A DNA stretch of 64,000 nucleotides from an uncultured Clostridia bacterium (GTDB taxonomy: Bacteria > Bacillota > Clostridia > Oscillospirales > Ruminococcaceae). Positions 1-64,000 of the stretch are shown here, in pieces (positions within the stretch are counted from its first letter, which is position 1; each line of letters starts with the position of its first letter). The stretch is taken from assembly GCA_947632025.1 (NCBI GenBank), contig CANRNN010000002.1, positions 1 through 64,000 on the forward strand, read 5' to 3'. The translations under genes were made by a program, and so were the position numbers. Under the pieces are notes generated by a model. It was not told the DNA's origin and searched no databases. It saw nothing but the letters and a program-made list of their open reading frames with translations.

Positions 1-116
1 GGGCGTGCCCCTTTGGCGGGGTTCGGGGCGGCGCCCTGACGGGAGTCAGAGGGCAGAGCCCTCGGCGCTGCCTTTGGCGAACAGCCGCGCTTGATTTTGC
101 GAATACCCCCGATAAA
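1..116. repeat. GC-rich intergenic repeat, copy 1 (may start before the window)
   Basis: Nearly identical to 190-305, at an offset of 189 bp; I see only a few C/T differences, near the 3' part. The unit is rich in GGGGC/GCCCC and in TCAGAGGGCAGAGCCCTC-like dyads, so it could fold into several hairpins as RNA or single-stranded DNA. It contains no supported ORF. It resembles REP-type intergenic repeats, but the family is not one I can name. Confidence 0.85.
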
Positions 117-189
117 AATCTCCCATTCGCCAAACTCCCCTTCAAATAATAATTCCCGCGGACATAGTCCGCGAATTGGAATTCCAAAG

Positions 190-305
190 GGGCGTGCCCC
201 TTTGGCGGGGTTCGGGGCGGCGCCCTGACGGGAGTCAGAGGGCAGAGCCCTCGGCGCTGCCTTTGGTGAACAGTTGCGCTTGATTTTGCGAATACCTCCG
301 ATAAA
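190..305. repeat. GC-rich intergenic repeat, copy 2
   Basis: Second copy of the 1-116 unit. Its left edge carries a perfect 10-bp palindrome (arms 184-193 and 196-205, arm CCAAAGGGGC). The spacer between the copies carries another hairpin at 157-173 (CGCGGAC, loop ATA, GTCCGCG). The copy ends about 47 bp before the start of the FkbM gene, so it lies in or just above that gene's promoter region. Confidence 0.85.
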
Positions 306-352
306 CGGAGAGTTTGTATATTCTGTTATTCTGTATATTTTAAGGAGAAAAA

Positions 353-1471
353 ATGTCTTTTTTTATCGACGACCTTAACAGCGACCTCTGGGAATACCTC
401 AAATTCTCAGGAAAGAAAATTATCCTCTACGGAATGGGCGACGGCGCGGTCAAGGTAAAAGCCGCCCTCGATACAAAAGGGATTCCCGTCACCGATATTA
501 TGGCAAGCGACGAGTTCGTGCGGGGTCACAGCTTTATGGACTTCAGGGTGAAAAAACTTTCGGAAATAGAGGAAATGTATAAAGACGACTTCATTGTCCT
601 AGTGTGCTTCGGAACACAGCTTCCGGAAGTAATGGAGCATATCTTCGGTATCGCCGAAAAACACGAGCTTTACGCACCGAGCGTCCCCGTCGTGGGCGGA
701 GGAATATTTGACCTCGGTTTCGTTAGGGAACACCGCGACGAGTTTTTCTCCGTCTATAAAATGCTCGCCGACGAAAAGTCAAAAGAGGTTTTCGAGAACG
801 TCATAAGATATAAGCTTTCGGGAAGCCTACAGTACCTCAAAAACGCAGAAACGCCCTCCGATGAAAAATTCGACCTGCTTAAGATCGGAACGGAGGAGAT
901 ATACGTCGACCTCGGCGCTTACGACGGCGATACTTTGGTGGAATTTCTGAACGGAACATCACTGCAGTTCAAAAAGCTGTACGCGATGGAACCGGACAAC
1001 AGAAGCTACCGTAAAATGAAACGCCGTTTGTATATGATAGGTTCGGCACTTATGGAGCTTTATAACTGCGGCGCGTGGAACGAGGATACAAGCGAGATAT
1101 TCGACCTGCGGCACGGACGCGGAAGCCGCGCAGTCAAGTCCGAGCCAAAGGACAGCGAAAAAAATAACAGGCGCAGAATGAACTCGGCTCTCTACCGAGA
1201 GGTGAAGATGATGAAAACCGATACCATGCTGCGCGGAGAGGCTGCGACATACATCAAAATGGACGTCGAAGGCTCGGAAGAACAGGCTCTGCTGGGCGCG
1301 GCGGATACTATCTCAAAATTCAAGCCAAAGCTCAATATAGCGCTTTACCACAGAAACGAGGATATGTTCAAACTCCCGCTTCTGGTGAATAAGCTGAACA
1401 GGCGATATAAGCTCTATATGCGCCATCACCCGTATATCCCCGACTGGGATACCAATCTTTACTGCATTTGA
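353..1471 (+). CDS. FkbM-family SAM-dependent methyltransferase
   Basis: 372 aa. The C-terminal half has the SAM-binding signature of FkbM methyltransferases: VDLGAYDGDT near residue 185, an acidic ribose-binding segment MEPDNRSY about 30 residues later, and IKMDVEGSE near residue 300, the family's typical Asp-x-Glu-Gly motif. The first 150 residues look like a separate nucleotide-binding fold (IILYGMGDGAVKV). Such proteins usually O-methylate sugars of glycans or secondary metabolites; the substrate here is unknown. The start follows TAAGGAGAAAAA. The next gene begins 15 bp after the stop, so the two are probably co-transcribed. Confidence 0.85.
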   Translation: MSFFIDDLNSDLWEYLKFSGKKIILYGMGDGAVKVKAALDTKGIPVTDIMASDEFVRGHSFMDFRVKKLSEIEEMYKDDFIVLVCFGTQLPEVMEHIFGIAEKHELYAPSVPVVGGGIFDLGFVREHRDEFFSVYKMLADEKSKEVFENVIRYKLSGSLQYLKNAETPSDEKFDLLKIGTEEIYVDLGAYDGDTLVEFLNGTSLQFKKLYAMEPDNRSYRKMKRRLYMIGSALMELYNCGAWNEDTSEIFDLRHGRGSRAVKSEPKDSEKNNRRRMNSALYREVKMMKTDTMLRGEAATYIKMDVEGSEEQALLGAADTISKFKPKLNIALYHRNEDMFKLPLLVNKLNRRYKLYMRHHPYIPDWDTNLYCI

Positions 1472-1486
1472 TCAAAAGGAGCAATT

Positions 1487-2263
1487 ATGAAAATAGTAAT
1501 CGGAATCATTTTGGTGGCACTGCTTCTGGCGGCACTGGTGCTGTATCTGCTTTTCGTGCTGAATTCGCACGACCTGGTGTTCTGCGGGGATATACCGCAG
1601 ACTCAGGGAAACACAATGTACGTCACAAGGGTCTATACTTCCGACCTCAACGCGAACCAGACCCTTTCCGAGATCGTAAACACAATGAACGACAACGAGG
1701 ACGGAAGAATGACCGCCGAGGACCTGACAGAGATCCTTGCAAACTATCAGAATATCATCTACGCGCCAGTGTTCCAATATACTCTGACACAGGAGGATAC
1801 AAATACTTTCGTGCTTGTCGGAAGCGTCTATAACGGTCTTAACGACGACGGCGAACCGACAAACCCCGACTTCACCTATAAAGACCTGCTCCTCACACTG
1901 GGCGTGCCGGACGGAAAAATACTCTCGGCACAGAACGTCTATCCCGACGAAAATGATGACGAAGAGCCGGAACTCGTCGAGCGCCATTCCGTCATAGATC
2001 CCGTGCTTGTAAATAACGACCACGGCGCGGCATTCACGTTCAGAAACTGCGATACGTTCAGAATAGTGTTTACGGGAGCAGAGGGAATACCCGCGTCGGT
2101 AACTCTCGCGTATACCTACGACGTCGTCGCACAGAACCCCATGAACTTCACAAGCCTTAAAGGCGGAGTTATGGGCGTTACCATAACAGCCGCTTACGAC
2201 GATATGGGCAGGCTCACTCCAGAAATCGTAATGGACAGAAGCTCCGTTATTGTTGAAGAGTAA
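1487..2263 (+). CDS. Hypothetical protein with an N-terminal membrane anchor
   Basis: 258 aa and not recognised. Residues 3-25 form one hydrophobic segment (VIGIILVALLLAALVLYLL) that would anchor the protein in the membrane. The rest is acidic, rich in Asn, Asp and Thr, and probably extracytoplasmic. There is no catalytic motif I can identify. The start is preceded by AAAGGAGCAATT and lies 15 bp after the methyltransferase gene, which suggests one operon. No clear terminator follows; an AT-rich stretch with a TATAAT at 2338-2343 precedes the next gene. Confidence 0.7.
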   Translation: MKIVIGIILVALLLAALVLYLLFVLNSHDLVFCGDIPQTQGNTMYVTRVYTSDLNANQTLSEIVNTMNDNEDGRMTAEDLTEILANYQNIIYAPVFQYTLTQEDTNTFVLVGSVYNGLNDDGEPTNPDFTYKDLLLTLGVPDGKILSAQNVYPDENDDEEPELVERHSVIDPVLVNNDHGAAFTFRNCDTFRIVFTGAEGIPASVTLAYTYDVVAQNPMNFTSLKGGVMGVTITAAYDDMGRLTPEIVMDRSSVIVEE

Positions 2264-2391
2264 AATTTTTCCTCGGATTTCGACCCGCTCCCTGAAATTA
2301 CCCTTGTAAAGTTAATAAAAAGTTAATAATAATGTGATATAATTGTATTTGCAGAGTTGTGTCAGTAAACTTCATAAGGGGGTGACTTGCG

Positions 2392-3267
2392 ATGAAAACA
2401 GGACTTATCCTCGAAGGCGGCGCCGTGCGCGGGATTTTCACCGCAGGAGTACTCGACCGGTTGATGGAAAGCGGCGTTTACTTTCCGTATGTGGTGGGAG
2501 TGTCCGCAGGCGGCGGCAACGCTATGAGCTACGTTTCACGACAAAAAGGACGTACCGCAAGAATGATAAACGTCCCGCGGAATCAGAGCTATTACGGTTT
2601 CAGACAGTTTCTGGAATCAAAACGCATAATAAATCTCGACAAAATGGCATATGAATATCCGTTCAAGCAATTTCCTTTCGACTTCGATACATACTTCAAC
2701 AGCGGCATAACCACAGAATATGTCTGCACCTGTATGGAAACAGGAAAAGCCGAATATTTCACGGAAGAAGAGGATTGTGAACGCCTGCTGACTATCTGTA
2801 AGGCAAGCTGTTCGGTGCCTATGCTATGCGAACCTGTGGAAATGGACGGAAAACATTACCTCGACGGCTCGATAGCGGATTCTATACCTATAGAACACGC
2901 TCTGGATATGGGCTGCGACAAGTTGGTGATAATCCTGACAAAGCCGGGACGCGCGACCGCTCCGACGGATTACGGAAAATTCAAGGCGGTCATTCATTCG
3001 ATGTATAAGCACTACCCCGCTTTTGAGGAAGCTTGCTTTACGAGAGTGGAGCGCTACTGGCAGACGGTGGAGCTTATGGAGGAAATGGAGGAGCAGGGCA
3101 GGATATTCATATTCAGACCGACATTGCCCGCTATTTCCAAATTCGAGAAAGACAGCGAGAAAATCAAGGAATCATATAAGGACGGCTATACTCAGGCGGA
3201 CGACAGGATAGCAGAGCTTACGCACTTTATGAAGTCGCTGGAGTCGGTCGAGTCACGCGTCGGCTGA
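2392..3267 (+). CDS. Patatin-like phospholipase family protein
   Basis: 291 aa. It carries the patatin marks: an oxyanion glycine loop near the N-terminus (LEGGAVRGIFTAGVLDRL, residues 5-22), the nucleophile elbow GVSAGG near residue 38, and the second dyad residue in the DGS of YLDGSIADSIPI near residue 160. The catalytic Ser/Asp pair is therefore present. The relatives are small bacterial esterases of the RssA/YjjU kind that act on acyl lipids. The start is preceded by AAGGGGGTGACTTGCG, and a TATAAT at 2338 with a weak -35 may be the promoter. A strong hairpin follows at 3313. Confidence 0.88.
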   Translation: MKTGLILEGGAVRGIFTAGVLDRLMESGVYFPYVVGVSAGGGNAMSYVSRQKGRTARMINVPRNQSYYGFRQFLESKRIINLDKMAYEYPFKQFPFDFDTYFNSGITTEYVCTCMETGKAEYFTEEEDCERLLTICKASCSVPMLCEPVEMDGKHYLDGSIADSIPIEHALDMGCDKLVIILTKPGRATAPTDYGKFKAVIHSMYKHYPAFEEACFTRVERYWQTVELMEEMEEQGRIFIFRPTLPAISKFEKDSEKIKESYKDGYTQADDRIAELTHFMKSLESVESRVG

Positions 3268-3312
3268 TAAAAACAAATCGCTGCCCGACTGCACGTTCAG
3301 TGAAAAAAATTA

Positions 3313-3337
3313 CCGCCCGCGGAGCGTTCGCGGGCGG
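3313..3337. terminator. Bidirectional Rho-independent terminator
   Basis: A perfect 9-bp GC stem (CCGCCCGCG / CGCGGGCGG) with a 7-nt loop. On the plus strand it is followed by a T-rich tract. On the minus strand it is followed by TAATTTTTTTC, the stronger T-run. It separates the convergent patatin and small membrane protein genes. Confidence 0.85.
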
Positions 3338-3353
3338 ATTCTTGTTTTGTTGT

Positions 3354-3863
3354 TTAAGAGCGTTCGGCGCTCACTTTTCTGAACCATCTTCTGAAAAACA
3401 GTCCTGCTGTTATCGCGAGAACCAAAGCCGTTCCGAAAAGCCATGCGTTATTTATTGCCACACCTCTTATTGCGCGTGAAAACTCCTCCGGCTGCTCCCG
3501 AACATCAACAGGAGCCCAGTTCAGCATAACATACGCAGTAAAAGACGCGTGCATTGCAAAAGCCAGAATCGCTGCGGAAATGCTGTATCTTAAGAATGAA
3601 GGGCGTTTTATATTACCGAAAAACATTCCGCAAAACGACATTGCCAGAGCTGCGGATATTACGCATAAAACAAATTCTCCGCTATAGATTGCAAGCGTAC
3701 AATAACACAGCACAACGCTAGTAATTGTGAAAAACACGCCCAACATAGCTCCCATAATAAGTCTGTTTTTCCTCGGCGTATAAAAATCGTGAACCGAATC
3801 GCGGAATTGCTGTTCAACGGGCATAGCTTTTTCAGCAGCGTTTATAATTTTTCTTGTAAGCAT
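3354..3863 (-). CDS. Hypothetical membrane protein, four predicted TM segments
   Basis: 169 aa and not recognised. After about 35 hydrophilic residues there are four hydrophobic stretches, near residues 37-62, 66-85, 92-113 and 140-160, with a basic C-terminus. The start follows AGAGGGGATAAATT. It lies 52 bp downstream of the 53-aa membrane protein gene and shares that gene's consensus promoter at 4137-4165. No partner or substrate can be inferred. Confidence 0.65.
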   Translation of the reverse strand: MLTRKIINAAEKAMPVEQQFRDSVHDFYTPRKNRLIMGAMLGVFFTITSVVLCYCTLAIYSGEFVLCVISAALAMSFCGMFFGNIKRPSFLRYSISAAILAFAMHASFTAYVMLNWAPVDVREQPEEFSRAIRGVAINNAWLFGTALVLAITAGLFFRRWFRKVSAERS

Positions 3864-3915
3864 AATTTATCCCCTCTTTTCAGAACCAGAGCCACATTAA
3901 ATAGTTGTTCGGCGC

Positions 3916-4077
3916 TTACTCGTCAGACTCCGCAGATGCCGTGCGGTCAAGGAACTTTGTCAGCAATACGCCCAAGACGATAGAAGCCGCCATGCAAACT
4001 ATTGTTATCGGCAGTCTATAAATGAGCGTCCCGCGAAGTCCCGGAATCAATGTCGTGGTGAAATATGCGAAATCCAA
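3916..4077 (-). CDS. Small single-pass membrane protein (53 aa)
   Basis: A short ORF with a TTG start placed a few bases after a good ribosome binding site (GACGGAGGTGCA). One hydrophobic segment (residues 19-42, including ITIVCMAASIVLGVLLTKF) is followed by a short charged tail ending in Glu-Ser-Asp-Glu. A second TTG directly upstream (4080) is an equally possible start. It sits between a consensus promoter and the 169-aa membrane protein gene, so translation is plausible. Function unknown. Confidence 0.6.
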   Translation of the reverse strand: MDFAYFTTTLIPGLRGTLIYRLPITIVCMAASIVLGVLLTKFLDRTASAESDE

Positions 4078-4110
4078 CAATGCACCTCCGTCAAATCAGT
4101 ATCTTTTAAT

Positions 4111-4165
4111 AAAGGAAACCTTTTCCTCTTACCTATATTATATATATTTTTTTGTGCATTGTCAA
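4111..4165 (-). promoter_or_regulatory. Consensus SigA promoter with a palindrome at the transcript start
   Basis: On the minus strand TTGACA (4165-4160) and TATAAT (4142-4137) are separated by 17 bp. Just downstream, around the predicted +1, is an AGGAAA-N3-TTTCCT palindrome (4113-4127), followed by TTTATTAAAAGATA. The same palindrome and trailing sequence occur after the promoter at 33614-33642, ahead of another small membrane-protein gene. It could be a shared operator or a 5' RNA hairpin. Confidence 0.75.
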
Positions 4166-4250
4166 GACGCAATACTGCACAAAATAGTTACAGGAAATTT
4201 GTCGATATTAACGTGTAAAGTTTACACCCTAAATCAATATTTAATTCCCG

Positions 4251-6688
<2,438 letters not shown>

Positions 6689-6692
<4 letters not shown>

Positions 6693-7795
6693 AGAAAATT
6701 ACCGCTCCTACACCGCGAAGGGCTTATTTCGAGCGACTGCTTTTCATAGCCTCGCTTGTGATATTGTCGGTTTGCCTTCAGGGGCTGAGGGCGGCAGCAG
6801 TCTGCGTTGTAAGCGTCGCGCTGTGTATGGCTGCGGACGCGGTCTGCTGCAGGATACGAAAAATACCGTACGATATAAAAGCTCCCGAAGTACCGTTCTG
6901 GGGCGCGGCAGCAGCAATGCTGATGCCCGTTTCCGTGCCGTGGGGACTGGTGCTGATGTCGTCGCTGATATGCGTGGTCGTCGGAAAGCACCTGTTCGGA
7001 AGCTCCGACAACATCGTGTTCTGCCCGCCCGCAATAGCCGCGGCGTTTCTGATGATATGCTATCCCGCCGAAATGCTGTACTTCCCGAAATACGGCGATA
7101 AATTCCCGCTGTTCGGAGAGTTTGACGGAGTGCTGGCGCGCTCGGCGGAATATTCCCTGAAAATGGGCTCGGTGCCCGCCGACGGAATGTTAAATGGCTT
7201 TTTGGGACTTACCGCTGCGCCGATAGGCTCGTCGTATATCCCGATAATAATAGTCTGCGGAGCGTGCCTGATGGTGATACGCGGCGGCAGCGCCTGCGCT
7301 TCTCTTTCTTGTCTGGGAGTTTCGGCTGTGCTGGCGTTCTTCTTTCCGAGAGCGGACGTTTCGGGCTGGGAATCGGTGGTGTACGAGCTGTGTTCGGGCT
7401 ACCTGATGTTCGGGGCGATGTTCCTCGCCGCCGAGCCGTACCGTACCCCGCAGCGAAAGATGGGACGCGTTTTGTACGGCGCAGTCCTCGGATACGTCAC
7501 GATGATGTTCAGATATTTCGGACAGACAGAGGGCAGCTTCCTGTTCGCGCTGCTTATCACAAGCGCGCTGCTTTCGGGATTCGACAGGGTCTGCGAGAAC
7601 CTCGAATACTGGAAGAAAAAATACGTCAACTCCTTCGAGAAAAATAAGACCCAAGCCGCCGAGGCTTCCACCGCGCCCAAACCCAAGCTCTCGGATACGC
7701 AGGAGATAGTGCTTCCCGAAAAATACCGCTACAATACCCCTCCCATAAATTCCGAGGTCAAAAAGCACCGCCGCAGACGCAAGGAGAAAAAATAA
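6689..7795 (+). CDS. RnfD/NqrB-related membrane protein lacking the usual FMN site
   Basis: 368 aa with about nine hydrophobic segments. The overall pattern follows RnfD: an N-terminal TAPTPRR segment, a GKHLFGSSDNIVFCPPAIAAAFL stretch in place of the family's GGxGxNxFNPA motif, and a C-terminal block (MFGAMFLAAEPYRTP ... FALLITSALLSGFDRV) matching RnfD's FFIATDPVTSP ... NAFTPLIDRY region. I do not see the SGATP-type threonine motif to which ApbE attaches FMN. A Lys/Arg-rich tail of about 55 residues ends the protein. It is translationally coupled to rpe upstream and to the RnfE-like gene downstream by 1-4 bp overlaps. Confidence 0.8.
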
Positions 7796-8454
7796 TGAGA
7801 AAAAACAGCGCCCTCGTTAAACCGGACGGGCTTTTCCGGCAGAATATCGTCCTTATGAGCGGACTTGTCACCGCGCCCATAATCGTCGCGGCAACATCTG
7901 CGGAAAATTCTATAATACTGATATTGAGCTTTTTTATGATAACCTATACGGGAATATTGCTGTGCCGGTTTATTCCGCGAAAGCTTGTGTATTCGATAAG
8001 AATAGTGCTTTACGCCGTCACGGCGGGGCTTCTGTATATCCCGACAATATTGCTTTTGCAAAAGATGTTCCCGACAATGAGCAGCGACGTGGTGCTGTAT
8101 ATAGAGCTTCTCGCCGTAAATTCGCTCCTGCTTGCGAAAAGCGAAACGCGCTTCTTTCTTATGCCCTACGGGGAAATGGCGCTGGACGCTTTGATGTATG
8201 TCATAGGCTACGCCATAGCGGCAGCGGCAGTGGGCGTTACAAGAGAAATTCTGGCGTTCGGAACGATATTCGGCTTCAGACTCTTTGACCCGATAGTCCC
8301 CTCGGCAAGAAGCCCGTTCTTCGGATTTATCCTTGTGGGGATATTCGCGGCGGTATGCAGAGCGATAACGGGCAGGCGCTCCGCCGAAAGACGCGCCAGA
8401 GCCGCTAAAGCCGCACGCGCAGTAAGGATATACAACCTTGACGACGATGACTGA
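7795..8454 (+). CDS. RnfE/RnfA-superfamily membrane protein (RnfE-like)
   Basis: 219 aa, six predicted TM segments. It shares with RnfE the order N-terminal TM, a SAEN segment near residue 38, LLLQKMFP, LYIELLAVNSLLL and VGVTREILAFGTIFGFRLFDP (RnfE: GAVREILGFG). In true RnfA/RnfE two cysteines near the TM1 end and in VNC bind a membrane [2Fe-2S] cluster. Here the first region has no Cys, and the VNC position is Ser110. A short basic C-terminal tail follows. The start overlaps the preceding stop. It is likely a structural partner of the RnfD- and RnfA-like genes. Confidence 0.78.
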   Translation: MRKNSALVKPDGLFRQNIVLMSGLVTAPIIVAATSAENSIILILSFFMITYTGILLCRFIPRKLVYSIRIVLYAVTAGLLYIPTILLLQKMFPTMSSDVVLYIELLAVNSLLLAKSETRFFLMPYGEMALDALMYVIGYAIAAAAVGVTREILAFGTIFGFRLFDPIVPSARSPFFGFILVGIFAAVCRAITGRRSAERRARAAKAARAVRIYNLDDDD

Positions 8455-8490
8455 AAAATGCGATAATATTTTACGGGAGGAGATGAGAGC

Positions 8491-9084
8491 GTGGGCGCGG
8501 TATTCGCGAAAATAGTAAGCTTCGCTATGGCGGCGATATTTACACAAAACGCGATATTCGACAGAGCGTTCGGCGCGAATGTCGCCATATACGCGTCGCG
8601 GCGCGACGAACACGTCGTCGGCTTCACGCTGGGAATAACCGCCATGACGACGGCGGCAAGCGTGGTTTCGTACTTCCTCGACGGAGTGATACTTCCGCTG
8701 AAATACGGGTATCTGTTTTTGCCGCTGATATATGTCGGAATAATCGGCATACTGTATATAATAGGCTTGTTCGTGACGTGGAAGTTCTTTCACGATACTT
8801 TCAAGAAAATAAAAAAATTCGTCCACCTCGCCATCTTCAACTGCGCCGTTATCGGAGCGCTGTTCCTGAACGCGGGCTACGGCGGGGATATATGGAGCTA
8901 TATCGGCTGCGGATTCGGCACGGGAATAGGTTTCTTTCTCGCGAGCTTTTTTCTGAATATCGCACACGAGCGGCTCGATTCCGAAAAGATACCCAAGCTC
9001 TTTCGGGGATACCCGATAATGATGATATATATAGGAATAGTTTCACTGGCTTTCAATGTTCTGGTAGGATATACAGGAAATTAA
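8491..9084 (+). CDS. RnfA-like membrane protein with one cluster cysteine missing
   Basis: 197 aa, six TM segments, GTG start after GGGAGGAGATGAGAGC. The second half aligns well with RnfA: FNCAVIGALFLN (RnfA TNCAVLGVALLN), FGTGIGFFLASFFLNIAHERLDSEKIPKLFRG (RnfA ...AIRERLAVADVPAPFRG) and a C-terminal SLAFNVLVG. Cys118 of the NCAV motif is kept. The position matching the GLCP cysteine in TM1 is Asn30. In RnfA these cysteines help hold the [2Fe-2S] cluster in the membrane. It is the last of the three Rnf-like genes; no RnfB, RnfC or RnfG gene lies in the window. Confidence 0.8.
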   Translation: MGAVFAKIVSFAMAAIFTQNAIFDRAFGANVAIYASRRDEHVVGFTLGITAMTTAASVVSYFLDGVILPLKYGYLFLPLIYVGIIGILYIIGLFVTWKFFHDTFKKIKKFVHLAIFNCAVIGALFLNAGYGGDIWSYIGCGFGTGIGFFLASFFLNIAHERLDSEKIPKLFRGYPIMMIYIGIVSLAFNVLVGYTGN

Positions 9085-9105
9085 ATTCAAGGAGGGAGCG
9101 GCATT

Positions 9106-10344
9106 ATGAAACAGAAAAAAACCAAGATCAAAATAAAACGCAGCAAGGTCAATCTCTACAACAAGAAAAAAAGCAAAACACGCAGGACGCTTTCCATCGT
9201 AATTACCATAGCTGCCGCCTGTATCCTCGGAGTGGTGGGCTACGGCATAGGAAAGCCCGTTATGGATTACCTCAACAACAGAAACCTGCCGATTTCGGAC
9301 AGCTCCGACCCGTGGAATTCAGATAACTCCGATGATTCCGGTAATACAGGAAATTCGGACGATTCCCAAAGCAGCGATAATTCGTCGGGCAGCGAAAACA
9401 CATCGGGTGAGCAAAGCTCTTCCGATACGCAGACAAGCACGCCGTCAGTCCCTGTGTCGTCGGATACGAGAATGTATGTGCTGCCCGCGGACGCGGCGGT
9501 AAGCTCCGCTTCACTTAACAGCGCACTCGCGGCGGCTAAGGAGTCGGGCTGCGGAGTGGCGGTCGTGACGCTTAAGGTAAATTCGGGCGAGCTTTTATAC
9601 AAGAGCGATATTCCCGTCGTAAAGGATTCCGAAATAATAAAGGGCTCACTTTCGGCAGCACAGATATGCGGCATTATCACAAGCGCGGGACTTACTCCCG
9701 CTGCCAGAATAAGCACGCTTATGGACAGCGAGTATCCGAAGTTTGCGGGCGGATATATGATAGTCGGGGGCGGAGCGTGGCTCGACGATTATCCCGACCA
9801 CGGCGGAAAACGCTGGCTGTCGCCGTTCGATAAGGCGGCGCTCGACTATATCGGCAAAATGTGCGGCGAGCTTTCCGAAGCGGGCTTCAAGCATATAATC
9901 TGCGCCGACACCATGTATCCGACATTCCATAAAGTCGACCTTACGACGCATTTGTCGGATCTGCCGCTGTCAAGCTCGTCAAAGCGCACCGAGGCTCTGC
10001 GCGGAGTTGTAACTTCCGCAAAAACCGAAGCAGAGAAGAACGGCTGCTCCGTCTGGCTGGAGTTTTCGGAGAGCGGACTTCTGGCGGAGGATAAAACAGG
10101 CACGGACGCGGAGATACTCCTCGATATGTCGGGATTGTCAGATGTGGGACTTATCGCGAAATATTCCGTAAGCGCCGAAAACGCATATCAGAACGCCAAG
10201 GATTTCGCGGCGGCGCTTAAGTCGGGGGCTTCCGGCGCGGATAATACCGCCGTCCTTATCGGAGCGGGCATATCGGAGTCCGCAAGAGCAGAGGCGCAAA
10301 AGGCTTTCACCGAAGCAGGAGTGGCTGTTTTCCGCGAAAGCTGA
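9106..10344 (+). CDS. Membrane-anchored glycoside hydrolase-like protein (DUF4015-type)
   Basis: 412 aa. The first 28 residues are very rich in Lys/Arg, followed by a TM segment (TLSIVITIAAACILGVVGYGI) and a Ser/Asp/Asn-rich linker (about residues 65-115), so the rest is exported. The outer domain resembles the DUF4015 putative glycosidase barrel: GCGVAVVTLKVNSGELLY, TPAARISTLMDSEYPKFAGGYMIVGGGAWLDD, GKRWLSPFDKAALDYI, and GFKHIICADTMYP, where the family has an FDYVRFP-like strand. The start follows GGAGGGAGCGGCATT, 21 bp after the RnfA-like gene, so it may belong to the same operon. Substrate unknown. Confidence 0.7.
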   Translation: MKQKKTKIKIKRSKVNLYNKKKSKTRRTLSIVITIAAACILGVVGYGIGKPVMDYLNNRNLPISDSSDPWNSDNSDDSGNTGNSDDSQSSDNSSGSENTSGEQSSSDTQTSTPSVPVSSDTRMYVLPADAAVSSASLNSALAAAKESGCGVAVVTLKVNSGELLYKSDIPVVKDSEIIKGSLSAAQICGIITSAGLTPAARISTLMDSEYPKFAGGYMIVGGGAWLDDYPDHGGKRWLSPFDKAALDYIGKMCGELSEAGFKHIICADTMYPTFHKVDLTTHLSDLPLSSSSKRTEALRGVVTSAKTEAEKNGCSVWLEFSESGLLAEDKTGTDAEILLDMSGLSDVGLIAKYSVSAENAYQNAKDFAAALKSGASGADNTAVLIGAGISESARAEAQKAFTEAGVAVFRES

Positions 10345-10410
10345 ACACAACAAATCTAAGTTAAGATCCGCGAAAGCGGTTTTGGAACAAAAGTACAGGA
10401 GGAAAAAATT

Positions 10411-10809
10411 ATGAACTTATTGACATTTATTTCGGAATCGGCAACCACAGCCGAAGCCGCCGGCGGAACCGCAGGGGTGGGCATGGCTCAGATCCTTTCT
10501 ATGATCGTGCCGCTCGCGATAATGGTGCTTATCTTCTACTTCCTTATCATAAGACCCGAAAAGAAGCGCCAGAAAGAAACCGAAAGTATGCTGAACAATC
10601 TTCAGGTGGCGGACGAGGTCGTTACAAACGGCGGCATAATCGGACGCGTCATTTCCGTGCAGAAAGATACCGTGCTTATCGAAACGGGCTCCGACCGCAC
10701 AAAGATACGCGTGCTGAAAAACGCTATAGCACAGAACAAGACCGCTCACGACGACGAAACCGAAACCGCTGCGGTCAAGAAGTCAAAGGGTAAGACTGAG
10801 ATAAAGTGA
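10411..10809 (+). CDS. yajC: Preprotein translocase subunit YajC
   Basis: 132 aa, an accessory of SecDF-SecYEG. It has the single TM segment near residues 25-46 (MIVPLAIMVLIFYFLIIRPEKKRQKE) followed by the conserved cytoplasmic part LQVADEVVTNGGIIGRVISV and a Lys-rich end. The start is preceded by ACAGGAGGAAAAAATT. A Thr/Ala/Gly-rich stretch precedes the TM. It overlaps the TetR gene start by 4 bp (GTGA), so the two are coupled. The usual yajC partners (tgt, secD, secF) are not adjacent. Confidence 0.95.
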   Translation: MNLLTFISESATTAEAAGGTAGVGMAQILSMIVPLAIMVLIFYFLIIRPEKKRQKETESMLNNLQVADEVVTNGGIIGRVISVQKDTVLIETGSDRTKIRVLKNAIAQNKTAHDDETETAAVKKSKGKTEIK

Positions 10810-11393
10810 AAAATTACGCTACAAGGATCAGGAAGACGCTGCTCGCGCTTCAGGATTCACTTATGAAGCTGCTGGAGGAAGTCCCGCTGTCGGATATTAC
10901 GGTAAAGGAGCTTTGCGAGGGCGCGAACATAAGCCGCGCGACTTTCTACCGTTATTTCAAAAGCGTGGAGGATATGATCCCGCAGATAGAAAAAGAGCTT
11001 TTGTTCGAGTTTTCGGGAGTAATGAACCGCGGTAAGAATATCTCGGATATCGCGGCGGTTATCCGCGATGTAAGCTTTACCGTATACGAGCGGCGCGAGT
11101 ATCTCTCCCGTGTTATGCGTACAGTGCCGGATATTTTGTTTCACGGAAAGCTCCGCGAGGTGCTGAAAAGAATATTCATATCGGAAATAAAGATACGAAT
11201 GCCCGACGCCGGAACGATAAAGACCGATTCGGTGGCGGAGTACTGCGTGGGCGGACTGCTGTCGCTTTATGAAAAATGGATAAGTACCGATTTCTACGGA
11301 CAGGCGCTGACCGTCGGCGAGTTTGCGGACAGCGCGGCTGTGCTGGTGTTGAGTACGATAAATTCCGTATGTCCCGAAGAAAAAACGGATTGA
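10806..11393 (+). CDS. TetR/AcrR-family transcriptional regulator
   Basis: 195 aa. The N-terminal region is a TetR-type helix-turn-helix: LLEEVPLSDITVKELCEGANISRATFYRYFKSVEDMI, including the signature YRYF. The rest is a divergent ligand-binding domain with a C-terminal segment of the kind seen in Firmicute TetR proteins (GGLLSLYEKWIST). It has a GTG start overlapping the yajC stop. The biotin transporter gene follows 12 bp downstream, so a role in regulating that gene is possible but not shown. Confidence 0.88.
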   Translation: MKNYATRIRKTLLALQDSLMKLLEEVPLSDITVKELCEGANISRATFYRYFKSVEDMIPQIEKELLFEFSGVMNRGKNISDIAAVIRDVSFTVYERREYLSRVMRTVPDILFHGKLREVLKRIFISEIKIRMPDAGTIKTDSVAEYCVGGLLSLYEKWISTDFYGQALTVGEFADSAAVLVLSTINSVCPEEKTD

Positions 11394-11405
11394 GAGGAGA
11401 TTGTT

Positions 11406-11972
11406 ATGAAAACAGAAAAGGGTTCTTTATTTACGGTAAGAGGAATGGTGTTCACGGCGATATTCGCGGCGCTTATCTGCGTTGCCGCGCCGTTTTCCGT
11501 GCCATTGCCGGGGCTTGTGCCGATATCGCTTGCGACGTTCGCTGTCTATATCACTGGAGCGCTGCTGGGCGGCAAGCGCGGAGCTTTGGCGGTGCTGGTG
11601 TACATATTGCTCGGCGCGGTGGGACTGCCTGTGTTCTCAAATCACGCGGGCGGATTCGGCGTGCTGTTCGGGGTAACGGGCGGCTACATAATCGGGTATA
11701 TCCCGCTCGCGCTTATCACGGGAGTTTTCGCGGAGATGAAGTCAAAGGCGCATTGGACCGTTCCCGTGGGAATGATTCTCGGAACGCTTGCGCTTTATAC
11801 GTTCGGAACGGCGTGGTTTATGATATTCACGGGAAAGAGCCTTGGCGTGGCGCTTACGGCGTGCGTTCTGCCGTTTTTGCCGTTTGACGGATTGAAGATA
11901 GTGCTGTCGACGCTTATTTCCGTGCCGCTTAAGGCAAGACTTCACAGGATAATCGGCGAGGACAAAAAGTAA
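11406..11972 (+). CDS. bioY: Biotin transporter BioY (ECF S component)
   Basis: 188 aa, six TM segments, substrate-binding subunit of an energy-coupling-factor biotin importer. Family features include an N-terminal MVFTAIFAALICVAAPFSVPLPGLVPISLATFAVYI, the GALLGGKRGALAVLVYILLGAVGLPVFS block and GGFGVLFGVTGGYIIGYI. The ATPase and EcfT subunits are not in the window, as is usual when they are shared between S components. The start follows GAGAGGAGATTGTT. A terminator at 12012 ends the unit. Confidence 0.95.
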   Translation: MKTEKGSLFTVRGMVFTAIFAALICVAAPFSVPLPGLVPISLATFAVYITGALLGGKRGALAVLVYILLGAVGLPVFSNHAGGFGVLFGVTGGYIIGYIPLALITGVFAEMKSKAHWTVPVGMILGTLALYTFGTAWFMIFTGKSLGVALTACVLPFLPFDGLKIVLSTLISVPLKARLHRIIGEDKK

Positions 11973-12011
11973 AATGCTGCGTTTGTATTGACAACGGCGG
12001 TAACAATGCTT

Positions 12012-12050
12012 ACAAAACAGACAACGCTTCTGCTTGTCTGTTTTGTTTTT
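12012..12050 (+). terminator. Terminator after bioY
   Basis: A perfect 13-bp stem (12012-12024 with 12034-12046; arm ACAAAACAGACAA), 9-nt loop, then TTTT. The ribosome binding site of the next gene begins directly after it, so some read-through could feed the AEC transporter gene. Confidence 0.85.
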
Positions 12051-12063
12051 GAGGAGGAGTTTT

Positions 12064-13017
12064 ATGCAGAACGCGCTGATAATCGCGGGTCAGGCGGTGG
12101 TAATGTTTATCCTGCTGGCGGTGGGGTATCTGATTTATAAGCTGAAAATGCTCGACGACAATTCCACGCGGCAGCTTTCAAACATCACGCTTACGGTAGT
12201 AACTCCCGCCGTCATAATAAACGCCTATCAGACGGAATTCAAGCCCGAACTCGCAAAGGGACTTTTATATTCGATGATACTCGCGTTTTTCTGCCAGACG
12301 GTAATGACGATAATCGCGCGGCTTGCCGTTCGGTCAAATCACGCCGACTTTGAGGTAGAGCGGTTCGCGGCGGGGTATTCAAACTGCGCGTTTATGGGAA
12401 TTCCGCTGGCGGAGGCTGCGTTCGGAGCGGAGGGAGTTTTCTACCTTACCAGCTTCATTACCGCGTTCAACGTCTTTATGTGGACGCACGGGGTCGTCCT
12501 TATGGGCGGGAAACAGAAAGCTTCCCCGAAGTCGCTGCTTAAGATAGTGACCTCGCCCGCCATAATCGCAATAGCGCTGGGACTTGTCTTTTTCTTTGCG
12601 GGAGTGGATCTGCCCGACCTTGTCGATAAGCCCATAACCTACATAGCTTCCATGAACACCCCGCTTGCAATGATAGTTTCGGGAGCGACTATAGCAAAGG
12701 CGGGGCTGCTTTCGGGACTTAAAAAACCGAGAGTATATTATGTACAGTCGCTTAAGCTGCTTGTGATACCGCTTATTCTGGCGGCTGTTGTCGTGAACGC
12801 CGAGAGATTCGGGGTAAGCCCTCTTGTCGTGAGGACGGTGCTTATGGCGGCAAGCTCGCCGACAGCGTCCGCGTCGATAATGTTCGCCTACCGTTTCGGC
12901 AAGAACGAGGAGTATGCTTCAAATCATTTCACATTTTCGACAGTAGCGTGCATTATAACTATTCCCCTTGTATTGACCGCCGTGGGCTTTTTCGAGAAGA
13001 TTTACGGCATAGTGTGA
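12064..13017 (+). CDS. AEC-family transporter (auxin efflux carrier type)
   Basis: 317 aa with about ten TM segments. The pattern is that of bacterial AEC permeases (malate/malonate or amino-acid efflux type): an N-terminal VVMFILLAVGYLIYKLKMLDDNSTRQLSNITLTVVTPAVIINAY, with the conserved Asn/Pro positions, and a second repeat ending ASSPTASASIMFAYRFGKNEEYASNHFTFSTVACIITIPL. Substrate not predictable. The ORF is open to a TTG at 12034, but that lies in the terminator stem; the ATG at 12064 has GAGGAGGAGTTTT in front. It is followed by an AT-rich region with a separate promoter. Confidence 0.9.
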   Translation: MQNALIIAGQAVVMFILLAVGYLIYKLKMLDDNSTRQLSNITLTVVTPAVIINAYQTEFKPELAKGLLYSMILAFFCQTVMTIIARLAVRSNHADFEVERFAAGYSNCAFMGIPLAEAAFGAEGVFYLTSFITAFNVFMWTHGVVLMGGKQKASPKSLLKIVTSPAIIAIALGLVFFFAGVDLPDLVDKPITYIASMNTPLAMIVSGATIAKAGLLSGLKKPRVYYVQSLKLLVIPLILAAVVVNAERFGVSPLVVRTVLMAASSPTASASIMFAYRFGKNEEYASNHFTFSTVACIITIPLVLTAVGFFEKIYGIV

Positions 13018-13080
13018 ATAATTTGTAAAAATTGTGCAAAATATCCAAAATTAAACTTGTAAATTTGTGATAAATGATAA

Positions 13081-13109
13081 TTGAAAAAATTAAAAAAAAA
13101 TGTTATAAT
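13081..13109 (+). promoter_or_regulatory. Promoter of an orphan RNA unit
   Basis: TTGAAA (13081-13086), exactly 17 bp, TATAAT (13104-13109). The next ORF (apbE) starts about 200 bp later, beyond a terminator. Confidence 0.8.
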
Positions 13110-13115
13110 CATAAT

Positions 13116-13269
13116 GTAATAAATATGCAAGATAGTATTGTAGCTTTTATGGCTTACATACTTCTTAATATATTTTCCCCAATTATTTTGCCGATTAAAG
13201 TTTCCCCAAACGGTCGGCAGATTTGATTTGAGTTGCCGCTGGCACCCCCTTGTCAGCGGGTCTTTTTTT
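13116..13269 (+). ncRNA. Candidate small RNA or apbE leader attenuator (about 150 nt)
   Basis: The segment between a consensus promoter and a Rho-independent terminator (stem CCGCTGGCA 13236-13244 with TGTCAGCGG 13251-13259, then GTCTTTTTTT) has no credible ORF. It contains two TTTCCCCAA motifs (around 13174-13182 and 13201-13209), each followed by a GCCGATT- or GTCGGCAGATT-like stretch. C-rich single-stranded loops of this kind pair with Shine-Dalgarno sequences in several Firmicute regulatory RNAs; this is only an analogy. It could equally be a transcription attenuator for apbE, 40 bp downstream. Confidence 0.5.
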
Positions 13270-13309
13270 ACCCGAAAAACGAATTAGTCATAACTAACGA
13301 GGAGGCTGA

Positions 13310-14323
13310 ATGAAAAACAGGATATTATTGACAGCGTTGCTGCTCTCGGTTTTTGTACTGATAGGGTGCTTTATTTTCGTAAGACCGACGGAGCATACCG
13401 AAACATTTTTCGCTATGGATACATTTATGAGCGTGACGGCTTACGGCAGACAAGCCGAAGAAGCCGTCCTGAAAGTCCGTGAGGCGATAATCCGCGAGGA
13501 CGCTTTGTGGTCGGTCACGAACGAACGAAGCGACATCTTCCTTGTGAATAGAAAAGGTTCGGGCGAGGTCGACAGCGAAACGGCAGAGCTTGTTTCGTTC
13601 GCTCTTGATATGGCAAAGGAAACAGGCGGGGCGCTGGACCCGACTGTCTATCCCATACTTTCCGAGTGGGGCTTTACAAAATCCGAGCATAACGTCCCGT
13701 CTGAAGAGGTCATAGAGGAAAAACTTAAGCTTGTGGGCTATGAACGTGCAAATGTTCGGGATAATACGATAACACTGAGCGAGGGAACACAGCTGGATCT
13801 CGGCGCTGTCGCAAAGGGCTTCGCAAGCAATAAAGCCGTCGAGATACTCACGAAAAACGGCGTAAATTCGGCGCTTATCTACCTCGGCGGGAATATATAC
13901 GCCCTCGGCGGGAAATCCGACGGCAGACCGTGGCTGATAGGAGTTCAGGACCCCGTCGCACTGGATAACGTCGGCGTGCTGGAGCTTGTGGACGCCGCCG
14001 CGGTCACTTCGGGAAACTACGAGAGATATTTCACCGCCGACGACGGCACGACATACGGTCATATAATCGACCCCGCGACGGGGTATCCCGTCGATAACGA
14101 CCTGCTTTCCGTGACTGTGGTATCTCCCGACGGCGCTGTCTGCGACGCGCTTTCCACGGCTCTGTTCGTAATGGGAAGCGAGCGCGCCGAAAAGTATTTT
14201 TTGTCACATTCGGGCTTTGAGATATTGCTTATCACGAAATCCGACGAGATAATCATTTCAAGCGCCCTTGCCGAAAAATTTACGCTTGCGGACAGAAAAA
14301 ACTACACGGTAAGGGTCATTTAG
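13310..14323 (+). CDS. apbE: FAD:protein FMN transferase (ApbE), lipoprotein
   Basis: 337 aa. It transfers FMN from FAD to a Thr/Ser of target redox proteins outside the membrane. The N-terminus has a lipoprotein signal with lipobox LIGC, Cys20. Family motifs follow: FFAMDTFMSVTAYG, GGALDPTVYPILSEWGF, LDLGAVAKGFASNKAVEIL, SALIYLGGNIYALGG, and the Mg-binding/catalytic region AAAVTSGNYERYF ... YGHIIDPATGYPVDND. The start follows ACGAGGAGGCTGA. No protein with an obvious flavinylation motif is encoded in the window; the nearby RnfD-like protein seems to lack one. Confidence 0.95.
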   Translation: MKNRILLTALLLSVFVLIGCFIFVRPTEHTETFFAMDTFMSVTAYGRQAEEAVLKVREAIIREDALWSVTNERSDIFLVNRKGSGEVDSETAELVSFALDMAKETGGALDPTVYPILSEWGFTKSEHNVPSEEVIEEKLKLVGYERANVRDNTITLSEGTQLDLGAVAKGFASNKAVEILTKNGVNSALIYLGGNIYALGGKSDGRPWLIGVQDPVALDNVGVLELVDAAAVTSGNYERYFTADDGTTYGHIIDPATGYPVDNDLLSVTVVSPDGAVCDALSTALFVMGSERAEKYFLSHSGFEILLITKSDEIIISSALAEKFTLADRKNYTVRVI

Positions 14324-14356
14324 GAAATCAGGCAAGACGATATATGATATTAAAAT

Positions 14357-14385
14357 AAAAAGAGCCGTATGATACGGCTCTTTTT
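14357..14385. terminator. Bidirectional terminator between apbE and dgkA
   Basis: A perfect palindrome: AAAAAGAGCCGT arms around TATGATA, giving T5 tails on both strands. The converging apbE and dgkA genes end on either side. Confidence 0.92.
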
Positions 14386-14394
14386 CTGTACGGG

Positions 14395-14862
14395 TCATTG
14401 TTCCTTTTCCTTGTCGCGCCTGCTTTTCGGCAGGAACACCACGCACCACGCCAGCGCCACCGACAATATCAGCGCCGCCAGCCTCAGCGGTTCGGAGAAA
14501 AACAACAGTATCAGCCCCAGAACGTCCTTTCTCCAGAACAGTATTATCCCCACCGCCACGGCGCTTGCCGCGGCTATAAGCACCGCTCCCGCCGCACAGT
14601 CCTTCGCTATGCGGATAAGCGGGTCGTTTTCCTTGGAAACGCTGTCCGCGAGCCGTTCCAGAGCCGTGTTCACAAGCTCCAGAGCTATCACTCCCCCGCA
14701 CGTCAGAAACAGCACAGCCCATTCCGCAGCCGAAAACGAATAGAACTTCGCAGCGAAAAATATCACGAACGCCGCCGTACACAGGTGAAACCTGAAATTC
14801 CTCTCGGAAAACGCGGACGCTATCCCGCGCCCCGCGTAATAGAATCCTCTTAAAAAATCCAT
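14395..14862 (-). CDS. dgkA: Diacylglycerol/undecaprenol kinase family protein
   Basis: 155 aa, three to four TM segments. It phosphorylates membrane lipid alcohols; Gram-positive members mostly act on undecaprenol for cell-wall carrier recycling. The signature is seen in FRFHLCTAAFVIFFAAKFYSFSAAEWAVLFLTCGGVIALELVNTALERLADSVS (the ExxNTAxE motif) and IAKDCAAGAVLIAAASAVAVG. It follows ybeY by 21 bp and is the last gene of a minus-strand operon with phoH. About 15 extra charged residues at the C-terminus are not family-typical. Confidence 0.93.
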   Translation of the reverse strand: MDFLRGFYYAGRGIASAFSERNFRFHLCTAAFVIFFAAKFYSFSAAEWAVLFLTCGGVIALELVNTALERLADSVSKENDPLIRIAKDCAAGAVLIAAASAVAVGIILFWRKDVLGLILLFFSEPLRLAALILSVALAWCVVFLPKSRRDKEKEQ

Positions 14863-14883
14863 ATAATTACCGCCTTGATATTC

Positions 14884-15351
14884 TTACCTTGTTATGCCCA
14901 GCGACTGAAGCACCTTTTCCTGCTTGCCGAACATCTCGGCTTCCTCTTCGGGCGTGGTGTGGTCGTACCCCAGCAGGTGGAACAGGGAGTGCGTGATAAG
15001 AAACGCCACTTCCCGTCTGAAAGAGTGACCGTATTCCTCCGCCTGCGCCGCCGCCCGTTCAAGTGAAATGACGATATCCCCCAACAGGATAGCGCCGTTG
15101 TCGGGGTCGCTCTCAAATTCCTCGTCGCCCATAGGAAACGACAGCACGTCCGTTTCGCGGTCTATCCCGCGGAATTCGGAGTTGAATTTGCGGATATTCT
15201 CGTTGTCCGTAAATGTCACCGAAAGCTCCGCGTCGTCCGAAATGCCCTCTTCTTTGAGAGCCGCAGCCGCGCAGTCCCTGATAAGCTTTTCGGCGTTTTC
15301 GGGCGGGGAGAGCTTGTCCTGTTCGTCGGCAAGGTCAATAAAGATTTTCAT
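14884..15351 (-). CDS. ybeY: Endoribonuclease YbeY
   Basis: 155 aa. A zinc-dependent RNase for 16S rRNA 3' processing and ribosome quality control. The metal motif is visible at HSLFHLLGYDH near residue 117 (family HGxLHLxGYDH; the Gly is Ser here, but all three His are kept), preceded by TDVLSFPM and LGDIVISLERAAAQAEEYGHSFRREVAFLITH. Between phoH and dgkA, which is the classical Firmicute order phoH-ybeY-dgkA. It starts 10 bp after phoH. Confidence 0.96.
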   Translation of the reverse strand: MKIFIDLADEQDKLSPPENAEKLIRDCAAAALKEEGISDDAELSVTFTDNENIRKFNSEFRGIDRETDVLSFPMGDEEFESDPDNGAILLGDIVISLERAAAQAEEYGHSFRREVAFLITHSLFHLLGYDHTTPEEEAEMFGKQEKVLQSLGITR

Positions 15352-15361
15352 ATAATTACAT

Positions 15362-16348
15362 TCAGCTCCTCCACGCGCCGCGTTCCGATTTGGAACTTCC
15401 GTGATATTCGTCGTAAGCTCTTACTATATCCTGCACGAGCTTGTGACGCACCACGTCCTTTTCTGTGAAACGGTTCTGCGCGATGTCCTCGACCCCGCGA
15501 AGCACTTTAAGCGCTTCGATAAGCCCCGACTTTTTCGCTTCGGGAAGGTCTATCTGCGTTATATCGCCCGTTATAACCATTTTCGAGTTGAATCCCAGAC
15601 GCGTTAGGAACATCTTCATCTGTTCGCGGGTGGTGTTCTGCGCTTCGTCGAGAATGATAAAGCTGTCGTCGAGCGTTCTGCCGCGCATATACGCAAGCGG
15701 AGCGACCTCTATCGCGCCGTGTTCGGAGAGCTTTGAAAAACTCTCCTGTCCGAACATCTCGAAAAGAGCGTCGTACAGCGGTCTTAGATACGGGTCTACC
15801 TTGTTTTGCAGATCTCCCGGAAGAAACCCCAGTTTCTCTCCCGCTTCGACAGCGGGACGCGTTAAAATTATTCTCTGCACCTGCTTCTGCCTGAACGCCG
15901 TCACCGCGAGCGCCACCGCAAGATACGTTTTTCCCGTACCCGCAGGACCCACCCCGAAAGTTATCGTATGCGAGCGTATCATATCGCAGTATTTTTTCTG
16001 TCCGACGGTCTTGGGCTTTATGGGCTTTCCCGAATAGGAAACGCACACGCAGTCGCCCGACATCGAGGCTATCTCGTTTTCCGCGCCGTCGTTTACCATA
16101 GCCACGGCGTAGCGGACGTTCTGCTCGTCGATTGTTTCTCCTCTTAGGAAGCTCTCGCACAGGGAATTTACTGCCTTTTCAGCCTTTGAAACGGAAAACT
16201 CGTCGTCGCCGACTATTTTCACCTCGCTTCCGCGGGCGAATATCGTCACGGAAAACGCTTTCTGGATAACGTTAATATTTTTGTCGAAATCTCCGAACAC
16301 AGCGCGCAGCTGCTCGGTATTGGAAATTGATAAAGTTTTATCCGCCAT
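15362..16348 (-). CDS. phoH: PhoH-family ATPase
   Basis: 328 aa. A P-loop ATPase of the PhoH/YbeZ type, thought to act with YbeY in RNA metabolism. Residues 1-90 form a KH-like N-terminal part. The nucleotide site is GVGPAGTGKT near residue 135 with Walker B FIILDEAQNTT near residue 230 and MVITGDITQIDLP soon after. It is first or second in the operon: the upstream lipase-like gene ends 4 bp before its start, so the two are probably co-transcribed from the promoter at 17720-17748. Confidence 0.96.
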   Translation of the reverse strand: MADKTLSISNTEQLRAVFGDFDKNINVIQKAFSVTIFARGSEVKIVGDDEFSVSKAEKAVNSLCESFLRGETIDEQNVRYAVAMVNDGAENEIASMSGDCVCVSYSGKPIKPKTVGQKKYCDMIRSHTITFGVGPAGTGKTYLAVALAVTAFRQKQVQRIILTRPAVEAGEKLGFLPGDLQNKVDPYLRPLYDALFEMFGQESFSKLSEHGAIEVAPLAYMRGRTLDDSFIILDEAQNTTREQMKMFLTRLGFNSKMVITGDITQIDLPEAKKSGLIEALKVLRGVEDIAQNRFTEKDVVRHKLVQDIVRAYDEYHGSSKSERGAWRS

Positions 16349-16352
16349 CGGT

Positions 16353-17687
16353 TCAGAATCCTCTCTTTTTCAGGTCGGCAGCTATCTGCACATACATTTC
16401 TCTCACGTCGAATCCCGCTATATTCTCGCGGTTCAGGTCTATCATATCGGCGTGAGTTATGCCGCGTTTGCCTTTGGGATAAATCGGGGTAAATCTCTCT
16501 CCCCATTCCGCGGAGGTCAGGGCGACAAGTCCGTCGTTGTCGCCGTCGTACTTTTTGACTATCGGATAGGAAACGTTCAGCGGGAATTTTCCGCTTCGGG
16601 AATTCAGCGCCTTGCTTCCGAACGACTGATACATCACGTCCTCCGAATCGGCGACTTCTTTGTTGAACTCCTCGCAGTAGCTGTTTGTAAGGCACTTGAC
16701 CGCAGCCATAAAGTCGGGCGATTTGTCGCCGAGCATATAAAACGCCTTGTTGTAGGTATGCTCTATCATGCTCTTGAACTTCTCCGGCGCGGTTTTCAGC
16801 AGATATTCCGCGAAAATGCAGCCCCTGTGCGGAGTGTTTATAGTCGTCAGCGACGCGACGTACTTGTCGCAGCCCAGTTTCGAGATAGCGTACCGCGAAT
16901 CCAGTCCGCCCTTCGAGTGCGCGATAATATTCACTTTCCCGCAGCCCGTGGTGGATACTATTTCCTCTATTTTTTTCGCAAGCTCTTTCGAGCTTTCCGC
17001 CACCGAAAGTGCGCTCTGCTGTTCGCCGTAGTATATCACCGCGCCGTTTTTCTCAAGCTCGGCGGGTATCCTGCCCCAATAGTTGAGAAGTCTGCTGTCG
17101 CGGAAGAAAACTCCGTGTACCAGCAGGATAGGGTATTTTGTTTCGCATATTTTCTCGTTCATACGGCTTTCGTCGAGCTTGTACTTTTCTGTTTCAAAAT
17201 CAGCTTCCCGACGAACCTTCGTGTAGATTATCATAAGCATAACGAGATTTGCTATCGGCACCATTCCGAAGACTATGCCCAGCACGCGTATTTTTATCCC
17301 CAGCTGCACCGACGTGAGGTACACTCTTATTATCCCGTCCCAGAATATCGCGGACTCTCCCAGCAACAGTACTATCAGCCACACGACATACGGCGTCCAG
17401 TTGTCTATTCCCTTAAAAATATCCGATATGAATTCCCCCGCGAACACCGCCGAAGATATCATGGTTATCCAGAATATGAGTATAAGCTCCGCTCCGTCGC
17501 CCAACACTTTCAGCCTGAACGTTGGGTATTTTCTTACGGACGGAAATACGCACATCACCGGCAAAAACAGTGCGAACACCACGCCGACCGCGATATTTGC
17601 GGCAAGCGGAGCTTCTCTTAAGATATACGCGAAATTCAGTCCGAACACTAACAACAGGCAGTTTATTATTCTTACAAGAACGTTCAT
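16353..17687 (-). CDS. Membrane protein with C-terminal alpha/beta-hydrolase (lipase) domain
   Basis: 444 aa. Residues 1-160 hold about five hydrophobic segments. The rest is an alpha/beta hydrolase of the triacylglycerol lipase/PGAP1-like kind: YPILLVHGVFFRD (oxyanion strand), the nucleophile elbow IIAHSKGGLDSRYAI (Ser in AHSKG), LTTINTPHRG, and a late GDNDGLVALTSAEWG supplying the Asp. Membrane-tethered lipid or ester hydrolysis is likely. The ATG at 17687 has AGGAGGAAGT in front; the frame extends a few codons upstream without a better signal. It shares an operon with phoH. Confidence 0.85.
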   Translation of the reverse strand: MNVLVRIINCLLLVFGLNFAYILREAPLAANIAVGVVFALFLPVMCVFPSVRKYPTFRLKVLGDGAELILIFWITMISSAVFAGEFISDIFKGIDNWTPYVVWLIVLLLGESAIFWDGIIRVYLTSVQLGIKIRVLGIVFGMVPIANLVMLMIIYTKVRREADFETEKYKLDESRMNEKICETKYPILLVHGVFFRDSRLLNYWGRIPAELEKNGAVIYYGEQQSALSVAESSKELAKKIEEIVSTTGCGKVNIIAHSKGGLDSRYAISKLGCDKYVASLTTINTPHRGCIFAEYLLKTAPEKFKSMIEHTYNKAFYMLGDKSPDFMAAVKCLTNSYCEEFNKEVADSEDVMYQSFGSKALNSRSGKFPLNVSYPIVKKYDGDNDGLVALTSAEWGERFTPIYPKGKRGITHADMIDLNRENIAGFDVREMYVQIAADLKKRGF

Positions 17688-17719
17688 ACTTCCTCCTTTT
17701 ATCACACAGCCCTACTTAT

Positions 17720-17748
17720 ATTATACAACCGCAGGCAAGATTTGTCAA
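17720..17748 (-). promoter_or_regulatory. Consensus promoter for the lipase-phoH-ybeY-dgkA operon
   Basis: On the minus strand TTGACA (17748-17743), 17 bp, TATAAT (17725-17720), about 30 bp upstream of the lipase ATG. A perfect match to the SigA consensus. Confidence 0.88.
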
Positions 17749-17806
17749 CTCAATTTTCGGGAATATTCCCGTCACACGGGATAAAATATTAGTGCGGGGG
17801 TGCTTT

Positions 17807-17932
17807 ATGAATATTATATCCTGCGGTGAAAACTGCCGCCATCAGACGGACGGATACTGTATGCTTGAGGACTTGACGCACGCCGAAGCCGACGCTTCAA
17901 TGAAGTGCAGATATTTTTCTCCGCGCGGCTAG
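17807..17932 (+). CDS. Small cysteine-rich protein (41 aa)
   Basis: A short ORF after GTGCGGGGGTGCTTT. It has four cysteines (Cys6, Cys10, Cys18 and one near residue 35) in a CGENCRHQ ... YC ... KCRYFSP arrangement that could bind a metal ion. I recall similar short proteins as conserved orphans in Clostridia, but no function is established. The next element is a strong terminator, so it is a single-gene unit lying between two minus-strand operons. Confidence 0.7.
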   Translation: MNIISCGENCRHQTDGYCMLEDLTHAEADASMKCRYFSPRG

Positions 17933-17936
17933 GCGC

Positions 17937-17967
17937 AAAAAATCCCGAATGAAGATTCGGGATTTTT
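17937..17967. terminator. Bidirectional terminator
   Basis: A 13-bp perfect stem (AAAAATCCCGAAT / ATTCGGGATTTTT) with loop GAAG. It ends the 41-aa gene and also lies directly downstream of the minus-strand phage structural operon. Confidence 0.92.
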
Positions 17968-18000
17968 CTGTAAGGGAAACTGTTTTCCGAGCCCGAATTG

Positions 18001-19314
18001 TCAGTTGGTTATTTCGTAGCGTATCTGAAGCGCGTGCATATCTGTCTTTTCGATAGGCTCGGAGAGATTGTTTATCGTGACCAGATAGTTCGTCATAAAC
18101 ATCAGCGCCAGTGTCGTTTCCTGCGACGAGGTGTAGTATTTTACACGGTACGGGAATTCTATCCCGTAATGCTCCGTGTGACGGAACGAGTCGGAATAAA
18201 GAAGCGGATAGTCGTCGTATCCGATATACTTCTTGTAGTGATAGCCGTTATACGTCACAGAAGCCATAAGATAGCCGTCGCAGATGTAAAAGTTGCTTAT
18301 CCTCTCGCATTCCTGCTCGGATATCAGCCCTCCGGAAGCGGTGAAAGTGTATATCTTGTTGTTGGAAGTGTTGTCCGTCGCGATATAGAATTTTCCTTTG
18401 CAGACCGCTCCGCAGTAAGTGCCCATACCGTTGTTGTAGACCATGGTGAAGGTGTGTTCCTCCGTCATTTTTTCCGAAGCGGGGTCTATACAGGCAAACT
18501 GAATTATCTGATGTTCGCGCGTGGGGTCGGGTTCGACGTGTAAGAACCACAGCTTGTCCTCGTCGGGGTCGTAGAAGAAGTGCTGTATCGACGACACGCT
18601 GAACGGAAGTTCAACGGACGTTTCCGATATTGATTTAGCTCTCGTAAGCGACGTTATGGTGTCGTTTATCATGACCGCCGAGGGGTCGCCGATGGAGTTT
18701 TTGTGCAGCGTCACCTTTCCCGTGCTCAGTCTGAACGAATAAAGTAAATTCCTGTCGAACCGTCCGTAGTAGGAATAAGGCACGATAATCGTTGTCGGGA
18801 TAGAATCTACCGACGACGCTTCCATTACATTGACAGAACACGAAAGCGCCATATCCGACCCTCTGTCCGTCCTGAATCCGATATCCCCGAAAAGGAAATT
18901 CGTAAGCCCTATACACTTGATAGTCCCGACGGCCTTTTCGGGAGCGAAATCCCATACAAAGCGATAGCCGTTGTCTATCTCTCCGCTCTGGCTCGCGTTG
19001 AAAGTGCCGCGCCCCGAATTTGTTCCCGTGTAAGCTCTGCCCGCGCCGCCCACGGGAATGTATTCGGGCTTTATAATGTAGTTTTTTCTGTCCTCTTCGA
19101 TATTGCTGCCGAACAGCACCACCCCTCCCGCAAGCTTGTTGTAGACAGGCATAAACTGCGATAAGACCAAAGTGGAGTTGAAGTTTATATTTGAGATCGC
19201 GGGAATGTTTATTATTTTTTCCAAAACGTCCGTCACGATATTGTGTTCTTCAAGACGCTTTACTACCCGTCCGCTGTCCTTGTCGGTAAGTATCAGGCTT
19301 GCTTTGCCCTGCAT
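18001..19314 (-). CDS. Phage-type structural protein, probable tail fibre/receptor-binding like
   Basis: 437 aa, last gene of the minus-strand capsid operon; not recognised by a specific motif. It is rich in Tyr, Ser, Thr and Asn and in beta-strand-like segments, with no signal peptide, TM segment or enzyme motif. The N-terminus (MQGKASLILTDKDSGRV) and the many short hydrophobic/aromatic strands are typical of phage tail-tip or fibre proteins. It starts 15 bp after the tail-tip gene. The position at the operon end also fits a host-recognition protein. The assignment rests mainly on context. Confidence 0.6.
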   Translation of the reverse strand: MQGKASLILTDKDSGRVVKRLEEHNIVTDVLEKIINIPAISNINFNSTLVLSQFMPVYNKLAGGVVLFGSNIEEDRKNYIIKPEYIPVGGAGRAYTGTNSGRGTFNASQSGEIDNGYRFVWDFAPEKAVGTIKCIGLTNFLFGDIGFRTDRGSDMALSCSVNVMEASSVDSIPTTIIVPYSYYGRFDRNLLYSFRLSTGKVTLHKNSIGDPSAVMINDTITSLTRAKSISETSVELPFSVSSIQHFFYDPDEDKLWFLHVEPDPTREHQIIQFACIDPASEKMTEEHTFTMVYNNGMGTYCGAVCKGKFYIATDNTSNNKIYTFTASGGLISEQECERISNFYICDGYLMASVTYNGYHYKKYIGYDDYPLLYSDSFRHTEHYGIEFPYRVKYYTSSQETTLALMFMTNYLVTINNLSEPIEKTDMHALQIRYEITN

Positions 19315-19329
19315 AAGAGAATCACTCCT

Positions 19330-20844
19330 TTATGAATAATTAACGTCCGCGCCGGCGCTTTCCGAAGCCGCCGCAAGACAGACGTTGCCTTTCGAGGTGA
19401 TGTCATACGGCTCTGCCTTGTCGAAAAGCGTCAGTCTGTCTTTAAGCTCGCCGTCCCCACCTCTGCCCATACCCTTTCCGACGAGTGTAGCCGCAAGACC
19501 GTTTGCGGGAATGACCGCGCTTCCCGAAGCGAGAGAAAATTTCACAATGATGTGATTTTTCCCTTTCGGAAGCTCGTCGGCGAGATAGTAGTAGTGCAGC
19601 AGCTCCCTCTGAGCCGACGGTATATGCGCCGCCTGCCGCGACTTTTTCACGCCGTTTACATAGATGTCGATATACAGTGACCTCGAAGCGGCAGATTCTA
19701 TGGTGAAGTTTATATCCACCTGAACGTAGCTCTTTTTTATTTTGGTCGTGAATTCAAAATCCGCCGCCGTGACCTCGGACGTTCCCAAAGTCACCGCGCT
19801 CTTGTTCGACTGCTTGATGCAGATGTTGCCCAGCTGCGAGCGCAGCTCCTCGATGGCGTATTCAAGGTCGTCTATGCGCCCCGCCGCGTCGGTGTAGTTT
19901 CTTGTTCTGGAATATATCCGCGCCGTAAGCCCTCCGTCATAATGCAGCTCCATCTCGCTTATGCAAAGCGGATATGTCTTGCCTTTAAGGTCCAGAAACT
20001 GTACAAGGTCGCCCGATTCTAGAAACGGCATACCCTGCATTTCGATGTCCATATCGTAAATGGTTATCGGGCTTATCGCCTCCAGTAAAATGTCAAGCCA
20101 GCCCTGCGTCATAAACGGGTTGTACATCTCTATCGTGTTGACTTCCGCGCCCGTGCCGGTGGTCAGCACCTCATCTCCCGTGTCGCATATCATTTTCGTG
20201 AAATGTACCGGCGACATTCCGCGTGAGTAGTCCGTGCAGTTCTTTTCAAAAATATAGTACCATTCCGAGAGGTTATAGTACCTGAACACAAGCTCGCCCT
20301 CGCGGTTTATCTTCGCGGAGGCGTGGTTCACCCCCGCGATATAGCCTATCACATCTCTTATGCTGCTGCCTTCGGGAACGGAGTTTATATCGTATTTCAT
20401 AACGGTGTTTTTGAACGTCAGTCCCGCCTGTTCGCATACGTCTTTCAGCACCGTTTCCGCTTTGTTCGGAAGCTCCACGCTCGGCGAATATTCCTCGTCC
20501 AGCAGATAGAATTTGTCATAGCACACGAATGTCGCGTAATTCTCGCGGATTATTCTTCTTGCCACATAGAAGATTCCCAGCGGACACCATTCTTCCCCGT
20601 CGAAGCTCACATACGGTCTTACCGTTTCCCGCAGCGCCATCTCGCCGCTGAATTTCACGGAAAAAGAAAACCTGTTCGAGCAGGTCGTCCCGAACGTGAA
20701 CCAGTCCGGCTGATTTACATCATCAAAGTCGAAATCCAGAACAGCGTCGTCAAGAAAAGTTGTGCTTCCGACTATTATCTTGCAGAACACCTCTCGTCCC
20801 GCCTGATTTGCTTTCTCCTTAAAAGCGGAGGAAACGTCATACAT
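19330..20844 (-). CDS. Phage tail-tip/baseplate hub-like protein
   Basis: 504 aa. The N-terminal 290 residues resemble baseplate hub proteins of the XkdQ/gp27 kind: an SFSVKF strand, VRPYVSFDGEEWCPLGIFYVARR, YATFVCYDKFYLLDEEY, and a NKAETVLKDVCEQAGLTFKN segment, a pattern typical of these ring-forming domains. A later segment (LDLKGKTYPLCISEMELHYDGGLTARIYSRTR) matches the end of such domains. The C-terminal 200 residues look like a beta-rich carbohydrate- or host-binding part. It lies 6 bp after the 114-aa gene. No tape-measure or tail-tube gene precedes it. Confidence 0.7.
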   Translation of the reverse strand: MYDVSSAFKEKANQAGREVFCKIIVGSTTFLDDAVLDFDFDDVNQPDWFTFGTTCSNRFSFSVKFSGEMALRETVRPYVSFDGEEWCPLGIFYVARRIIRENYATFVCYDKFYLLDEEYSPSVELPNKAETVLKDVCEQAGLTFKNTVMKYDINSVPEGSSIRDVIGYIAGVNHASAKINREGELVFRYYNLSEWYYIFEKNCTDYSRGMSPVHFTKMICDTGDEVLTTGTGAEVNTIEMYNPFMTQGWLDILLEAISPITIYDMDIEMQGMPFLESGDLVQFLDLKGKTYPLCISEMELHYDGGLTARIYSRTRNYTDAAGRIDDLEYAIEELRSQLGNICIKQSNKSAVTLGTSEVTAADFEFTTKIKKSYVQVDINFTIESAASRSLYIDIYVNGVKKSRQAAHIPSAQRELLHYYYLADELPKGKNHIIVKFSLASGSAVIPANGLAATLVGKGMGRGGDGELKDRLTLFDKAEPYDITSKGNVCLAAASESAGADVNYS

Positions 20845-20850
20845 ATCTTC

Positions 20851-21195
20851 TCACCTCTGTTTCATGATAAGCTTAACGCCGCCGTACATTCTCACGCCGT
20901 TTACGGTCGTGACGGCGGGCGCGGGTTCGTCGGAGATGTGGAAATCCGCCGTCACCTCGCCTTCGGGAGCCTCGAACGTCACCGAAACGAATATCTTCGC
21001 CGAAAGTTCCCTCAGCGACTTCAGTTCGTCCTCGCTTAAAAGTCCGAAAGTCACTTCCAGCTGATATTTCCTTGCCACCAGATCAATAAGCATATCTCCC
21101 TGTGTGTTGTAGCGTATATCCGTGCGCCGTATGCCGCGCTTGGCGTTAAGCTCCGTCACCCCGTCAAATTCAACGCCGTCTATCGTGATCTTCAT
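20851..21195 (-). CDS. Small phage structural protein (114 aa)
   Basis: 114 aa, beginning MKITIDGVEFDGVTELNAKRGIRRTD. Its alternation of short strands and the central LEVTFGLLSEDELKSLRELSAKIFVSVTF segment look like a tail-associated ring or adaptor protein, but I cannot name a family. It sits between a 48-aa coiled protein gene and the tail-tip gene with a spacing of 6 bp, and the start has AAGGAGGCGCTTT in front. Confidence 0.6.
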   Translation of the reverse strand: MKITIDGVEFDGVTELNAKRGIRRTDIRYNTQGDMLIDLVARKYQLEVTFGLLSEDELKSLRELSAKIFVSVTFEAPEGEVTADFHISDEPAPAVTTVNGVRMYGGVKLIMKQR

Positions 21196-21206
21196 AAAGC
21201 GCCTCC

Positions 21207-21353
21207 TTATCCTTTCCTGAGCTTTTTGATGTTGAGCTGCCTTTCAAGTTCCCGCAGACCCTGCCGCTGGAGTTTTGCCTGTCTGTAGCTTTCCTCCGCG
21301 GCATCCCGGATTGCTGCCTTTGTTTTTTCGGCGTCGCTCTTGTTTTCGGACAT
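21207..21353 (-). CDS. Small charged helical protein (48 aa) in the phage operon
   Basis: A short ORF with AGGAGGCGATATT before its ATG and TAA immediately followed by the next gene's ribosome binding site. The product is almost entirely charged and helical (Lys, Glu, Arg, Gln; no Cys), compatible with a coiled coil. It lies where a tail-tube/chaperone region would be expected in a complete phage. Function unknown. Confidence 0.6.
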   Translation of the reverse strand: MSENKSDAEKTKAAIRDAAEESYRQAKLQRQGLRELERQLNIKKLRKG

Positions 21354-21372
21354 AATATCGCCTCCTTAGGGG

Positions 21373-21717
21373 TCAGTCAAAGTCCTCTGCTTCGGATATC
21401 TTCCTTGCCTTGAACCGTATGTGATGAGGAGAATCCGTCTTAAAGACCCGCGATTCCAGTATCTCGTAAACGTCCCCCTCAAATTTCACCCTTGCCGCGA
21501 CAGGAAATTCCGCCGACGGGTAGGAGTTCTCAAAATCGTACCAGACCGTTATCTCCGTATTGTCGCGGGTGACTCTTGAAACGAAGTCGGTTATCTCCTC
21601 TGTCTTTTCGACGCGGACGTTGTAGATCGTCCTTGAAAATGTCCCGCTCCCTGTCGGAGTTATAAGGACTATGTCGTCGCCGAGAAGCTCGTTCGGGATA
21701 GGCTTGACTTTAATCAC
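21373..21717 (-). CDS. Putative phage head-closure or minor capsid protein (114 aa)
   Basis: GTG start at 21717 after CGGAGGTGATACC; the frame is open ten codons further, but without a ribosome binding site. It overlaps the preceding gene by 4 bp (GTGA). The 114-aa product has a beta-strand pattern (DDIVLITPTGSGTFSRTIYNVRVEKTEEI ... TEITVWYDFENSYP ... VYEILESRVFKTDSPHHIRFKAR), as seen in head-tail joining or minor capsid proteins of A118-like phages. The assignment is by position and fold impression only. Confidence 0.6.
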   Translation of the reverse strand: MIKVKPIPNELLGDDIVLITPTGSGTFSRTIYNVRVEKTEEITDFVSRVTRDNTEITVWYDFENSYPSAEFPVAARVKFEGDVYEILESRVFKTDSPHHIRFKARKISEAEDFD

Positions 21718-22163
21718 GGTATCACCTCCGTGCCGCAGTACAGGCACCCCGCTGCCCGCAGGAGCCTTACGACGGTCAGCTTGTGGCTTATGACCGTATC
21801 TTCCTCGCCTGACGACGAGGAGTTTTTGCTGGAATTGCTGGACGAGCTTCCCGTCGAGTATGTAAAATCTCCTATCGTGACGCGCTCGTCGTTTTGCGTG
21901 GAGCTTGATTCCGATTCCGAATGGGCGTTCTTTTTTGCTGTCGCAAGCTCCGTCCGGAATATCTCGTCCGTCTGGAATGCCGCGGCTTGCTTTATAAGCT
22001 CCGCGGAGGAGTTTTCCGCTGCCGCCATTGACGAAGCCCTGCCCCCCGTAAGGGAATCCAGCACATAGCCCGCACGCTTTATACAGTTTTCCAGCAACTG
22101 TTCGTGTTCCTTGTCGGCGGTAAAGCCCATCTCGTAGAATTCTTCCTTTGTTATCATCATCAT
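21714..22163 (-). CDS. Putative phage head-tail connector protein
   Basis: 149 aa. The first 70 residues are helical, beginning MMMITKEEFYEMGFTADKEHEQLLENCIKRAGYVLDSLTGG, in the manner of gp6-like connector proteins (which start TxEEyyxxGF). The middle is a very Ser/Asn-rich stretch, and the end has three Cys/Arg-rich turns (RLLRAAGCLYCGTEVIP). Position after the major capsid gene fits a connector. An intra-operon hairpin lies between it and the capsid gene. Confidence 0.62.
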   Translation of the reverse strand: MMMITKEEFYEMGFTADKEHEQLLENCIKRAGYVLDSLTGGRASSMAAAENSSAELIKQAAAFQTDEIFRTELATAKKNAHSESESSSTQNDERVTIGDFTYSTGSSSSNSSKNSSSSGEEDTVISHKLTVVRLLRAAGCLYCGTEVIP

Positions 22164-22177
22164 AAATCCGCCTCCTT

Positions 22178-22204
22178 AAAAATCGGGCGGCGAAGCACCG
22201 CCCG
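22178..22204 (-). terminator. Intra-operon terminator after the major capsid gene
   Basis: On the minus strand CGGGCGG, 7-nt loop TGCTTCG, CCGCCCG, then ATTTTT. It lies 26 bp after the capsid stop codon and just before the connector gene's ribosome binding site. A partial stop here would keep capsid transcripts more abundant than those of the downstream connector and tail genes. Confidence 0.75.
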
Positions 22205-22229
22205 ACACGTCAAGAGCAAAAGTCCGCCG

Positions 22230-23114
22230 TCATTCCGCCGTGCAGACCGCCACGGCTTCTTTCTTGTTTTCGGGAATAAAGAGGTCGTGGTACTTGCGGT
22301 AGTCTATGTCCCATGCGTCCGCAAACTGGTTCTGTTCGGGAGTGATGATCTTCACATTGTCCGTCTTTGAAACCGCAATAGGCGCGCTCTTCGGGCAGAT
22401 TATCCAGTTTATCTGCTTTGCGTCCTCGGCGGGAGTAAAGCCGTCGTCGGCGCTGAATGTGTACTTCGACTTCATTCTCGCCGTAGGAACGGGGATAACG
22501 ACCGCTCCGGCTATCGTCCTTACGTTAAGCTCCAGATTTCCCTGTGTGAACGTTCCCGCTTCGACCGCCAGAGAAAGCTCCGTCGAGAGCATAAGCTGAT
22601 CGTATACCGAACGTGCGACGGCTATCACTATCTCGCTTTCGTCGCCTGCTGCTTCGCGCACCTCGCTTATCTGTCCGAGCAGCGTCGAAAGCAGAGTTTC
22701 CGCCGCGGGAGTGTACTCCTTTTTTATCTTAGCCGCTTCCGCAAGTTTCGAGTAGCGGTACGCGTCTATTTCGGGAATGACCTTGGTGCGCTGAAATTCC
22801 GCTGCCACGCTTGCGGCTGTAAGAGCGAAGCTGCTTTCGTCCACGTCAAGCGCGTCTATTCTGAAGCGTCTGCCCCTGTCCTGAGCAAGAGCGAGCGTTT
22901 CATACGAGCAGGTCACTGCTCCGCCCGTATAGCCCGTGTCGCGGTCGTAGTCCGCCAGACCTTTCAGCGTCACCTTCGGAAGCTTTATCTCGTTTCCGCC
23001 GTTATAGATGACCTGACTTGCGTTGTCCTCCATCCAGCCTGAGGTCGAGCCTTCGACCACCTGCTTGTCCATTTCGTTCTGAAAAACCTTTGCGAATTCA
23101 AGTGTGTTTGCCAT
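22230..23114 (-). CDS. Phage major capsid protein
   Basis: 294 aa. It looks like the HK97-fold coat protein of Firmicute siphophages: MANTLEFAKVFQNEMDKQVVEGSTSGWMEDNASQVIYNGGNEIKLPKVTLKGLADYDR at the N-arm, GGAVTCSYETLALAQDRGRRFRIDALDVDES, a helix with VIPEIDAYRYSKLAEAA, and the C-terminal QINWIICPKSAPIAVSKTDNVKIITPEQNQFADAWDIDYRKYHDLFI. All these blocks are typical in order and spacing. A scaffold gene precedes it, as in phages with a separate scaffolding protein. No encapsulin-type cargo gene is evident. Confidence 0.88.
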   Translation of the reverse strand: MANTLEFAKVFQNEMDKQVVEGSTSGWMEDNASQVIYNGGNEIKLPKVTLKGLADYDRDTGYTGGAVTCSYETLALAQDRGRRFRIDALDVDESSFALTAASVAAEFQRTKVIPEIDAYRYSKLAEAAKIKKEYTPAAETLLSTLLGQISEVREAAGDESEIVIAVARSVYDQLMLSTELSLAVEAGTFTQGNLELNVRTIAGAVVIPVPTARMKSKYTFSADDGFTPAEDAKQINWIICPKSAPIAVSKTDNVKIITPEQNQFADAWDIDYRKYHDLFIPENKKEAVAVCTAE

Positions 23115-23276
23115 GATAGTATCTTCCTTTCGTTTTCGTTTTTTTGAAGCCGTTCAAAGCCCCGCGTACCTTTTGTATTTCGGGCAAACCGCCCACAGCT
23201 TTACGCCGTCCGCTTTGCTTCGGCTCCTATATGTATACCGACCCCGCCCCGCCGCCCGTTAAAGTCGGGGGAGAGG

Positions 23277-23654
23277 TCATCTCGCGGAAAATATCTTCCT
23301 TATCGCCGAAAATCCGTCCGCTGTGCCGTAGCTGCCCGCCGAGATCGTCGGAAGCTCCCGTCTGGAAGCTAAAAAGTGCGGATAGTTTTCTGCCACCTCA
23401 CGAGCGGCTTCTTGGGGAGTTTTCCCCGCGGCAACAAGCCCCTCTGCAAGCCTTGCCGCCTCGTCCAGCCTTTCCGCGAGAACTCCGTTAAGCAGCAGCG
23501 CTATCTTTATCTCCCCTCTGAGGACTTCCGATTCAAGCTCGGCTATCCTCTTTTCGGGACTTTCGTCCGTCGGCGCGGTCGCTTCTGTTACCTCTTCGGG
23601 TATAACAGGCTCTTCGGCAGCGTTTTCAAGCTCTTGTACTTTCGTTTCGTCCAT
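23277..23654 (-). CDS. Phage scaffolding-like protein
   Basis: 125 aa, acidic N-terminus (ENAAEEPVIPEEVTEATAPTDESPEKRIAELESEV) and a helical middle (LRGEIKIALLLNGVLAERLDEAARLAEGLVAAGKTPQEAAREVAENYPHFL), the composition of phage scaffolds. It starts at 23654 with AAAGGAGGATTTTTTTA in front, inside the last 29 bp of the portal gene. Its place between portal and capsid genes fits. The gap of 162 bp to the capsid gene holds no ORF with a start codon. Confidence 0.75.
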   Translation of the reverse strand: MDETKVQELENAAEEPVIPEEVTEATAPTDESPEKRIAELESEVLRGEIKIALLLNGVLAERLDEAARLAEGLVAAGKTPQEAAREVAENYPHFLASRRELPTISAGSYGTADGFSAIRKIFSAR

Positions 23655-25014
23655 TAAAAAAATCCTCCTTTTCAATTGCCCTTGCTTCGTCAAGCGATAT
23701 GCCGTAGATTTCCGAAAGCGCTCTGGCGCGGGAGATTATCCCGCTTGAATATAGCTCCTTTGCCCGCTGCGCCTTGGAGCCTTCGTCCTCGCATATGCCG
23801 TCCGCGAATTTCAGTTCGGCGTGTTCCGAAGCGCTTTCGGGAAGTTCGCCCGCCATTTTTCCGAGCAGACAGATATTCTCCGCTGCCCTTGCAATACATC
23901 TGGATATCATCTTTCGGTAAACGCCTGCCGTTCGGTAGGTACGGCTGTTGCGGCTTATGACCTCCGTCGCGGTGCGTACCGAGCCGCTCTTGTAGGACAG
24001 CGCTCCTTCCGAAAGTCCGACCTGCATACAGAACAAGTCCAGCAGCTCGTCGAGAGCTTCGATATGCTCGTTCACACGAAGCAGCGCCGAGTTGTCTGAA
24101 ATTTTCAGCTCCTCGCTGTCCGATGTTGAAAACGCCTCGAACACCTCGTCGTTCGCGTTGAATCTCCGAACAAGCTCTCCGTTTTCGTCGTACTCGCCGC
24201 GCACGGCGTAGGACGGCACGATTATGCGCTTCTTTCCGAGAATGAATTCTCTTTGCAGACTGTCGAACACTATGTCTATGGATTTTACGGTGTCCTCCGC
24301 GCCCGCGAATACCGACGCTCCGAGCGGCTTGCACGCGGCAAACGCTCCCGTATTAACGCCCATATAGACGAAAAGCGGCTTTGTCAGTCCCTCCATTACG
24401 CTTTCCGCTCTTATGTCGGGAAACAGGGTGTCGAGCGGTATCTCTGCGCCGCCCTCGCGGTAGAGCCTGTTTTTGGTGAGAACGCCGCCGTCGGTAAGCT
24501 CCTGCGTTTCCGCGAGGAAATATGTCCTGCCGCCGTCGCGTATCTGAGAGCCGAACGCCGCGCCCGTTATCCCGCCGCTGTTCCATTTTGTCGGAACGAA
24601 GTCCTCCGCTCCCAGCAAGTCGAGCTTCACGCCGCCGTCCGAGCCGTCGTAGCGCACCTTTATCATTCCGCCGCCCAGCGCGAACATTTTCTCCAGAAAA
24701 TCGGGGAATCTCTCCGCGAAATTGTTTTCGGCAAGCACGCGCCGCAGATATTTTTCGGTGTTCTTGTCGGCGGAAATTATCTGCGAGCCCTCCGCAAAAC
24801 ACAGCCTTGCAAGCTCCGAACACACAGCCTTTGCCGCGCCTAATGCCGCGACCCTGCGTGTGCCGCCGTTCAGTCCGCCCTTGGAGGTGTAGCGCCAGTT
24901 CCCGCCGCCTCCGTAAATGTCCCGCCACCGCGCCAGAGCGCCCGCGTAAAACCCCGAAAGCTCCGTCGGGACGTCGGTCTTTACCTTGCCGAACAGGATC
25001 TCTTTAAGCCCCAA
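23626..25014 (-). CDS. Phage portal protein
   Basis: 462 aa, TTG start at 25014 after AGAAAGGAGGAATAGAT. It matches A118/SPP1-type portal or minor capsid proteins: GAAKAVCSELARLCFAEGSQI near the start, FLEKMFALGGGMIKVRYDG, a stem-like region FGSQIRDGGRTYFLAETQ, then LDLFCMQVGLSEGALSYKSGSVRTATEVISRNSRTYRTAGVYRKMISR, which is the conserved helical core, and a late EDEGSKAQRAKELYSSGIISRARALSEIYGISLDEA. It is the first gene of the minus-strand structural operon; no terminase gene precedes it, the adjacent gene being a divergent regulator. Confidence 0.86.
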   Translation of the reverse strand: MGLKEILFGKVKTDVPTELSGFYAGALARWRDIYGGGGNWRYTSKGGLNGGTRRVAALGAAKAVCSELARLCFAEGSQIISADKNTEKYLRRVLAENNFAERFPDFLEKMFALGGGMIKVRYDGSDGGVKLDLLGAEDFVPTKWNSGGITGAAFGSQIRDGGRTYFLAETQELTDGGVLTKNRLYREGGAEIPLDTLFPDIRAESVMEGLTKPLFVYMGVNTGAFAACKPLGASVFAGAEDTVKSIDIVFDSLQREFILGKKRIIVPSYAVRGEYDENGELVRRFNANDEVFEAFSTSDSEELKISDNSALLRVNEHIEALDELLDLFCMQVGLSEGALSYKSGSVRTATEVISRNSRTYRTAGVYRKMISRCIARAAENICLLGKMAGELPESASEHAELKFADGICEDEGSKAQRAKELYSSGIISRARALSEIYGISLDEARAIEKEDFFNGRNESTRA

Positions 25015-25192
25015 ATCTATTCCTCCTTTCTGCTTTCTTGTTTTTCGGGAGCAGCCTCGGCTTCCTCCCGCTGATTTTATGATACCATACTCACGACTGC
25101 AAAAAAATGAAATCATTGCTTCGCTAAGATTTTCACAAGCACGCCCGTTTTGTCGCTTTTGCAGGATTTTTCAAAAAAATATTCAAAAGCCC

Positions 25193-25221
25193 TTGCAAAA
25201 TCGGAGGAAAAGTTGTAAAAT
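25193..25221 (+). promoter_or_regulatory. Promoter for the RpiR-family regulator
   Basis: TTGCAA (25193-25198), 17 bp, TAAAAT (25216-25221), 44 bp upstream of the regulator start. The divergent region between this and the portal gene also contains a nested dyad (CGGGAG ... CTCCCG, about 25050-25075). Confidence 0.65.
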
Positions 25222-25265
25222 AAAAACAGGAAAAGGGAAGTATATTTTGAAAAGAGGTCGCATAA

Positions 25266-26126
25266 ATGAACGACGATTTGCTAAGGTCCATAGAGGAAAA
25301 ATTGCCGCAGTTCTCAAAAAGCCAGAAGCTTATAGCCAATTTTATCCTCTCACATTACGAAAAGGCAGCGTATATGACCGCCCTCAGACTCGGAAGCGCC
25401 GTAAATGTCAGCGAGTCAACGGTGGTGCGTTTCGCAATAGAAATGGGCTTCGCGGGCTACCCGCAGATGCAGAAGGCACTTCAGAGCCATATCAAAAACC
25501 GCCTTACTTCACTTCAGAGAATGGACGTTTCCAGAAGCAGGATAGGCGACGAAAATCCCGTCGCGGGCGTGCTGAATCAGGATATAGACAAGATCCGCCG
25601 CACGCTCGAAATAGTAAACAATGAAAAGTTCGAGGACGCTGTTTCCACAATACTCGCGGCAAAAAGGGTCTATATCCAGGGCGCTATGAGTTCGGGACTT
25701 CTTGCAAGCTTTATGCACTATTATCTGAGAATGATTTTCGATAAGGTCACTCTCGTCGGAGCCGTCGGCACCGCCGAGATCTATCAGCAGATGATCCATA
25801 TCGGCGAGGAAGACCTGCTTATCGCCATGAGCTTTCCGAGATACGCTTCAAGCACTATCGAAGCCTGCCGCTTCGCACACGACGAGGGCGCGCATATAAT
25901 CGCCATCACCGACGGCGAAAATTCCCCGCTTACGGAGTTTGCCCATACGTCGCTTTTCGCCTATACGGATATGGTGTCGTTCGTCGACAGCCTTGTGGCA
26001 CCCATGAGCGTCATAAACGCACTGATAGCTATGGTGTCCTCCGCGAACCGCTGCCGCGTCGAACAGACTTTCTCGAAGCTCGAACAGCTCTGGGACAGCC
26101 AGCGCGTCTATAAGACCGATGTCTGA
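25266..26126 (+). CDS. MurR/RpiR-family transcriptional regulator
   Basis: 286 aa. The N-terminal helix-turn-helix is the RpiR type (FSKSQKLIANFILSHYEKAAYMTALRLGSAVNVSESTVVRFAIEMGFAGYPQMQKAL). A SIS sugar-phosphate-binding domain follows (residues about 125-260: VYIQGAMSSGLLASFMHYYL ... EEDLLIAMSFPRYASSTIEACRFAHDEGAHIIAITDGENSPL). It likely senses a phosphosugar or amino-sugar phosphate. It overlaps the next gene by 8 bp, so the flavoprotein is expressed with it. Divergent from the phage operon. Confidence 0.93.
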   Translation: MNDDLLRSIEEKLPQFSKSQKLIANFILSHYEKAAYMTALRLGSAVNVSESTVVRFAIEMGFAGYPQMQKALQSHIKNRLTSLQRMDVSRSRIGDENPVAGVLNQDIDKIRRTLEIVNNEKFEDAVSTILAAKRVYIQGAMSSGLLASFMHYYLRMIFDKVTLVGAVGTAEIYQQMIHIGEEDLLIAMSFPRYASSTIEACRFAHDEGAHIIAITDGENSPLTEFAHTSLFAYTDMVSFVDSLVAPMSVINALIAMVSSANRCRVEQTFSKLEQLWDSQRVYKTDV

Positions 26127-27357
26127 TATAGTTATCGTCGGCGGAGGAGCGGCAGGTATGACGGCGGCGGTTTTTGCCGCCGAAAACGGCGCTCACACGA
26201 TAATTGCCGAAAAAAATACCCGCTTAGGACGCAAGCTTTCCATTACCGGAAAGGGCAGGTGCAACGTCACAAATAACTGCGAGCTGTCCGAGCTTATGGA
26301 AAATTACCCCAACAACGGTCGCTTTTTATACAGCGCTTTTTCGGGATTTTCCCCAGCCGATACCGTCCGCTTTTTCGAGGAGCTGGGCGTTCCGCTGAAA
26401 ACCGAACGCGGAAAGCGCGTTTTCCCCGTGTCGGATAAGGCGGGGGATATCGTCGCTGCCCTCGAAAAACGTCTGCGGGAGCTTCGGGTTGAAATTCGCC
26501 GCGCCGATGTTCGTTCGCTTGTCATTGAGGACGGGCGCTGCGCCGGCGTGACTGCGGGAGCGGAAAAGATACCCGCCAAAGCGGTTATCCTCGCCACGGG
26601 CGGAATGTCCTACCCGAAAACAGGTTCGGACGGATACGGCTACCGTCTGGCACAGCAGGCGGGTCATACGATAGTCGAACCGCGTCCCTCGCTCGTGCCG
26701 CTTGTCACGGAGGAAAAGTGGGTGAGCCGCGCCGGGGGGCTTACGCTGAAAAACGTCGCCGTAAGACTTATGCTGAACGGAAAGCGCGTTTACGAGGACT
26801 TCGGCGAAGCGGCGTTCACACAGGACGGTCTGGGCGGCGCGGTCATTTTAAGCGCTTCGGCGCATATCGCGGAGCTTTCTTCGGGAAAATACACGATAAG
26901 CATCGACCTTAAACCCGCACTCACGCCCGAAAAGCTCGACGCGCGAATATTGCGTGATTTTTCCGAGCTTCGCGGAAAAACTTTCGGCGACAGCCTTAGA
27001 AAATTGCTCCCGCAGGAGCTGTGCGAGCCGTTTTCCGAATTGCTCGGAATACCTCAGAATAAAAAAATCTCCGAAATAACTAAAACAGAACGTTCGGATT
27101 TGGTGAAATTGCTGAAAAATTTTACCCTGTCCGTCAAGTCTTTCCGCCCGATAGACGAGGCGATAGTCACCCGCGGAGGCGTTTCCGTGAAGGAAATTTC
27201 CCCGAAAACACTTGAAAGCAGACTGTGCAGCGGTCTTTTCTTCGCAGGAGAAATTATCGACGCGGACGGCTATACCGGCGGCTTCAATCTTCAGGCAGCT
27301 TTCGCAACAGGAAAACTTTCAGCACTCTCCGCGGCAAATTTCGTGAAAAATATATGA
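26119..27357 (+). CDS. NAD(P)/FAD-dependent oxidoreductase (BaiN/HI0933 family)
   Basis: 412 aa. The N-terminal FAD-binding Rossmann motif is IVGGGAAGMTAAVFAAENGAHTIIAEKN, followed by the family hallmark GRKLSITGKGRCNVTNNC and later YPKTGSDGYGYRLAQQAGHTI. The C-terminus closes the fold with FFAGEIIDADGYTGGFNLQAAFATG. These proteins are commonly found in Clostridia; BaiN itself is a bile-acid enzyme, but most relatives are uncharacterised, so no substrate is proposed. The overlap with the RpiR gene suggests one unit. Confidence 0.92.
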   Translation: MSDIVIVGGGAAGMTAAVFAAENGAHTIIAEKNTRLGRKLSITGKGRCNVTNNCELSELMENYPNNGRFLYSAFSGFSPADTVRFFEELGVPLKTERGKRVFPVSDKAGDIVAALEKRLRELRVEIRRADVRSLVIEDGRCAGVTAGAEKIPAKAVILATGGMSYPKTGSDGYGYRLAQQAGHTIVEPRPSLVPLVTEEKWVSRAGGLTLKNVAVRLMLNGKRVYEDFGEAAFTQDGLGGAVILSASAHIAELSSGKYTISIDLKPALTPEKLDARILRDFSELRGKTFGDSLRKLLPQELCEPFSELLGIPQNKKISEITKTERSDLVKLLKNFTLSVKSFRPIDEAIVTRGGVSVKEISPKTLESRLCSGLFFAGEIIDADGYTGGFNLQAAFATGKLSALSAANFVKNI

Positions 27358-27373
27358 AAATTTTCAAAACCCC

Positions 27374-27402
27374 TTGCAATTTTTTTGTAAATATGTTATA
27401 AT
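27374..27402 (+). promoter_or_regulatory. Promoter of the cmk-plsC-ispH operon
   Basis: TTGCAA (27374-27379), 17 bp, TATAAT (27397-27402). This leaves an untranslated leader of about 200 nt before cmk, which I cannot assign to a known riboswitch. Confidence 0.8.
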
Positions 27403-27607
27403 GAAGTGATTGATAAGAGGGTAAGTGTACCTATATGCCTTTTTGTACAAGCCGCAGGGTGCATATAATTGCACCTTTTGGCGGGATTTGTGCATTTTGT
27501 GCGTTTGCTGTGAGAGGTACTTTGTTCTGTCTGCTCTCTTTTTGTTCTTTTGCGGTTTTAAGTTTTAAGCAGCACTTTTCAAAATTCTGTTCGGAGTTGT
27601 GTGAGTT

Positions 27608-28279
27608 ATGCCTATCTCGGTTGCTGTCGACGGACCCGTGGGCGCGGGCAAAAGCACTATCGCAAGAGCCGCCGCCGCAAGGCTCGGCTTCGTGTATTGC
27701 GATACGGGCGCGCTTTACCGTGCGGTGGGACTTTACTGCGTGCGGCAGGAAATAATCGACGATAAGGATAAGATAGAAGAGTGTCTGGACGACATCTCGG
27801 TGTCGCTGCGTATTGTGAACGGATACCAGAAAGTCTACCTCAACGGCGACGACGTTTCCGCCGAAATAAGGTTTCCCGCCATATCTATGGCGGCAAGCAC
27901 GGTTTCCGCTATCCCCGCCGTCAGAAACGCTCTGCTCGGTATCCAGAGAAAAATAGCCGAGGAAAACGACGTGATAATGGACGGGCGCGATATAGGAACG
28001 GTCGTCCTGCCGGACGCCGACGTGAAGATTTTCCTTACGGCAAAAGCCGAGATACGCGCCGAGCGCCGCTATACGGAGCTCAGGAAAAAAGGCGTTAAAA
28101 CGACATACGAACAGGTGCTGGACGACCTTAAACGGCGCGATTATAACGATACTCACAGGGCGGCTGCTCCGCTGAGGCTGGCGGAGGGCGCAAAGCTCGC
28201 CGATACGTCGGAACTCGATTTTGAACAGTCAGTCGACCTGATATGCGGGATAATAGAAGATACCGTCAATGCAGAATAA
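27608..28279 (+). CDS. cmk: Cytidylate kinase
   Basis: 223 aa. It phosphorylates CMP/dCMP with ATP. The P-loop VDGPVGAGKSTIARAAA is at residues 7-23, followed by YCDTGALYRAVGLY, the NMP-binding helix region, MDGRDIGTVVLPDADVKIFLTA and the LID-like RYTELRKKG ... RDYNDTHRAAAPL. First gene of the Clostridial cluster cmk-plsC-ispH/rpsA. The start follows TTCGGAGTTGTGTGAGTT, a fair ribosome binding site. A 27435-27755 ORF in its leader looks spurious. Confidence 0.96.
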   Translation: MPISVAVDGPVGAGKSTIARAAAARLGFVYCDTGALYRAVGLYCVRQEIIDDKDKIEECLDDISVSLRIVNGYQKVYLNGDDVSAEIRFPAISMAASTVSAIPAVRNALLGIQRKIAEENDVIMDGRDIGTVVLPDADVKIFLTAKAEIRAERRYTELRKKGVKTTYEQVLDDLKRRDYNDTHRAAAPLRLAEGAKLADTSELDFEQSVDLICGIIEDTVNAE

Positions 28280-28346
28280 TAAAATTACGGCTTTTGATTT
28301 CGTGACTGCGCACCTTTATCCATAAATTTTCAAAGGGGAGCGGCTG

Positions 28347-28955
28347 ATGTTCTACGCACTTGCGCGTGAGTTGGTTTCGTTTGTTTTCCATATCTGTTTC
28401 AAGATAATTCTGATCGGCAGGGAGAATATCCCCAAGGAAAAAGGTTCGTACATAATTGCGTCGAATCACGTTTCCAACAACGACCCGCCCATGATAGGCG
28501 TGGTTTTTAAGGGAAAGTACAACTTTATGGCAAAGGAAGAACTTTTCCAAATAAATCCGATCTTCACATGGCTTATAAAAAAGCTCGGCGCGTTTCCCGT
28601 AAAGCGCGGTTCGCACGATATGTCGGCGATAGACAGCGCGCTTGAGGGTCTTAAAAACGGAAGAATATTCGTAATCTTCCCCGAAGGCACGCGCTCTAAG
28701 AACGGCGAGCTTGGCAGACCGAAAAGCGGTGTTTCGCTTATCGCCGCAAGAGCAAAAGCTCCTGTCGTTCCCGTGTTTATAAAATACGGGAAGAAGCGCT
28801 TCCTGCGCAGACACGTCATAGTTTCCGTCGGAGAAGCTCTCCCCGCGGAAAAACTTGACGTAAATACCGACGATAAACGTCAGATACGCGCGGTAAGCGA
28901 ACTTATTATGGGCGAGATAGCAAAGCTTAAAGATTCAGCCCCCGAAGCGGACTAA
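28347..28955 (+). CDS. plsC: 1-acyl-sn-glycerol-3-phosphate acyltransferase
   Basis: 202 aa. Membrane-associated acyltransferase making phosphatidic acid. The catalytic motif NHVSNNDPP (HX4D) is at about residue 49, followed by the KEELF ... GAFPVKRG block and the FPEGTRSKNGELGRPKSGVSLIAARAKAPVVPVFI segment with its Pro-Val. The N-terminus has one hydrophobic segment. It lies 67 bp after cmk and 126 bp before the ispH-rpsA fusion, the usual Firmicute order. Confidence 0.95.
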   Translation: MFYALARELVSFVFHICFKIILIGRENIPKEKGSYIIASNHVSNNDPPMIGVVFKGKYNFMAKEELFQINPIFTWLIKKLGAFPVKRGSHDMSAIDSALEGLKNGRIFVIFPEGTRSKNGELGRPKSGVSLIAARAKAPVVPVFIKYGKKRFLRRHVIVSVGEALPAEKLDVNTDDKRQIRAVSELIMGEIAKLKDSAPEAD

Positions 28956-29081
28956 CGTACTAGCGGACTGACGGACTATCAAGGGTGCAGACAAACGCGG
29001 GATTTATTTAACGAGCCGCCGGACTGCTGACTGCGCGACGGCAGACGACTTTCGGACAGCGGAGCGACAAACTTGCAGTAA

Positions 29082-31040
29082 ATGATACAGATAATAACAG
29101 CCGAAAACGCGGGCTTTTGCTTCGGCGTTGAAAGGGCAATAGAAATAGCAGAAAAAACCGCCGAACGGTGCGGGGAAATATACACCTTAGGCGAGCTTAT
29201 CCATAACGAAACGGCTGTGAGCCGTCTGCGCGAAAAGGGCATTGTCCCCGTGAACGATGTGTCGGAGTGCGTCGGAAAGACCCTCGTGCTGCGCTCTCAC
29301 GGAGTGCCGAGGGCGACCGAACAGGAAGCTCGGCGCGTGTGTGCCGAGGTCGTGGACGCCACTTGCCCGTTCGTCAGGAAAATACACCGCATAGCAGGCG
29401 AACTCCCGAAAGAAGCAAAGCTTATAGTAATGGGCGACCGCGAACACCCCGAAGTCGTCGGGATAATGGGACACGCTCAGTGCATAGCGTTCGCGTGCAG
29501 AGCTTTCGGCGAGGTCGAAGCGCTCTTCACAAGCGGAGAAATAACCCCTGACGATAACGCCGTTATGGTCTTTCAAACCACCTTCGACCGCGGGAAATAT
29601 TCCGAAATAACCGAAAAGGTAAGAACGGAATTTCCACGCGTCAAAATATACGATACCGTATGCAACGCCACCGTAAAGCGCCAGCAAAGCGCTGTGGAGC
29701 TTGCAAAGCGGGCTGCGCTGATGATAGTTGTCGGAGGCAGAAGCAGCTCCAATACGAGGAAGCTTTTCGAGATATGCGGACGATACTGCAAGACCGTATT
29801 CGCCGCGGACGCGTCGGAACTTCCCGTGCAGATAATAAAAGATCTGCGCTCCGATAGCATTATCGGAATAACGGCAGGGGCGTCCACTCCCGTCGATACC
29901 ATTAAGGAGGTTCATGAGAAGATGAACAAGGAAATCATCAAAAATAACGAAAATGAGGAGGACTTTGCTTCGCTGCTCGAGCAGGACGACCAGTCTTTTA
30001 ACAGGCTTTATGCCGGCAAAAGAGTTAAGGCAACTGTAGTTAGCGTTTCCAAAAAGGAAGCGGTTGTTGAAGTAAGCGCGAAGCAGACGGGCTATATAAC
30101 CCTTGAAGAGCTTACCAACGACCCTAACGCTCAGGTCGAGGATATAGTAAAGCCCGGCGACGAAATCGAAGCCGTGGTCATCAAGGTCGACGATTCCGTC
30201 GGAACAGCGGCTCTCTCGAAGAAAAGAGTAGACGCCGACCGCAACCTTGAAAAGCTTATGGCTCTCAAGGAATCGGGCGAGATAGTCGAGGGCAATGTCG
30301 CACAGGCAGTAAAGGGCGGCGTTATCGTTATCTACGAGAATACGCGCGTGTTTATCCCCGCGTCACAGTCGGGCGTTCCTCACGGCGGCAAGCTGGAGGA
30401 TCTTAAGGGCAAGCCCGTCAAGTTCAAGATAATCGAAGCTACGAACGAGCGCGGCGGCCGCGTAGTCGGCTCTATCCGTCAGGCAACACGCGAAAGACGT
30501 GAAGCCGAAAGAGCAAAGTTCTGGGAAACTATCGAGGTAGGTCAGAAGTTCGAGGGCGAGGTCCGCTCTATCGAAAATTACGGCGTTTTCGTCGATATCG
30601 GTCCTATAGACGGACTTGTACACACAGCCGACCTTACATGGAACAGAGTAAGCAACCCGAAGGATATCGTGAATATCGGCGACAAGCTTACCGTTGTCGT
30701 AAAGTCTTTCGACCCCGAAAAGAAGAGAGTATCCCTCTCCGCTAAAAATCCCGACGAGAACCCGTGGACGAAGTTCTTGGAGGAATACAGCAAGGGCGAC
30801 GTTATCAAGGCGACCGTCGTTTCCATTACGGAGTTCGGCGCTTTCGCACAGATTATTCCGGGCGTGGACGGTCTTATCCATATCAGCCAGATATCTACCG
30901 AAAGAGTAACGGATATAAAGTCCGTGCTTAAGATAGGTCAGGAAGTCGAAGTCAAGATAATCGACATCGACGAGGAAAAGAACCGCGTGAGCCTTTCTAT
31001 CAGAGCGCTTATGGAATCCGGCGAGAGCAGCGAGGAATAA
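29082..31040 (+). CDS. ispH: IspH reductase fused to ribosomal protein S1
   Basis: 652 aa. Residues 1-280 are 4-hydroxy-3-methylbut-2-enyl diphosphate reductase, the last MEP-pathway step, with the three Fe-S cysteines in GFCFGVERA, DATCPFVRK and DTVCNATVKRQ, and the end GASTPVDTIKEV. After an acidic linker come four S1 RNA-binding repeats starting near residues 312, 399, 486 and 570 (for example VEGNVAQAVKGGVIV, FEGEVRSIENYGVFVDIGPIDGLVH, IKATVVSITEFGAFAQIIPGVDGLIH). The fusion is known from many Clostridia. The stop is followed by a degenerate GC tract and a terminator at 31148. Confidence 0.97.
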   Translation: MIQIITAENAGFCFGVERAIEIAEKTAERCGEIYTLGELIHNETAVSRLREKGIVPVNDVSECVGKTLVLRSHGVPRATEQEARRVCAEVVDATCPFVRKIHRIAGELPKEAKLIVMGDREHPEVVGIMGHAQCIAFACRAFGEVEALFTSGEITPDDNAVMVFQTTFDRGKYSEITEKVRTEFPRVKIYDTVCNATVKRQQSAVELAKRAALMIVVGGRSSSNTRKLFEICGRYCKTVFAADASELPVQIIKDLRSDSIIGITAGASTPVDTIKEVHEKMNKEIIKNNENEEDFASLLEQDDQSFNRLYAGKRVKATVVSVSKKEAVVEVSAKQTGYITLEELTNDPNAQVEDIVKPGDEIEAVVIKVDDSVGTAALSKKRVDADRNLEKLMALKESGEIVEGNVAQAVKGGVIVIYENTRVFIPASQSGVPHGGKLEDLKGKPVKFKIIEATNERGGRVVGSIRQATRERREAERAKFWETIEVGQKFEGEVRSIENYGVFVDIGPIDGLVHTADLTWNRVSNPKDIVNIGDKLTVVVKSFDPEKKRVSLSAKNPDENPWTKFLEEYSKGDVIKATVVSITEFGAFAQIIPGVDGLIHISQISTERVTDIKSVLKIGQEVEVKIIDIDEEKNRVSLSIRALMESGESSEE

Positions 31041-31147
31041 TTCTCCTCCCCCTCACAGTCGGCAAGCCGGCAGGCAGCAAGGCGCAGGCATCAGGGCAAC
31101 AGGGCAACAGGGCGCAGGCAAAATGCAAAAGTAAAAAAAGTATAAAC

Positions 31148-31179
31148 AAGGCGCTCCCTATAAACGGGAGCGCCTTTTT
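31148..31179 (+). terminator. Terminator of the ispH-rpsA operon
   Basis: An 11-bp stem AAGGCGCTCCC / GGGAGCGCCTT with a 7-nt loop TATAAAC and T5 following. Confidence 0.9.
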
Positions 31180-31204
31180 AAAGGAAATGTTACGTTAAGA
31201 AATA

Positions 31205-31230
31205 AAACGCGCCGAATGTCCGGCGCGTTT
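31205..31230 (-). terminator. Terminator of the ECF sigma/anti-sigma operon
   Basis: A 10-bp perfect stem AAACGCGCCG / CGGCGCGTTT, loop of 6 nt. On the minus strand it is followed by TATT and lies 11 bp past the stop of the 532-aa gene. Confidence 0.75.
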
Positions 31231-31241
31231 CTTGTTTCGGT

Positions 31242-32840
31242 TTATTCGGGTAAAGCGTCGGCAAATACACTGTCGTCGTCAACAAATGCACTGCCATCGT
31301 CGGTCGCCGTGAAGTCATAACCGAATTTGTAGTTTTGGATATCGGTCATTGCCTTTTTTATGTTGTCGAAATCGAACGTGTAGAAAATGAAGTTTTCGTT
31401 GTCGGAAATGGTGTTGCCGTTTACGTTTACGTTATCGGACATCATAACTCCCCACGAAATGCCCGCTTCGGTATATTCGGCACTGCCGAAATGCATAGCG
31501 TTGACTTCGTTTGGCGTCATACCGTAGAGGTGGTAGTCGTACATAGTCAGTTTTCCGTCAAGCTCGACTATCGCGTAGAACGAGGTGTCGGTGTAGCCGA
31601 AGAGTTCGGGTCCCTGATAGGTGAAACTTAAAATATACCCGCCGTCGAGCTTGTAGAGCTTCAGATAATCCTGCGCGGGAGAGCCGGCTGAAAAGGCATA
31701 TGAAGTCGGCGCACGCATACCTACGACCGCAGAGCTGATCCCTGTGGAAAATTTTTCGCCGTCAATTTCAATAATCGCTTTAAGCGCATTATAGTATGAT
31801 GTATACCCATCGCCTCCAAACTTTTCCTTGCCGATAAGGTAAAGGTTCGTTGTATTGTCGGGGTGATATTCCGCGATAAGTTCCCCGCCGTATTTGTCGA
31901 CTTCCTCAAAATCGGGCGCGGCATCATACTGCTCCCACAAAGCCTTGAATTCCTCGCGCGAAATATCATCTTCGCGCGGAATGTTGCTGCTGCCGTCAAA
32001 AATATTGTTGTCCCAGCCTTTGCGGTAGAATTTTTTCGTAACAGGCGAAGTATCCGCACCGGCAGAATTTGTATAATCTATCGTCCCGAACGAAAGTAAA
32101 TTTTGGGCGTAATAATTCTCCCCGTCGGGGTATTTTATCCCGTTGAACCATATCGCGGCGAGAATATATGTGTCAGAAAACGGAGCGCCGCTGTAATTGT
32201 AGCAGTAATACCAGTATTGCTCGCCGTTTTTGTCGAATTTGTTCAGCAGCGCAAGATCCTTGATACCGTCTGTTTCCGCACTTTCCCCGATATGTCCCGT
32301 AATCACAATGCCGTCCTTGGTTTTCGAGAAAACCGCTAATCCGTAGCTGCTATTTGTTATAGCGACTATTTCGTCCCTGCCGTCGAAGTTTATATCCATA
32401 ATGCGGCTGCTCATAATATGGGTGTCCGGAGAGCTTTCGGCGAGGATCTTATTACATTCCTCAATGTCGCTTTCGAGTATCCCGATATATTCCGCGCCCG
32501 ACTTTTCGCTGTCGCCGGAGCTTTCGGAAGTATCAAGGCTTTCCCCGCTTTCCTCGCTTTCCACTGCGTTCGTAGGCAGCAGCGGATTTTTCCCCGTGAT
32601 GTTCGCCCATATCCCGAACGCCACCGCCGCGCAAGCCGCCGCAGCCGACAGCACAGCCCATATCGGGAAACGGGATCTCCCTGCCGCAGGCGTGACCTCG
32701 TCCACTTTCACGACCTCGCTGTTTTCCTCGGAGATGTCGGCGCGGTTTCGGTATTTTTCCGTGTCCATTACCTCCATAGCTTCCTCGAAGAATTTGTCGT
32801 CGATCTCTCCGAGAGCGTCAAAAATATCGTCTTTTTTCAT
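31242..32840 (-). CDS. Membrane-anchored anti-sigma-like protein with large outer domain
   Basis: 532 aa. Residues 1-55 are acidic and cytoplasmic, resembling short anti-sigma N-termini (IFDALGEIDDKFFEEAMEVMDTEKYR). A TM segment lies near residues 59-80 (PIWAVLSAAAACAAVAFGIWANI), then a Ser/Glu linker, and a large outer part with an FG-GAP/VCBS-like DINFDGRDEIVAITNSSYG motif near residue 148 and many Tyr/Asp/Gly-rich strands. The start overlaps the sigma gene stop by 4 bp, so the pair is coupled. The outer domain may sense an envelope signal; this is inferred. Confidence 0.7.
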   Translation of the reverse strand: MKKDDIFDALGEIDDKFFEEAMEVMDTEKYRNRADISEENSEVVKVDEVTPAAGRSRFPIWAVLSAAAACAAVAFGIWANITGKNPLLPTNAVESEESGESLDTSESSGDSEKSGAEYIGILESDIEECNKILAESSPDTHIMSSRIMDINFDGRDEIVAITNSSYGLAVFSKTKDGIVITGHIGESAETDGIKDLALLNKFDKNGEQYWYYCYNYSGAPFSDTYILAAIWFNGIKYPDGENYYAQNLLSFGTIDYTNSAGADTSPVTKKFYRKGWDNNIFDGSSNIPREDDISREEFKALWEQYDAAPDFEEVDKYGGELIAEYHPDNTTNLYLIGKEKFGGDGYTSYYNALKAIIEIDGEKFSTGISSAVVGMRAPTSYAFSAGSPAQDYLKLYKLDGGYILSFTYQGPELFGYTDTSFYAIVELDGKLTMYDYHLYGMTPNEVNAMHFGSAEYTEAGISWGVMMSDNVNVNGNTISDNENFIFYTFDFDNIKKAMTDIQNYKFGYDFTATDDGSAFVDDDSVFADALPE

Positions 32841-33397
32841 AAATCAAACCCCTCCTTTTTGAGGTATGCGCGAAGAGCGCTTCTTGTCCGCGAAAGGCTT
32901 GTGCAGACGCTGCTTTCGGTCATACCGAGCCTTTTCGCGATAACGCCCGCGCTTTCGCACAAGCTGTACCTTGCCACAAAGATGATACGGCTTTTTTTGG
33001 TAAGTCCTTCGAGAAATCGGTTTATCGCAGCCATTATTTCCGACAGTTCCGCCTGTTTTTCTACGGAAACCTTGTCGGAAGTTACCTCTGCAAGCTCGTC
33101 AAAAACAAGCGAAACGCAGCCTCCGCCCCGTCTTTCGGCGTGCGTTTTTCTGTACGCGTCGATAGCCAGCCGCCTTGATATTTTTGCTGCGAACGCTCCC
33201 AGACGTTCGGGACGTTCCGGCGGGATATTTTCCCACAGCCGAAACATGGTGTCGTTCACACATTCCTCTGTATCCTGCTCGTCGTTCAGGATATTTCCTG
33301 CCACAGCCGAGCAGTACCTGCCGTATTTCTTTTTTGTTTCGGCAATTGCCTTTTCGTCCCTTTCCCAAAAGAGAGCGACTATTTCTTTGTCTGTCAT
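32837..33397 (-). CDS. ECF RNA polymerase sigma factor
   Basis: 186 aa. Region 2 is visible in FWERDEKAIAETKKKYGRYCSAVAGNILNDEQDTEECVNDTMFRLWENIPPE, with the DAEE/VNDT signature, and region 4 in GLTKKSRIIFVARYSLCESAGVIAKRLGMTESSVCTSLSRTRSALRAYLKKEG. The start is preceded by CCGGAGGTAATCCGCAAT. The anti-sigma-like partner gene follows directly. This is the first of two such pairs in the window (the other at 56174-57648). Confidence 0.94.
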   Translation of the reverse strand: MTDKEIVALFWERDEKAIAETKKKYGRYCSAVAGNILNDEQDTEECVNDTMFRLWENIPPERPERLGAFAAKISRRLAIDAYRKTHAERRGGGCVSLVFDELAEVTSDKVSVEKQAELSEIMAAINRFLEGLTKKSRIIFVARYSLCESAGVIAKRLGMTESSVCTSLSRTRSALRAYLKKEGFDL

Positions 33398-33613
33398 ATT
33401 GCGGATTACCTCCGGAGATCATAAATTATTGCTGCGCTGCTTTCTGCCCCTCATACTTAAAGACGGAGAAGTTTCTGTTTCCTTACATTTTTTTGAGAAG
33501 AAAAACGCCCTTTTACCGAAAACAACTCCCCGTTTTATGGACGAATATCGAGATAAAAACGTGGTTTGTAATTATCAACAAAAAAATATTATATAATTTG
33601 TGCAATTTTATGG

Positions 33614-33670
33614 TTGCTTTTCTGTATACTGTGTGGTATAATAAATAACAAAGGAAAAAGTTTCCTTTGT
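33614..33670 (+). promoter_or_regulatory. Promoter and perfect palindrome ahead of a small membrane protein gene
   Basis: TTGCTT (33614-33619), 17 bp, TATAAT (33637-33642). Near the predicted +1 lies a perfect 10-bp inverted repeat (ACAAAGGAAA 33648-33657 and TTTCCTTTGT 33661-33670), followed by an ATTAAAAGATA stretch. The same layout occurs on the minus strand at 4111-4165. The leader then contains a 26-codon ORF (33685-33765) without a good ribosome binding site that ends just before the gene's own AGGAGG. Confidence 0.75.
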
Positions 33671-33775
33671 CATAATTAAAAGATATGGTCGCGATAGAAT
33701 TTGCCAAACCGGACGGGAAACAGGAAACAGTTTTTGAATATGACATCACAGTTTCTACAATATAGGAGGTAAACT

Positions 33776-34285
33776 ATGACAAAACATAAAAATCTTAAGA
33801 TAATACTTATTATCGCGGCTGCCCTGATTGTCGCGGCTGCGGCAGCGTTCGGGATCTTCACTTTGAATACCCGCGCTGTACGGTTTGATTACAGCGACTA
33901 CATCTGCGTTGGAAATATAAACGTTCCGTTTTTCGCCAATAAACTTTCGGTTTCAAACCCGCCCGTATACAACGGGGGCTGGCTCTGGGGCGAGGATAAT
34001 ATAGTCGTTTACGAGCAGCTCAATTCTCCGCTTCGCGGATTTGCCACAACTCTTTACAGGAACAACAAAGGGGAGAATATCAACATTTCTCATACTACCG
34101 ATATAACGAATAATATTGTCACCGTCAAATTCACCGGCACGGCGGGCAGCGAACAGATCAATCAGGAATTTGTTTTCGACATAACCAACGCTTCACAGAA
34201 AAATCTTCCGAAGTGGACAAATTATTCGGAGGAAAGTGACGGTTGGTTTTACTCAAAAGCCGCCTATGATGCCAAATACGCATAA
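33776..34285 (+). CDS. Hypothetical single-pass membrane protein (169 aa)
   Basis: 169 aa and not recognised. The N-terminus has a Lys-rich start and a TM segment (residues 8-30, IILIIAAALIVAAAAAFGIF); the outer part is rich in Asn, Tyr and Thr with no enzyme motif and ends YDAKYA. The start follows TATAGGAGGTAAACT. It lies downstream of the palindrome-containing promoter and is terminated by a hairpin at 34317, so it is a one-gene unit. Confidence 0.7.
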   Translation: MTKHKNLKIILIIAAALIVAAAAAFGIFTLNTRAVRFDYSDYICVGNINVPFFANKLSVSNPPVYNGGWLWGEDNIVVYEQLNSPLRGFATTLYRNNKGENINISHTTDITNNIVTVKFTGTAGSEQINQEFVFDITNASQKNLPKWTNYSEESDGWFYSKAAYDAKYA

Positions 34286-34316
34286 AACCCTTAATTTTAA
34301 TTGTTAAATTGTCCGT

Positions 34317-34347
34317 AGATCCCCCGTTACCCGCGGGGGATCTTATT
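34317..34347 (+). terminator. Terminator after the 169-aa gene
   Basis: A perfect 10-bp stem AGATCCCCCG / CGGGGGATCT, loop of 7 nt, followed by a short T-rich TTATT tract. The T-run is weak, so efficiency is uncertain. Confidence 0.6.
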
Positions 34348-34407
34348 GTCATAACGCATACAAAAAAGCGCGTCCGCCCATTTAAGCGAACGCGCCGAGC
34401 CGCTGTT

Positions 34408-35322
34408 TCACACGGGAACGACCGTTTCCGAAAGAATTTTTTGAATGATTTCCTCCGAGGAGAGAAATTCCGTCTGACCTGCCGCGAGAATGACGCGGTG
34501 TCCGAGGACGCATTCCGCCATTGCTTTCACGTCGTCCGGCGAGGCGAAAGCCCTGCCCTGCATAAGCGCGTGCGCCTGCGACGCTCTGAAAAGCGCTATT
34601 GACGCTCTCGGAGAAGCGCCGAGCTTTATTCCGCGGCGGTTTCGCGTAGCTCCGACTATCATCAAGATATACGCCTTTACCTGTTCGGACACGGACACCT
34701 TCGCTGCCTGTTCCCGAAGCTCCAGAACCTCCTCCAGCGTCATAACAGGCGACACCTGCATCTTGTGCGGCATTTTTTCAAGCATCGCAAGCTCCGCCGA
34801 CCTGTCCGGGTAGCCTATTGAGATCCTCATAAGGAAACGGTCAAGCTGCGCTTCCGGCAGGTGATACGTCCCGTATGTTTCGATAGGATTCTGCGTCGCA
34901 AGCGTCATAAACGGCACGGGCAGCTTGTGCGTTATGCCGTCTACGGAGATCTGAAGCTCCTCCATTGCTTCCAGAAGTGAGCTTTGCACTTTCGGCGAGG
35001 TGCGGTTTATTTCGTCCGCCAACAGGAAATTGCACATAGCCGCGCCCGCTCTGTATTCCGAGCCGCCCGTCCGCTGGTCGATAACGGTATACCCGACAAC
35101 GTCGGACGGCATAAGGTCGGGAGTAAACTGAATTCTCCCGAAACTGCCCGAAACCGACCTTGCGAGAGTTTCGGCGAGGAGTGTTTTTCCCACTCCCGGA
35201 ACGTCCTCTATAAGGACGTGACCTCCCGCCAGTATTGCGCATACTATTTTCTCGATAACGCCGCGCTTGCCTATGATTACGTTTTCGATATTGTTGATAA
35301 GGTTTTCCGTCTTTGGATTCAT
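34408..35322 (-). CDS. MoxR-family AAA ATPase
   Basis: 304 aa. AAA+ chaperone-like ATPase: Walker A EDVPGVGKTLLAETLA near residue 38, RIQFTPDLMPSDVVGYTV, Walker B NFLLADEINRTSPKVQSSLLEAMEE near residue 100, sensor 1 FMTLATQNPIETYGTYHLPEAQLDRFLMR, and a C-terminal lid with GASPRASIALFRASQAHALMQGR. MoxR proteins normally sit beside DUF58 and VWA genes; none lies here. It starts after ACGGGGGCTATTT and ends about 120 bp from the convergent 169-aa gene. Confidence 0.93.
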   Translation of the reverse strand: MNPKTENLINNIENVIIGKRGVIEKIVCAILAGGHVLIEDVPGVGKTLLAETLARSVSGSFGRIQFTPDLMPSDVVGYTVIDQRTGGSEYRAGAAMCNFLLADEINRTSPKVQSSLLEAMEELQISVDGITHKLPVPFMTLATQNPIETYGTYHLPEAQLDRFLMRISIGYPDRSAELAMLEKMPHKMQVSPVMTLEEVLELREQAAKVSVSEQVKAYILMIVGATRNRRGIKLGASPRASIALFRASQAHALMQGRAFASPDDVKAMAECVLGHRVILAAGQTEFLSSEEIIQKILSETVVPV

Positions 35323-35366
35323 AAATAGCCCCCGTTTTACAGTTTCAGTGCAAAGTGATGATCGTG

Positions 35367-35535
35367 CAGTTTACAGTATACAGTACTTGTCCGCGAAACG
35401 GTTTACACCGCGCCGATGAATAACAGAACATCCCGGATAAGAAAAAACAATATGGGTCGGCGAACACTCTTTTCGCCGACCCTTTAACTTTACGACAATC
35501 CGACAGTTCCGCCGAAGCGGGCGTACTGTAAACTG
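35367..35535. repeat. Segment bounded by 12-bp inverted repeats, with an internal hairpin
   Basis: CAGTTTACAGTA (35367-35378) and TACTGTAAACTG (35524-35535) bracket 169 bp between moxR and the ABC ATPase gene. Both are followed by GTACTTGT-like sequence. Inside is a perfect 11-bp hairpin (35454-35482, GGGTCGGCGAA / TTCGCCGACCC) that may be the terminator of the msmK gene. The hairpin sequence resembles that inside repeat element B at 43572. No ORF. Confidence 0.5.
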
Positions 35536-35559
35536 TACTTGTGATTAAGATCCGATTTA

Positions 35560-36681
35560 TCAGTTGAGGATAGAGTGTTCGTCCGACGCGTCGAACAGGT
35601 GGATCTTGTTCGGGTCAAGCGCAAGACGTACAGTATCCTGCGGGCGAGCCGCGCATCTGGGCGAAACTCTTGCGGTAAGCGGTACACCCTCGCAGGTGAG
35701 GTAAAGGAACGTTTCCGCGCCGAGCATTTCCGTCACGTCGACGGTCGCTTCGATTATTCCCGTCTTAGCCGCCGAGAGGAACATCTCTTCGTCGTGGATA
35801 TTTTCGGGACGGATACCGAGGATAACGTCCTTATCGACGTAATATTTCAGAGCGTCCGTATCTGCTTTCGAGCTGGGAATTTCGACGTAGAATTTTCTTG
35901 CGCCGCCGAATTCCACGCTGTACTTGCCGTCGGCCATTATCAGCTTCGCGTCGATAAAGTTCATCATCGGCGAACCGATAAAGCCCGCCACGAATTTGTT
36001 CACAGGCGAATCGTAGAGGTTTATAGGCGAATCTATCTGCTGAACGTAGCCGTCTTTCATAACGACTATTCTGTCGCCCATAGTCATAGCTTCTGTCTGG
36101 TCATGCGTTACATAGATGAACGTTGTACCAAGTTTCTTATGGAGTTTTGCAAGCTCGGTTCTCATCTGAGCGCGGAGTTTCGCGTCGAGGTTAGACAGCG
36201 GCTCGTCGAGCAGGAACACCTGCGGGTCGCGTACAATAGCGCGTCCGAGCGCCACACGCTGCCTCTGACCGCCCGAAAGCGCCCTCGGTTTTCTGTCGAG
36301 CAGGTGGGATATGTCGAGTATTTTTGCTGCTTCTTCCACGAGTTTTTTGATTTCGTCCTTCGGCACCTTACGGAGCTTCAGACCGAATGCCATATTGTCG
36401 AAAACGGTCATATGCGGATAGAGAGCGTAGTTCTGGAAAACCATGGCGATATCTCTGTCTTTAGGAGCGACGTCGTTTACAAGGCGGTCGCCTATGAACA
36501 GTTCACCTTCCGATATCTCTTCAAGACCCGCGATCATTCGAAGTGTTGTGGACTTTCCGCATCCTGAGGGACCTACGAGTACTATAAACTCTTTGTCCTT
36601 GATATTCATAGTGAAGTCGGTTACGGCAGTAACCCCGCCCGGATAGCGCTTATAAATGCCTCTAGCAGATAAACTTGCCAT
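35560..36681 (-). CDS. msmK: Sugar ABC transporter ATP-binding protein (MsmK/UgpC type)
   Basis: 373 aa. Carbohydrate-uptake ABC ATPase with Walker [19 protein letters not shown] (near residue 38), the Q-loop, signature [19 protein letters not shown], Walker [17 protein letters not shown], the switch [14 protein letters not shown], and the regulatory C-terminal OB domain including the [12 protein letters not shown] block. The start at 36681 has CAGGAGGTTTCTAAA in front. There are no permease or binding-protein genes nearby, so it may serve several sugar transporters, as MsmK does in other Firmicutes. Confidence 0.94.
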
Positions 36682-37082
36682 TTTAGAAACCTCCTGAATG
36701 TAATGAATTTTGAGCTTCCCGTGCGTATTACAGGCATTCGGAGCGCACAGGCAGTCATAGCATAGTCCGCTACTTATATGATACCAAATCAAGCAGAAAA
36801 AATAAAGTGGTTAAAGTTACAAATATTGCGTTACCTCTTTATGTATTTTCACTAATGCTGACAAAAATTTAACTAAAAAACTAACTTTATATCGGCATTT
36901 TGCACAAAAAAACCTTAATTTTCTATCTTTCCGAACAATTCGGAAAAAATTTTTGGCATTTCATACAAAACGCCCGATATTGTTTTGGTGATTTTAACAC
37001 ATCATATAGTATTTTCGACGGTAAATGCCCACATTTCTTATGTATTCTGCATAAAACACCCATGAAAACGAATACATTTTAG
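36682..37082. other. AT-rich intergenic region, no gene seen
   Basis: About 400 bp upstream of msmK, strongly AT-rich with several homopolymer runs. A 60-codon ORF at 36900-37082 has no ribosome binding site and an atypical composition, so I do not call it. Repeat element A begins directly after. Confidence 0.5.
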
Positions 37083-37324
37083 AGCGGCGGGTCGCCGCTG
37101 ACAGTTCGCTTCTCACCGTGACGAAAGATTATAACAGTATTGCGCGAGAATATTGCAGACGATTTTCAGGCGCAAGCTCTGAACCTTATTACCCGCAAGT
37201 GATTTATCCGTAATAACTCACGTTTGATAACCGTCCACTATATTCTCGCGTAATTATCTTATAAGTTTTCGTCACGGCGCGAAGCGAACGCCCGCGGCGG
37301 CAGCCGCTCTAACCTCTAACTTCT
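37083..37324. repeat. Dispersed inverted-repeat element, copy A
   Basis: About 240 bp. The left end AGCGGCGGGTCGCCGCTGAC... and the reverse complement of the right end AGCGGCTGCCGCCGCGGGC... are imperfect inverted repeats of about 80 bp, both containing GTTCGCTTC, a CCGTGACGAAA block and a core TTGCGCGAGAATATTG-like sequence. The right end passes into CTCTAACCTCTAACTTCT. Same family as elements B (43572), C (55911) and, at the ends, D (42492). No coding capacity; MITE-like in form, with no transposase in the window. Confidence 0.8.
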
Positions 37325-37342
37325 AATAGAAGGAGCAAAATT

Positions 37343-37786
37343 ATGAGAAGATCTTATCGTATCAAAACTACCCTTGTCGGGGTGCTTTTCGTTATGCTCG
37401 CGGCAGTTTGGCTTGTGCTGAAATTCGTCGTAAGCCCGAAAACAGGCGCGTCGGGCGCGACTAACGCCGAGCGCGTGGAGTATATCGAATCCTTCGGCTG
37501 GGACGCCGAATCCGTTCCAAGCGAGGTGCGCGAGGTGAGAATACCTCCGCGCTTCGACGACGCGTATAAACAATACAACGCCCTCCAGAAACAACAGGGC
37601 TTCGACCTCACAAAATACTGCGCCTGCTACGCTCAAAAGTATACCTACCGCCTGAATAACTACGACGGCGGCGACCCCGTCGTCCCCATAAACGCCAACC
37701 TCCTCGTCGTCGACGGAAAAATAGTCGCAGCAGATATCTCCTCCGCCGAAGCTAACGGATTCGTCACGGTCCTCGTCAAAAAATGA
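37343..37786 (+). CDS. DUF4830 domain-containing protein
   Basis: 147 aa. A signal-anchor TM (residues 10-30, TLVGVLFVMLAAVWLVLKFVV) is followed by the DUF4830 pattern: RVEYIESFGWDAESVPSEVREVRIPPRFDDAYKQYNALQKQQGFDLTKY, then KYTYRLNNYDGGDPVVPINANLLVVDGKIVAADISS. The family's function is unknown; it is common in Clostridia. The start follows AGAAGGAGCAAAATT, 18 bp after repeat A. A separate promoter serves the next gene. Confidence 0.85.
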   Translation: MRRSYRIKTTLVGVLFVMLAAVWLVLKFVVSPKTGASGATNAERVEYIESFGWDAESVPSEVREVRIPPRFDDAYKQYNALQKQQGFDLTKYCACYAQKYTYRLNNYDGGDPVVPINANLLVVDGKIVAADISSAEANGFVTVLVKK

Positions 37787-37790
37787 CCCG

Positions 37791-37819
37791 TTGACATCGG
37801 CTCGTTTTTGTAGTACAAT
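37791..37819 (+). promoter_or_regulatory. Promoter of the transglutaminase-like lipoprotein gene
   Basis: TTGACA (37791-37796), 17 bp, TACAAT (37814-37819), 34 bp before the start codon. Confidence 0.8.
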
Positions 37820-37852
37820 ATTATAGGAATATAAAATCGGAGGTCCAATATA

Positions 37853-39016
37853 ATGGAACGTAAACATACGCTCGCTTTCTTTGCCGGAACAGCTGCCGCG
37901 CTCACACTTGCGGGCTGCACCGCTTTCCCAATGCGGGAAGAGCCTTCGCGGGATAATGAAAGCAGCGATATAGTATTTTCTTTCGAGAGCCGCCAAAGCT
38001 CCCCGAATCAGGAAAGCACCGCAGACTCAAATTCAAATTCGGATACTGCGGATACAAGCACAGGCGGCACTACGACTCCGTCCGGCAGCACTACGTTTTC
38101 GGATACCGAAAGCGTTCCCGAAGAAAAAGATTATTTCTACGCCGTAAATCTCGGAGCGGGGAATGAATGCGGCTTTTCGTTCGAGGGAAATACCGTCACC
38201 GTAAAGCTCCGACCCGACGGCGATATAAAAAATATCTGCTTTTCAAAGACCCCGACATATACCGAACAGGACGGATTCCTCACAGCTTCGTTTTCCGTGC
38301 CGAAAAAGTCGGGATATTTCAATATCTACGCCGACGACGCGGAAAGCACTCACAATATACGGCTCAAAATGACAGGCGGCAGGATAGAGTTTCCCGATGT
38401 TTCGGATATCGTAAGGGGAAATTCCGATATAGCCGAAAATCCCGTAAGCCTTACGTTCGCACAGACCGCGAGATATATCACCGAAAGCGGCTCCGAAAAG
38501 GGCGCGGACGATATCCTGCGGCAGGTAAAGGAGCTTTCCGATAATATCTGCGCGGGAATTACGAGCGAGTACGGCAAGCTCCGCGCCATATCCGACTGGG
38601 TCGCGGATAATATCTATTACGACCACGCGGGCTACGACAGAAACGACCCGCGCACGGTCACTCTTGAATATATGCTGAAAACTCACGGCGGCATATGCGG
38701 CGGCTACGCGACGTTTACGTCCGCGCTCTGCGAAGCGCAGGGCATCTATTGCGTAAACATCATAGGCGAGGCGATAAACACCGACCGCTGCTTCGCGGAG
38801 CTTAAGCGCGGCGAACATCACGAGTGGAATTACGCCGTCGTCGACGGGCGCGGCGTATGGGTGGATTCGGGCTGGAATTCCTACAACTCCCTGAAAAACG
38901 GTTCGTCCTACGACTACCGCGGCACAACGCCGTTTTACTTCGATACGGGAAGCGAGATATTCGCGCTGGACCATAAAGCGATCTCCGCGCAGCTCAGAGA
39001 TTATTTCGCGGAATGA
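37853..39016 (+). CDS. Lipoprotein with transglutaminase-like domain
   Basis: 387 aa. Signal peptide with lipobox LAGC, Cys22, then a Ser/Thr/Asp-rich linker to about residue 80. The C-terminal half is a transglutaminase/protease-like fold with a complete triad: Cys in GGICGGYATFTSALCEAQGI, His in HHEWNYAVVDG, Asp in VWVDSGWNS. The N-terminal part of the outer region is beta-rich. Likely anchored outside the membrane; peptidase or cross-linking activity on cell-surface proteins is possible. A PHP phosphatase gene follows 16 bp downstream. Confidence 0.88.
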   Translation: MERKHTLAFFAGTAAALTLAGCTAFPMREEPSRDNESSDIVFSFESRQSSPNQESTADSNSNSDTADTSTGGTTTPSGSTTFSDTESVPEEKDYFYAVNLGAGNECGFSFEGNTVTVKLRPDGDIKNICFSKTPTYTEQDGFLTASFSVPKKSGYFNIYADDAESTHNIRLKMTGGRIEFPDVSDIVRGNSDIAENPVSLTFAQTARYITESGSEKGADDILRQVKELSDNICAGITSEYGKLRAISDWVADNIYYDHAGYDRNDPRTVTLEYMLKTHGGICGGYATFTSALCEAQGIYCVNIIGEAINTDRCFAELKRGEHHEWNYAVVDGRGVWVDSGWNSYNSLKNGSSYDYRGTTPFYFDTGSEIFALDHKAISAQLRDYFAE

Positions 39017-39031
39017 AAGGACGTTTTCAAA

Positions 39032-39820
39032 ATGATAAAAGCCGACTGCCATACACATTCGTCGTTTTCAAGCGACAGCGAAGAACCGCTGTCCGAGATG
39101 ATAAGCGCGGCGCGCGAAAAGGGACTTCAGACGCTCTGCCTTACCGAGCATATGGACTTCGATTATCCGACGGGAGAATTCCTGCTTGATACAAAGTCCT
39201 ACCGTGAAAAACTGTTTTCTCTGCGCGGGGAAAATCCCGATATTGAAATTCTGTTCGGCGTGGAGCTGGGACTTATGGACTGCCTCGCGCCAAGGCTTCG
39301 CGAATACGTCAAAGCGTGGGATTTCGATTTCATAATAGGCTCGTCGCATATGGTGGACGGCGTCGACCCGTACTATCCCGAATATTTCGCACAGCACGGC
39401 GGCAGAAACGGCATACTCCGCTATTTCGAGAGCATTCTCGCAAACGTCAGGGCGTTTGATGATTTCGACGTTTACGGGCATCTTGATTACGTCGTGAGAT
39501 ACTCCCCCGAAAAGGGCTACGACCCCGCCGATTTTCGGGAAATTATCGACGTGATATTAAAACTCCTTATCTCAAAGGGAAAGGGTATCGAGATAAATAC
39601 CGCGGGAATAAAAAGCGGTCTTGGATACGTCCACCCGCACGAGTTTATTCTTAAACGTTACAGAGAGCTTGGCGGGGAGATAGTCACCGTGGGCTCGGAC
39701 GCCCACGACCGCGCGAGAGTCGCCGCCGATTTCGCCGAAGCGGAAAAAGCCCTGAAAGCCGCAGGTTTCGACCGCTACGCCGTGTTCCGCCAAAGAAAAG
39801 CCGAGTTCAGAAAATTATGA
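39032..39820 (+). CDS. hisK: PHP-domain histidinol-phosphatase family protein
   Basis: 262 aa. The PHP metal motifs are in order: DCHTHSSFSSDSEEPLSEM (HxH), LCLTEHMDF (EH), FGVELGLMD, IIGSSHMVDG (SSH), YGHLDYVVRY (HLD) and TVGSDAHDRARV (SDAH). These coordinate the trinuclear centre of histidinol-phosphatase HisK, the last-but-one phosphatase step of histidine synthesis; relatives act on other phosphoesters, so the exact substrate is not certain. The start follows AAAGGACGTTTTCAAA. Confidence 0.9.
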   Translation: MIKADCHTHSSFSSDSEEPLSEMISAAREKGLQTLCLTEHMDFDYPTGEFLLDTKSYREKLFSLRGENPDIEILFGVELGLMDCLAPRLREYVKAWDFDFIIGSSHMVDGVDPYYPEYFAQHGGRNGILRYFESILANVRAFDDFDVYGHLDYVVRYSPEKGYDPADFREIIDVILKLLISKGKGIEINTAGIKSGLGYVHPHEFILKRYRELGGEIVTVGSDAHDRARVAADFAEAEKALKAAGFDRYAVFRQRKAEFRKL

Positions 39821-39906
39821 CCCCTCTTCGTCAAAAAATAAACGCTTTTTTACATAGATTTTCATAGTTGATTTTGTGCATTGTGCCTAAAAATTGCAAT
39901 ACCTAC

Positions 39907-39935
39907 TTGCAAAAATTTGAAAAATGTGATAATAT
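39907..39935 (+). promoter_or_regulatory. hpf promoter
   Basis: TTGCAA (39907-39912), 17 bp, TAATAT (39930-39935). A ribosome binding site ACGGAGGGAACATCATA precedes the start at 40001. Confidence 0.7.
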
Positions 39936-40000
39936 ATGTGTAGAGGAGTACGATAAGTAATTCGTATTCCTCAATATTCGACTACGGAGGGAACATCATA

Positions 40001-40519
40001 ATGAAAGTTACCATCACCGCGAAAAAATTGAACATCTCTCAGGCGTTCAGCGATTACGCCGAGAAAAGGCTGAACACAAAGCTCGACAGATTCTTCCCCG
40101 AAGAGGCGGACGCGAAGATCACCCTCGAAGAACGCCGCGATATGATGCTTGTGGAGCTTACCGTTATGTATAACGGAATGATCTACCGCGCGGAACAGTC
40201 CGCTAAGGATAAGAACGATGCCCTCGACGTTACCGTCGACCGCATTATACGCCAGATAAGAAAACAAAAGACTAAAGTCGAAAAAAGCCTGCGCGCAGGC
40301 GCTTTCACGGGGCTTGAACCGGAAACCGAGGAGAGCGATTACGAGGTCATTCGCTATAAGAGCTTCGCGCTGCGCCCGATGACCGTCGACGAGGCTATAC
40401 TCCAGATGAACCTGCTCGACCATAAGTTCTTTATGTTCCGCAACGCCGAAACAAATACCATAAACGTGGTCTATAAGCGCGACGAGGGAAACTATTCCGT
40501 GCTTGTCCCCGAAGAGTGA
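40001..40519 (+). CDS. hpf: Ribosome hibernation promoting factor, long form
   Basis: 172 aa. The N-terminal domain (residues 1-100, KVTITAKKLNISQAFSDYAEKRLNTKLDRFFPEEADAKITLEERRDMMLVELTVMYNGMIYRAEQSAKDKNDALDVTVDRIIRQIRKQK) binds the 30S subunit. The C-terminal domain (about 118-172, EVIRYKSFALRPMTVDEAILQMNLLDHKFFMFRNAETNTINVVYKRDEGNYSVLVPE) dimerises two ribosomes into 100S particles. Length and both domains mark the long Firmicute form. Single gene with its own promoter. Confidence 0.97.
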   Translation: MKVTITAKKLNISQAFSDYAEKRLNTKLDRFFPEEADAKITLEERRDMMLVELTVMYNGMIYRAEQSAKDKNDALDVTVDRIIRQIRKQKTKVEKSLRAGAFTGLEPETEESDYEVIRYKSFALRPMTVDEAILQMNLLDHKFFMFRNAETNTINVVYKRDEGNYSVLVPEE

Positions 40520-40603
40520 GATAACAGCTTTTTATGACCGCCGTCATTTTGTGAGCTTTGCGGCTTTTTCTTTTTGATGCTGCCGCTTTTTTAAGGAGAG
40601 CCT

Positions 40604-41128
40604 ATGCCTGTGTCGGATAAAAACGCGCTCGGACGTGTGCTGATGATATCAAAGACCGTGTATTCGTCGGTAAAGAATGAAATTCAGCCGGATAATACCG
40701 TCGCGGCGCTTGACCTGCTTTCGGCGGCTCTCTCACATATCGGCAGCGCGGACGCGCCGCTGCGCTCGCTGCTCGGAGAGCTTAAGCGCGGACTGCGTTC
40801 CTCGAACAGGGAGTTTTACCCGAACGTCAAAAAGTTTTTCAAGCCGCTCTACCCGCCGTTCGAGTTCGATATGGAAAAAGCTCGTAAACACGTCCCCGCC
40901 GTTATCTACGGCAACGACAAGATATGCGAAAAGCTCGTCAGGGGAGAGAACGACAAAGCAAAATCAATGTGTTCGGCTATGGCAAGCTATCCGGGGTTTA
41001 TCTTCGGCGAGTTTGAGGAGCTTTCGGACGAGCAGTTCTACGACCTCGTTTTCGGTTATTATCCCAAGCTCTATGAGGAGGACTTTATGGAGGAAATGCG
41101 CGGGCTTTTCACCGAAAAAGCCCAATGA
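40604..41128 (+). CDS. Hypothetical protein (174 aa)
   Basis: 174 aa and not recognised. No TM segment or signal. Predominantly helical, with the segments LGRVLMISKTVYSSVKNEI, VAALDLLSAALSHI and a region PPFEFDMEKARKHVPAVIYGNDKICEKLVRGENDKAKSMCSAMASYPGF. The start follows TTAAGGAGAGCCT. Its translated overlap in another frame (40677-41147) is a shadow. It is followed by a strong terminator, so it is the end of its unit. Confidence 0.7.
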   Translation: MPVSDKNALGRVLMISKTVYSSVKNEIQPDNTVAALDLLSAALSHIGSADAPLRSLLGELKRGLRSSNREFYPNVKKFFKPLYPPFEFDMEKARKHVPAVIYGNDKICEKLVRGENDKAKSMCSAMASYPGFIFGEFEELSDEQFYDLVFGYYPKLYEEDFMEEMRGLFTEKAQ

Positions 41129-41160
41129 CCCCAATGTGACCGAATGATACGATAAACAAT

Positions 41161-41189
41161 AAAACCGCGGTTTCTGCCGCGGTTTTTTT
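41161..41189 (+). terminator. Terminator between convergent genes
   Basis: AAACCGCGG, 6-nt loop TTTCTG, CCGCGGTTTTTTT. Ends the 174-aa gene; the convergent DUF4026 gene stops 5 bp further. Confidence 0.9.
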
Positions 41190-41193
41190 AGGT

Positions 41194-42477
41194 TTAATCT
41201 TCAAGGAGATATACTTCGTTCGGGGAAATAGAACCTTCGGGCGTTAAAATAATCCAGTCGGTAATGTCCTCAACGCCGAAAACTCCCTCGTCGCCCTTGT
41301 GCATTGACGCTACGTCATACGGGTCCTGAGTAAGTTTTGCGCGGAATTTCTCTCCCTCAAATCCCACAAGCTCGAACCAGATGTGTTCGCGGGAGTCTTC
41401 GCCCTCGCCGTGGTCGGTCACAAGACCAATCTTTATAAGTACCTTGTATTCGGGGTTTTCAAAAGCTTTTTTCGCATAATCAAACCGCTCCATAGCAAGT
41501 GCTTTCATGCGGTTGGTTTCTGCGGTGCTGAAAAAGTATACGGGATTATTTCCCCACAAATCGTTAAGTTCGGACACTTTTATCAGCTTGCCTTTATCCT
41601 TTTCATTCGGAGATGCAATGAAAATAGGCGAAGTGCGGGAATTGTGACCGCTTTCTCTGTCCTTTGCGCCGCCGAGTTCAAGTTTCTTGTACTCGCCAAG
41701 CGCTTCCGTCCACGGGCGGCATACCGCCAGAACGGGTACCTGCCCGCCAAGCAAGCCGATAAACGCAAGCTGGGTTTTATAGTCGAAACTGCCGACGTTG
41801 TCGATAAGATACGCCGCATACGCCGAAATAAGGTGGTAGTGGTTCTGATAATTTTCCCTGTCCGAGCCTAAAATTTCAAGCTCTGTAAGCCCGCACCTGC
41901 ACAGTCCGTGAGTATGTAACCACACCTCGTTCGACTTTTCCGCGGGAATGACCTGCACTGTAAACAAATTGTTCGGAGCGGGTTCTACGTTGGATTTTGC
42001 CGCAAGCATTACCCACTTCGGCGGGAAAATTTTCTCCTGACTTTCGTCCATATATCCGAGGAAATCGGGCAAAGCCGCCGCCGCGATTTTAAGCTGGAGA
42101 TGGAAATCCTTTTTCGGTTCACCCGTGAATTTCATAATAATATCCATGGCGAATTTTGTTTTTCTAAGCCGTTCTGCCTCTTCGGGAGAGAAGCCCCTTA
42201 GCGTCTGAAACATAAAATCGGGAATTTCAAACGGGTGCGGACCAAACCGAACGTCATAATCCTTACCGCCGTATTTCAAGCGCATTTCGAGAACGCCCTC
42301 GCTTTCCTTAAAGCCCGACTCTACGACTTCTACGCCGTCGATAGCTTTCACTTTGTCGACCATGGCGTCGGGTTTTCCGAAATTCTTATTGTCGTCGGTG
42401 AGCGCGAGAAGATACGAGCTTTCCTCCCAGTATCCGAGCGGCTGTTCCATAAGTTGTTTCTTTTTTATACCAAACAT
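41194..42477 (-). CDS. DUF4026 and DUF2314 domain protein
   Basis: 427 aa. Residues 1-250 fit DUF4026 (ESSYLLALTDDNKNFG, VEVVESGFKESEGVLEMRLKYGGKDYDVRFGPHPFEIPDFMF, LHTHGLCRCGLTELEILG). The last 85 residues look like DUF2314 (EHIWFELVGFEGEKFRAKLTQDPYDVASMHKGDEGVFGVEDITDWIILTPEG). No signal or TM; cytoplasmic. Repeat element D separates it from the suppressor-of-fused gene behind it, and its own ribosome binding site GAAGGAGTATATT lies at the element's edge. The function of neither domain is established. Confidence 0.8.
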   Translation of the reverse strand: MFGIKKKQLMEQPLGYWEESSYLLALTDDNKNFGKPDAMVDKVKAIDGVEVVESGFKESEGVLEMRLKYGGKDYDVRFGPHPFEIPDFMFQTLRGFSPEEAERLRKTKFAMDIIMKFTGEPKKDFHLQLKIAAAALPDFLGYMDESQEKIFPPKWVMLAAKSNVEPAPNNLFTVQVIPAEKSNEVWLHTHGLCRCGLTELEILGSDRENYQNHYHLISAYAAYLIDNVGSFDYKTQLAFIGLLGGQVPVLAVCRPWTEALGEYKKLELGGAKDRESGHNSRTSPIFIASPNEKDKGKLIKVSELNDLWGNNPVYFFSTAETNRMKALAMERFDYAKKAFENPEYKVLIKIGLVTDHGEGEDSREHIWFELVGFEGEKFRAKLTQDPYDVASMHKGDEGVFGVEDITDWIILTPEGSISPNEVYLLED

Positions 42478-42491
42478 AATATACTCCTTCG

Positions 42492-42690
42492 CAATTAGAG
42501 ATTAGAGATTAGATGTTAGAGGTTAGATTATAAGGTACGTTCGCTGGCGCGAACGATTTAAATGCCTACGGCAAGACTTCACACGGCAAAGTCTTTCGTC
42601 CGTAATAATTTCTTGCGAAGCAATCAAAATCGACCGCCGCAGGCGGGCGTTCTTTGTAATCTAACTTCTTACCTCTAACCTCTGACTTCT
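42492..42690. repeat. Dispersed repeat element, copy D
   Basis: It fills the gap between the DUF4026 gene's ribosome binding site and the stop codon of the suppressor-of-fused gene. Left end: five heptamers of the type TTAGAGN (ATTAGAG ATTAGAG ATTAGAT GTTAGAG GTTAGAT). Right end in inverse: AATCTAACTTCTTACCTCTAACC... The inner part shares CGCCGCAGGCGGGCGTTC with the ends of A and B but not the GCGAGAATATT core. Therefore a related, possibly divergent, member of the same family. Confidence 0.7.
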
Positions 42691-43326
42691 TTAAAACCAA
42701 ACCAACGACTTGCGCTTGTAGTCCGTAACGTCGCTTCCGAGTTTCTTGTACATATCCGCTACAGCGTCGCGGGTTTTGAGCTTACAGAGCTTTTTAAGCT
42801 CCGCGTCCGTCATACCGATAAGCTCTATAAACTCAACCTTGCCGTTGGGGGTGTCGATAGTGTTGACGGACGGGTCGTTTATGCAGATAAATCCCGTTAT
42901 TTTGGACTTCTGCTTTGAGTCGATACCCGTTTTCTGACCCGTGTATATGTACTCGTTGTTCCGGAAAATATCGCCGCTGTTGAACGTGATACGCGCTATC
43001 GCCTGCATTATGCCGCAGATACAGCGGATCTCATTTTCCTCGTTTTCGTAGTTGTCCTTTTTCAGCTTGAACGTAAGCTCGTAGCCGTAGCCGCTTACGG
43101 CGGGGTCGTCCGTTTGCTTTTCGTAAAGCTCCGACAGCCCGTAGCTTATGAAGTGCCAGAAATCTCCGCCGTCATAAACGCTTATCCCGTCCAGCGGGTC
43201 GTTTCCGCCCAGAGCCCAGCTTACAAGCGTTCCGTAATGCTTCGGTTCGGTCTGATTGGGGTAGATCCTGAGAAATTCCGCGGTTATGGCGTCCCAGCCC
43301 GCGCAGTTTGTTTCTGTTTCCGACAT
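42691..43326 (-). CDS. Suppressor-of-fused (SUFU) domain protein
   Basis: 211 aa. The bacterial SUFU pattern is present: WDAITAEFLRIYPNQTEPKHYGTLVSWALGGNDPLDGISVYDGGDFWHFISYGLSELYEKQ, GYGYELTFKLKKDN, CGIMQAIARITFNSGDIFRNNEYI, and GKVEFIELIGMTDAELK. SUFU proteins occur as immunity partners in bacterial polymorphic toxin systems, though many are solitary. The ATG at 43326 has CAAGGAGGACATT; the open frame upstream to 43434 passes through the structured leader and is not used. A perfect SigA promoter and a terminator hairpin lie upstream. Confidence 0.9.
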   Translation of the reverse strand: MSETETNCAGWDAITAEFLRIYPNQTEPKHYGTLVSWALGGNDPLDGISVYDGGDFWHFISYGLSELYEKQTDDPAVSGYGYELTFKLKKDNYENEENEIRCICGIMQAIARITFNSGDIFRNNEYIYTGQKTGIDSKQKSKITGFICINDPSVNTIDTPNGKVEFIELIGMTDAELKKLCKLKTRDAVADMYKKLGSDVTDYKRKSLVWF

Positions 43327-43363
43327 AATGTCCTCCTTGGTTTTCTGCATTTTTCCGTAAATT

Positions 43364-43390
43364 AAAAAGTGCGCAGCCGAAGCCGCGCAC
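43364..43390 (-). terminator. Terminator-like hairpin in the SUFU gene leader
   Basis: On the minus strand GTGCGC GGC TTCG GCT GCGCAC followed by TTTTT, about 130-155 nt after the predicted +1 and 38 bp before the SUFU start codon. It is nested within a larger pairing: TGCATTTTTC (43401-43392) and GAAAAATGCA (43355-43346) on the transcript. Confidence 0.85.
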
Positions 43391-43520
43391 CGAAAAATGC
43401 AAAGCTCCACTGCTGCAACACAATTCGATACCATAAATGAAAGTATACGAAATCAGAGCATGCACTTTTACCAAAAAGGCATAAGCGTATACTTCATATG
43501 GCTGTATTGAATTGTGTTGC
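43391..43520 (-). ncRNA. Structured 5' leader or small RNA with a long imperfect hairpin
   Basis: The predicted transcript begins near 43520, at the first base of a 106-nt hairpin. The outer 12 bp are perfect (GCAACACAATTC 43415-43426 on the plus strand with 43509-43520). An inner GTATACG/CGTATAC stem with ATGAA/TTCAT flanks is interrupted by short bulges. A terminator hairpin follows. The whole makes a complete promoter-RNA-terminator unit of about 155 nt, or an attenuating leader for the SUFU gene. I considered 6S RNA (long bulged hairpin), but the conserved central bubble is not evident. Confidence 0.6.
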
Positions 43521-43527
43521 ATTTACT

Positions 43528-43556
43528 ATTATACCACATTTTTCTTTAATTGTCAA
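43528..43556 (-). promoter_or_regulatory. Perfect-consensus promoter of the SUFU leader
   Basis: On the minus strand TTGACA (43556-43551), 17 bp, TATAAT (43533-43528). Confidence 0.9.
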
Positions 43557-43571
43557 GCTTTTTGAGAAGTA

Positions 43572-43832
43572 AGAAGTTAGAGGTAAGAGCAGCTGCCGCC
43601 GCGGGCGTTCGGCAGCGTACCGCTGCCGGAAGTACGCTTCGCGCGTGGAAAAAAACTTATAATGCTATTGCGCGAGAATATTGTGGACGATTATAAAATT
43701 AAAAAATAAGAGGTCGACGATTTGTTTCGCCGACCTTTTTTATCTGTGAAAATTATCTTGAATATTCTCGCGCAATACTGTAATAAATCTTTATCTACGC
43801 GTGAAGCGTACTGTCAGCGGCGACCCGCCGCT
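43572..43832. repeat. Dispersed inverted-repeat element, copy B
   Basis: About 260 bp, in reverse orientation to copy A. The left end AGAAGTTAGAGGTAAGAG leads into GCTGCCGCCGCGGGCGTTCG, then CGCTTCGCGCGTGGA and the core TATTGCGCGAGAATATTGTG. The right end is the inverse of A's left end. An internal hairpin with a T-run (AGGTCG ... CGCCGACCTTTTTT, about 43710-43740) lies in the middle. The right end overlaps the last 38 bp of spo0A, so it encodes that protein's final residues and stop codon. Confidence 0.8.
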
Positions 43833-44574
43833 TGAATTTAAGGCGTAAATGGTCGGCGATAAGCGCGATGAATTCCGAATTCGTGGGCTTGCCCTTGGAA
43901 GTGTGTACCGTATAGCTGAAAATGTTCGTCAGAACATCAATGTCACCCCTGTCCCACGCTATTTCAATGGCGTGACGGATAGCCCGCTCAACGCGCGAGG
44001 AGGTGGTCTGGTACTGCTTCGCGACCGTTGGATAAAGCAGCTTTGTAATGCAGTTTATCATCTCGTCGTCCTTTACCGAAAGCATTATCGCCGTCCGCAG
44101 ATAGTGATAGCCCTTTATGTGGGCAGGTATCCCGACTTGGCGTATTATCTCGGTCACGGCACATTCAAGCTCGGTTTCGTCGGGAGCGTCGGGCTTCGTT
44201 TTAGGTATCCCGCACATAGAGTTTATCTTGCTCACCAGAAATTGAGGGTCGACGGGCTTTACCGTAAACGCCGCTCCCAGAGCCGCCGCTTCCCGTTCAA
44301 GCGCAGGGTCGGCGGAGTTGGAAACGATTATCACGTTCGGCACATATTTTTTCTCGGCTTTCAGCTTGCGTATCACCTCTATAGCGTCGCAGAACGGCAT
44401 CTTCGCTTCAAGCACAGCCGCGTCGGGACTTTCCGATTTTATCGAGTTCAACACCGAATTTCCGTCACAGCGCCTTGTCACCGCGTACATTCCCGCGTTC
44501 TTAAGCGCGCCCGCCCACGTCATACCGCAGTCGGCGGTGTCGTTTCCTATAAGTACTTTGATCTGATTCGTCAT
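43795..44574 (-). CDS. spo0A: Spo0A-family response regulator with Glu at the phospho-acceptor site
   Basis: 259 aa. The C-terminal DNA-binding domain is unmistakably Spo0A: VGIPAHIKGYHYLRTAIMLSV, ITKLLYPTVAKQYQTTSSRVERAIRHAIEIAWDRGDIDVLTNIFSYTVHTSKGKPTNSEFIALIADHLRLK. The receiver domain is degenerate: the acceptor Asp in the usual VLDIIMP is Glu56 (VLEAKMP), and one of the two pocket acids is Asn (GND for ADD). The conserved Ser and Lys (VSNS, VKP) remain. The ATG at 44574 has CAGGAGGAAAAA. Repeat B supplies the C-terminal residues RRVAADSTLHA, replacing the usual short tail. Confidence 0.92.
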   Translation of the reverse strand: MTNQIKVLIGNDTADCGMTWAGALKNAGMYAVTRRCDGNSVLNSIKSESPDAAVLEAKMPFCDAIEVIRKLKAEKKYVPNVIIVSNSADPALEREAAALGAAFTVKPVDPQFLVSKINSMCGIPKTKPDAPDETELECAVTEIIRQVGIPAHIKGYHYLRTAIMLSVKDDEMINCITKLLYPTVAKQYQTTSSRVERAIRHAIEIAWDRGDIDVLTNIFSYTVHTSKGKPTNSEFIALIADHLRLKFKRRVAADSTLHA

Positions 44575-44829
44575 TTTTTCCTCCTGTTTTTTCGTCAAGG
44601 TTGTGTACAAGCCTTTCCTGTACGATTATATTTTACCATATTCTGGAAATAATTTACATAAACAAATTGGAATATTTTTGAAAATTTGGGAAAATATGTA
44701 AATATGCGATAACAATCGGGAATTTCCCGTTTTTTCTGAATTTTTCCGCGTCGGATAGCAGGGTATTTTGTCGGATAATGCGGGAATTTTTCGCCGTGCT
44801 GCGGAATATTATTCCGTGAGGTGAAAAGT

Positions 44830-46041
44830 ATGGGAAATATAGACAAGCTAAAGTCGGTCGTGATAGGGATAGCCGCTGTATTATGTCCCGTGCTGGCGTG
44901 TTCGGGTTCGGCGGCAGGGGAGTTCATACGAAACGCGGCATTGTTGTCGGCGGGCTTTTCCGGGGAGAACAGCGCCGATATCCACACAAGCTCCGGAGAG
45001 AATACCTCAAGCGCCGAAAACACCTCCGGCACAAACACGGCGACAGGCACAGGTACAAGCACAAGCACAGGTGATGATATTCCCGACAAGACCGAAAGTT
45101 CCGACAGTTCCGAAATATCCGACAATCCCGATATTTCCGACCCAAGCGAGCCGACGCAAAAGCTCGGACGCATAATAACGAAAAACCGTTCCACTTTTGT
45201 AGACGATACCGACTTCTCAAAATTTACGACCCACAGCGGCAAGATACTCCGCTTTGCTTATTCCAAAGGAACGGGCGGCGGTTATGTCGACCTTGACAGC
45301 GGCGCACAGGTCAGAAACTGCACCACGGTGTCCGCGTCCGAGCTTCTGAACGCATCCCGCAGTCTGCCCGATATGGAAATTCCCGAAAAAACGGACGAGC
45401 CTTTGGTGCTTATTTATCACACCCACACCACCGAAAGTTTTCTCCCGCAGGCGGACTGGTACGATAATTCCTACCCCATAAACACCCGCGACCCCTCGCT
45501 CAGTATCGTGTCTGTCGGCGACGCTATATGCGAACGGCTCTCGCAGCGGGGGATATCGTCCGTTCACGACTGCGAGATACATAACTATCCCCAGCACACG
45601 GGAAGCTATTATAATTCCGCCGAAACCATCAGACGCGACCTTGAAGAATTTCCGTCCATACGGCTCGTCCTCGATATCCACCGCGACGGCATAATAAGCT
45701 CGGACGGCTCTCTGCCCGCGCCCGTGGTTTCAATAAACGGAAAGAACGCCGCGCAGTTTATGATAATCTCCGGCTGCGAAAACGAAACCTACCATATCCC
45801 GAATTATATCGAGAATTTCAAGCTCGCGGCACTCCTGCAAAATACCGCCGAACAGCGCTTTCCGAACCTCGCAAGAGCTTTGCTGTTCGACTATCGGAAT
45901 TATAATCAGGATATGTCTGCAGGAGCGCTGCTTATCGAGGTGGGCTCTCACGGAAATTCCCTCGACGAGGTAAAGTATACCGGACAGCTGCTCGGAGATA
46001 TCATAGCGGATTCCGTGGGAAAAATAAAAACCGCCCCTTGA
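44830..46041 (+). CDS. spoIIP: Stage II sporulation protein P
   Basis: 403 aa. Cell-wall amidase/endopeptidase of engulfment. The N-terminal region has a hydrophobic segment, then a long Ser/Thr/Asp-rich linker (residues about 45-115) and the SpoIIP domain: LVLIYHTHTTESFLP, NTRDPSLSIVSVGDAICERLSQRGI, HNYPQHTGSYYNSAETIRRDLEEFPSIRLVLDIHRDGI and GALLIEVGSHGNSLDEV, which hold the predicted zinc ligands His and Glu. The start at 44830 follows GAGGTGAAAAGT; a GTG at 44821 overlaps that ribosome binding site. Divergent from spo0A. Confidence 0.93.
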   Translation: MGNIDKLKSVVIGIAAVLCPVLACSGSAAGEFIRNAALLSAGFSGENSADIHTSSGENTSSAENTSGTNTATGTGTSTSTGDDIPDKTESSDSSEISDNPDISDPSEPTQKLGRIITKNRSTFVDDTDFSKFTTHSGKILRFAYSKGTGGGYVDLDSGAQVRNCTTVSASELLNASRSLPDMEIPEKTDEPLVLIYHTHTTESFLPQADWYDNSYPINTRDPSLSIVSVGDAICERLSQRGISSVHDCEIHNYPQHTGSYYNSAETIRRDLEEFPSIRLVLDIHRDGIISSDGSLPAPVVSINGKNAAQFMIISGCENETYHIPNYIENFKLAALLQNTAEQRFPNLARALLFDYRNYNQDMSAGALLIEVGSHGNSLDEVKYTGQLLGDIIADSVGKIKTAP

Positions 46042-46067
46042 CTTTTGCGCTGGAAATGTGGTATAAT
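46038..46067 (+). promoter_or_regulatory. Promoter of the rpn locus
   Basis: TTGACT (46038-46043), 18 bp, TATAAT (46062-46067), overlapping the last codons of spoIIP. Confidence 0.75.
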
Positions 46068-46094
46068 GTAGATAGACAGAACAGGAGAGCGTAA

Positions 46095-46958
46095 ATGACA
46101 GATCTTACGGCACAGCAGGAGTTTTTCGGGACGGATTATCATCAGAAAGTGCTGGAGCTTCTTAAAAAGCTCCGCCCGATAGACGATACTCTGATGCGTG
46201 AGCTTTTCCGTGACAGTCCGGAACTTACGGGATTCGTACTGGGAATAATCACAAGCATACCCGACCTTAAAGTGGAATCACAGGAAACACAGTTTGATAT
46301 GGAGCGGCTCGCGGGGGCGCGGTCGCTGAGAATGGACGTACTGGCGTCCGACAGTCTGGGCAGGAAATATAATATCGAGGTGCAGCGCAGCGACAGGGGC
46401 GCTGTTCCGAAACGCGCAAGGTATCATTCAAGCGCGCTTGATATCGAATTCCTGAAAGCGGGTCAGGATTTTAGCGAGCTGCCTATCACATACGTTATTT
46501 TCATTACGGAAAATGATGTTATAGGCGGCGGGCTTCCCGTGTATCATATCGACAGGACCATATCGGAAACGGGCGGCGCGTTCGACGACGGGGAGCATAT
46601 CATCTTCGTAAACGGAGCATATGACAACAGTGACGACAGCTCCGAGCTTGCGAAACTTATACACGATTTCAAGTGCAGCAGCGCGGACGATATGTACCTT
46701 GACCCGTTGTCCGAGCGTGTGCGCTGCTTCAAGGAAAAGGAGAAAGGAGTGAGCAATATGTGCAGAGCCGAAGAAGAACTTATGGAAGAGGTAAAAGAAC
46801 ACGCAGGTCGTATCAGAGCCTTTGAGTTTGCAGCAAAGCTCATTCAAAGAGGGAAGGATACACCAAGAGAAATATCCGATTTGACAGGTCTGTCTTTGGA
46901 AGAATTAGAGGCTCTTGCCGAAAAGGTAAAACTCGACAAGGAGCAGCAGTCTACTTGA
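46095..46958 (+). CDS. Rpn-family PD-(D/E)XK nuclease, full length
   Basis: 287 aa. Rpn/YhgA-like recombination-promoting nuclease fold: QQEFFGTDYHQKVLELLKKL at the start, the nuclease core RMDVLASDSLGRKYNIEVQRSD with Asp and the ExQ motif near residues 78 and 94, RARYHSSALDIEFLKAGQDFSELPITYVIFIT, and the family's IHDFKCSSADDMYLDPLSERVRCFKE. The last 66 residues are a small helical domain that can be made separately from an internal start at 46758. Good ribosome binding site ACAGGAGAGCGTAA. In E. coli, Rpn proteins are reported to be toxic anti-phage nucleases. Confidence 0.92.
   Translation: MTDLTAQQEFFGTDYHQKVLELLKKLRPIDDTLMRELFRDSPELTGFVLGIITSIPDLKVESQETQFDMERLAGARSLRMDVLASDSLGRKYNIEVQRSDRGAVPKRARYHSSALDIEFLKAGQDFSELPITYVIFITENDVIGGGLPVYHIDRTISETGGAFDDGEHIIFVNGAYDNSDDSSELAKLIHDFKCSSADDMYLDPLSERVRCFKEKEKGVSNMCRAEEELMEEVKEHAGRIRAFEFAAKLIQRGKDTPREISDLTGLSLEELEALAEKVKLDKEQQST
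46758..46958 (+). CDS. Predicted internal small protein of the rpn gene (Rpn short form)
   Basis: An in-frame ATG at codon 222 of the rpn gene is preceded by AGAAAGGAGTGAGCAAT, a strong ribosome binding site that the surrounding coding frame does not need. The product would be 66 aa: MCRAEEELMEEVKEHAGRIRA, then a variable segment, then a LEELEALAEKVKLDKEQQS end. In E. coli rpn genes, small C-terminal proteins from internal starts are reported to block the full-length nuclease. The same start context recurs before the stand-alone gene at 46993. Confidence 0.7.
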   Translation: MCRAEEELMEEVKEHAGRIRAFEFAAKLIQRGKDTPREISDLTGLSLEELEALAEKVKLDKEQQST

Positions 46959-46992
46959 TGCGAACCGTTCACGAAAGGAGTGAACAGGCAAT

Positions 46993-47199
46993 ATGTGCAG
47001 AGCCGAAGAAGAACTTATGGAAGAAGTAAAAGAACACGCAGGTCGCATCAGAGCCTTGCAGAATGCTTACAATTTATTGATTTTGGGTAAATTATCCAAT
47101 GAAGATATTGCCAGCGCCCTTGAGCTTCCCCTTGAGGAAGTCGAGGCTCTTGCCGAAAAGGTAAAACTCGACAAGGAGCAGCAGTCTGCCTCTATCTGA
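46993..47199 (+). CDS. Stand-alone Rpn short-form paralogue (68 aa)
   Basis: 68 aa. Its first 21 residues (MCRAEEELMEEVKEHAGRIRA) and its last part (EEVEALAEKVKLDKEQQS) are identical or nearly so to the rpn C-terminal domain. Residues 22-48 differ completely (LQNAYNLLILGKLSNEDIASALEL versus FEFAAKLIQRGKDTPREISDLTGL). The upstream ACGAAAGGAGTGAACAGGCAAT is a copy of the internal ribosome binding site. It lies 34 bp after rpn, in one transcript, with a terminator at 47264. Most likely an extra or alternative antitoxin-like small protein. Confidence 0.78.
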   Translation: MCRAEEELMEEVKEHAGRIRALQNAYNLLILGKLSNEDIASALELPLEEVEALAEKVKLDKEQQSASI

Positions 47200-47263
47200 C
47201 ACGGCGAATTTCGGAATCAATAGGTCAGAGCAGAGTAAAAAATTAAGTATCAGTCTATACCGA

Positions 47264-47290
47264 AAAGGCGGCATTAAGCCGCTTTTTTTG
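47264..47290 (+). terminator. Terminator of the rpn locus
   Basis: AAGGCGGC, loop ATTAA, GCCGCTTTTTTT; the stem has one bulged base, and the T-run is strong. Confidence 0.75.
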
Positions 47291-47373
47291 TTCATAAATG
47301 CCGGAAAATCGCGCAATTCAAAAGCCGATGTTCCAAATCGTCAAAAAATTAACGAAAAAAATCAAGAAACCGC

Positions 47374-47402
47374 TTGACATTGGAAGTAAAAAGTCATATA
47401 AT
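47374..47402 (+). promoter_or_regulatory. Perfect-consensus promoter of the ser operon
   Basis: TTGACA (47374-47379), 17 bp, TATAAT (47397-47402). AGGAGGATAATTTA precedes serC at 47469. Confidence 0.92.
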
Positions 47403-47468
47403 AGAAATAGTGGTTTTCGTTTTCCACAAATTGCCGAACGAAGGCGTAATATTTAGGAGGATAATTTA

Positions 47469-48548
47469 ATGAGAGTTTACAATTTCAGCGCGGGACCCGC
47501 TGTCCTGCCCGAAGAAGTGCTTAAAGAAGCGGCTGACGAAATGCTCGACTATAACGGCACGGGTATGTCCGTAATGGAAATGTCCCACCGCTCCAAGGCT
47601 TACGACGATATCATCAAGACCGCGGAAAAGGATATCCGCGAGCTTATGAATATCCCCGACAATTATAAGGTTTTGTTTTTGCAGGGCGGCGCGTCGCAGC
47701 AGTTCGCGGCTGTCCCCATGAACCTTATGAAGAACAAAAAAGCCGCTTATATCATCACGGGTCAGTGGGCAAAGAAAGCTTTCCAAGAGGCTAAACTCTA
47801 CGGCGAAGCTGTAAAGGTGGCGTCCTCCGAGGATAAGACTTTCTCGTATATCCCCGACTGTTCCGACCTCGATATCCCCGCCGACGCGGATTACGTCTAC
47901 ATCTGCGAGAACAACACCATCTACGGCACAAAATTCCATACCCTCCCGAATACCAAGGGTCATATCCTTGTGGCGGACGTTTCGTCCTGCTTTTTGTCCG
48001 AGCCCGTAGACGTTACAAAATACGGCGTTATCTACGGCGGCGTTCAGAAGAACGTAGGCCCTGCGGGTCTGGTTATCTCGATTATCCGCGAAGACCTTAT
48101 TACAGATGATGTTCTCCCCGGCACGCCCACTATGCTTAAGTGGAAAACTCAGGCGGATAATGATTCGCTGTACAATACCCCGAACTGCTACGCTATCTAC
48201 ATCTGCGGCAAGGTGTTCAAGTGGATAAAGAAAATGGGCGGTCTGGAAGCTATGAAAGAGCGCAACGAGAAGAAGGCAAAGATTCTCTACGACTTCCTCG
48301 ACCAGAGCAAGCTCTTCAAGGGTACTGTTCGTCCCGAAGACCGCTCTATCATGAACGTTCCGTTCGTTACCGGAAACGAGGAGCTTGACGCGAAATTCGT
48401 CAAGGAATCCAAGGCTGCGGGCTTTGAGAACCTTAAGGGTCACAGAACAGTCGGCGGAATGAGAGCTTCTATCTACAACGCAATGCCTATCGAGGGCGTT
48501 GAAAAGCTCGTTGAGTTTATGACGAAGTTTGAAAAGGAAAACGGCTGA
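47469..48548 (+). CDS. serC: Phosphoserine aminotransferase
   Basis: 359 aa. PLP enzyme converting 3-phosphohydroxypyruvate to phosphoserine. N-terminal MRVYNFSAGPAVLPEEVLKEAADEMLDYNGTGMSVMEMSHRSK is diagnostic, with the PLP lysine in YGGVQKNVGPAGLVI near residue 197 and RPEDRSIMNVPF later. It is the first gene of a three-gene unit with a DUF6440 gene and serA, so the first two steps of serine synthesis from 3-phosphoglycerate are co-expressed; serB is not here. Confidence 0.97.
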   Translation: MRVYNFSAGPAVLPEEVLKEAADEMLDYNGTGMSVMEMSHRSKAYDDIIKTAEKDIRELMNIPDNYKVLFLQGGASQQFAAVPMNLMKNKKAAYIITGQWAKKAFQEAKLYGEAVKVASSEDKTFSYIPDCSDLDIPADADYVYICENNTIYGTKFHTLPNTKGHILVADVSSCFLSEPVDVTKYGVIYGGVQKNVGPAGLVISIIREDLITDDVLPGTPTMLKWKTQADNDSLYNTPNCYAIYICGKVFKWIKKMGGLEAMKERNEKKAKILYDFLDQSKLFKGTVRPEDRSIMNVPFVTGNEELDAKFVKESKAAGFENLKGHRTVGGMRASIYNAMPIEGVEKLVEFMTKFEKENG

Positions 48549-48588
48549 AATTTTTCCTCCGGAAATGACTTATAGGAGAAAAGAACGC

Positions 48589-48801
48589 ATGGCAAAAAAA
48601 TCGGAAAGATTCAAGATGATATATTCTCAGGGGATCGCGTCGCAATATAAAATAGTTGTGGACACTGCAACAGGTGTGAATTATATTATTTTTACCGAGG
48701 GATACGGCGGCGGACTTACCGTTCTTCTTGACAAGGACGGCAAGCCGGTAGTCACTCCGGAGTTTATCGACGATACCACAGGTTTTTCGATCGAAAAATA
48801 A
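48589..48801 (+). CDS. DUF6440 small protein within the ser operon
   Basis: 70 aa. The start at 48589 has TATAGGAGAAAAGAACGC; the frame is open a little further, but family similarity begins here. The product (ERFKMIYSQGIASQYKIVVDTATGVNYIIFTEGYGGGLTVLLDKDGKPVVTPEF) fits DUF6440, a small all-beta family in Firmicutes of unknown role. It lies between serC (40 bp before) and serA (26 bp after). Whether it takes part in serine synthesis is unknown. Confidence 0.8.
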   Translation: MAKKSERFKMIYSQGIASQYKIVVDTATGVNYIIFTEGYGGGLTVLLDKDGKPVVTPEFIDDTTGFSIEK

Positions 48802-48827
48802 AAAATTTCTGAAAGCAGGTAATTGAA

Positions 48828-50009
48828 ATGTACAATATTCAGACATTGAACAAAATTGCGGCTTGCGGCACGGATCTGCTTGACAAGTCGAAGTATACTT
48901 TCGGCGATAACGTCGAAAATCCCGACGCTATTCTCGTGCGTTCGGCAAAAATGCACGATATGGAATTCGGCTCGAATCTTACGGCTATCGCGAGAGCGGG
49001 CGCGGGCGTTAATAATATCCCCGTCGACAAGTGCGCAGAGCAGGGGATAGTCGTGTTCAATACTCCCGGTGCTAACGCGAACGGCGTTAAGGAGCTTGCC
49101 GTGGCGGGTATGATACTCGCTTCAAGAGATGTTATCGGCGGCGCAAATTGGGTTCAGGCAAACAAGGCTGACCCCGATATCGCAAAGACCGTTGAAAAGA
49201 GCAAGTCACAGTTTGCCGGAACGGAAGTCAAGGGCAAGACCCTCGGCATTATCGGTCTGGGAGCTATCGGCGGTCCTCTCGGAAACGCGGCTTTGGCGCT
49301 CGGAATGGACGTTCTCGGCTGCGACCCGTATATTACGATTGACGCGGCATGGAATCTCTCCGATAAGATAAAGCGCGTTAAGACCAGAGCGGAAATTTTC
49401 AAGAACTGCGATTATATTTCCGTTCACACTCCGCTTGTGGAGTCCGACGACCCCGACGTAAACACTAAGCATATGATAAACGCCGATACCATCGCCATGA
49501 TGAAAGACGGAGTTATCATTATGAACTTCGCGCGCGATACGCTGGTTGACGACGACGCTATGGAAGCGGCTCTGAAATCGGGCAAGGTGCGTAAGTATAT
49601 TACCGATTTCCCGAACGCAAAGACCGCGAATATGGAGGGCGTTATCGCTATCCCGCACCTTGGCGCTTCCACTGAGGAGAGCGAGGACAACTGCGCGGTT
49701 ATGGCAGTAAAGGAAGTCGTTGATTATATCGAGAACGGAAACATCAGAAATTCCGTAAACTTCCCGAACCTCGAAATGGAGCTTACGGGCGACGCGAAAA
49801 TCTGCGTTCTCCACAAGAATGTAGAGGGCGTTATTAACAACATCACCGCGCCCATTTCCGCTGCGGGAATGAACATTGAGAATATGCAGAGCCATTCCAA
49901 GAAGAATTTCGCGTACACCTGCCTTGACGTAAAGGGCAGCACCGCGGGAATTGAGGATAAGCTCAAAGCAGTTGCGAATGTAGTGGGCGTTAGAGTTATC
50001 AAGAAGTGA
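48828..50009 (+). CDS. serA: D-3-phosphoglycerate dehydrogenase
   Basis: 393 aa. It oxidises 3-phosphoglycerate with NAD. The NAD-binding motif GLGAIGGPLGNAALALGMDVLGCDP is near residue 142, followed by the catalytic region VIIMNFARDTLVDDDAMEAALKSGKV (Arg), and GVIAIPHLGASTEESEDNC with the catalytic His. The C-terminal 70 residues are an ACT regulatory domain (NVEGVINNITAPISAAGMNIENMQSHSKKNFAYTCLDV), so serine feedback is likely. Short N-terminal form starting MYNIQTLNKIAACGTDLLDKSKY. A terminator at 50036 ends the unit. Confidence 0.97.
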   Translation: MYNIQTLNKIAACGTDLLDKSKYTFGDNVENPDAILVRSAKMHDMEFGSNLTAIARAGAGVNNIPVDKCAEQGIVVFNTPGANANGVKELAVAGMILASRDVIGGANWVQANKADPDIAKTVEKSKSQFAGTEVKGKTLGIIGLGAIGGPLGNAALALGMDVLGCDPYITIDAAWNLSDKIKRVKTRAEIFKNCDYISVHTPLVESDDPDVNTKHMINADTIAMMKDGVIIMNFARDTLVDDDAMEAALKSGKVRKYITDFPNAKTANMEGVIAIPHLGASTEESEDNCAVMAVKEVVDYIENGNIRNSVNFPNLEMELTGDAKICVLHKNVEGVINNITAPISAAGMNIENMQSHSKKNFAYTCLDVKGSTAGIEDKLKAVANVVGVRVIKK

Positions 50010-50035
50010 GATCCGATACCGACCCGTAAAAAAAT

Positions 50036-50068
50036 AAATCCCCGTCCGATTGCCGAACGGGGATTTTT
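50036..50068 (+). terminator. Terminator of the ser operon
   Basis: AAATCCCCGT (50036-50045) with ACGGGGATTT (50057-50066), 11-nt loop, T-run following. It may also act for the convergent Rpn gene. Confidence 0.88.
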
Positions 50069-50086
50069 CACATTATAATGCTGTCT

Positions 50087-51070
50087 TCAGGGTGTTGGTT
50101 TCTGCCCGTTTAGAGCCTGCTCGATCTGATCCTGCGAGAATCCCATCTTCCGGAGATTCGCGATTATTTCTTCGTCACGCTCGGCTCTGCCCTCAGCTCT
50201 GCCCTTGTCCATACCGATAGTTATTCCCTTGTCCATACCGATATTTATGCCCCTGTCGATGCCTATCAGTATGCCCTCGTCTATGCCCTCGGCAACGCCT
50301 TTTTTGTAGTGCGCGTACAGAGCGCTCTGCTCGTCGCGCAGGGCGTTTTCGCGCTTTCGGGCTTCCTCGCGGATCCTGTCGTCGGCACTAAGTTCGCGGA
50401 TAACCGTAACGGCTTTCTGTACATTGGGATTGTTCGATGATTCTTTCAGCATATCAAACTCCTCCTTCCTTCTGGCGTTGAAGAACGCCGCCCACGCTAC
50501 GCGGTCGTCCGATCTTATCTGTTCGGGCGTGATACCTCGGATCGGGATCTTCGGAAGCTCCACGAACATTATCCTCGCCTTGTCGCTTAAGGTGATATTA
50601 TTCTGCGGGTCGAAGAACACGAAATTCGTATTGAAGCTCTCGCAGTCGAACATCTTGAAATCGAGGATATTCAGCGACATAGTCTGCTTTGCTTCCCTGT
50701 ACTCCTCGCCGCGTGGCACGGACGACGTATAGAGCGACGCCCAGTAGTAAAGGCACCTGTCGTTATAGTCCAGAGTGTTCAGCACCTGAACTTCAACATC
50801 TATCTCGCTTTTTTCCGTTGAGATCCTAAGATCCAGTCTTGCGAATTTCCGCCTAAGCTCCTCAGGCGTTATTTCGGTATTTGAAAGCTCGAATTTTCCC
50901 TCGCCTTCGGTATCAATACCGAGATACGCGCTCACCAGATTTTTCAGCATATCGGAATTATTGATATCCCCGAACATTTTCTTGAACACTATATCAAGTT
51001 TCGGAGATATAAGCTCGTCGCTGTCCGTAAAGATCCCCCCCTTTCTTACTTTCTTACCTATATTATACAC
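50087..51070 (-). CDS. Rpn-family PD-(D/E)XK nuclease, second copy
   Basis: 327 aa as annotated, from a GTG at 51070. Family features: ELISPKLDIVFKKMFGDINNSDMLKNLVSAYL, the nuclease core ARLDLRISTEKSEIDVEVQVLN with Asp and ExQ, YYWASLYTSSVPRGEEY and KARIMFVELPKIP. The C-terminus has repeats of the type GI(D)RGINIGMDKG before RAERDEEIIANLRKMGFSQDQIEQAL, common in this family. The GTG lies inside the -35/-10 spacer of a consensus promoter (51062-51090), so the true start must be downstream; no ATG, GTG or TTG occurs there before the family core. A run of seven G follows. Confidence 0.85.
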   Translation of the reverse strand: MYNIGKKVRKGGIFTDSDELISPKLDIVFKKMFGDINNSDMLKNLVSAYLGIDTEGEGKFELSNTEITPEELRRKFARLDLRISTEKSEIDVEVQVLNTLDYNDRCLYYWASLYTSSVPRGEEYREAKQTMSLNILDFKMFDCESFNTNFVFFDPQNNITLSDKARIMFVELPKIPIRGITPEQIRSDDRVAWAAFFNARRKEEFDMLKESSNNPNVQKAVTVIRELSADDRIREEARKRENALRDEQSALYAHYKKGVAEGIDEGILIGIDRGINIGMDKGITIGMDKGRAEGRAERDEEIIANLRKMGFSQDQIEQALNGQKPTP

Positions 51071-51090
51071 CTTTTAACTTCCGTTGTCAA
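51062..51090 (-). promoter_or_regulatory. Perfect-consensus promoter for the second Rpn gene
   Basis: On the minus strand TTGACA (51090-51085), 17 bp, TATAAT (51067-51062). The transcript would begin near 51055, about 15 bp after the longest ORF's start codon. Confidence 0.85.
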
Positions 51091-51112
51091 GCAGCCGCGG
51101 CAGTCCGAAAAC

Positions 51113-51144
51113 AAAAAGCCCGCTCTTTTCGGAGCAGGCTTTTA
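51113..51144 (-). terminator. Terminator after dapL
   Basis: AAAAGCC(T)GCTC / GAGC(G)GGCTTTTT with one mismatch and a T5 tail on the minus strand, between dapL and the second Rpn promoter. Confidence 0.75.
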
Positions 51145-51225
51145 TTTTTGAATTCGGGAAATGTACAATACTGAAATTAAAACACTAAAACCAAACGCGC
51201 TAAAACCGAACGCGCGTGACGCGGT

Positions 51226-52437
51226 TTATTTTTTCAGCAGATCTTTCAGCCGCTCCATAGCCTCTTTTGTAGCTTCGTGAGTGCCGAACGCCGTCAGTCT
51301 GAACCAACCGTCGCCGTTCTTTCCGAAGCCCGCTCCCGGAGTGCCGACAACCTGTATCTTCGTAAGCAGCATATCAAAGAAGTCCCAGCTTCCCATTCCG
51401 TTCGGGCATTTCAGCCAGATGTACGGAGAGTTCACGCCGCCCGTGTATTTTATACCAAGCTCGTCGCAGGTTTGAGCTATAACGCGCGCGTTTTCCTGAT
51501 AGTAGCTGATGTTCTCGCGGCACTGCTTTTGTCCTTCTTGAGTGAAAACCGCTTCCGCGCCGCGCTGTATCGGATACGACACGCCGTTGAATTTGCTTCC
51601 CTGACGGCGACCCCACAAGTCGGCAAGTTTCACGTCATTGCCCGCGCTGTCTTTCTGGACAAGCTCGTCCGGAATGACAGTGTAGCCGCATCTCGTTCCC
51701 GTAAATCCCGCCGTTTTCGAGAGCGAACAAATCTCGATAGCGCACTTTTTCGCGCCCTCGATAACGTAGATAGAGCGCGGAACGTTGTCCTCGGTGATAA
51801 ACGCTTCATACGCCGCGTCGTAGATGATCACGGCATTGTTTTCGAGAGCGTAATTTACCCATTCGCGCAGCTGCTCCGTCGTGTAGACCGAACCTGTCGG
51901 ATTGTTTGGCGAACAGAGGTAGATAAGGTCGGCGCGGACGGACTTGTCGGGCATAGCTGCGAATCCGTTCTCCTCGGTGGAATCCGCGAAAATGACCTCG
52001 TTTCCGCTCATTACGTTGGAATCGACGTAGACGGGATATGCGGGGTCGGTGACAAGCACGGTGTTGCCGCTGCCGAAAATGTCGATAATGTTGCCGCAGT
52101 CGGATTTTGCGCCGTCGGAAATGCGTATCTCGTCGGCGGAAACCTCCGCTCCGAAGCTCTTGTAGTAGTCGGAAACAGCCTTGCGCAGGAAATCATATCC
52201 CGCGCCGCTGTCCTCATAGCCGCGGAAAGTTTCGCGGTACTGCATTTCGTCGGCGGCTTTCTTGATAGCTTCCACCACCACCGGCGCGAGCGGTCTTGTC
52301 ACGTCGCCAATTCCCATTCTGATAAGGCGCTTTGCCTCCTGCGGGTGGGAATCGCTGTATTCCCTTATGCGCTTTGCTATCTCGATGAAGAGATAGTTTT
52401 TCTTGAGCTTAAAGAAATTTTCGTTGAGTTTTGCCAT
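51226..52437 (-). CDS. dapL: LL-diaminopimelate aminotransferase
   Basis: 403 aa. PLP enzyme making LL-diaminopimelate directly from tetrahydrodipicolinate, the short lysine/peptidoglycan route found in Clostridia and chlamydiae. Visible features are LFIEIAKRIREYSDSHPQEAKRLIRMGIGDVTRPLAP at the N-terminus, YRETFRGYEDSGAGYDFLRKAVSDYY, SDGAKSDCGNI, LCSPNNPTGSVYT, and the PLP lysine in EICSLSKTAGFTGTRCGYTVIP. Monocistronic; the start has AAGGAGAATTTTTTT in front. Confidence 0.96.
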   Translation of the reverse strand: MAKLNENFFKLKKNYLFIEIAKRIREYSDSHPQEAKRLIRMGIGDVTRPLAPVVVEAIKKAADEMQYRETFRGYEDSGAGYDFLRKAVSDYYKSFGAEVSADEIRISDGAKSDCGNIIDIFGSGNTVLVTDPAYPVYVDSNVMSGNEVIFADSTEENGFAAMPDKSVRADLIYLCSPNNPTGSVYTTEQLREWVNYALENNAVIIYDAAYEAFITEDNVPRSIYVIEGAKKCAIEICSLSKTAGFTGTRCGYTVIPDELVQKDSAGNDVKLADLWGRRQGSKFNGVSYPIQRGAEAVFTQEGQKQCRENISYYQENARVIAQTCDELGIKYTGGVNSPYIWLKCPNGMGSWDFFDMLLTKIQVVGTPGAGFGKNGDGWFRLTAFGTHEATKEAMERLKDLLKK

Positions 52438-52851
52438 AAAAAAATTCTCCTTACAAAATAAATATCTACACTATAATTAAACCACATTTAAAAGGATTTG
52501 TCAAGGTTAAATTTCATATTTTCGGGTAATAATATATAGGTATGGGAGAAATATTTTCATATCGGCGCTTTTTCAGGAATAAATTCCCGCGCCGCCGTCG
52601 GGAAGCGTTATTCAAGATATAGTAAAAATCACCCGTTTTGAAGTTGTTTTTAGTCAAAAATAAACAAAAAAATAAAAGGAAATAAAAAAATTTCGTTTGG
52701 TACTTTAAAAATTAAAGTGTTTGTGTTATAATATTAGAGTATGAGTGTGTACTTGTATGGGCATTTTGACATTTTTATGATTTGATCATATCTCATCACT
52801 TGATGATACATATATATCAATGTTCCTCACGGAACAGGGGGAAGTGTTTTT
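52438..52851. other. AT-rich divergent intergenic region (dapL / murA)
   Basis: About 410 bp with no supported gene. A TATAAT at 52727-52732 with a weak TTTAAA 17 bp upstream (52704) is the likely murA promoter. A small TGTTCC/GGAACA hairpin lies just before the murA ribosome binding site (about 52821-52836). Confidence 0.5.
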
Positions 52852-54144
52852 TTGGAAAAGTATATAGTTAAGGGCGGCGGAAAGCTTTCGGGGGAAGTGG
52901 TCGTAAGCGGCGCCAAAAACGCCGTTGTCGCTATCCTGCCCGCAGTGATCCTTTCCGACGAGCCGTGTATTATTGAAAATATACCGAATATAAGCGACGT
53001 TACTATCGCATTGCAGATAATGTCCGAAATGGGCGCAAAGATCCGTATGCTGAATAAGACCGCCGTCGAAATAGATACCCGCACACTGCGCAATATGCCG
53101 ATACCCTACGAAAAGGCAAAGCTTATGCGGGCTACAACATATTTTTTAGGGACCCTGCTCGGACGTTTCCGTTCGGCGGAGGTTTCTATGCCGGGCGGGT
53201 GCAACCTCGGCGACCGTCCGATAGACCAGCACCTGAAGTGCTTTTCGGCTCTTGGCGCTAAGTGCGAACTGGATAAGGGTATGATCCGGCTCGAAGCCGA
53301 CAGGCTTATCGGAAATCAGATATTCTTTGATAAAAATTCCGTCGGCGCTACCATAAACGGAATTATGGCAGCCGTCAAGGCGGAGGGTCTTACCATAATC
53401 GAAAACGCCGCGAAAGAACCGCACGTCGTCGACCTCGCAAACTGCCTAAACTCTATGGGCGCGGATATCATCGGCGCAGGTACGGACGTTATCAAAATAC
53501 GCGGCGTGAAAGAGCTTCACGGGACGACTTACAGCGTCATTCCCGACCAGATAGAAGCAGGGACGTTTATGGCGGCAGCCGCTGCCACAAGAGGAAATCT
53601 CCTGATAAAAAACGTTATCCCCAAGCATCTCGAACCTATCACCAACAAACTCCTTAAAATAGGAGTTCAGGTAGAACAGTACGACGATTCGGTAAGAGTA
53701 ATAGGCGGAGAGAATTATATCGGCACTACTATCAAAACCCAGCCGCACCCCGGCTTCCCGACCGATATGCAGCCCCAGATGGCGGCGCTGCTTACAATAG
53801 CAAAGGGAACGTCTATGGTAACGGAAAGTATCTTCGATAACCGCTTCCGCTATGTCGACGAGCTTCGGCGTATGGGCGCGAATATCTCCGTCGAGGGCAG
53901 AGTGGCAGTTATCGAGGGCGTGGAAAAGCTGAAATGCGCACCCGTAAAGGCTACAGACCTCAGAGCAGGCGCGGCGCTTATAATCGCGGCTTTAAGCGCG
54001 GAGGGCACTTCCGAAATATACGACATCTTCCATGTAGAGCGCGGCTACGAGAACCTTGAGGTAAAACTGCGCTCCGTCGGCGCGGATATAATAAAAGCAA
54101 GCGAACCCGACCCCGTCGAATCAACTCAGAAGCAGGCGATATAA
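52852..54144 (+). CDS. murA: UDP-N-acetylglucosamine 1-carboxyvinyltransferase
   Basis: 430 aa, TTG start after CAGGGGGAAGTG. First committed step of peptidoglycan synthesis: enolpyruvyl transfer from PEP to UDP-GlcNAc. The active-site Lys-Asn is in VVSGAKNAVVAILPA near residue 22, the catalytic Cys in the fosfomycin-target loop MPGGCNLGDRPID near residue 115, and the later PDQIEAGTFMAAAAATRG and YPTDMQ-like GFPTDMQPQ, with HVERGYENLEVKL near the end. A YycJ-like hydrolase gene follows 1 bp downstream. Confidence 0.97.
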   Translation: MEKYIVKGGGKLSGEVVVSGAKNAVVAILPAVILSDEPCIIENIPNISDVTIALQIMSEMGAKIRMLNKTAVEIDTRTLRNMPIPYEKAKLMRATTYFLGTLLGRFRSAEVSMPGGCNLGDRPIDQHLKCFSALGAKCELDKGMIRLEADRLIGNQIFFDKNSVGATINGIMAAVKAEGLTIIENAAKEPHVVDLANCLNSMGADIIGAGTDVIKIRGVKELHGTTYSVIPDQIEAGTFMAAAAATRGNLLIKNVIPKHLEPITNKLLKIGVQVEQYDDSVRVIGGENYIGTTIKTQPHPGFPTDMQPQMAALLTIAKGTSMVTESIFDNRFRYVDELRRMGANISVEGRVAVIEGVEKLKCAPVKATDLRAGAALIIAALSAEGTSEIYDIFHVERGYENLEVKLRSVGADIIKASEPDPVESTQKQAI

Positions 54145-54145
54145 A

Positions 54146-54937
54146 ATGGCTCGCATTTTCCCGATATGCTCTTCAAGCAGCGGAAACTCCACATTTATCG
54201 GAACGGGCGGACACGGAATTCTGGTGGATACGGGCTGCTCGTTCAGAGGTATTAAAAGCGCACTCGAATTCGTCGGGACGAAAATTTCAGAAATAGAAGC
54301 CGTCTTTATCACTCACGAGCATACCGACCACATAAAGGGTCTTGAACAGTTGGTAAAACATACGAAAATTCCCGTGTTTATGACCCCCAAGACCGCCGGA
54401 TTCCTGCTCGAAAAGGGAATACTGCCAAAGGGATACCGGACATTCGACGCGTTCAGCGGATACCAGAGCGCGGGCTTTGAGGTTTCCTGTTTCAGGACAT
54501 CTCACGACGCCGCCGACAGCGTGGGATATAAAGTGATATTCAACGGCGAGAGCTTCGGCGTATGCACCGATACAGGGCTAGTCACCGACGACGCAAAACA
54601 AGCCCTCAAAGGCGTACATACCGTCCTGCTCGAAAGCAATTACGACGCGGATATGCTTATGCGGAACCCCAACTATCACGCCGACCTCAAAAGAAGAATA
54701 CTAAGCGATTCGGGACATCTGTCAAATCCCGACTGCGCGGAATTTTGCGAGGCGCTTGTCAGAAACGGCACGAGGAACATTATCCTCGGTCATTTGTCAA
54801 GAGAAAATAATTCCCCCGAAACCGCCCTCGGCTGTACCGAAAATTTCCTGAAACAGCGCGGTTTTTTGCGCGAGAGGGATTACACCCTCTGCGCCGCTCC
54901 CGTTAATTCTTCGGGAGAATTTATAGCGGTGGGCTGA
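54146..54937 (+). CDS. MBL-fold metallohydrolase (YycJ/WalJ family)
   Basis: 263 aa. Metal site FITHEHTDHIKG (HxHxDH) near residue 57, preceded by the family start ICSSSSGNSTFIGTGGHGILVDTGCSFRGIKSAL. Later blocks: SHDAADSVGYKV, CTDTGLVTDDAKQAL, LLESNYDADMLMRNPNYHADLKRRILSDSGHLSNPDCA and ILGHLSRENNSPE. In other Firmicutes YycJ-like proteins process nucleic acids and affect cell-wall homeostasis. The murA stop is 1 bp upstream, so the two genes are surely co-transcribed. Confidence 0.94.
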   Translation: MARIFPICSSSSGNSTFIGTGGHGILVDTGCSFRGIKSALEFVGTKISEIEAVFITHEHTDHIKGLEQLVKHTKIPVFMTPKTAGFLLEKGILPKGYRTFDAFSGYQSAGFEVSCFRTSHDAADSVGYKVIFNGESFGVCTDTGLVTDDAKQALKGVHTVLLESNYDADMLMRNPNYHADLKRRILSDSGHLSNPDCAEFCEALVRNGTRNIILGHLSRENNSPETALGCTENFLKQRGFLRERDYTLCAAPVNSSGEFIAVG

Positions 54938-55081
54938 TTCCGGCGGGGCAGGCGTACAGGCGGGCTGGTTTACAGATGGCAGGTGGGCTGATTCCGGTGT
55001 GCAGGCGCTGATGTTCCGGCAGGCGTGCTTGTGTACTGAGTGAGGAATATTTTTATCGTAATACGCTCTGGAGATGATATT

Positions 55082-55912
55082 TTGAAGAAAAAAATAACGC
55101 CCGATATGGCAAAGCTCGTCCTGTTCGGGCTGTATTTTCTTATACTTACCGTCGAGAGGATAATAAGCCTTGTGATATGCTTTTCGGGTGAAATATCAAA
55201 GCTCGACGCTCTGGATTTTTATATGGTCGCGCTTACGATAGCGTCGATATTCGGCGCGTACAGTTTCGGAATAGTCAGATTCCGTTCGCTGCTGCTGGAA
55301 AACAGTGAAAACGGCGAGGAAAACGAGGACAGCAAGGACAGCGAGAGCAGCAAAAGCTCCGACCGCGCCGGCTCGAATATGATATTATACGCCGACAAGT
55401 TTTCGGACAAGGTTTTTGGAAATCTGTCCGTGGCGGCGGGAATACTGCTGCTGGGCGGAATGGTCCACACAAACGGCTCGATACCGCCTATGCAGTTTGT
55501 AAGTTATGGAATGTTGCTTGCGGCAATGGCTGTGCATACTGTTCAGTGCGTGCATTTTTACCGCGGCGGGGACAATAAATGGCTGTCGTTTGCGTATATC
55601 ACGGCGTTTTCGATGGCTATTCCCGTGGTATATCACACGTCGATAGAGCTTGCGGGGCTGTTCATTCCCGTGGAGATAGTGGTTTCGGCGGGAATGGTGA
55701 CGCTTTTTACGATAATGATGCGCAACTTTTTTGTCGGGAAAGCGGAAAGCAATTTTTCGCTGCTGCCGTTTCTGACGGCGATAATAGGAGATTTTCTGGT
55801 GCTTGGGCTTCGCTGGCACGAGGAAGTTAATTTATTCGTTTTGATTTTCGTATGTATAACTGCGGTGCTGTGGTTCGCGGGGAGCGTATTAGAAATTAAG
55901 GGCAAAAATTAG
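55082..55912 (+). CDS. Hypothetical multi-pass membrane protein
   Basis: 276 aa from a TTG at 55082 with CTGGAGATGATATT in front; a GTG at 55040 lacks a comparable site. Seven or eight hydrophobic segments; the loop after the second or third is very rich in Glu, Asn, Ser and Asp (about residues 75-105). No transporter motif recognised. The stop codon TAG overlaps the first bases of repeat element C, so the element lies against the gene's end. Preceded by a degenerate CAGG-rich tract. Confidence 0.65.
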   Translation: MKKKITPDMAKLVLFGLYFLILTVERIISLVICFSGEISKLDALDFYMVALTIASIFGAYSFGIVRFRSLLLENSENGEENEDSKDSESSKSSDRAGSNMILYADKFSDKVFGNLSVAAGILLLGGMVHTNGSIPPMQFVSYGMLLAAMAVHTVQCVHFYRGGDNKWLSFAYITAFSMAIPVVYHTSIELAGLFIPVEIVVSAGMVTLFTIMMRNFFVGKAESNFSLLPFLTAIIGDFLVLGLRWHEEVNLFVLIFVCITAVLWFAGSVLEIKGKN

Positions 55913-55992
55913 CGGCTGCCGCCGCGGGCGTTCGCTTCGCACATGGACGGAAGTTTATAATGCTATTGCGCGAGAATATTGTGGACGATTTT
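55911..55992 (+). repeat. Dispersed repeat element, copy C (partial)
   Basis: One end only: AGCGGCTGCCGCCGCGGGC, GTTCGCTTCGCAC, and the core TATTGCGCGAGAATATTGTG followed by GACGATTTTCA. It matches the left end of B and the inverse of A's right end. The rest of the element is not recognisable in the following AT-rich 180 bp, apart from a GGTCGGCGG trace near 56037. Therefore truncated or decayed. Confidence 0.75.
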
Positions 55993-56173
55993 CAAGCATT
56001 TTATAAATTATATATAAATTACATACAATATATAGCGGTCGGCGGATTAGTTTTCGTCATTTGGTTTCTATACTCCTTAGGTGCGCTCCGAATTTTCGGG
56101 GCGCGTTTTCTCCGATTTATTGTGAGCTTTTATATATTAAATGCGTCTAATAATTGAAAGGGGGTGAAAGACC

Positions 56174-56716
56174 GTGGACAACGGTGCAAGTAGCTACCGC
56201 CGTTATCTTGAGGGCGACGACAACGGTCTTGTCGAAATTATCCGCGACTATAAAGACGGGCTTATACTTTGGCTGTACGAGTACACCCACGACTATCACA
56301 CCGCCGAGGAGCTGTGTGAGGATACATTCGTGAAGATCGCCGTAAATAAACCGCACTTTCGCGAAAATTCCTCGTTCAAAACTTTCCTTTACGCCGTCGG
56401 TCGGAATCTCGCGCTGGATATGCTCCGAAAAAGGCGCGACACTCTGCCGCTTGAAGATATCACCGAGCTTTCCGACGGCGAGAACATCGAACAAAACTAC
56501 CTCCGCGAGGAGCGCCGCGTCGCCGTCCACAAGGCTCTCGGAGTACTTAAAGCCGAGTACCGTCAAGTCCTCTGGCTCACCTACTTCGAGGGGCTTTCCA
56601 ACAAGGAATCGGCGAAGATAATGGGCAAGACCGTCCACGGCACGCAGGCGCTGCTTTCCCGCGCGCGAAAAGCCATGCGCGCCGTCCTTGAAGAAGCACA
56701 TTTCGATAACAGCTGA
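56174..56716 (+). CDS. ECF RNA polymerase sigma factor (second)
   Basis: 180 aa, GTG start after GGGGGTGAAAGACC. Region 2: DNGLVEIIRDYKDGLILWLYEYTHDYHTAEELCEDTFVKIAVNKPHFRENSSFKTFLYAVGRNLALDMLRKRR. Region 4: LGVLKAEYRQVLWLTYFEGLSNKESAKIMGKTVHGTQALLSRARKAMRAVL. A membrane protein with an anti-sigma-like layout follows 32 bp downstream. Repeat C lies 180 bp upstream of the start. Confidence 0.94.
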   Translation: MDNGASSYRRYLEGDDNGLVEIIRDYKDGLILWLYEYTHDYHTAEELCEDTFVKIAVNKPHFRENSSFKTFLYAVGRNLALDMLRKRRDTLPLEDITELSDGENIEQNYLREERRVAVHKALGVLKAEYRQVLWLTYFEGLSNKESAKIMGKTVHGTQALLSRARKAMRAVLEEAHFDNS

Positions 56717-56748
56717 CAACAGAATTTTCATTTTAAGGAGTTGAGTTT

Positions 56749-57648
56749 ATGAAAGATTATATGCAAATGGCACAAAGCGTCCTGAAAAGGCGCGACGAGA
56801 TACTTGAACATCAAAAAACACGGCGCACATTCCCCGTAAAAAAGGTGATAGCGTTCGGAGCGCCCGCGACGGCTCTCGCGGTCGGAGTTTTTGCCGCAGC
56901 CGTTCATTCCGGAAACACCGAATTAGATTTTACCTCACAAACCGAAACTTTCGTCGAAGACGGCACGGTTTCCGGTTCCTTAACAGAAGTCATAACAGAA
57001 CCTGCCCAATCTGCTGCCGCTCCCGAAAAGGAATACGAGGGCAAGCCCGACCGCATACGCTTTGAAAACGTCGGAACGCTCGGCTTCAGCGATATGGCGT
57101 ATGACGAAAAATATTTCGTCCCGAAAACCATAGACGAGCTTAACAGCTATTACCACAGGGACATTCTGCTCCTCACCGCTTCGGGGAAATATTCCGACTG
57201 GGAGTTTTCAGCCCGTCCCTACGGTTTTTACATCGACGAGGGAAACGACGGTACTGTGGCATGGCGCAGCCTGCTCTCCACGGAGAATGTGGTGTGCTAC
57301 ACCTCCGGCGACAAGATGGTCAGAGTGATGTTAAGCTCCACGGGTTTCGGACAGCCCGATTCCGTTTCCGAGATACCAGCGCCTCCCGCTTCGGAAACCT
57401 CCGCTAATATCAGCGAATCAAACATTACCGCGTTTGAAGAATACACCCCCGCGTTTGAAGGCGGGCTAACCTCCGAGCCTACAGAGGAAACTTCGATAAT
57501 CAACGGCTTCGGCGTTAGCCTTAAAAAGACCGCCAACGGAGAATTTTTCGCCGACCTTAAATATTACGACTATTGTCATGTCGGCATTTATTCCATAGGC
57601 ATCTCCGAGGAGGAATTTTTAAGCGACGTCCGCGCTTTCACGGAATAG
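56749..57648 (+). CDS. Anti-sigma-like membrane protein
   Basis: 299 aa. A short cytoplasmic helical N-terminus (MKDYMQMAQSVLKRRDEILEHQKTRRTFP), one TM segment (residues 33-52, VIAFGAPATALAVGVFAAAV), and an outer domain of about 240 residues with Glu/Thr/Ser-rich spacers (PTEETS) and no enzyme motif. Order and spacing after a sigma gene suggest an anti-sigma factor or sensor; the sequence does not fit a zinc-binding ZAS domain (no HxxxCxxC). A bidirectional terminator follows. Confidence 0.65.
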   Translation: MKDYMQMAQSVLKRRDEILEHQKTRRTFPVKKVIAFGAPATALAVGVFAAAVHSGNTELDFTSQTETFVEDGTVSGSLTEVITEPAQSAAAPEKEYEGKPDRIRFENVGTLGFSDMAYDEKYFVPKTIDELNSYYHRDILLLTASGKYSDWEFSARPYGFYIDEGNDGTVAWRSLLSTENVVCYTSGDKMVRVMLSSTGFGQPDSVSEIPAPPASETSANISESNITAFEEYTPAFEGGLTSEPTEETSIINGFGVSLKKTANGEFFADLKYYDYCHVGIYSIGISEEEFLSDVRAFTE

Positions 57649-57680
57649 ACCGAAATAAATCCCTGTCCCCATAACACCCG

Positions 57681-57707
57681 AAAAGGAGAGCGTAAAAGCT
57701 CTCCTTT
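57681..57707. terminator. Bidirectional terminator
   Basis: AAAGGAGAGC, loop GTAAAA with the second arm GCTCTCCTTT. It lies between the anti-sigma-like gene and the convergent deacetylase gene. Confidence 0.82.
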
Positions 57708-57714
57708 GTGATTT

Positions 57715-58566
57715 TTATTTTATGCTCTGTTCCGATTGCTGCGGCAGGCTGCCGTTTGCCATGACCTCGTCGGCTCTGCTGTCGGTCAGATTGACCGCGT
57801 CCTCGCCGGGTATCTGCTTGCCCGTCGCGTCTATGGTGTAGTTCTCGAAGTATATCATATCCTCCACGCCCACGAATTCGTACCCCTGCGCTTTCAGCGA
57901 TTTGAGTATATCCGGCAGAGCCTCCGTCGTGTTTTCCAGATCGTTGTGGAACAGCAGTATCGACCCCGACTTTGTATCTTTGAGTACCTTTTTGCGTATC
58001 TTGTCTGCGGAAGGCTTTTTCCAGTCGACGCTGTCAACGTCCCACTGTATGACTGTCATTCCCATACCGTCGAGAGTTTTTATAAGGTTGTCGTCATATT
58101 CGCCGTAGGGGGCGCGGTACAGCTTCGGCGATTCTCCCGTAAGCATTTCTATCTTTCTTGAACATTCCTTTGTATCGTTTATAAGGTCGTTGACGTTTAT
58201 CCCCTCGACGTGCGGGTGAGCGTCGGAGTGGTTTTCTATCTCGTGACCCGCCTCGTAAAACGCCTTTACGTCGTCGGGGTGGCGGTCGCAGAAATCTCCC
58301 GTAACGAAAAACGTCGCGCGCGCGTCATATTCTCCGAGAATGTCAATAAGCTCCTCCGTGTTGGAATTTTCCCACGCCACGTCAAACGTAAGCGCTATTT
58401 TCTTGTCGCCGCGTTCCACGCAGTACACGGGCAGCTGACGTTCTGCCGCCTGTGTTCCTACTGATGTCACTGCCGCCGTAATCGCCACTGCCGCTGTCGC
58501 TGCGCAAAGCGCCGTCACGACTGCCGCACGTCTTATCTGTTTTTTCGTGAATGTAACTGTTCGCAT
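57715..58566 (-). CDS. Polysaccharide deacetylase, PdaB-like
   Basis: 283 aa. N-terminal signal anchor (residues 10-35). NodB deacetylase domain: KKIALTFDVAWENSNTEELIDILGEYDARATFFVTGDF, in which the TFD aspartate is present but the next Asp is replaced (as in PdaB proteins, TFDISWG), HSDAHPHVEGI (metal His pair), YRAPYGEYDD, VIQWDVDSVDWKKP and GSILLFHND. PdaB proteins are linked to spore formation in Bacillus. The chain ends in a Ser/Gln-rich tail. Downstream of a promoterless region; the start follows CAGGGGGAAAAGCT. Confidence 0.9.
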   Translation of the reverse strand: MRTVTFTKKQIRRAAVVTALCAATAAVAITAAVTSVGTQAAERQLPVYCVERGDKKIALTFDVAWENSNTEELIDILGEYDARATFFVTGDFCDRHPDDVKAFYEAGHEIENHSDAHPHVEGINVNDLINDTKECSRKIEMLTGESPKLYRAPYGEYDDNLIKTLDGMGMTVIQWDVDSVDWKKPSADKIRKKVLKDTKSGSILLFHNDLENTTEALPDILKSLKAQGYEFVGVEDMIYFENYTIDATGKQIPGEDAVNLTDSRADEVMANGSLPQQSEQSIK

Positions 58567-58739
58567 AGCTTTTCCCCCTGAAATCGGATAGTTGTAGGTA
58601 AAATCATTTGGCGCGGAGTTTTCCGCTTCGTGTTTTACTTATATGCGCTCCCTCGGACAAATATGACAGGCATTACCGCACACGGACGCGCAAAAACCGC
58701 ACTTTGTCCGCAATATTCAGAAAAAATTATATAAAGCCC

Positions 58740-58768
58740 TTGACAAAATGCGAAAATTGGTATATAAT
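58740..58768 (+). promoter_or_regulatory. Perfect-consensus promoter upstream of comFB
   Basis: TTGACA (58740-58745), 17 bp, TATAAT (58763-58768). The -35 box and a downstream TTGTCAA (58773-58779) form an inverted pair around the promoter. Confidence 0.88.
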
Positions 58769-58793
58769 ATAATTGTCAAGGAATATCGTTTGC

Positions 58794-58835
58794 AGCACAC
58801 CGACCCGAAAACGGCGCTTTTGCCGTGTGCTTTTT
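58794..58835 (+). terminator. Terminator-like hairpin in the comFB leader
   Basis: AGCACAC (58794-58800) with GTGTGCT (58825-58831), plus an alternative inner ACGGC/GCCGT stem, then TTTTTG. It lies about 60 nt after the predicted +1 and 130 nt before comFB, so it may end most transcripts early. Confidence 0.7.
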
Positions 58836-58966
58836 GTCCGGTTTTTCTTTTTTGGACTTTTCGCGGTCTTTTATTTCCTGTAATGTGTAATACTTAATAT
58901 GTTAATGTGTTCGATACATCGGCACTTCGGAACACTGCGCGCTGTAAACTGCCTACGGAGGAAATT

Positions 58967-59254
58967 ATGGCACTCGTAAATGTAATGGAAGAGATAGTAG
59001 ACGAAAAACTTATGCAGATGCTGGAGTCGGAAACTTGCTGCAAGTGCGAGCGCTGCATTGAGGATATGAAAGCCATTGCCCTGAACAAGCTTCCCGCGAA
59101 GTATGTAAGCTCCAGCAACGGCGAGTTGTTTACGAAGCTTGCGTCCAGCGTCCGTCAAAGTTCGGTGGATATAAACGTTGCCGTATCGACTGCTATTGAA
59201 TGTGTTTCGTCCAAGCCCTCTCACGAACCTATTGACGGAAACAAGGGTGCCTGA
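58967..59254 (+). CDS. comFB: ComFB-like late competence protein
   Basis: 95 aa. The start at 58967 has TACGGAGGAAATT; homology begins there (ALVNVMEEIVDEKLMQMLESETCCKCERCIEDMKAIALNKLPAKYVSSSNGELFTKLASSVRQSSVDINVAVSTAIECVSS). The CCKCERC zinc-binding cluster and the ALNxLPxKYV motif are typical of ComFB. In B. subtilis it lies between comFA and comFC; here it is alone, with comEC-like and recR genes close by. Role in DNA uptake unproven; ComFB-like proteins also occur as nucleotide-binding regulators. Confidence 0.88.
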   Translation: MALVNVMEEIVDEKLMQMLESETCCKCERCIEDMKAIALNKLPAKYVSSSNGELFTKLASSVRQSSVDINVAVSTAIECVSSKPSHEPIDGNKGA

Positions 59255-59490
59255 TCTTGCTCTCTGTCCGACGGGTGCGGCAGTTTTTTAACGGGGGCGG
59301 CAGTTTTTAGTGGTGCGGTGGTTTCTTGAAAGGACGGCAGGCAGCAGACGGCAGGCGGCAGGCGGCAGTTTTTTAAGACGGCGTTCCATTTGATTTGAGG
59401 GCTGCGCGTAATTTGTGAGCCGTGATTTCAGGCGGCTGCGTTCGTTTCCCGTTAATTTACACAAACGATTTTTATTTAATATTAACATAC
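59255..59490. other. Intergenic region with degenerate GC tracts
   Basis: No ORF with a ribosome binding site. It contains repeated GCGGCAGTTTTT-like units (around 59278, 59303 and 59364) and a run of GGCAGGC/GGCGGCAG words (59333-59367). Similar GGCAGG-rich degenerate tracts lie at 31060-31120 and 54945-55030. Confidence 0.5.
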
Positions 59491-59514
59491 AAAAGCGCCC
59501 TTTCGGGCGCTTTT
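59491..59514. terminator. Bidirectional terminator after comFB / recR
   Basis: AAAAGCGCCC, loop TTTC, GGGCGCTTTT; T-runs on both strands. Confidence 0.9.
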
Positions 59515-59579
59515 CCGTTTGTTGGATACCTTTAGTCCCGAACGCTCCGGCGTCAGGATTTTTTTGAAAATTCCGCTGT

Positions 59580-60176
59580 TCATATCTCGCTTCTGTTTTC
59601 GAGAGCGCGTGTAAGCGTCACGTCGTCCGCGAATTCCAGAGCCGACCCCGCGGGAAGCCCATACGCAAGCCTTGTCACCTTGACCCCCAGCGGCTTTATC
59701 AGAGCGCTTGCATACCGTGCCGTAGCTTCTCCCTCGACCGTCGGATTCGTCGCCATAATGACCTCTTTCACGTCCGAAAGCCGCGCCAGCAGCTCCTTTA
59801 GTTTCAAATCTTCCGCCGTTACTCCGTCCATAGGCGAAATAAGCCCGTGCAGGACGTGATACAGCCCGTCATAGCCGCCCGCTCTCTCTATAGCGGAAAC
59901 GTCTTTCGGCGATTCCACGACGCATATGACGCTTCTGTCGCGTTTTTCGTCCGAGCAGACCGAGCATATCTCCCGCTCCGTGAAATTCTGACAGCACTTG
60001 CACAGCCTTACGCTCCTGCGGGCGCTGACGATATTTTTCGCGAAACTCTCGACCTCCTCCTGCGGGAGATTGAGAATGAAGTACGCAAGCCGCTGCGCCG
60101 TCTTTATCCCTATTCCGGGAAGTTTCGCAAACTGCTCCGTCGCAAGCGCCATAGGAAGTGAACTGTATTCAGCCAT
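59580..60176 (-). CDS. recR: Recombination protein RecR
   Basis: 198 aa. Gap-repair protein that loads RecA with RecFO. HhH region LPGIGIKTAQRLAYFILNL, the four-Cys zinc finger CKCCQNFTEREICSVC, the Toprim domain VICVVESPKDVSAIERAGGYDGLYHVLHGLISPMDGVTAEDL, and the Walker-B-like end VTRLAYGLPAGSALEFADDVTLTRALENR. It normally follows ybaB and dnaX; here a ComEC-like gene is inserted between ybaB and recR, 20 bp upstream. Confidence 0.96.
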   Translation of the reverse strand: MAEYSSLPMALATEQFAKLPGIGIKTAQRLAYFILNLPQEEVESFAKNIVSARRSVRLCKCCQNFTEREICSVCSDEKRDRSVICVVESPKDVSAIERAGGYDGLYHVLHGLISPMDGVTAEDLKLKELLARLSDVKEVIMATNPTVEGEATARYASALIKPLGVKVTRLAYGLPAGSALEFADDVTLTRALENRSEI

Positions 60177-60196
60177 AATTAAAACACCTCTGTCAT

Positions 60197-61792
60197 CTAT
60201 CGGAAATAAAGATCCTGCGATCCTGTTACTTGTATTTTATGCTCAAGTTGTATGGTGCAGCTGCCCGTTTGTATCAGGACGTTTTCGCTGCTGAAAGTGA
60301 CGGCGCCGCGCTTTGCCGTGATAAGGTACACAGCGCCCGTGACCGCAAATACTATGGTCGCCATTCCTATAACGGAAGCTTCCGCGATCCTGAAATCGCC
60401 CGCCACCGACGCGAACATCAGCGCCGCGAACACCACCGAAAGCGCCAGCGCTCCGCCGAATCCCATAGAAAGCCATACACCGTTTTTCTCTCCGAAAAAC
60501 ATCACCACGCCCAGCGCGATTTTCATCGAGCCGCTTATCGGAACGGCAAACAGCTCCCACCCCGTTATTCCCGTCAGAGCCGCAAGCGTCATACACAATG
60601 CCGTCAGCGGCATAAGTATCATCGACACAGCCACTCCCGACAGCGAGATACCTCCGTACAGCACAAGCCCCAGCGGAGCCGTCATTGTCATAGCTCCCAG
60701 CGAAACAGAAAACGCCGTCAGCAGCGGCGACAGGCATCTTATTTTCTGCGGGATAAGTTCTTTCAGTATATTTGCGAGCCTTACTCCTACCGTTCCCGCT
60801 CCCAGTGTCCCGAAAGCGGACATTCCGAAGCCCGCGTCCATTATCGTCATAGGAGATGCCGCCAGCACCACAGCCACGCACGCGCACACCGTATTCAGCG
60901 GGTCGGCTTTTCTCCCGAACATCGCCGCCGCGCCGTACAGCACGAACATCACCGAAGCTCTAATTATCGACGCGCTGTACCCGAAAAACAGCATTGCAAT
61001 TGGCGCGAATAAAAAACACGTCATTGCTTTTCTTTTCGACGTGTTGTTGGCAAGTATCATCAAAGCCGCCGAGAACACGGCAAAATGCGCTCCCGAAACC
61101 GCTGTGAAATGCGAAACTCCGCATACCTTAAGGCACTTTGAAAGCTCCTCCGAAAGATTCTCGTCATTTCCGAACATCAGCGCGTTAGCAAGTTCCAGCT
61201 CGTAGCCGCTGAGGTTCTGTTCGACGCTTCCGACTATCTTTTCCCGCAGAAGCTCCAGCTGGGTTTTGTTCGGTGAAATGTCCACTATAAAGCCCAACGC
61301 CGGACCTTCGATCCTCCCCTCAAGAAGCACATCGTTCGTGATGTCGTATATCTCACCGCGTTTTTTGTTTTCCATAAGTTTTATGACGGCGGAAAACATT
61401 TCGCCCTCGCTGTATTTTCCCTGTGCCGTTATCCTGACGTTTGCCGTGCGGCCGTTGACGCGGACTTTGCCGATAAACACGGTAAAATCGTCGCTGTCAT
61501 CTCTCGTGACAACGTCCACGCTCACTGTCGAACACACTGTGCTTCCCGCGCATTCGAGAATGGGCTGAACCTCGTTTTTCAGATGGTTTTCCATGATAAG
61601 CAAGCCGCTTAACAGACCCAGCGAACACAGAATTACCGCACGCTTCCGCCTTCCCAGAAACAGAACAGCGGCAGCACCCGCGGCAATTGCCGCGCACATT
61701 GTGTCGCCGCCGAAATACGCCGCGAGCATTCCCACCGCCATAAGCGGTGCGAAGCACACGGCAGGTTGTTTTAAGGAAACACGGCTGTCCAT
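60197..61792 (-). CDS. comEC: ComEC/Rec2-family DNA-uptake channel, lacking the MBL domain
   Basis: 531 aa. N-terminal TMs, an OB-like outer domain (residues about 90-190), and the ComEC competence core: LELANALMFGNDENLSEELSKCLKVCGVSHFTAVSGAHFAVFSAALMIL (family HxxAVSGxH), RASVMFVLYGAAAMFGRKADPLNTVCACVAVVLAASP and a run of further TM segments to the end. The usual C-terminal metallo-beta-lactamase domain is absent; the protein ends soon after the last TM with about 40 residues. It is placed between ybaB (17 bp upstream) and recR. Confidence 0.88.
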   Translation of the reverse strand: MDSRVSLKQPAVCFAPLMAVGMLAAYFGGDTMCAAIAAGAAAVLFLGRRKRAVILCSLGLLSGLLIMENHLKNEVQPILECAGSTVCSTVSVDVVTRDDSDDFTVFIGKVRVNGRTANVRITAQGKYSEGEMFSAVIKLMENKKRGEIYDITNDVLLEGRIEGPALGFIVDISPNKTQLELLREKIVGSVEQNLSGYELELANALMFGNDENLSEELSKCLKVCGVSHFTAVSGAHFAVFSAALMILANNTSKRKAMTCFLFAPIAMLFFGYSASIIRASVMFVLYGAAAMFGRKADPLNTVCACVAVVLAASPMTIMDAGFGMSAFGTLGAGTVGVRLANILKELIPQKIRCLSPLLTAFSVSLGAMTMTAPLGLVLYGGISLSGVAVSMILMPLTALCMTLAALTGITGWELFAVPISGSMKIALGVVMFFGEKNGVWLSMGFGGALALSVVFAALMFASVAGDFRIAEASVIGMATIVFAVTGAVYLITAKRGAVTFSSENVLIQTGSCTIQLEHKIQVTGSQDLYFR

Positions 61793-61809
61793 ATGTCATT
61801 CAACCTTTA

Positions 61810-62157
61810 TCAGAAAAATCCCGGTATAGCCATACCGCCTGTAGCCTTTTCCATTTCCGAGGTGCTGTAGTCCTCTATATCCTGCAGTATCTCGTTTACT
61901 CCGCTTATTATCAGGTCCTGAAGCATTTCGATGTCGTCCTTGTCGACGACTTCGGGTTTGAGCGTTACGGATCTCAGCTTTCTGTCGCCCGTCATAACAA
62001 GCTCCATAGCGCCGCCGCCCACCTGTTTTGTAAATTCTTTTGTTTCAAGCTCCTCCTGCACGCGGGTCATATCCTCCTGCATTTTCTGAGCTTTGCGAAC
62101 CATCTGGTTCATATTCGCGTTGGAATTCTGATATTCCTTCGGAAGTCTGGATTTCAT
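61810..62157 (-). CDS. ybaB: YbaB/EbfC-family nucleoid-associated protein
   Basis: 115 aa. Small DNA-binding dimer. QNSNANMNQMVRKAQKMQEDMTRVQEELETKEFTKQVGGGAMELVMTGDRKLRSVTLKPEVVDKDDIEMLQDLIISGVNEILQDIEDYSTSEMEKATGG is the full family pattern. Lies between dnaX (18 bp) and the comEC-like gene, part of the usual dnaX-ybaB-recR replication/recombination cluster. Confidence 0.95.
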   Translation of the reverse strand: MKSRLPKEYQNSNANMNQMVRKAQKMQEDMTRVQEELETKEFTKQVGGGAMELVMTGDRKLRSVTLKPEVVDKDDIEMLQDLIISGVNEILQDIEDYSTSEMEKATGGMAIPGFF

Positions 62158-62175
62158 AATTTAACATTCCTTTCG

Positions 62176-64000
62176 TTATTCTTTATATTCGATATCCACG
62201 CCCAGCTCCTGCGCTTTGGAAATAAACTCCTCCACGGGAGTTTTCTCCCTCGGAGCAGCGGGCTTTTCCTCAATTATAACCTGTACCGACGCACCCAGAG
62301 CCTGCGAGAGATTTTTCTCGAACACCGCCAGCTCCTCGCCTTTAAGGTTTGCCAGCAGCAGCGGATTTTCCGATGTTATCACAAGCTTTCCGCTTTCCAT
62401 TCTCACGCCCGAATCTGCCAGCAGCCTTGCCATGACCACTCCCATTTTCGGCAGTGCGCCTTTCCATTTCTCCTCGGTTATTTCTTCAAGTTTCGGCAGT
62501 GCGCCGTCCCCGTCCTTTTCCTGTCCTTCCGGAGCTTCGGAGCCTGCTTCATCAGCCTTTTCCTTTACGGGAATTTCGTCCGCCTTATCCGTCTTTTCCG
62601 CAATAACAGCCGCGCCCGTCTTTTCCACAACAGCCGCCCTGTCCGTGTCAGCCGCCTTTACCGCCCCGTCTGCTTTTTCGGGAACGGGAGCGTTAGCGTC
62701 CGGCGGTTCGGGGAATCCCACCCCCGACGGCAGCGGATACCCGTCGTCAAACGGAAGCTCGTCAAATGCCGGAGGTTCATCGAACGGAGGCGGTCCGTCA
62801 AATGGCGGAGGCTCGGAAAAACCGTCACTATGTCCCGCCGTTCCTGCCGAATTTACAGCACTTGCCGTTCCTGTCGCCCCTGTCGTTTCTGTTGCCGCCG
62901 TGGAATTTGCCGACCCTGCTGACCCTGCTGTCCCTGCCGCCCCTGTTGCCTGTGCTGTGCGCCTGACGCTTTCAAGCATAGAGCGCGTTTTCTCGGCTTT
63001 TGCCTTTTCGGCGGGAGTAGTCGGCACTTTCGGAGCGTCGGGAACGAACGGTATCTCCGGCAGCGGCTTTATCTCCACAGCCTTCGCCGTGAAAGACGCG
63101 GCTTTTCTTGCCGAAGAGCCGTATCCGTCCGCGTCCGCGCCTGAATCCGTATAACCGGTACACATTTTCACAAAGCACATTTCCGCAAGTGTCTTGCGCT
63201 GTTTTACCCTTGAGATCCCGTCCGCGCATTGCTGCAAAAGCGTTATACACCGAAGTATTTCGGGAAGCGTATACAAAGCCGCTATTCTTTTAAGCTCCGC
63301 TCTCTCGTCCGGCAGAGCCGAAAGAAGATCTTCCGCGTCGGGCGCGGATTTTATCAGCATAAGGTCGCGGTAATGCCCCGAAAGCTCGTCTATAAGTATC
63401 GAGATATCCTTTGCGCCCTTGTGAAGCTCTCCGAGCAGCCGCAGACACCCCGCGGCATCTCCTGCCGCAGTCATTTCCGAAAACTCGAACAAATGCCTTT
63501 TGTCCGCCACGCCCGCACATTCGCGCACGACCGCAGCCGTTATCCTGCCCTCGGCAGCCGCGCAGCGGTCAAGGATAGACAGCGCGTCCCTCATGCCCCC
63601 GTCCGACAGCCTTGCTATAAGCTCGGCGGCGTCCTCTTCAAGCGTGACGTTTTCCTTTTTCGCGACGTCAATAAGCCGCCTTGCGCTTTCCGCGGCGTCC
63701 ACTCTCCTGAACTCGAACCGCTGACACCTTGAAATTATCGTCGCGGGAACTTTCTGAAGCTCCGTCGTCGCCAGTATAAACTTGACGTGCGCCGGCGGCT
63801 CTTCCAGGGTTTTCAGCAGCGCGTTGAACGCCGCCGACGACAAATTATGCACCTCGTCAATGATGTACACCCTGAATCTGCACGACACGGGCGTATAGTC
63901 CACCTCGTCGCATATAGCCCTCACGTCGTCGACTTTGTTGTTGGAAGCCGCGTCCATTTCGACGATATCGGTCGCCTGACCGCTAAGTATTTCCCGACAG
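62176..64000 (-). CDS. dnaX: DNA polymerase III subunit gamma/tau (5' end outside the window)
   Basis: About 608 residues are visible; the start lies beyond 64000. The readable part begins in the zinc-binding region (CREILSGQATDIVEMDAASNNKVDDVRAICDEV), followed by Walker B/sensor blocks YIIDEVHNLSSAAFNALLKTLEEPPAHVKFILATTELQKVPATIISRCQRFEFRRV, SDGGMRDALSILDRC and the clamp-loader domain III. A long Ala/Thr/Ser/Pro-rich linker (about residues 300-490) precedes a conserved tau-like C-terminal domain (EEKWKGALPKMGVVMARLLADSGVRMESGKLVI ...). First gene of dnaX-ybaB-comEC-recR. Confidence 0.95.
   Translation of the reverse strand, partial: CREILSGQATDIVEMDAASNNKVDDVRAICDEVDYTPVSCRFRVYIIDEVHNLSSAAFNALLKTLEEPPAHVKFILATTELQKVPATIISRCQRFEFRRVDAAESARRLIDVAKKENVTLEEDAAELIARLSDGGMRDALSILDRCAAAEGRITAAVVRECAGVADKRHLFEFSEMTAAGDAAGCLRLLGELHKGAKDISILIDELSGHYRDLMLIKSAPDAEDLLSALPDERAELKRIAALYTLPEILRCITLLQQCADGISRVKQRKTLAEMCFVKMCTGYTDSGADADGYGSSARKAASFTAKAVEIKPLPEIPFVPDAPKVPTTPAEKAKAEKTRSMLESVRRTAQATGAAGTAGSAGSANSTAATETTGATGTASAVNSAGTAGHSDGFSEPPPFDGPPPFDEPPAFDELPFDDGYPLPSGVGFPEPPDANAPVPEKADGAVKAADTDRAAVVEKTGAAVIAEKTDKADEIPVKEKADEAGSEAPEGQEKDGDGALPKLEEITEEKWKGALPKMGVVMARLLADSGVRMESGKLVITSENPLLLANLKGEELAVFEKNLSQALGASVQVIIEEKPAAPREKTPVEEFISKAQELGVDIEYKE

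Follow-up and report, generated by a model that had tools for sequence, protein, structure and literature searches.

A putative Rpn toxin-antitoxin locus in an uncultured Ruminococcaceae bacterium, with one RpnS inside the toxin gene and a head-matched spare copy behind it

The rpn locus of an uncultured member of the Ruminococcaceae probably represents an Rpn toxin-antitoxin (anti-phage) unit that carries both a built-in and a spare, head-matched RpnS antitoxin, a reading in which we place moderate confidence. The C-terminal tail of rpn and the small gene behind it share nearly identical outer blocks around a diverged middle, the signal for an internal start is conserved among relatives, separate tail genes recur behind other rpn genes, and middle cassettes are exchanged between loci. 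In the proposed mechanism, RpnL would be a PD-(D/E)XK nuclease, the internal start would additionally yield its C-terminal domain alone as RpnS, and the 68-aa gene would be a second RpnS that arose by duplication of the tail and belongs to the same promoter-to-terminator unit as rpn. Recombination via the shared head and end would have replaced the HTH part of this second RpnS with a diverged one. The 68-aa protein would retain the first helix of the RpnL tail, which corresponds to the dimer interface of RpnA-S whose length sets pairing specificity, and therefore should still pair with its own RpnL. The likely outcome is two inhibitors with the same partner and different HTH surfaces, so that neutralization would survive if a phage factor altered one of them or if one were lost or titrated. 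For this organism we infer expression, binding, neutralization, and benefit; that either small protein could neutralize this RpnL is suggested by analogy with the work on E. coli (PMC10327210).

Organization of the rpn locus

The window, a 64,000-nt stretch of contig CANRNN010000002.1, contains the rpn unit between a SpoIIP-like gene and serC (Table 1). The candidate promoter matches 11 of 12 consensus positions, has an extended TG element, and overlaps the stop codon of the preceding SpoIIP-like gene; the stem of the terminator appeared in the scanner's own listing on the minus strand only. Since the unit has its own promoter and terminator, rpn and the small gene probably form one transcript. 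In two close relatives (L233 and L234), the SpoIIP-like gene and serC lie about 200 nt apart with no gene between them, and the unit was therefore gained or lost there.

Table 1. Positions of the predicted features of the rpn unit in the window.
Feature	Position	Strand	Remarks
Candidate sigma-70/A-type promoter of the rpn unit	46038-46067	+	TTGACT-18-TATAAT; consensus match only
rpn gene (full-length RpnL)	46095-46958	+	287 aa; predicted PD-(D/E)XK nuclease core and C-terminal RpnS domain
Internal Shine-Dalgarno (SD) AAAGGAG in rpn	46743-46749	+	8-nt spacer to ATG; SD conserved family-wide
Predicted built-in RpnS	46758-46958	+	66 aa; internal ATG is rpn codon 222
Built-in RpnS, head helix	46758-46820	+	
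Built-in RpnS, HTH-like middle	46821-46904	+	
Built-in RpnS, shared end	46905-46952	+	
SD AAAGGAG of the separate gene	46974-46980	+	SD duplex -7.9 kcal/mol; spacer of 12 nt, above the usual length
Separate (orphan) RpnS gene, predicted	46993-47199	+	68-aa ORF
Orphan RpnS, head	46993-47055	+	protein-identical
Orphan RpnS, middle	47056-47139	+	diverged
Orphan RpnS, end	47140-47187	+	nearly identical
Intrinsic terminator, 3' of the orphan	47262-47288	+	hairpin into T tract; -16 kcal/mol, z -3.8

The neighboring serC has a perfect promoter (TTGACA-17-TATAAT, 12 of 12 positions, 47374-47402), which is recognizable upstream of serC across most of the genus despite differing upstream genes. About 3 kb from the rpn unit, the minus strand of the window carries another PDDEXK_2 gene, from a different subfamily (50087-51070), with a four-residue repeat tail (GIDRGINIGMDKGITIGMDKGRAEG), and further full copies are present in the same genome on other contigs (C3, C16, and C30).

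The nuclease core and the fold of the small protein

The rpn core matches PF12784 (PDDEXK_2) with an E value of 7.6e-9 and 36.1 bits against a cut-off of 27.4; with TIGR01784 it scores 47.5 bits (E = 2.1e-12), just below the cut-off of 52.1. Residues D81, E95, and Q97 of RpnL are invariant throughout the aligned subfamily and correspond to the D...ExQ active-site pattern. They resemble D63, E82, and Q84 of E. coli RpnA, established as its active site by mutation (PMC5350276), an equivalence that is drawn from the motif, not from structure. RpnL is a predicted PD-(D/E)XK DNA endonuclease of the Rpn family.

DUF4351 (PF14261), the annotation carried by separate RpnS proteins in some species, was rejected for these tails: the built-in tail scored 13.9 bits against a cut-off of 25, and the separate 68-aa protein gave no DUF4351 match at E values up to 1. 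Pfam and NCBIfam named no family for the 68-aa protein. Its model is a predicted three-helix fold (pLDDT 87), similar to the three-helix HTH-like antitoxin domain of E. coli RpnA-S (PDB 7TH0), from which the window orphan differs in being a separately encoded gene. In superposition with 7TH0, 46 of its 46 residues were aligned at 1.5 A (Z 6.2, 26% identity), and a profile built from 43 tails matched 7TH0 by sequence (E = 0.0047). A Foldseek search with the small protein gave no PDB match at E < 0.001, the structural placement on 7TH0 being a second look. Since a Z of 6.2 is middling for a helical domain, the assignment to the RpnS fold is carried by sequence and context.

Mosaic structure of the two tails

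Aligned at the DNA level, the two C-terminal domains fall into three blocks. The head (codons 1-21) encodes identical residues, and 61 of its 63 nt are identical, both changes being synonymous; the end (codons 50-65) retains 46 of 48 nt, with 15 identical codons and one replacement. The sequence-only reading, which had described a stand-alone 68-aa gene with these matching ends and the same start context as the internal start, is confirmed. The middle (codons 22-49) is identical at 33 of 84 nt, compared with 26% for shuffled letters. Of the conserved residues, eight of nine in the middle have a different codon, against two of 36 in the two outer blocks (Fisher p = 1.8e-6); given this concentration of synonymous change, the segment boundary is real. 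A saturated middle between two flanks whose synonymous sites have hardly changed points to the exchange of a segment, not to ordinary divergence or protein-level selection.

The middle itself had been called wholly different, which proved too strong. The orphan matches the HTH-like tail profile with an E value of 3e-15, and since both middles fit that one profile, the orphan middle is a diverged homologue of the built-in HTH module. A donor for it was found neither in the bacterium's own genome nor in annotated phages, and a plasmid search returned only distant Rpn cores with an identity of about 30% at best. An assembly artefact was set aside as the source of the two-tail arrangement because unrelated genomes, and complete genomes of E. 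coli as well, show the pattern too.

Internal translation start

The sequence-only reading had also placed an ATG with a strong ribosome binding site inside rpn, predicting a 66-aa product, and both signals are present with an 8-nt spacer as listed in Table 1. Nearly every one of 115 distinct relatives has ATG-TGY as its internal codon pair, preceded by a purine-rich SD. SD pairing reaches -6 kcal/mol or lower at the internal ATG in 97% of 106 non-redundant relatives, compared with 4% of 526 other in-frame ATGs of the same rpn genes. The internal SD is stronger than the mean of synonymous-codon shuffles in 94% of the 106 genes (p = 3e-18; the relatives share ancestry, which inflates some p-values in these tests and makes them indicative), with mean pairing energies of -9.6 kcal/mol observed and -7.2 kcal/mol in the shuffles.

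It is very improbable, in our estimate, that the internal ATG is unused and that AAGGAG-ATG is conserved as a side effect of a conserved peptide motif (KEGVxxMC). Such a side effect would agree with the fairly conserved residues around the site and with the still moderately strong pairing of the shuffles. For the window rpn alone, 23.5% of synonymous shuffles reach the observed SD; this gene's own test is thus non-significant, and the support for the internal start is therefore the family pattern. The SD is nevertheless retained where the residues encoded at it vary among genes (KEG, EKG, PKG, PEG, and EGG), it exceeds the shuffle mean in nearly all of them, and RpnS production has been demonstrated by experiment, both in E. 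coli and with a gene of C. difficile (PMC10327210). Strong comparative evidence argues that the signal for an internal start, which would give the C-terminal domain, is conserved beyond what codon bias would be expected to produce.

Recurrence of separate tail genes

Our survey of orphan tails covered 175 distinct Rpn genes, 169 of which had at least 300 nt downstream. An intact downstream orphan follows 28 of the 169 genes (17%); three genes carry two, giving 31 orphans in total, all of them downstream on the same strand as rpn. Orphan tails were found in none of 168 upstream flanks, never in antisense, and after none of 351 control genes. The two-tail arrangement, recurring in 28 of 169 relatives and absent from these controls, exceeds chance. 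An SD precedes 20 of 29 orphan starts (p = 1e-11 against background ATGs, 11% of which have one). Most orphans lacking an SD start 5-28 nt past the rpn stop, where coupling is possible.

Several loci depart from the simple pair. Tail-only genes with no detectable core in the fetched neighborhood were seen at L186, L188, L189, L191, and L195, and locus L131 (G406:C32:28060-30064) has two full Rpn genes in tandem followed by an orphan tail. A scan of viral contigs (IMG/VR) for the Rpn core gave 16 contigs, two of which (L273 and L274) have a downstream orphan. These two are near-identical; in L274, the initiator Met of the orphan is replaced by Val and one residue is changed in the SD stretch, a possible loss of the orphan start.

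Decayed orphans were found at L023 and downstream of L044 and L045, and truncated second Rpn copies at L143 and L190. Broken-frame remnants and truncated copies of this kind would be left if slippage or repair copied the tail in tandem and the second copy then drifted without function. We consider such neutral duplication improbable as a general account, given the SD enrichment at orphan starts, the intact frames, the recurrence in 17% of genes, and the contrast between head and HTH, together with the intact state of the orphans in all E. coli strains compared that have two copies (see below).

Head retention and four-residue length steps

When built-in tails are paired with their own orphans, the heads are more similar than HTH identity predicts, as judged against random tail pairs (p = 3e-4). 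Clear cases of a kept head and a changed HTH are the window, L038 (second orphan), L052, L131, L135, and L136; the reverse pattern was seen at L149. At any single locus, head identity could reflect gene conversion or recent duplication, not selection for pairing.

The net difference in tail length is a multiple of four residues in 26 of 29 own-orphan pairs, being zero in 12, the window included, and a non-zero multiple in 14. These steps fit the four-residue repeats in helix 1 of E. coli Rpn proteins, where RpnS dimerizes through this helix and its repeats set pairing specificity (PMC10327210). Under the published repeat rule, the equal length of the window pair implies that the orphan should still pair with its own RpnL; in the 14 pairs with a non-zero difference, the published experiment with an added repeat implies that the orphan should not neutralize its neighbor. 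E. coli tail pairs also differ in length. The orphan protein of L214 is identical to the built-in tail save for eight extra residues (GLEQGLAQ) and constitutes a natural test of the published specificity rule.

Exchange of tail cassettes

Recombinant middles, sought in other genomes as the sequence-only reading had suggested, were found as HTH cassettes swapped on Rpn cores that are 97-99% identical. Between L096 and L113, identity is 0.99 in the core, 0.98 in the head, 0.55 in the HTH, and 0.82-0.88 in the 3' flank; the difference between these two built-in tails is a bounded swap of the HTH cassette. Within a Ruminococcus group, L139 carries as its first orphan the tail that is built into L044 (89.5% nucleotide identity, with cores at 86%), and the integral tail of L139 differs from this L044-type tail; another orphan of the group is decayed in L044 and L045 yet intact in L036. 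Codon mosaics were seen both in the window and at other loci. With these mosaics, the swaps, and the L044/L139 pair, the proposed duplication with segment replacement is well supported at the sequence level.

In E. coli K-12, rpnE and ypaA have near-identical heads at the DNA level and a diverged distal segment, and all six two-copy strains compared (K-12 included) have intact orphans with the same pattern. Four single-copy strains carry an rpnE in which its own head is joined to an orphan-type distal segment, and only 3099 of 5426 genomes cover at least 80% of the two-copy rpnE/ypaA junction. RefSeq lists ypaA (L262:2817-3002) as a pseudogene, or in other strains as an N-terminally incomplete fragment; it is an intact small ORF with an SD, and its protein has been reported (PMC10327210).

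Orphans may instead be former or future RpnL tails that need not act as antitoxins. Either recombination would insert a new tail directly behind the core and ahead of the old one, or a deletion between heads would bring an orphan in, and the nuclease would be re-specified from a reservoir of cassettes, resembling the orphan CdiA-CT/CdiI modules of contact-dependent inhibition. This explanation, to which we assign a rather low probability, would account for the tail that is integral in L044 and displaced in L139, the integral tails swapped on nearly identical cores, the hybrid single-copy rpnE, the limited coverage of the two-copy junction, and the decayed orphans. It sits less well with the intact reading frames and individual SDs of most orphans, with the production of RpnES from ypaA in E. 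coli (PMC10327210), and with the preferential keeping of the head. Displaced tails are compatible with much of the evidence for a unit with two antitoxins, and both may be true. As a broader proposal, held only tentatively, Rpn loci would run a general switching of tails, in which HTH-like RpnS cassettes pass from built-in to orphan positions and back by recombination via the conserved head, altering the part of the nuclease that senses phage or is released by it, with head-matched orphans protecting the cell meanwhile.

Comparison with known systems

The combination of a built-in and a downstream RpnS antitoxin is already known in outline, since built-in RpnS and downstream copies have been published for E. 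coli (PMC10327210). Zhong et al. (2023) established internal RpnS for five genes of E. coli and a cloned one of C. difficile, and called RpnL/RpnS the first antitoxin encoded within its own toxin gene (PMC10327210). In that article, RpnS neutralizes its cognate RpnL in E. coli, in agreement with what the sequence-only reading had stated; RpnP2 protects against phage; separate downstream RpnS genes accompany rpnE (ypaA) and rpnC; the tagged ypaA product (RpnES) was detected; and fusion of the core with a downstream rpnS is mentioned. The idea of duplication and segment replacement is accordingly less new than had been supposed.

The window resembles rpnE/ypaA and rpnC/RpnCS in that an Rpn gene containing an internal start stands ahead of a separate RpnS gene whose start context is the same (PMC10327210). 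It differs in that its Rpn belongs to another subfamily and phylum, in that its two copies are equal in head length whereas the rpnE and ypaA copies show four-residue repeat differences, and in that the shared block returns at the C-terminal end, so that the exchanged piece is internal. In the available text of PMC10327210, the downstream genes are regarded as copies, each clustering with its own RpnS, and HTH exchange is not described; among the open-access papers searched, no later literature on RpnS exchange was found.

New here are the conservation of the internal start in about 97% of 106 relatives, with a signal stronger than codon choice predicts; the frequency of downstream orphans in Bacillota and their systematic pattern of matched head and exchanged HTH; and the HTH swaps on 97-99% identical cores, with one tail that is built in in one genome and stands as an orphan in a second. 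An antitoxin located inside its own toxin gene forces both to change together. Separate RpnS copies that keep the pairing helix and carry another HTH would be a way round that constraint, and they lead to the prediction that the head decides partnership and the HTH something else, perhaps the trigger.

In the orphan CdiA-CT/CdiI and Rhs systems, a polymorphic C-terminal module is exchanged at a conserved junction, and displaced modules lie downstream. Going by general knowledge of those systems, Rpn tails may work alike. Membership in the CDI/Rhs systems was rejected: Rpn is a predicted intracellular nuclease with the antitoxin in its own reading frame and no secretion apparatus. If tails do shift from the built-in to the orphan position or back, recombination could re-specify a single Rpn core, as it does in other polymorphic systems of defense and competition.
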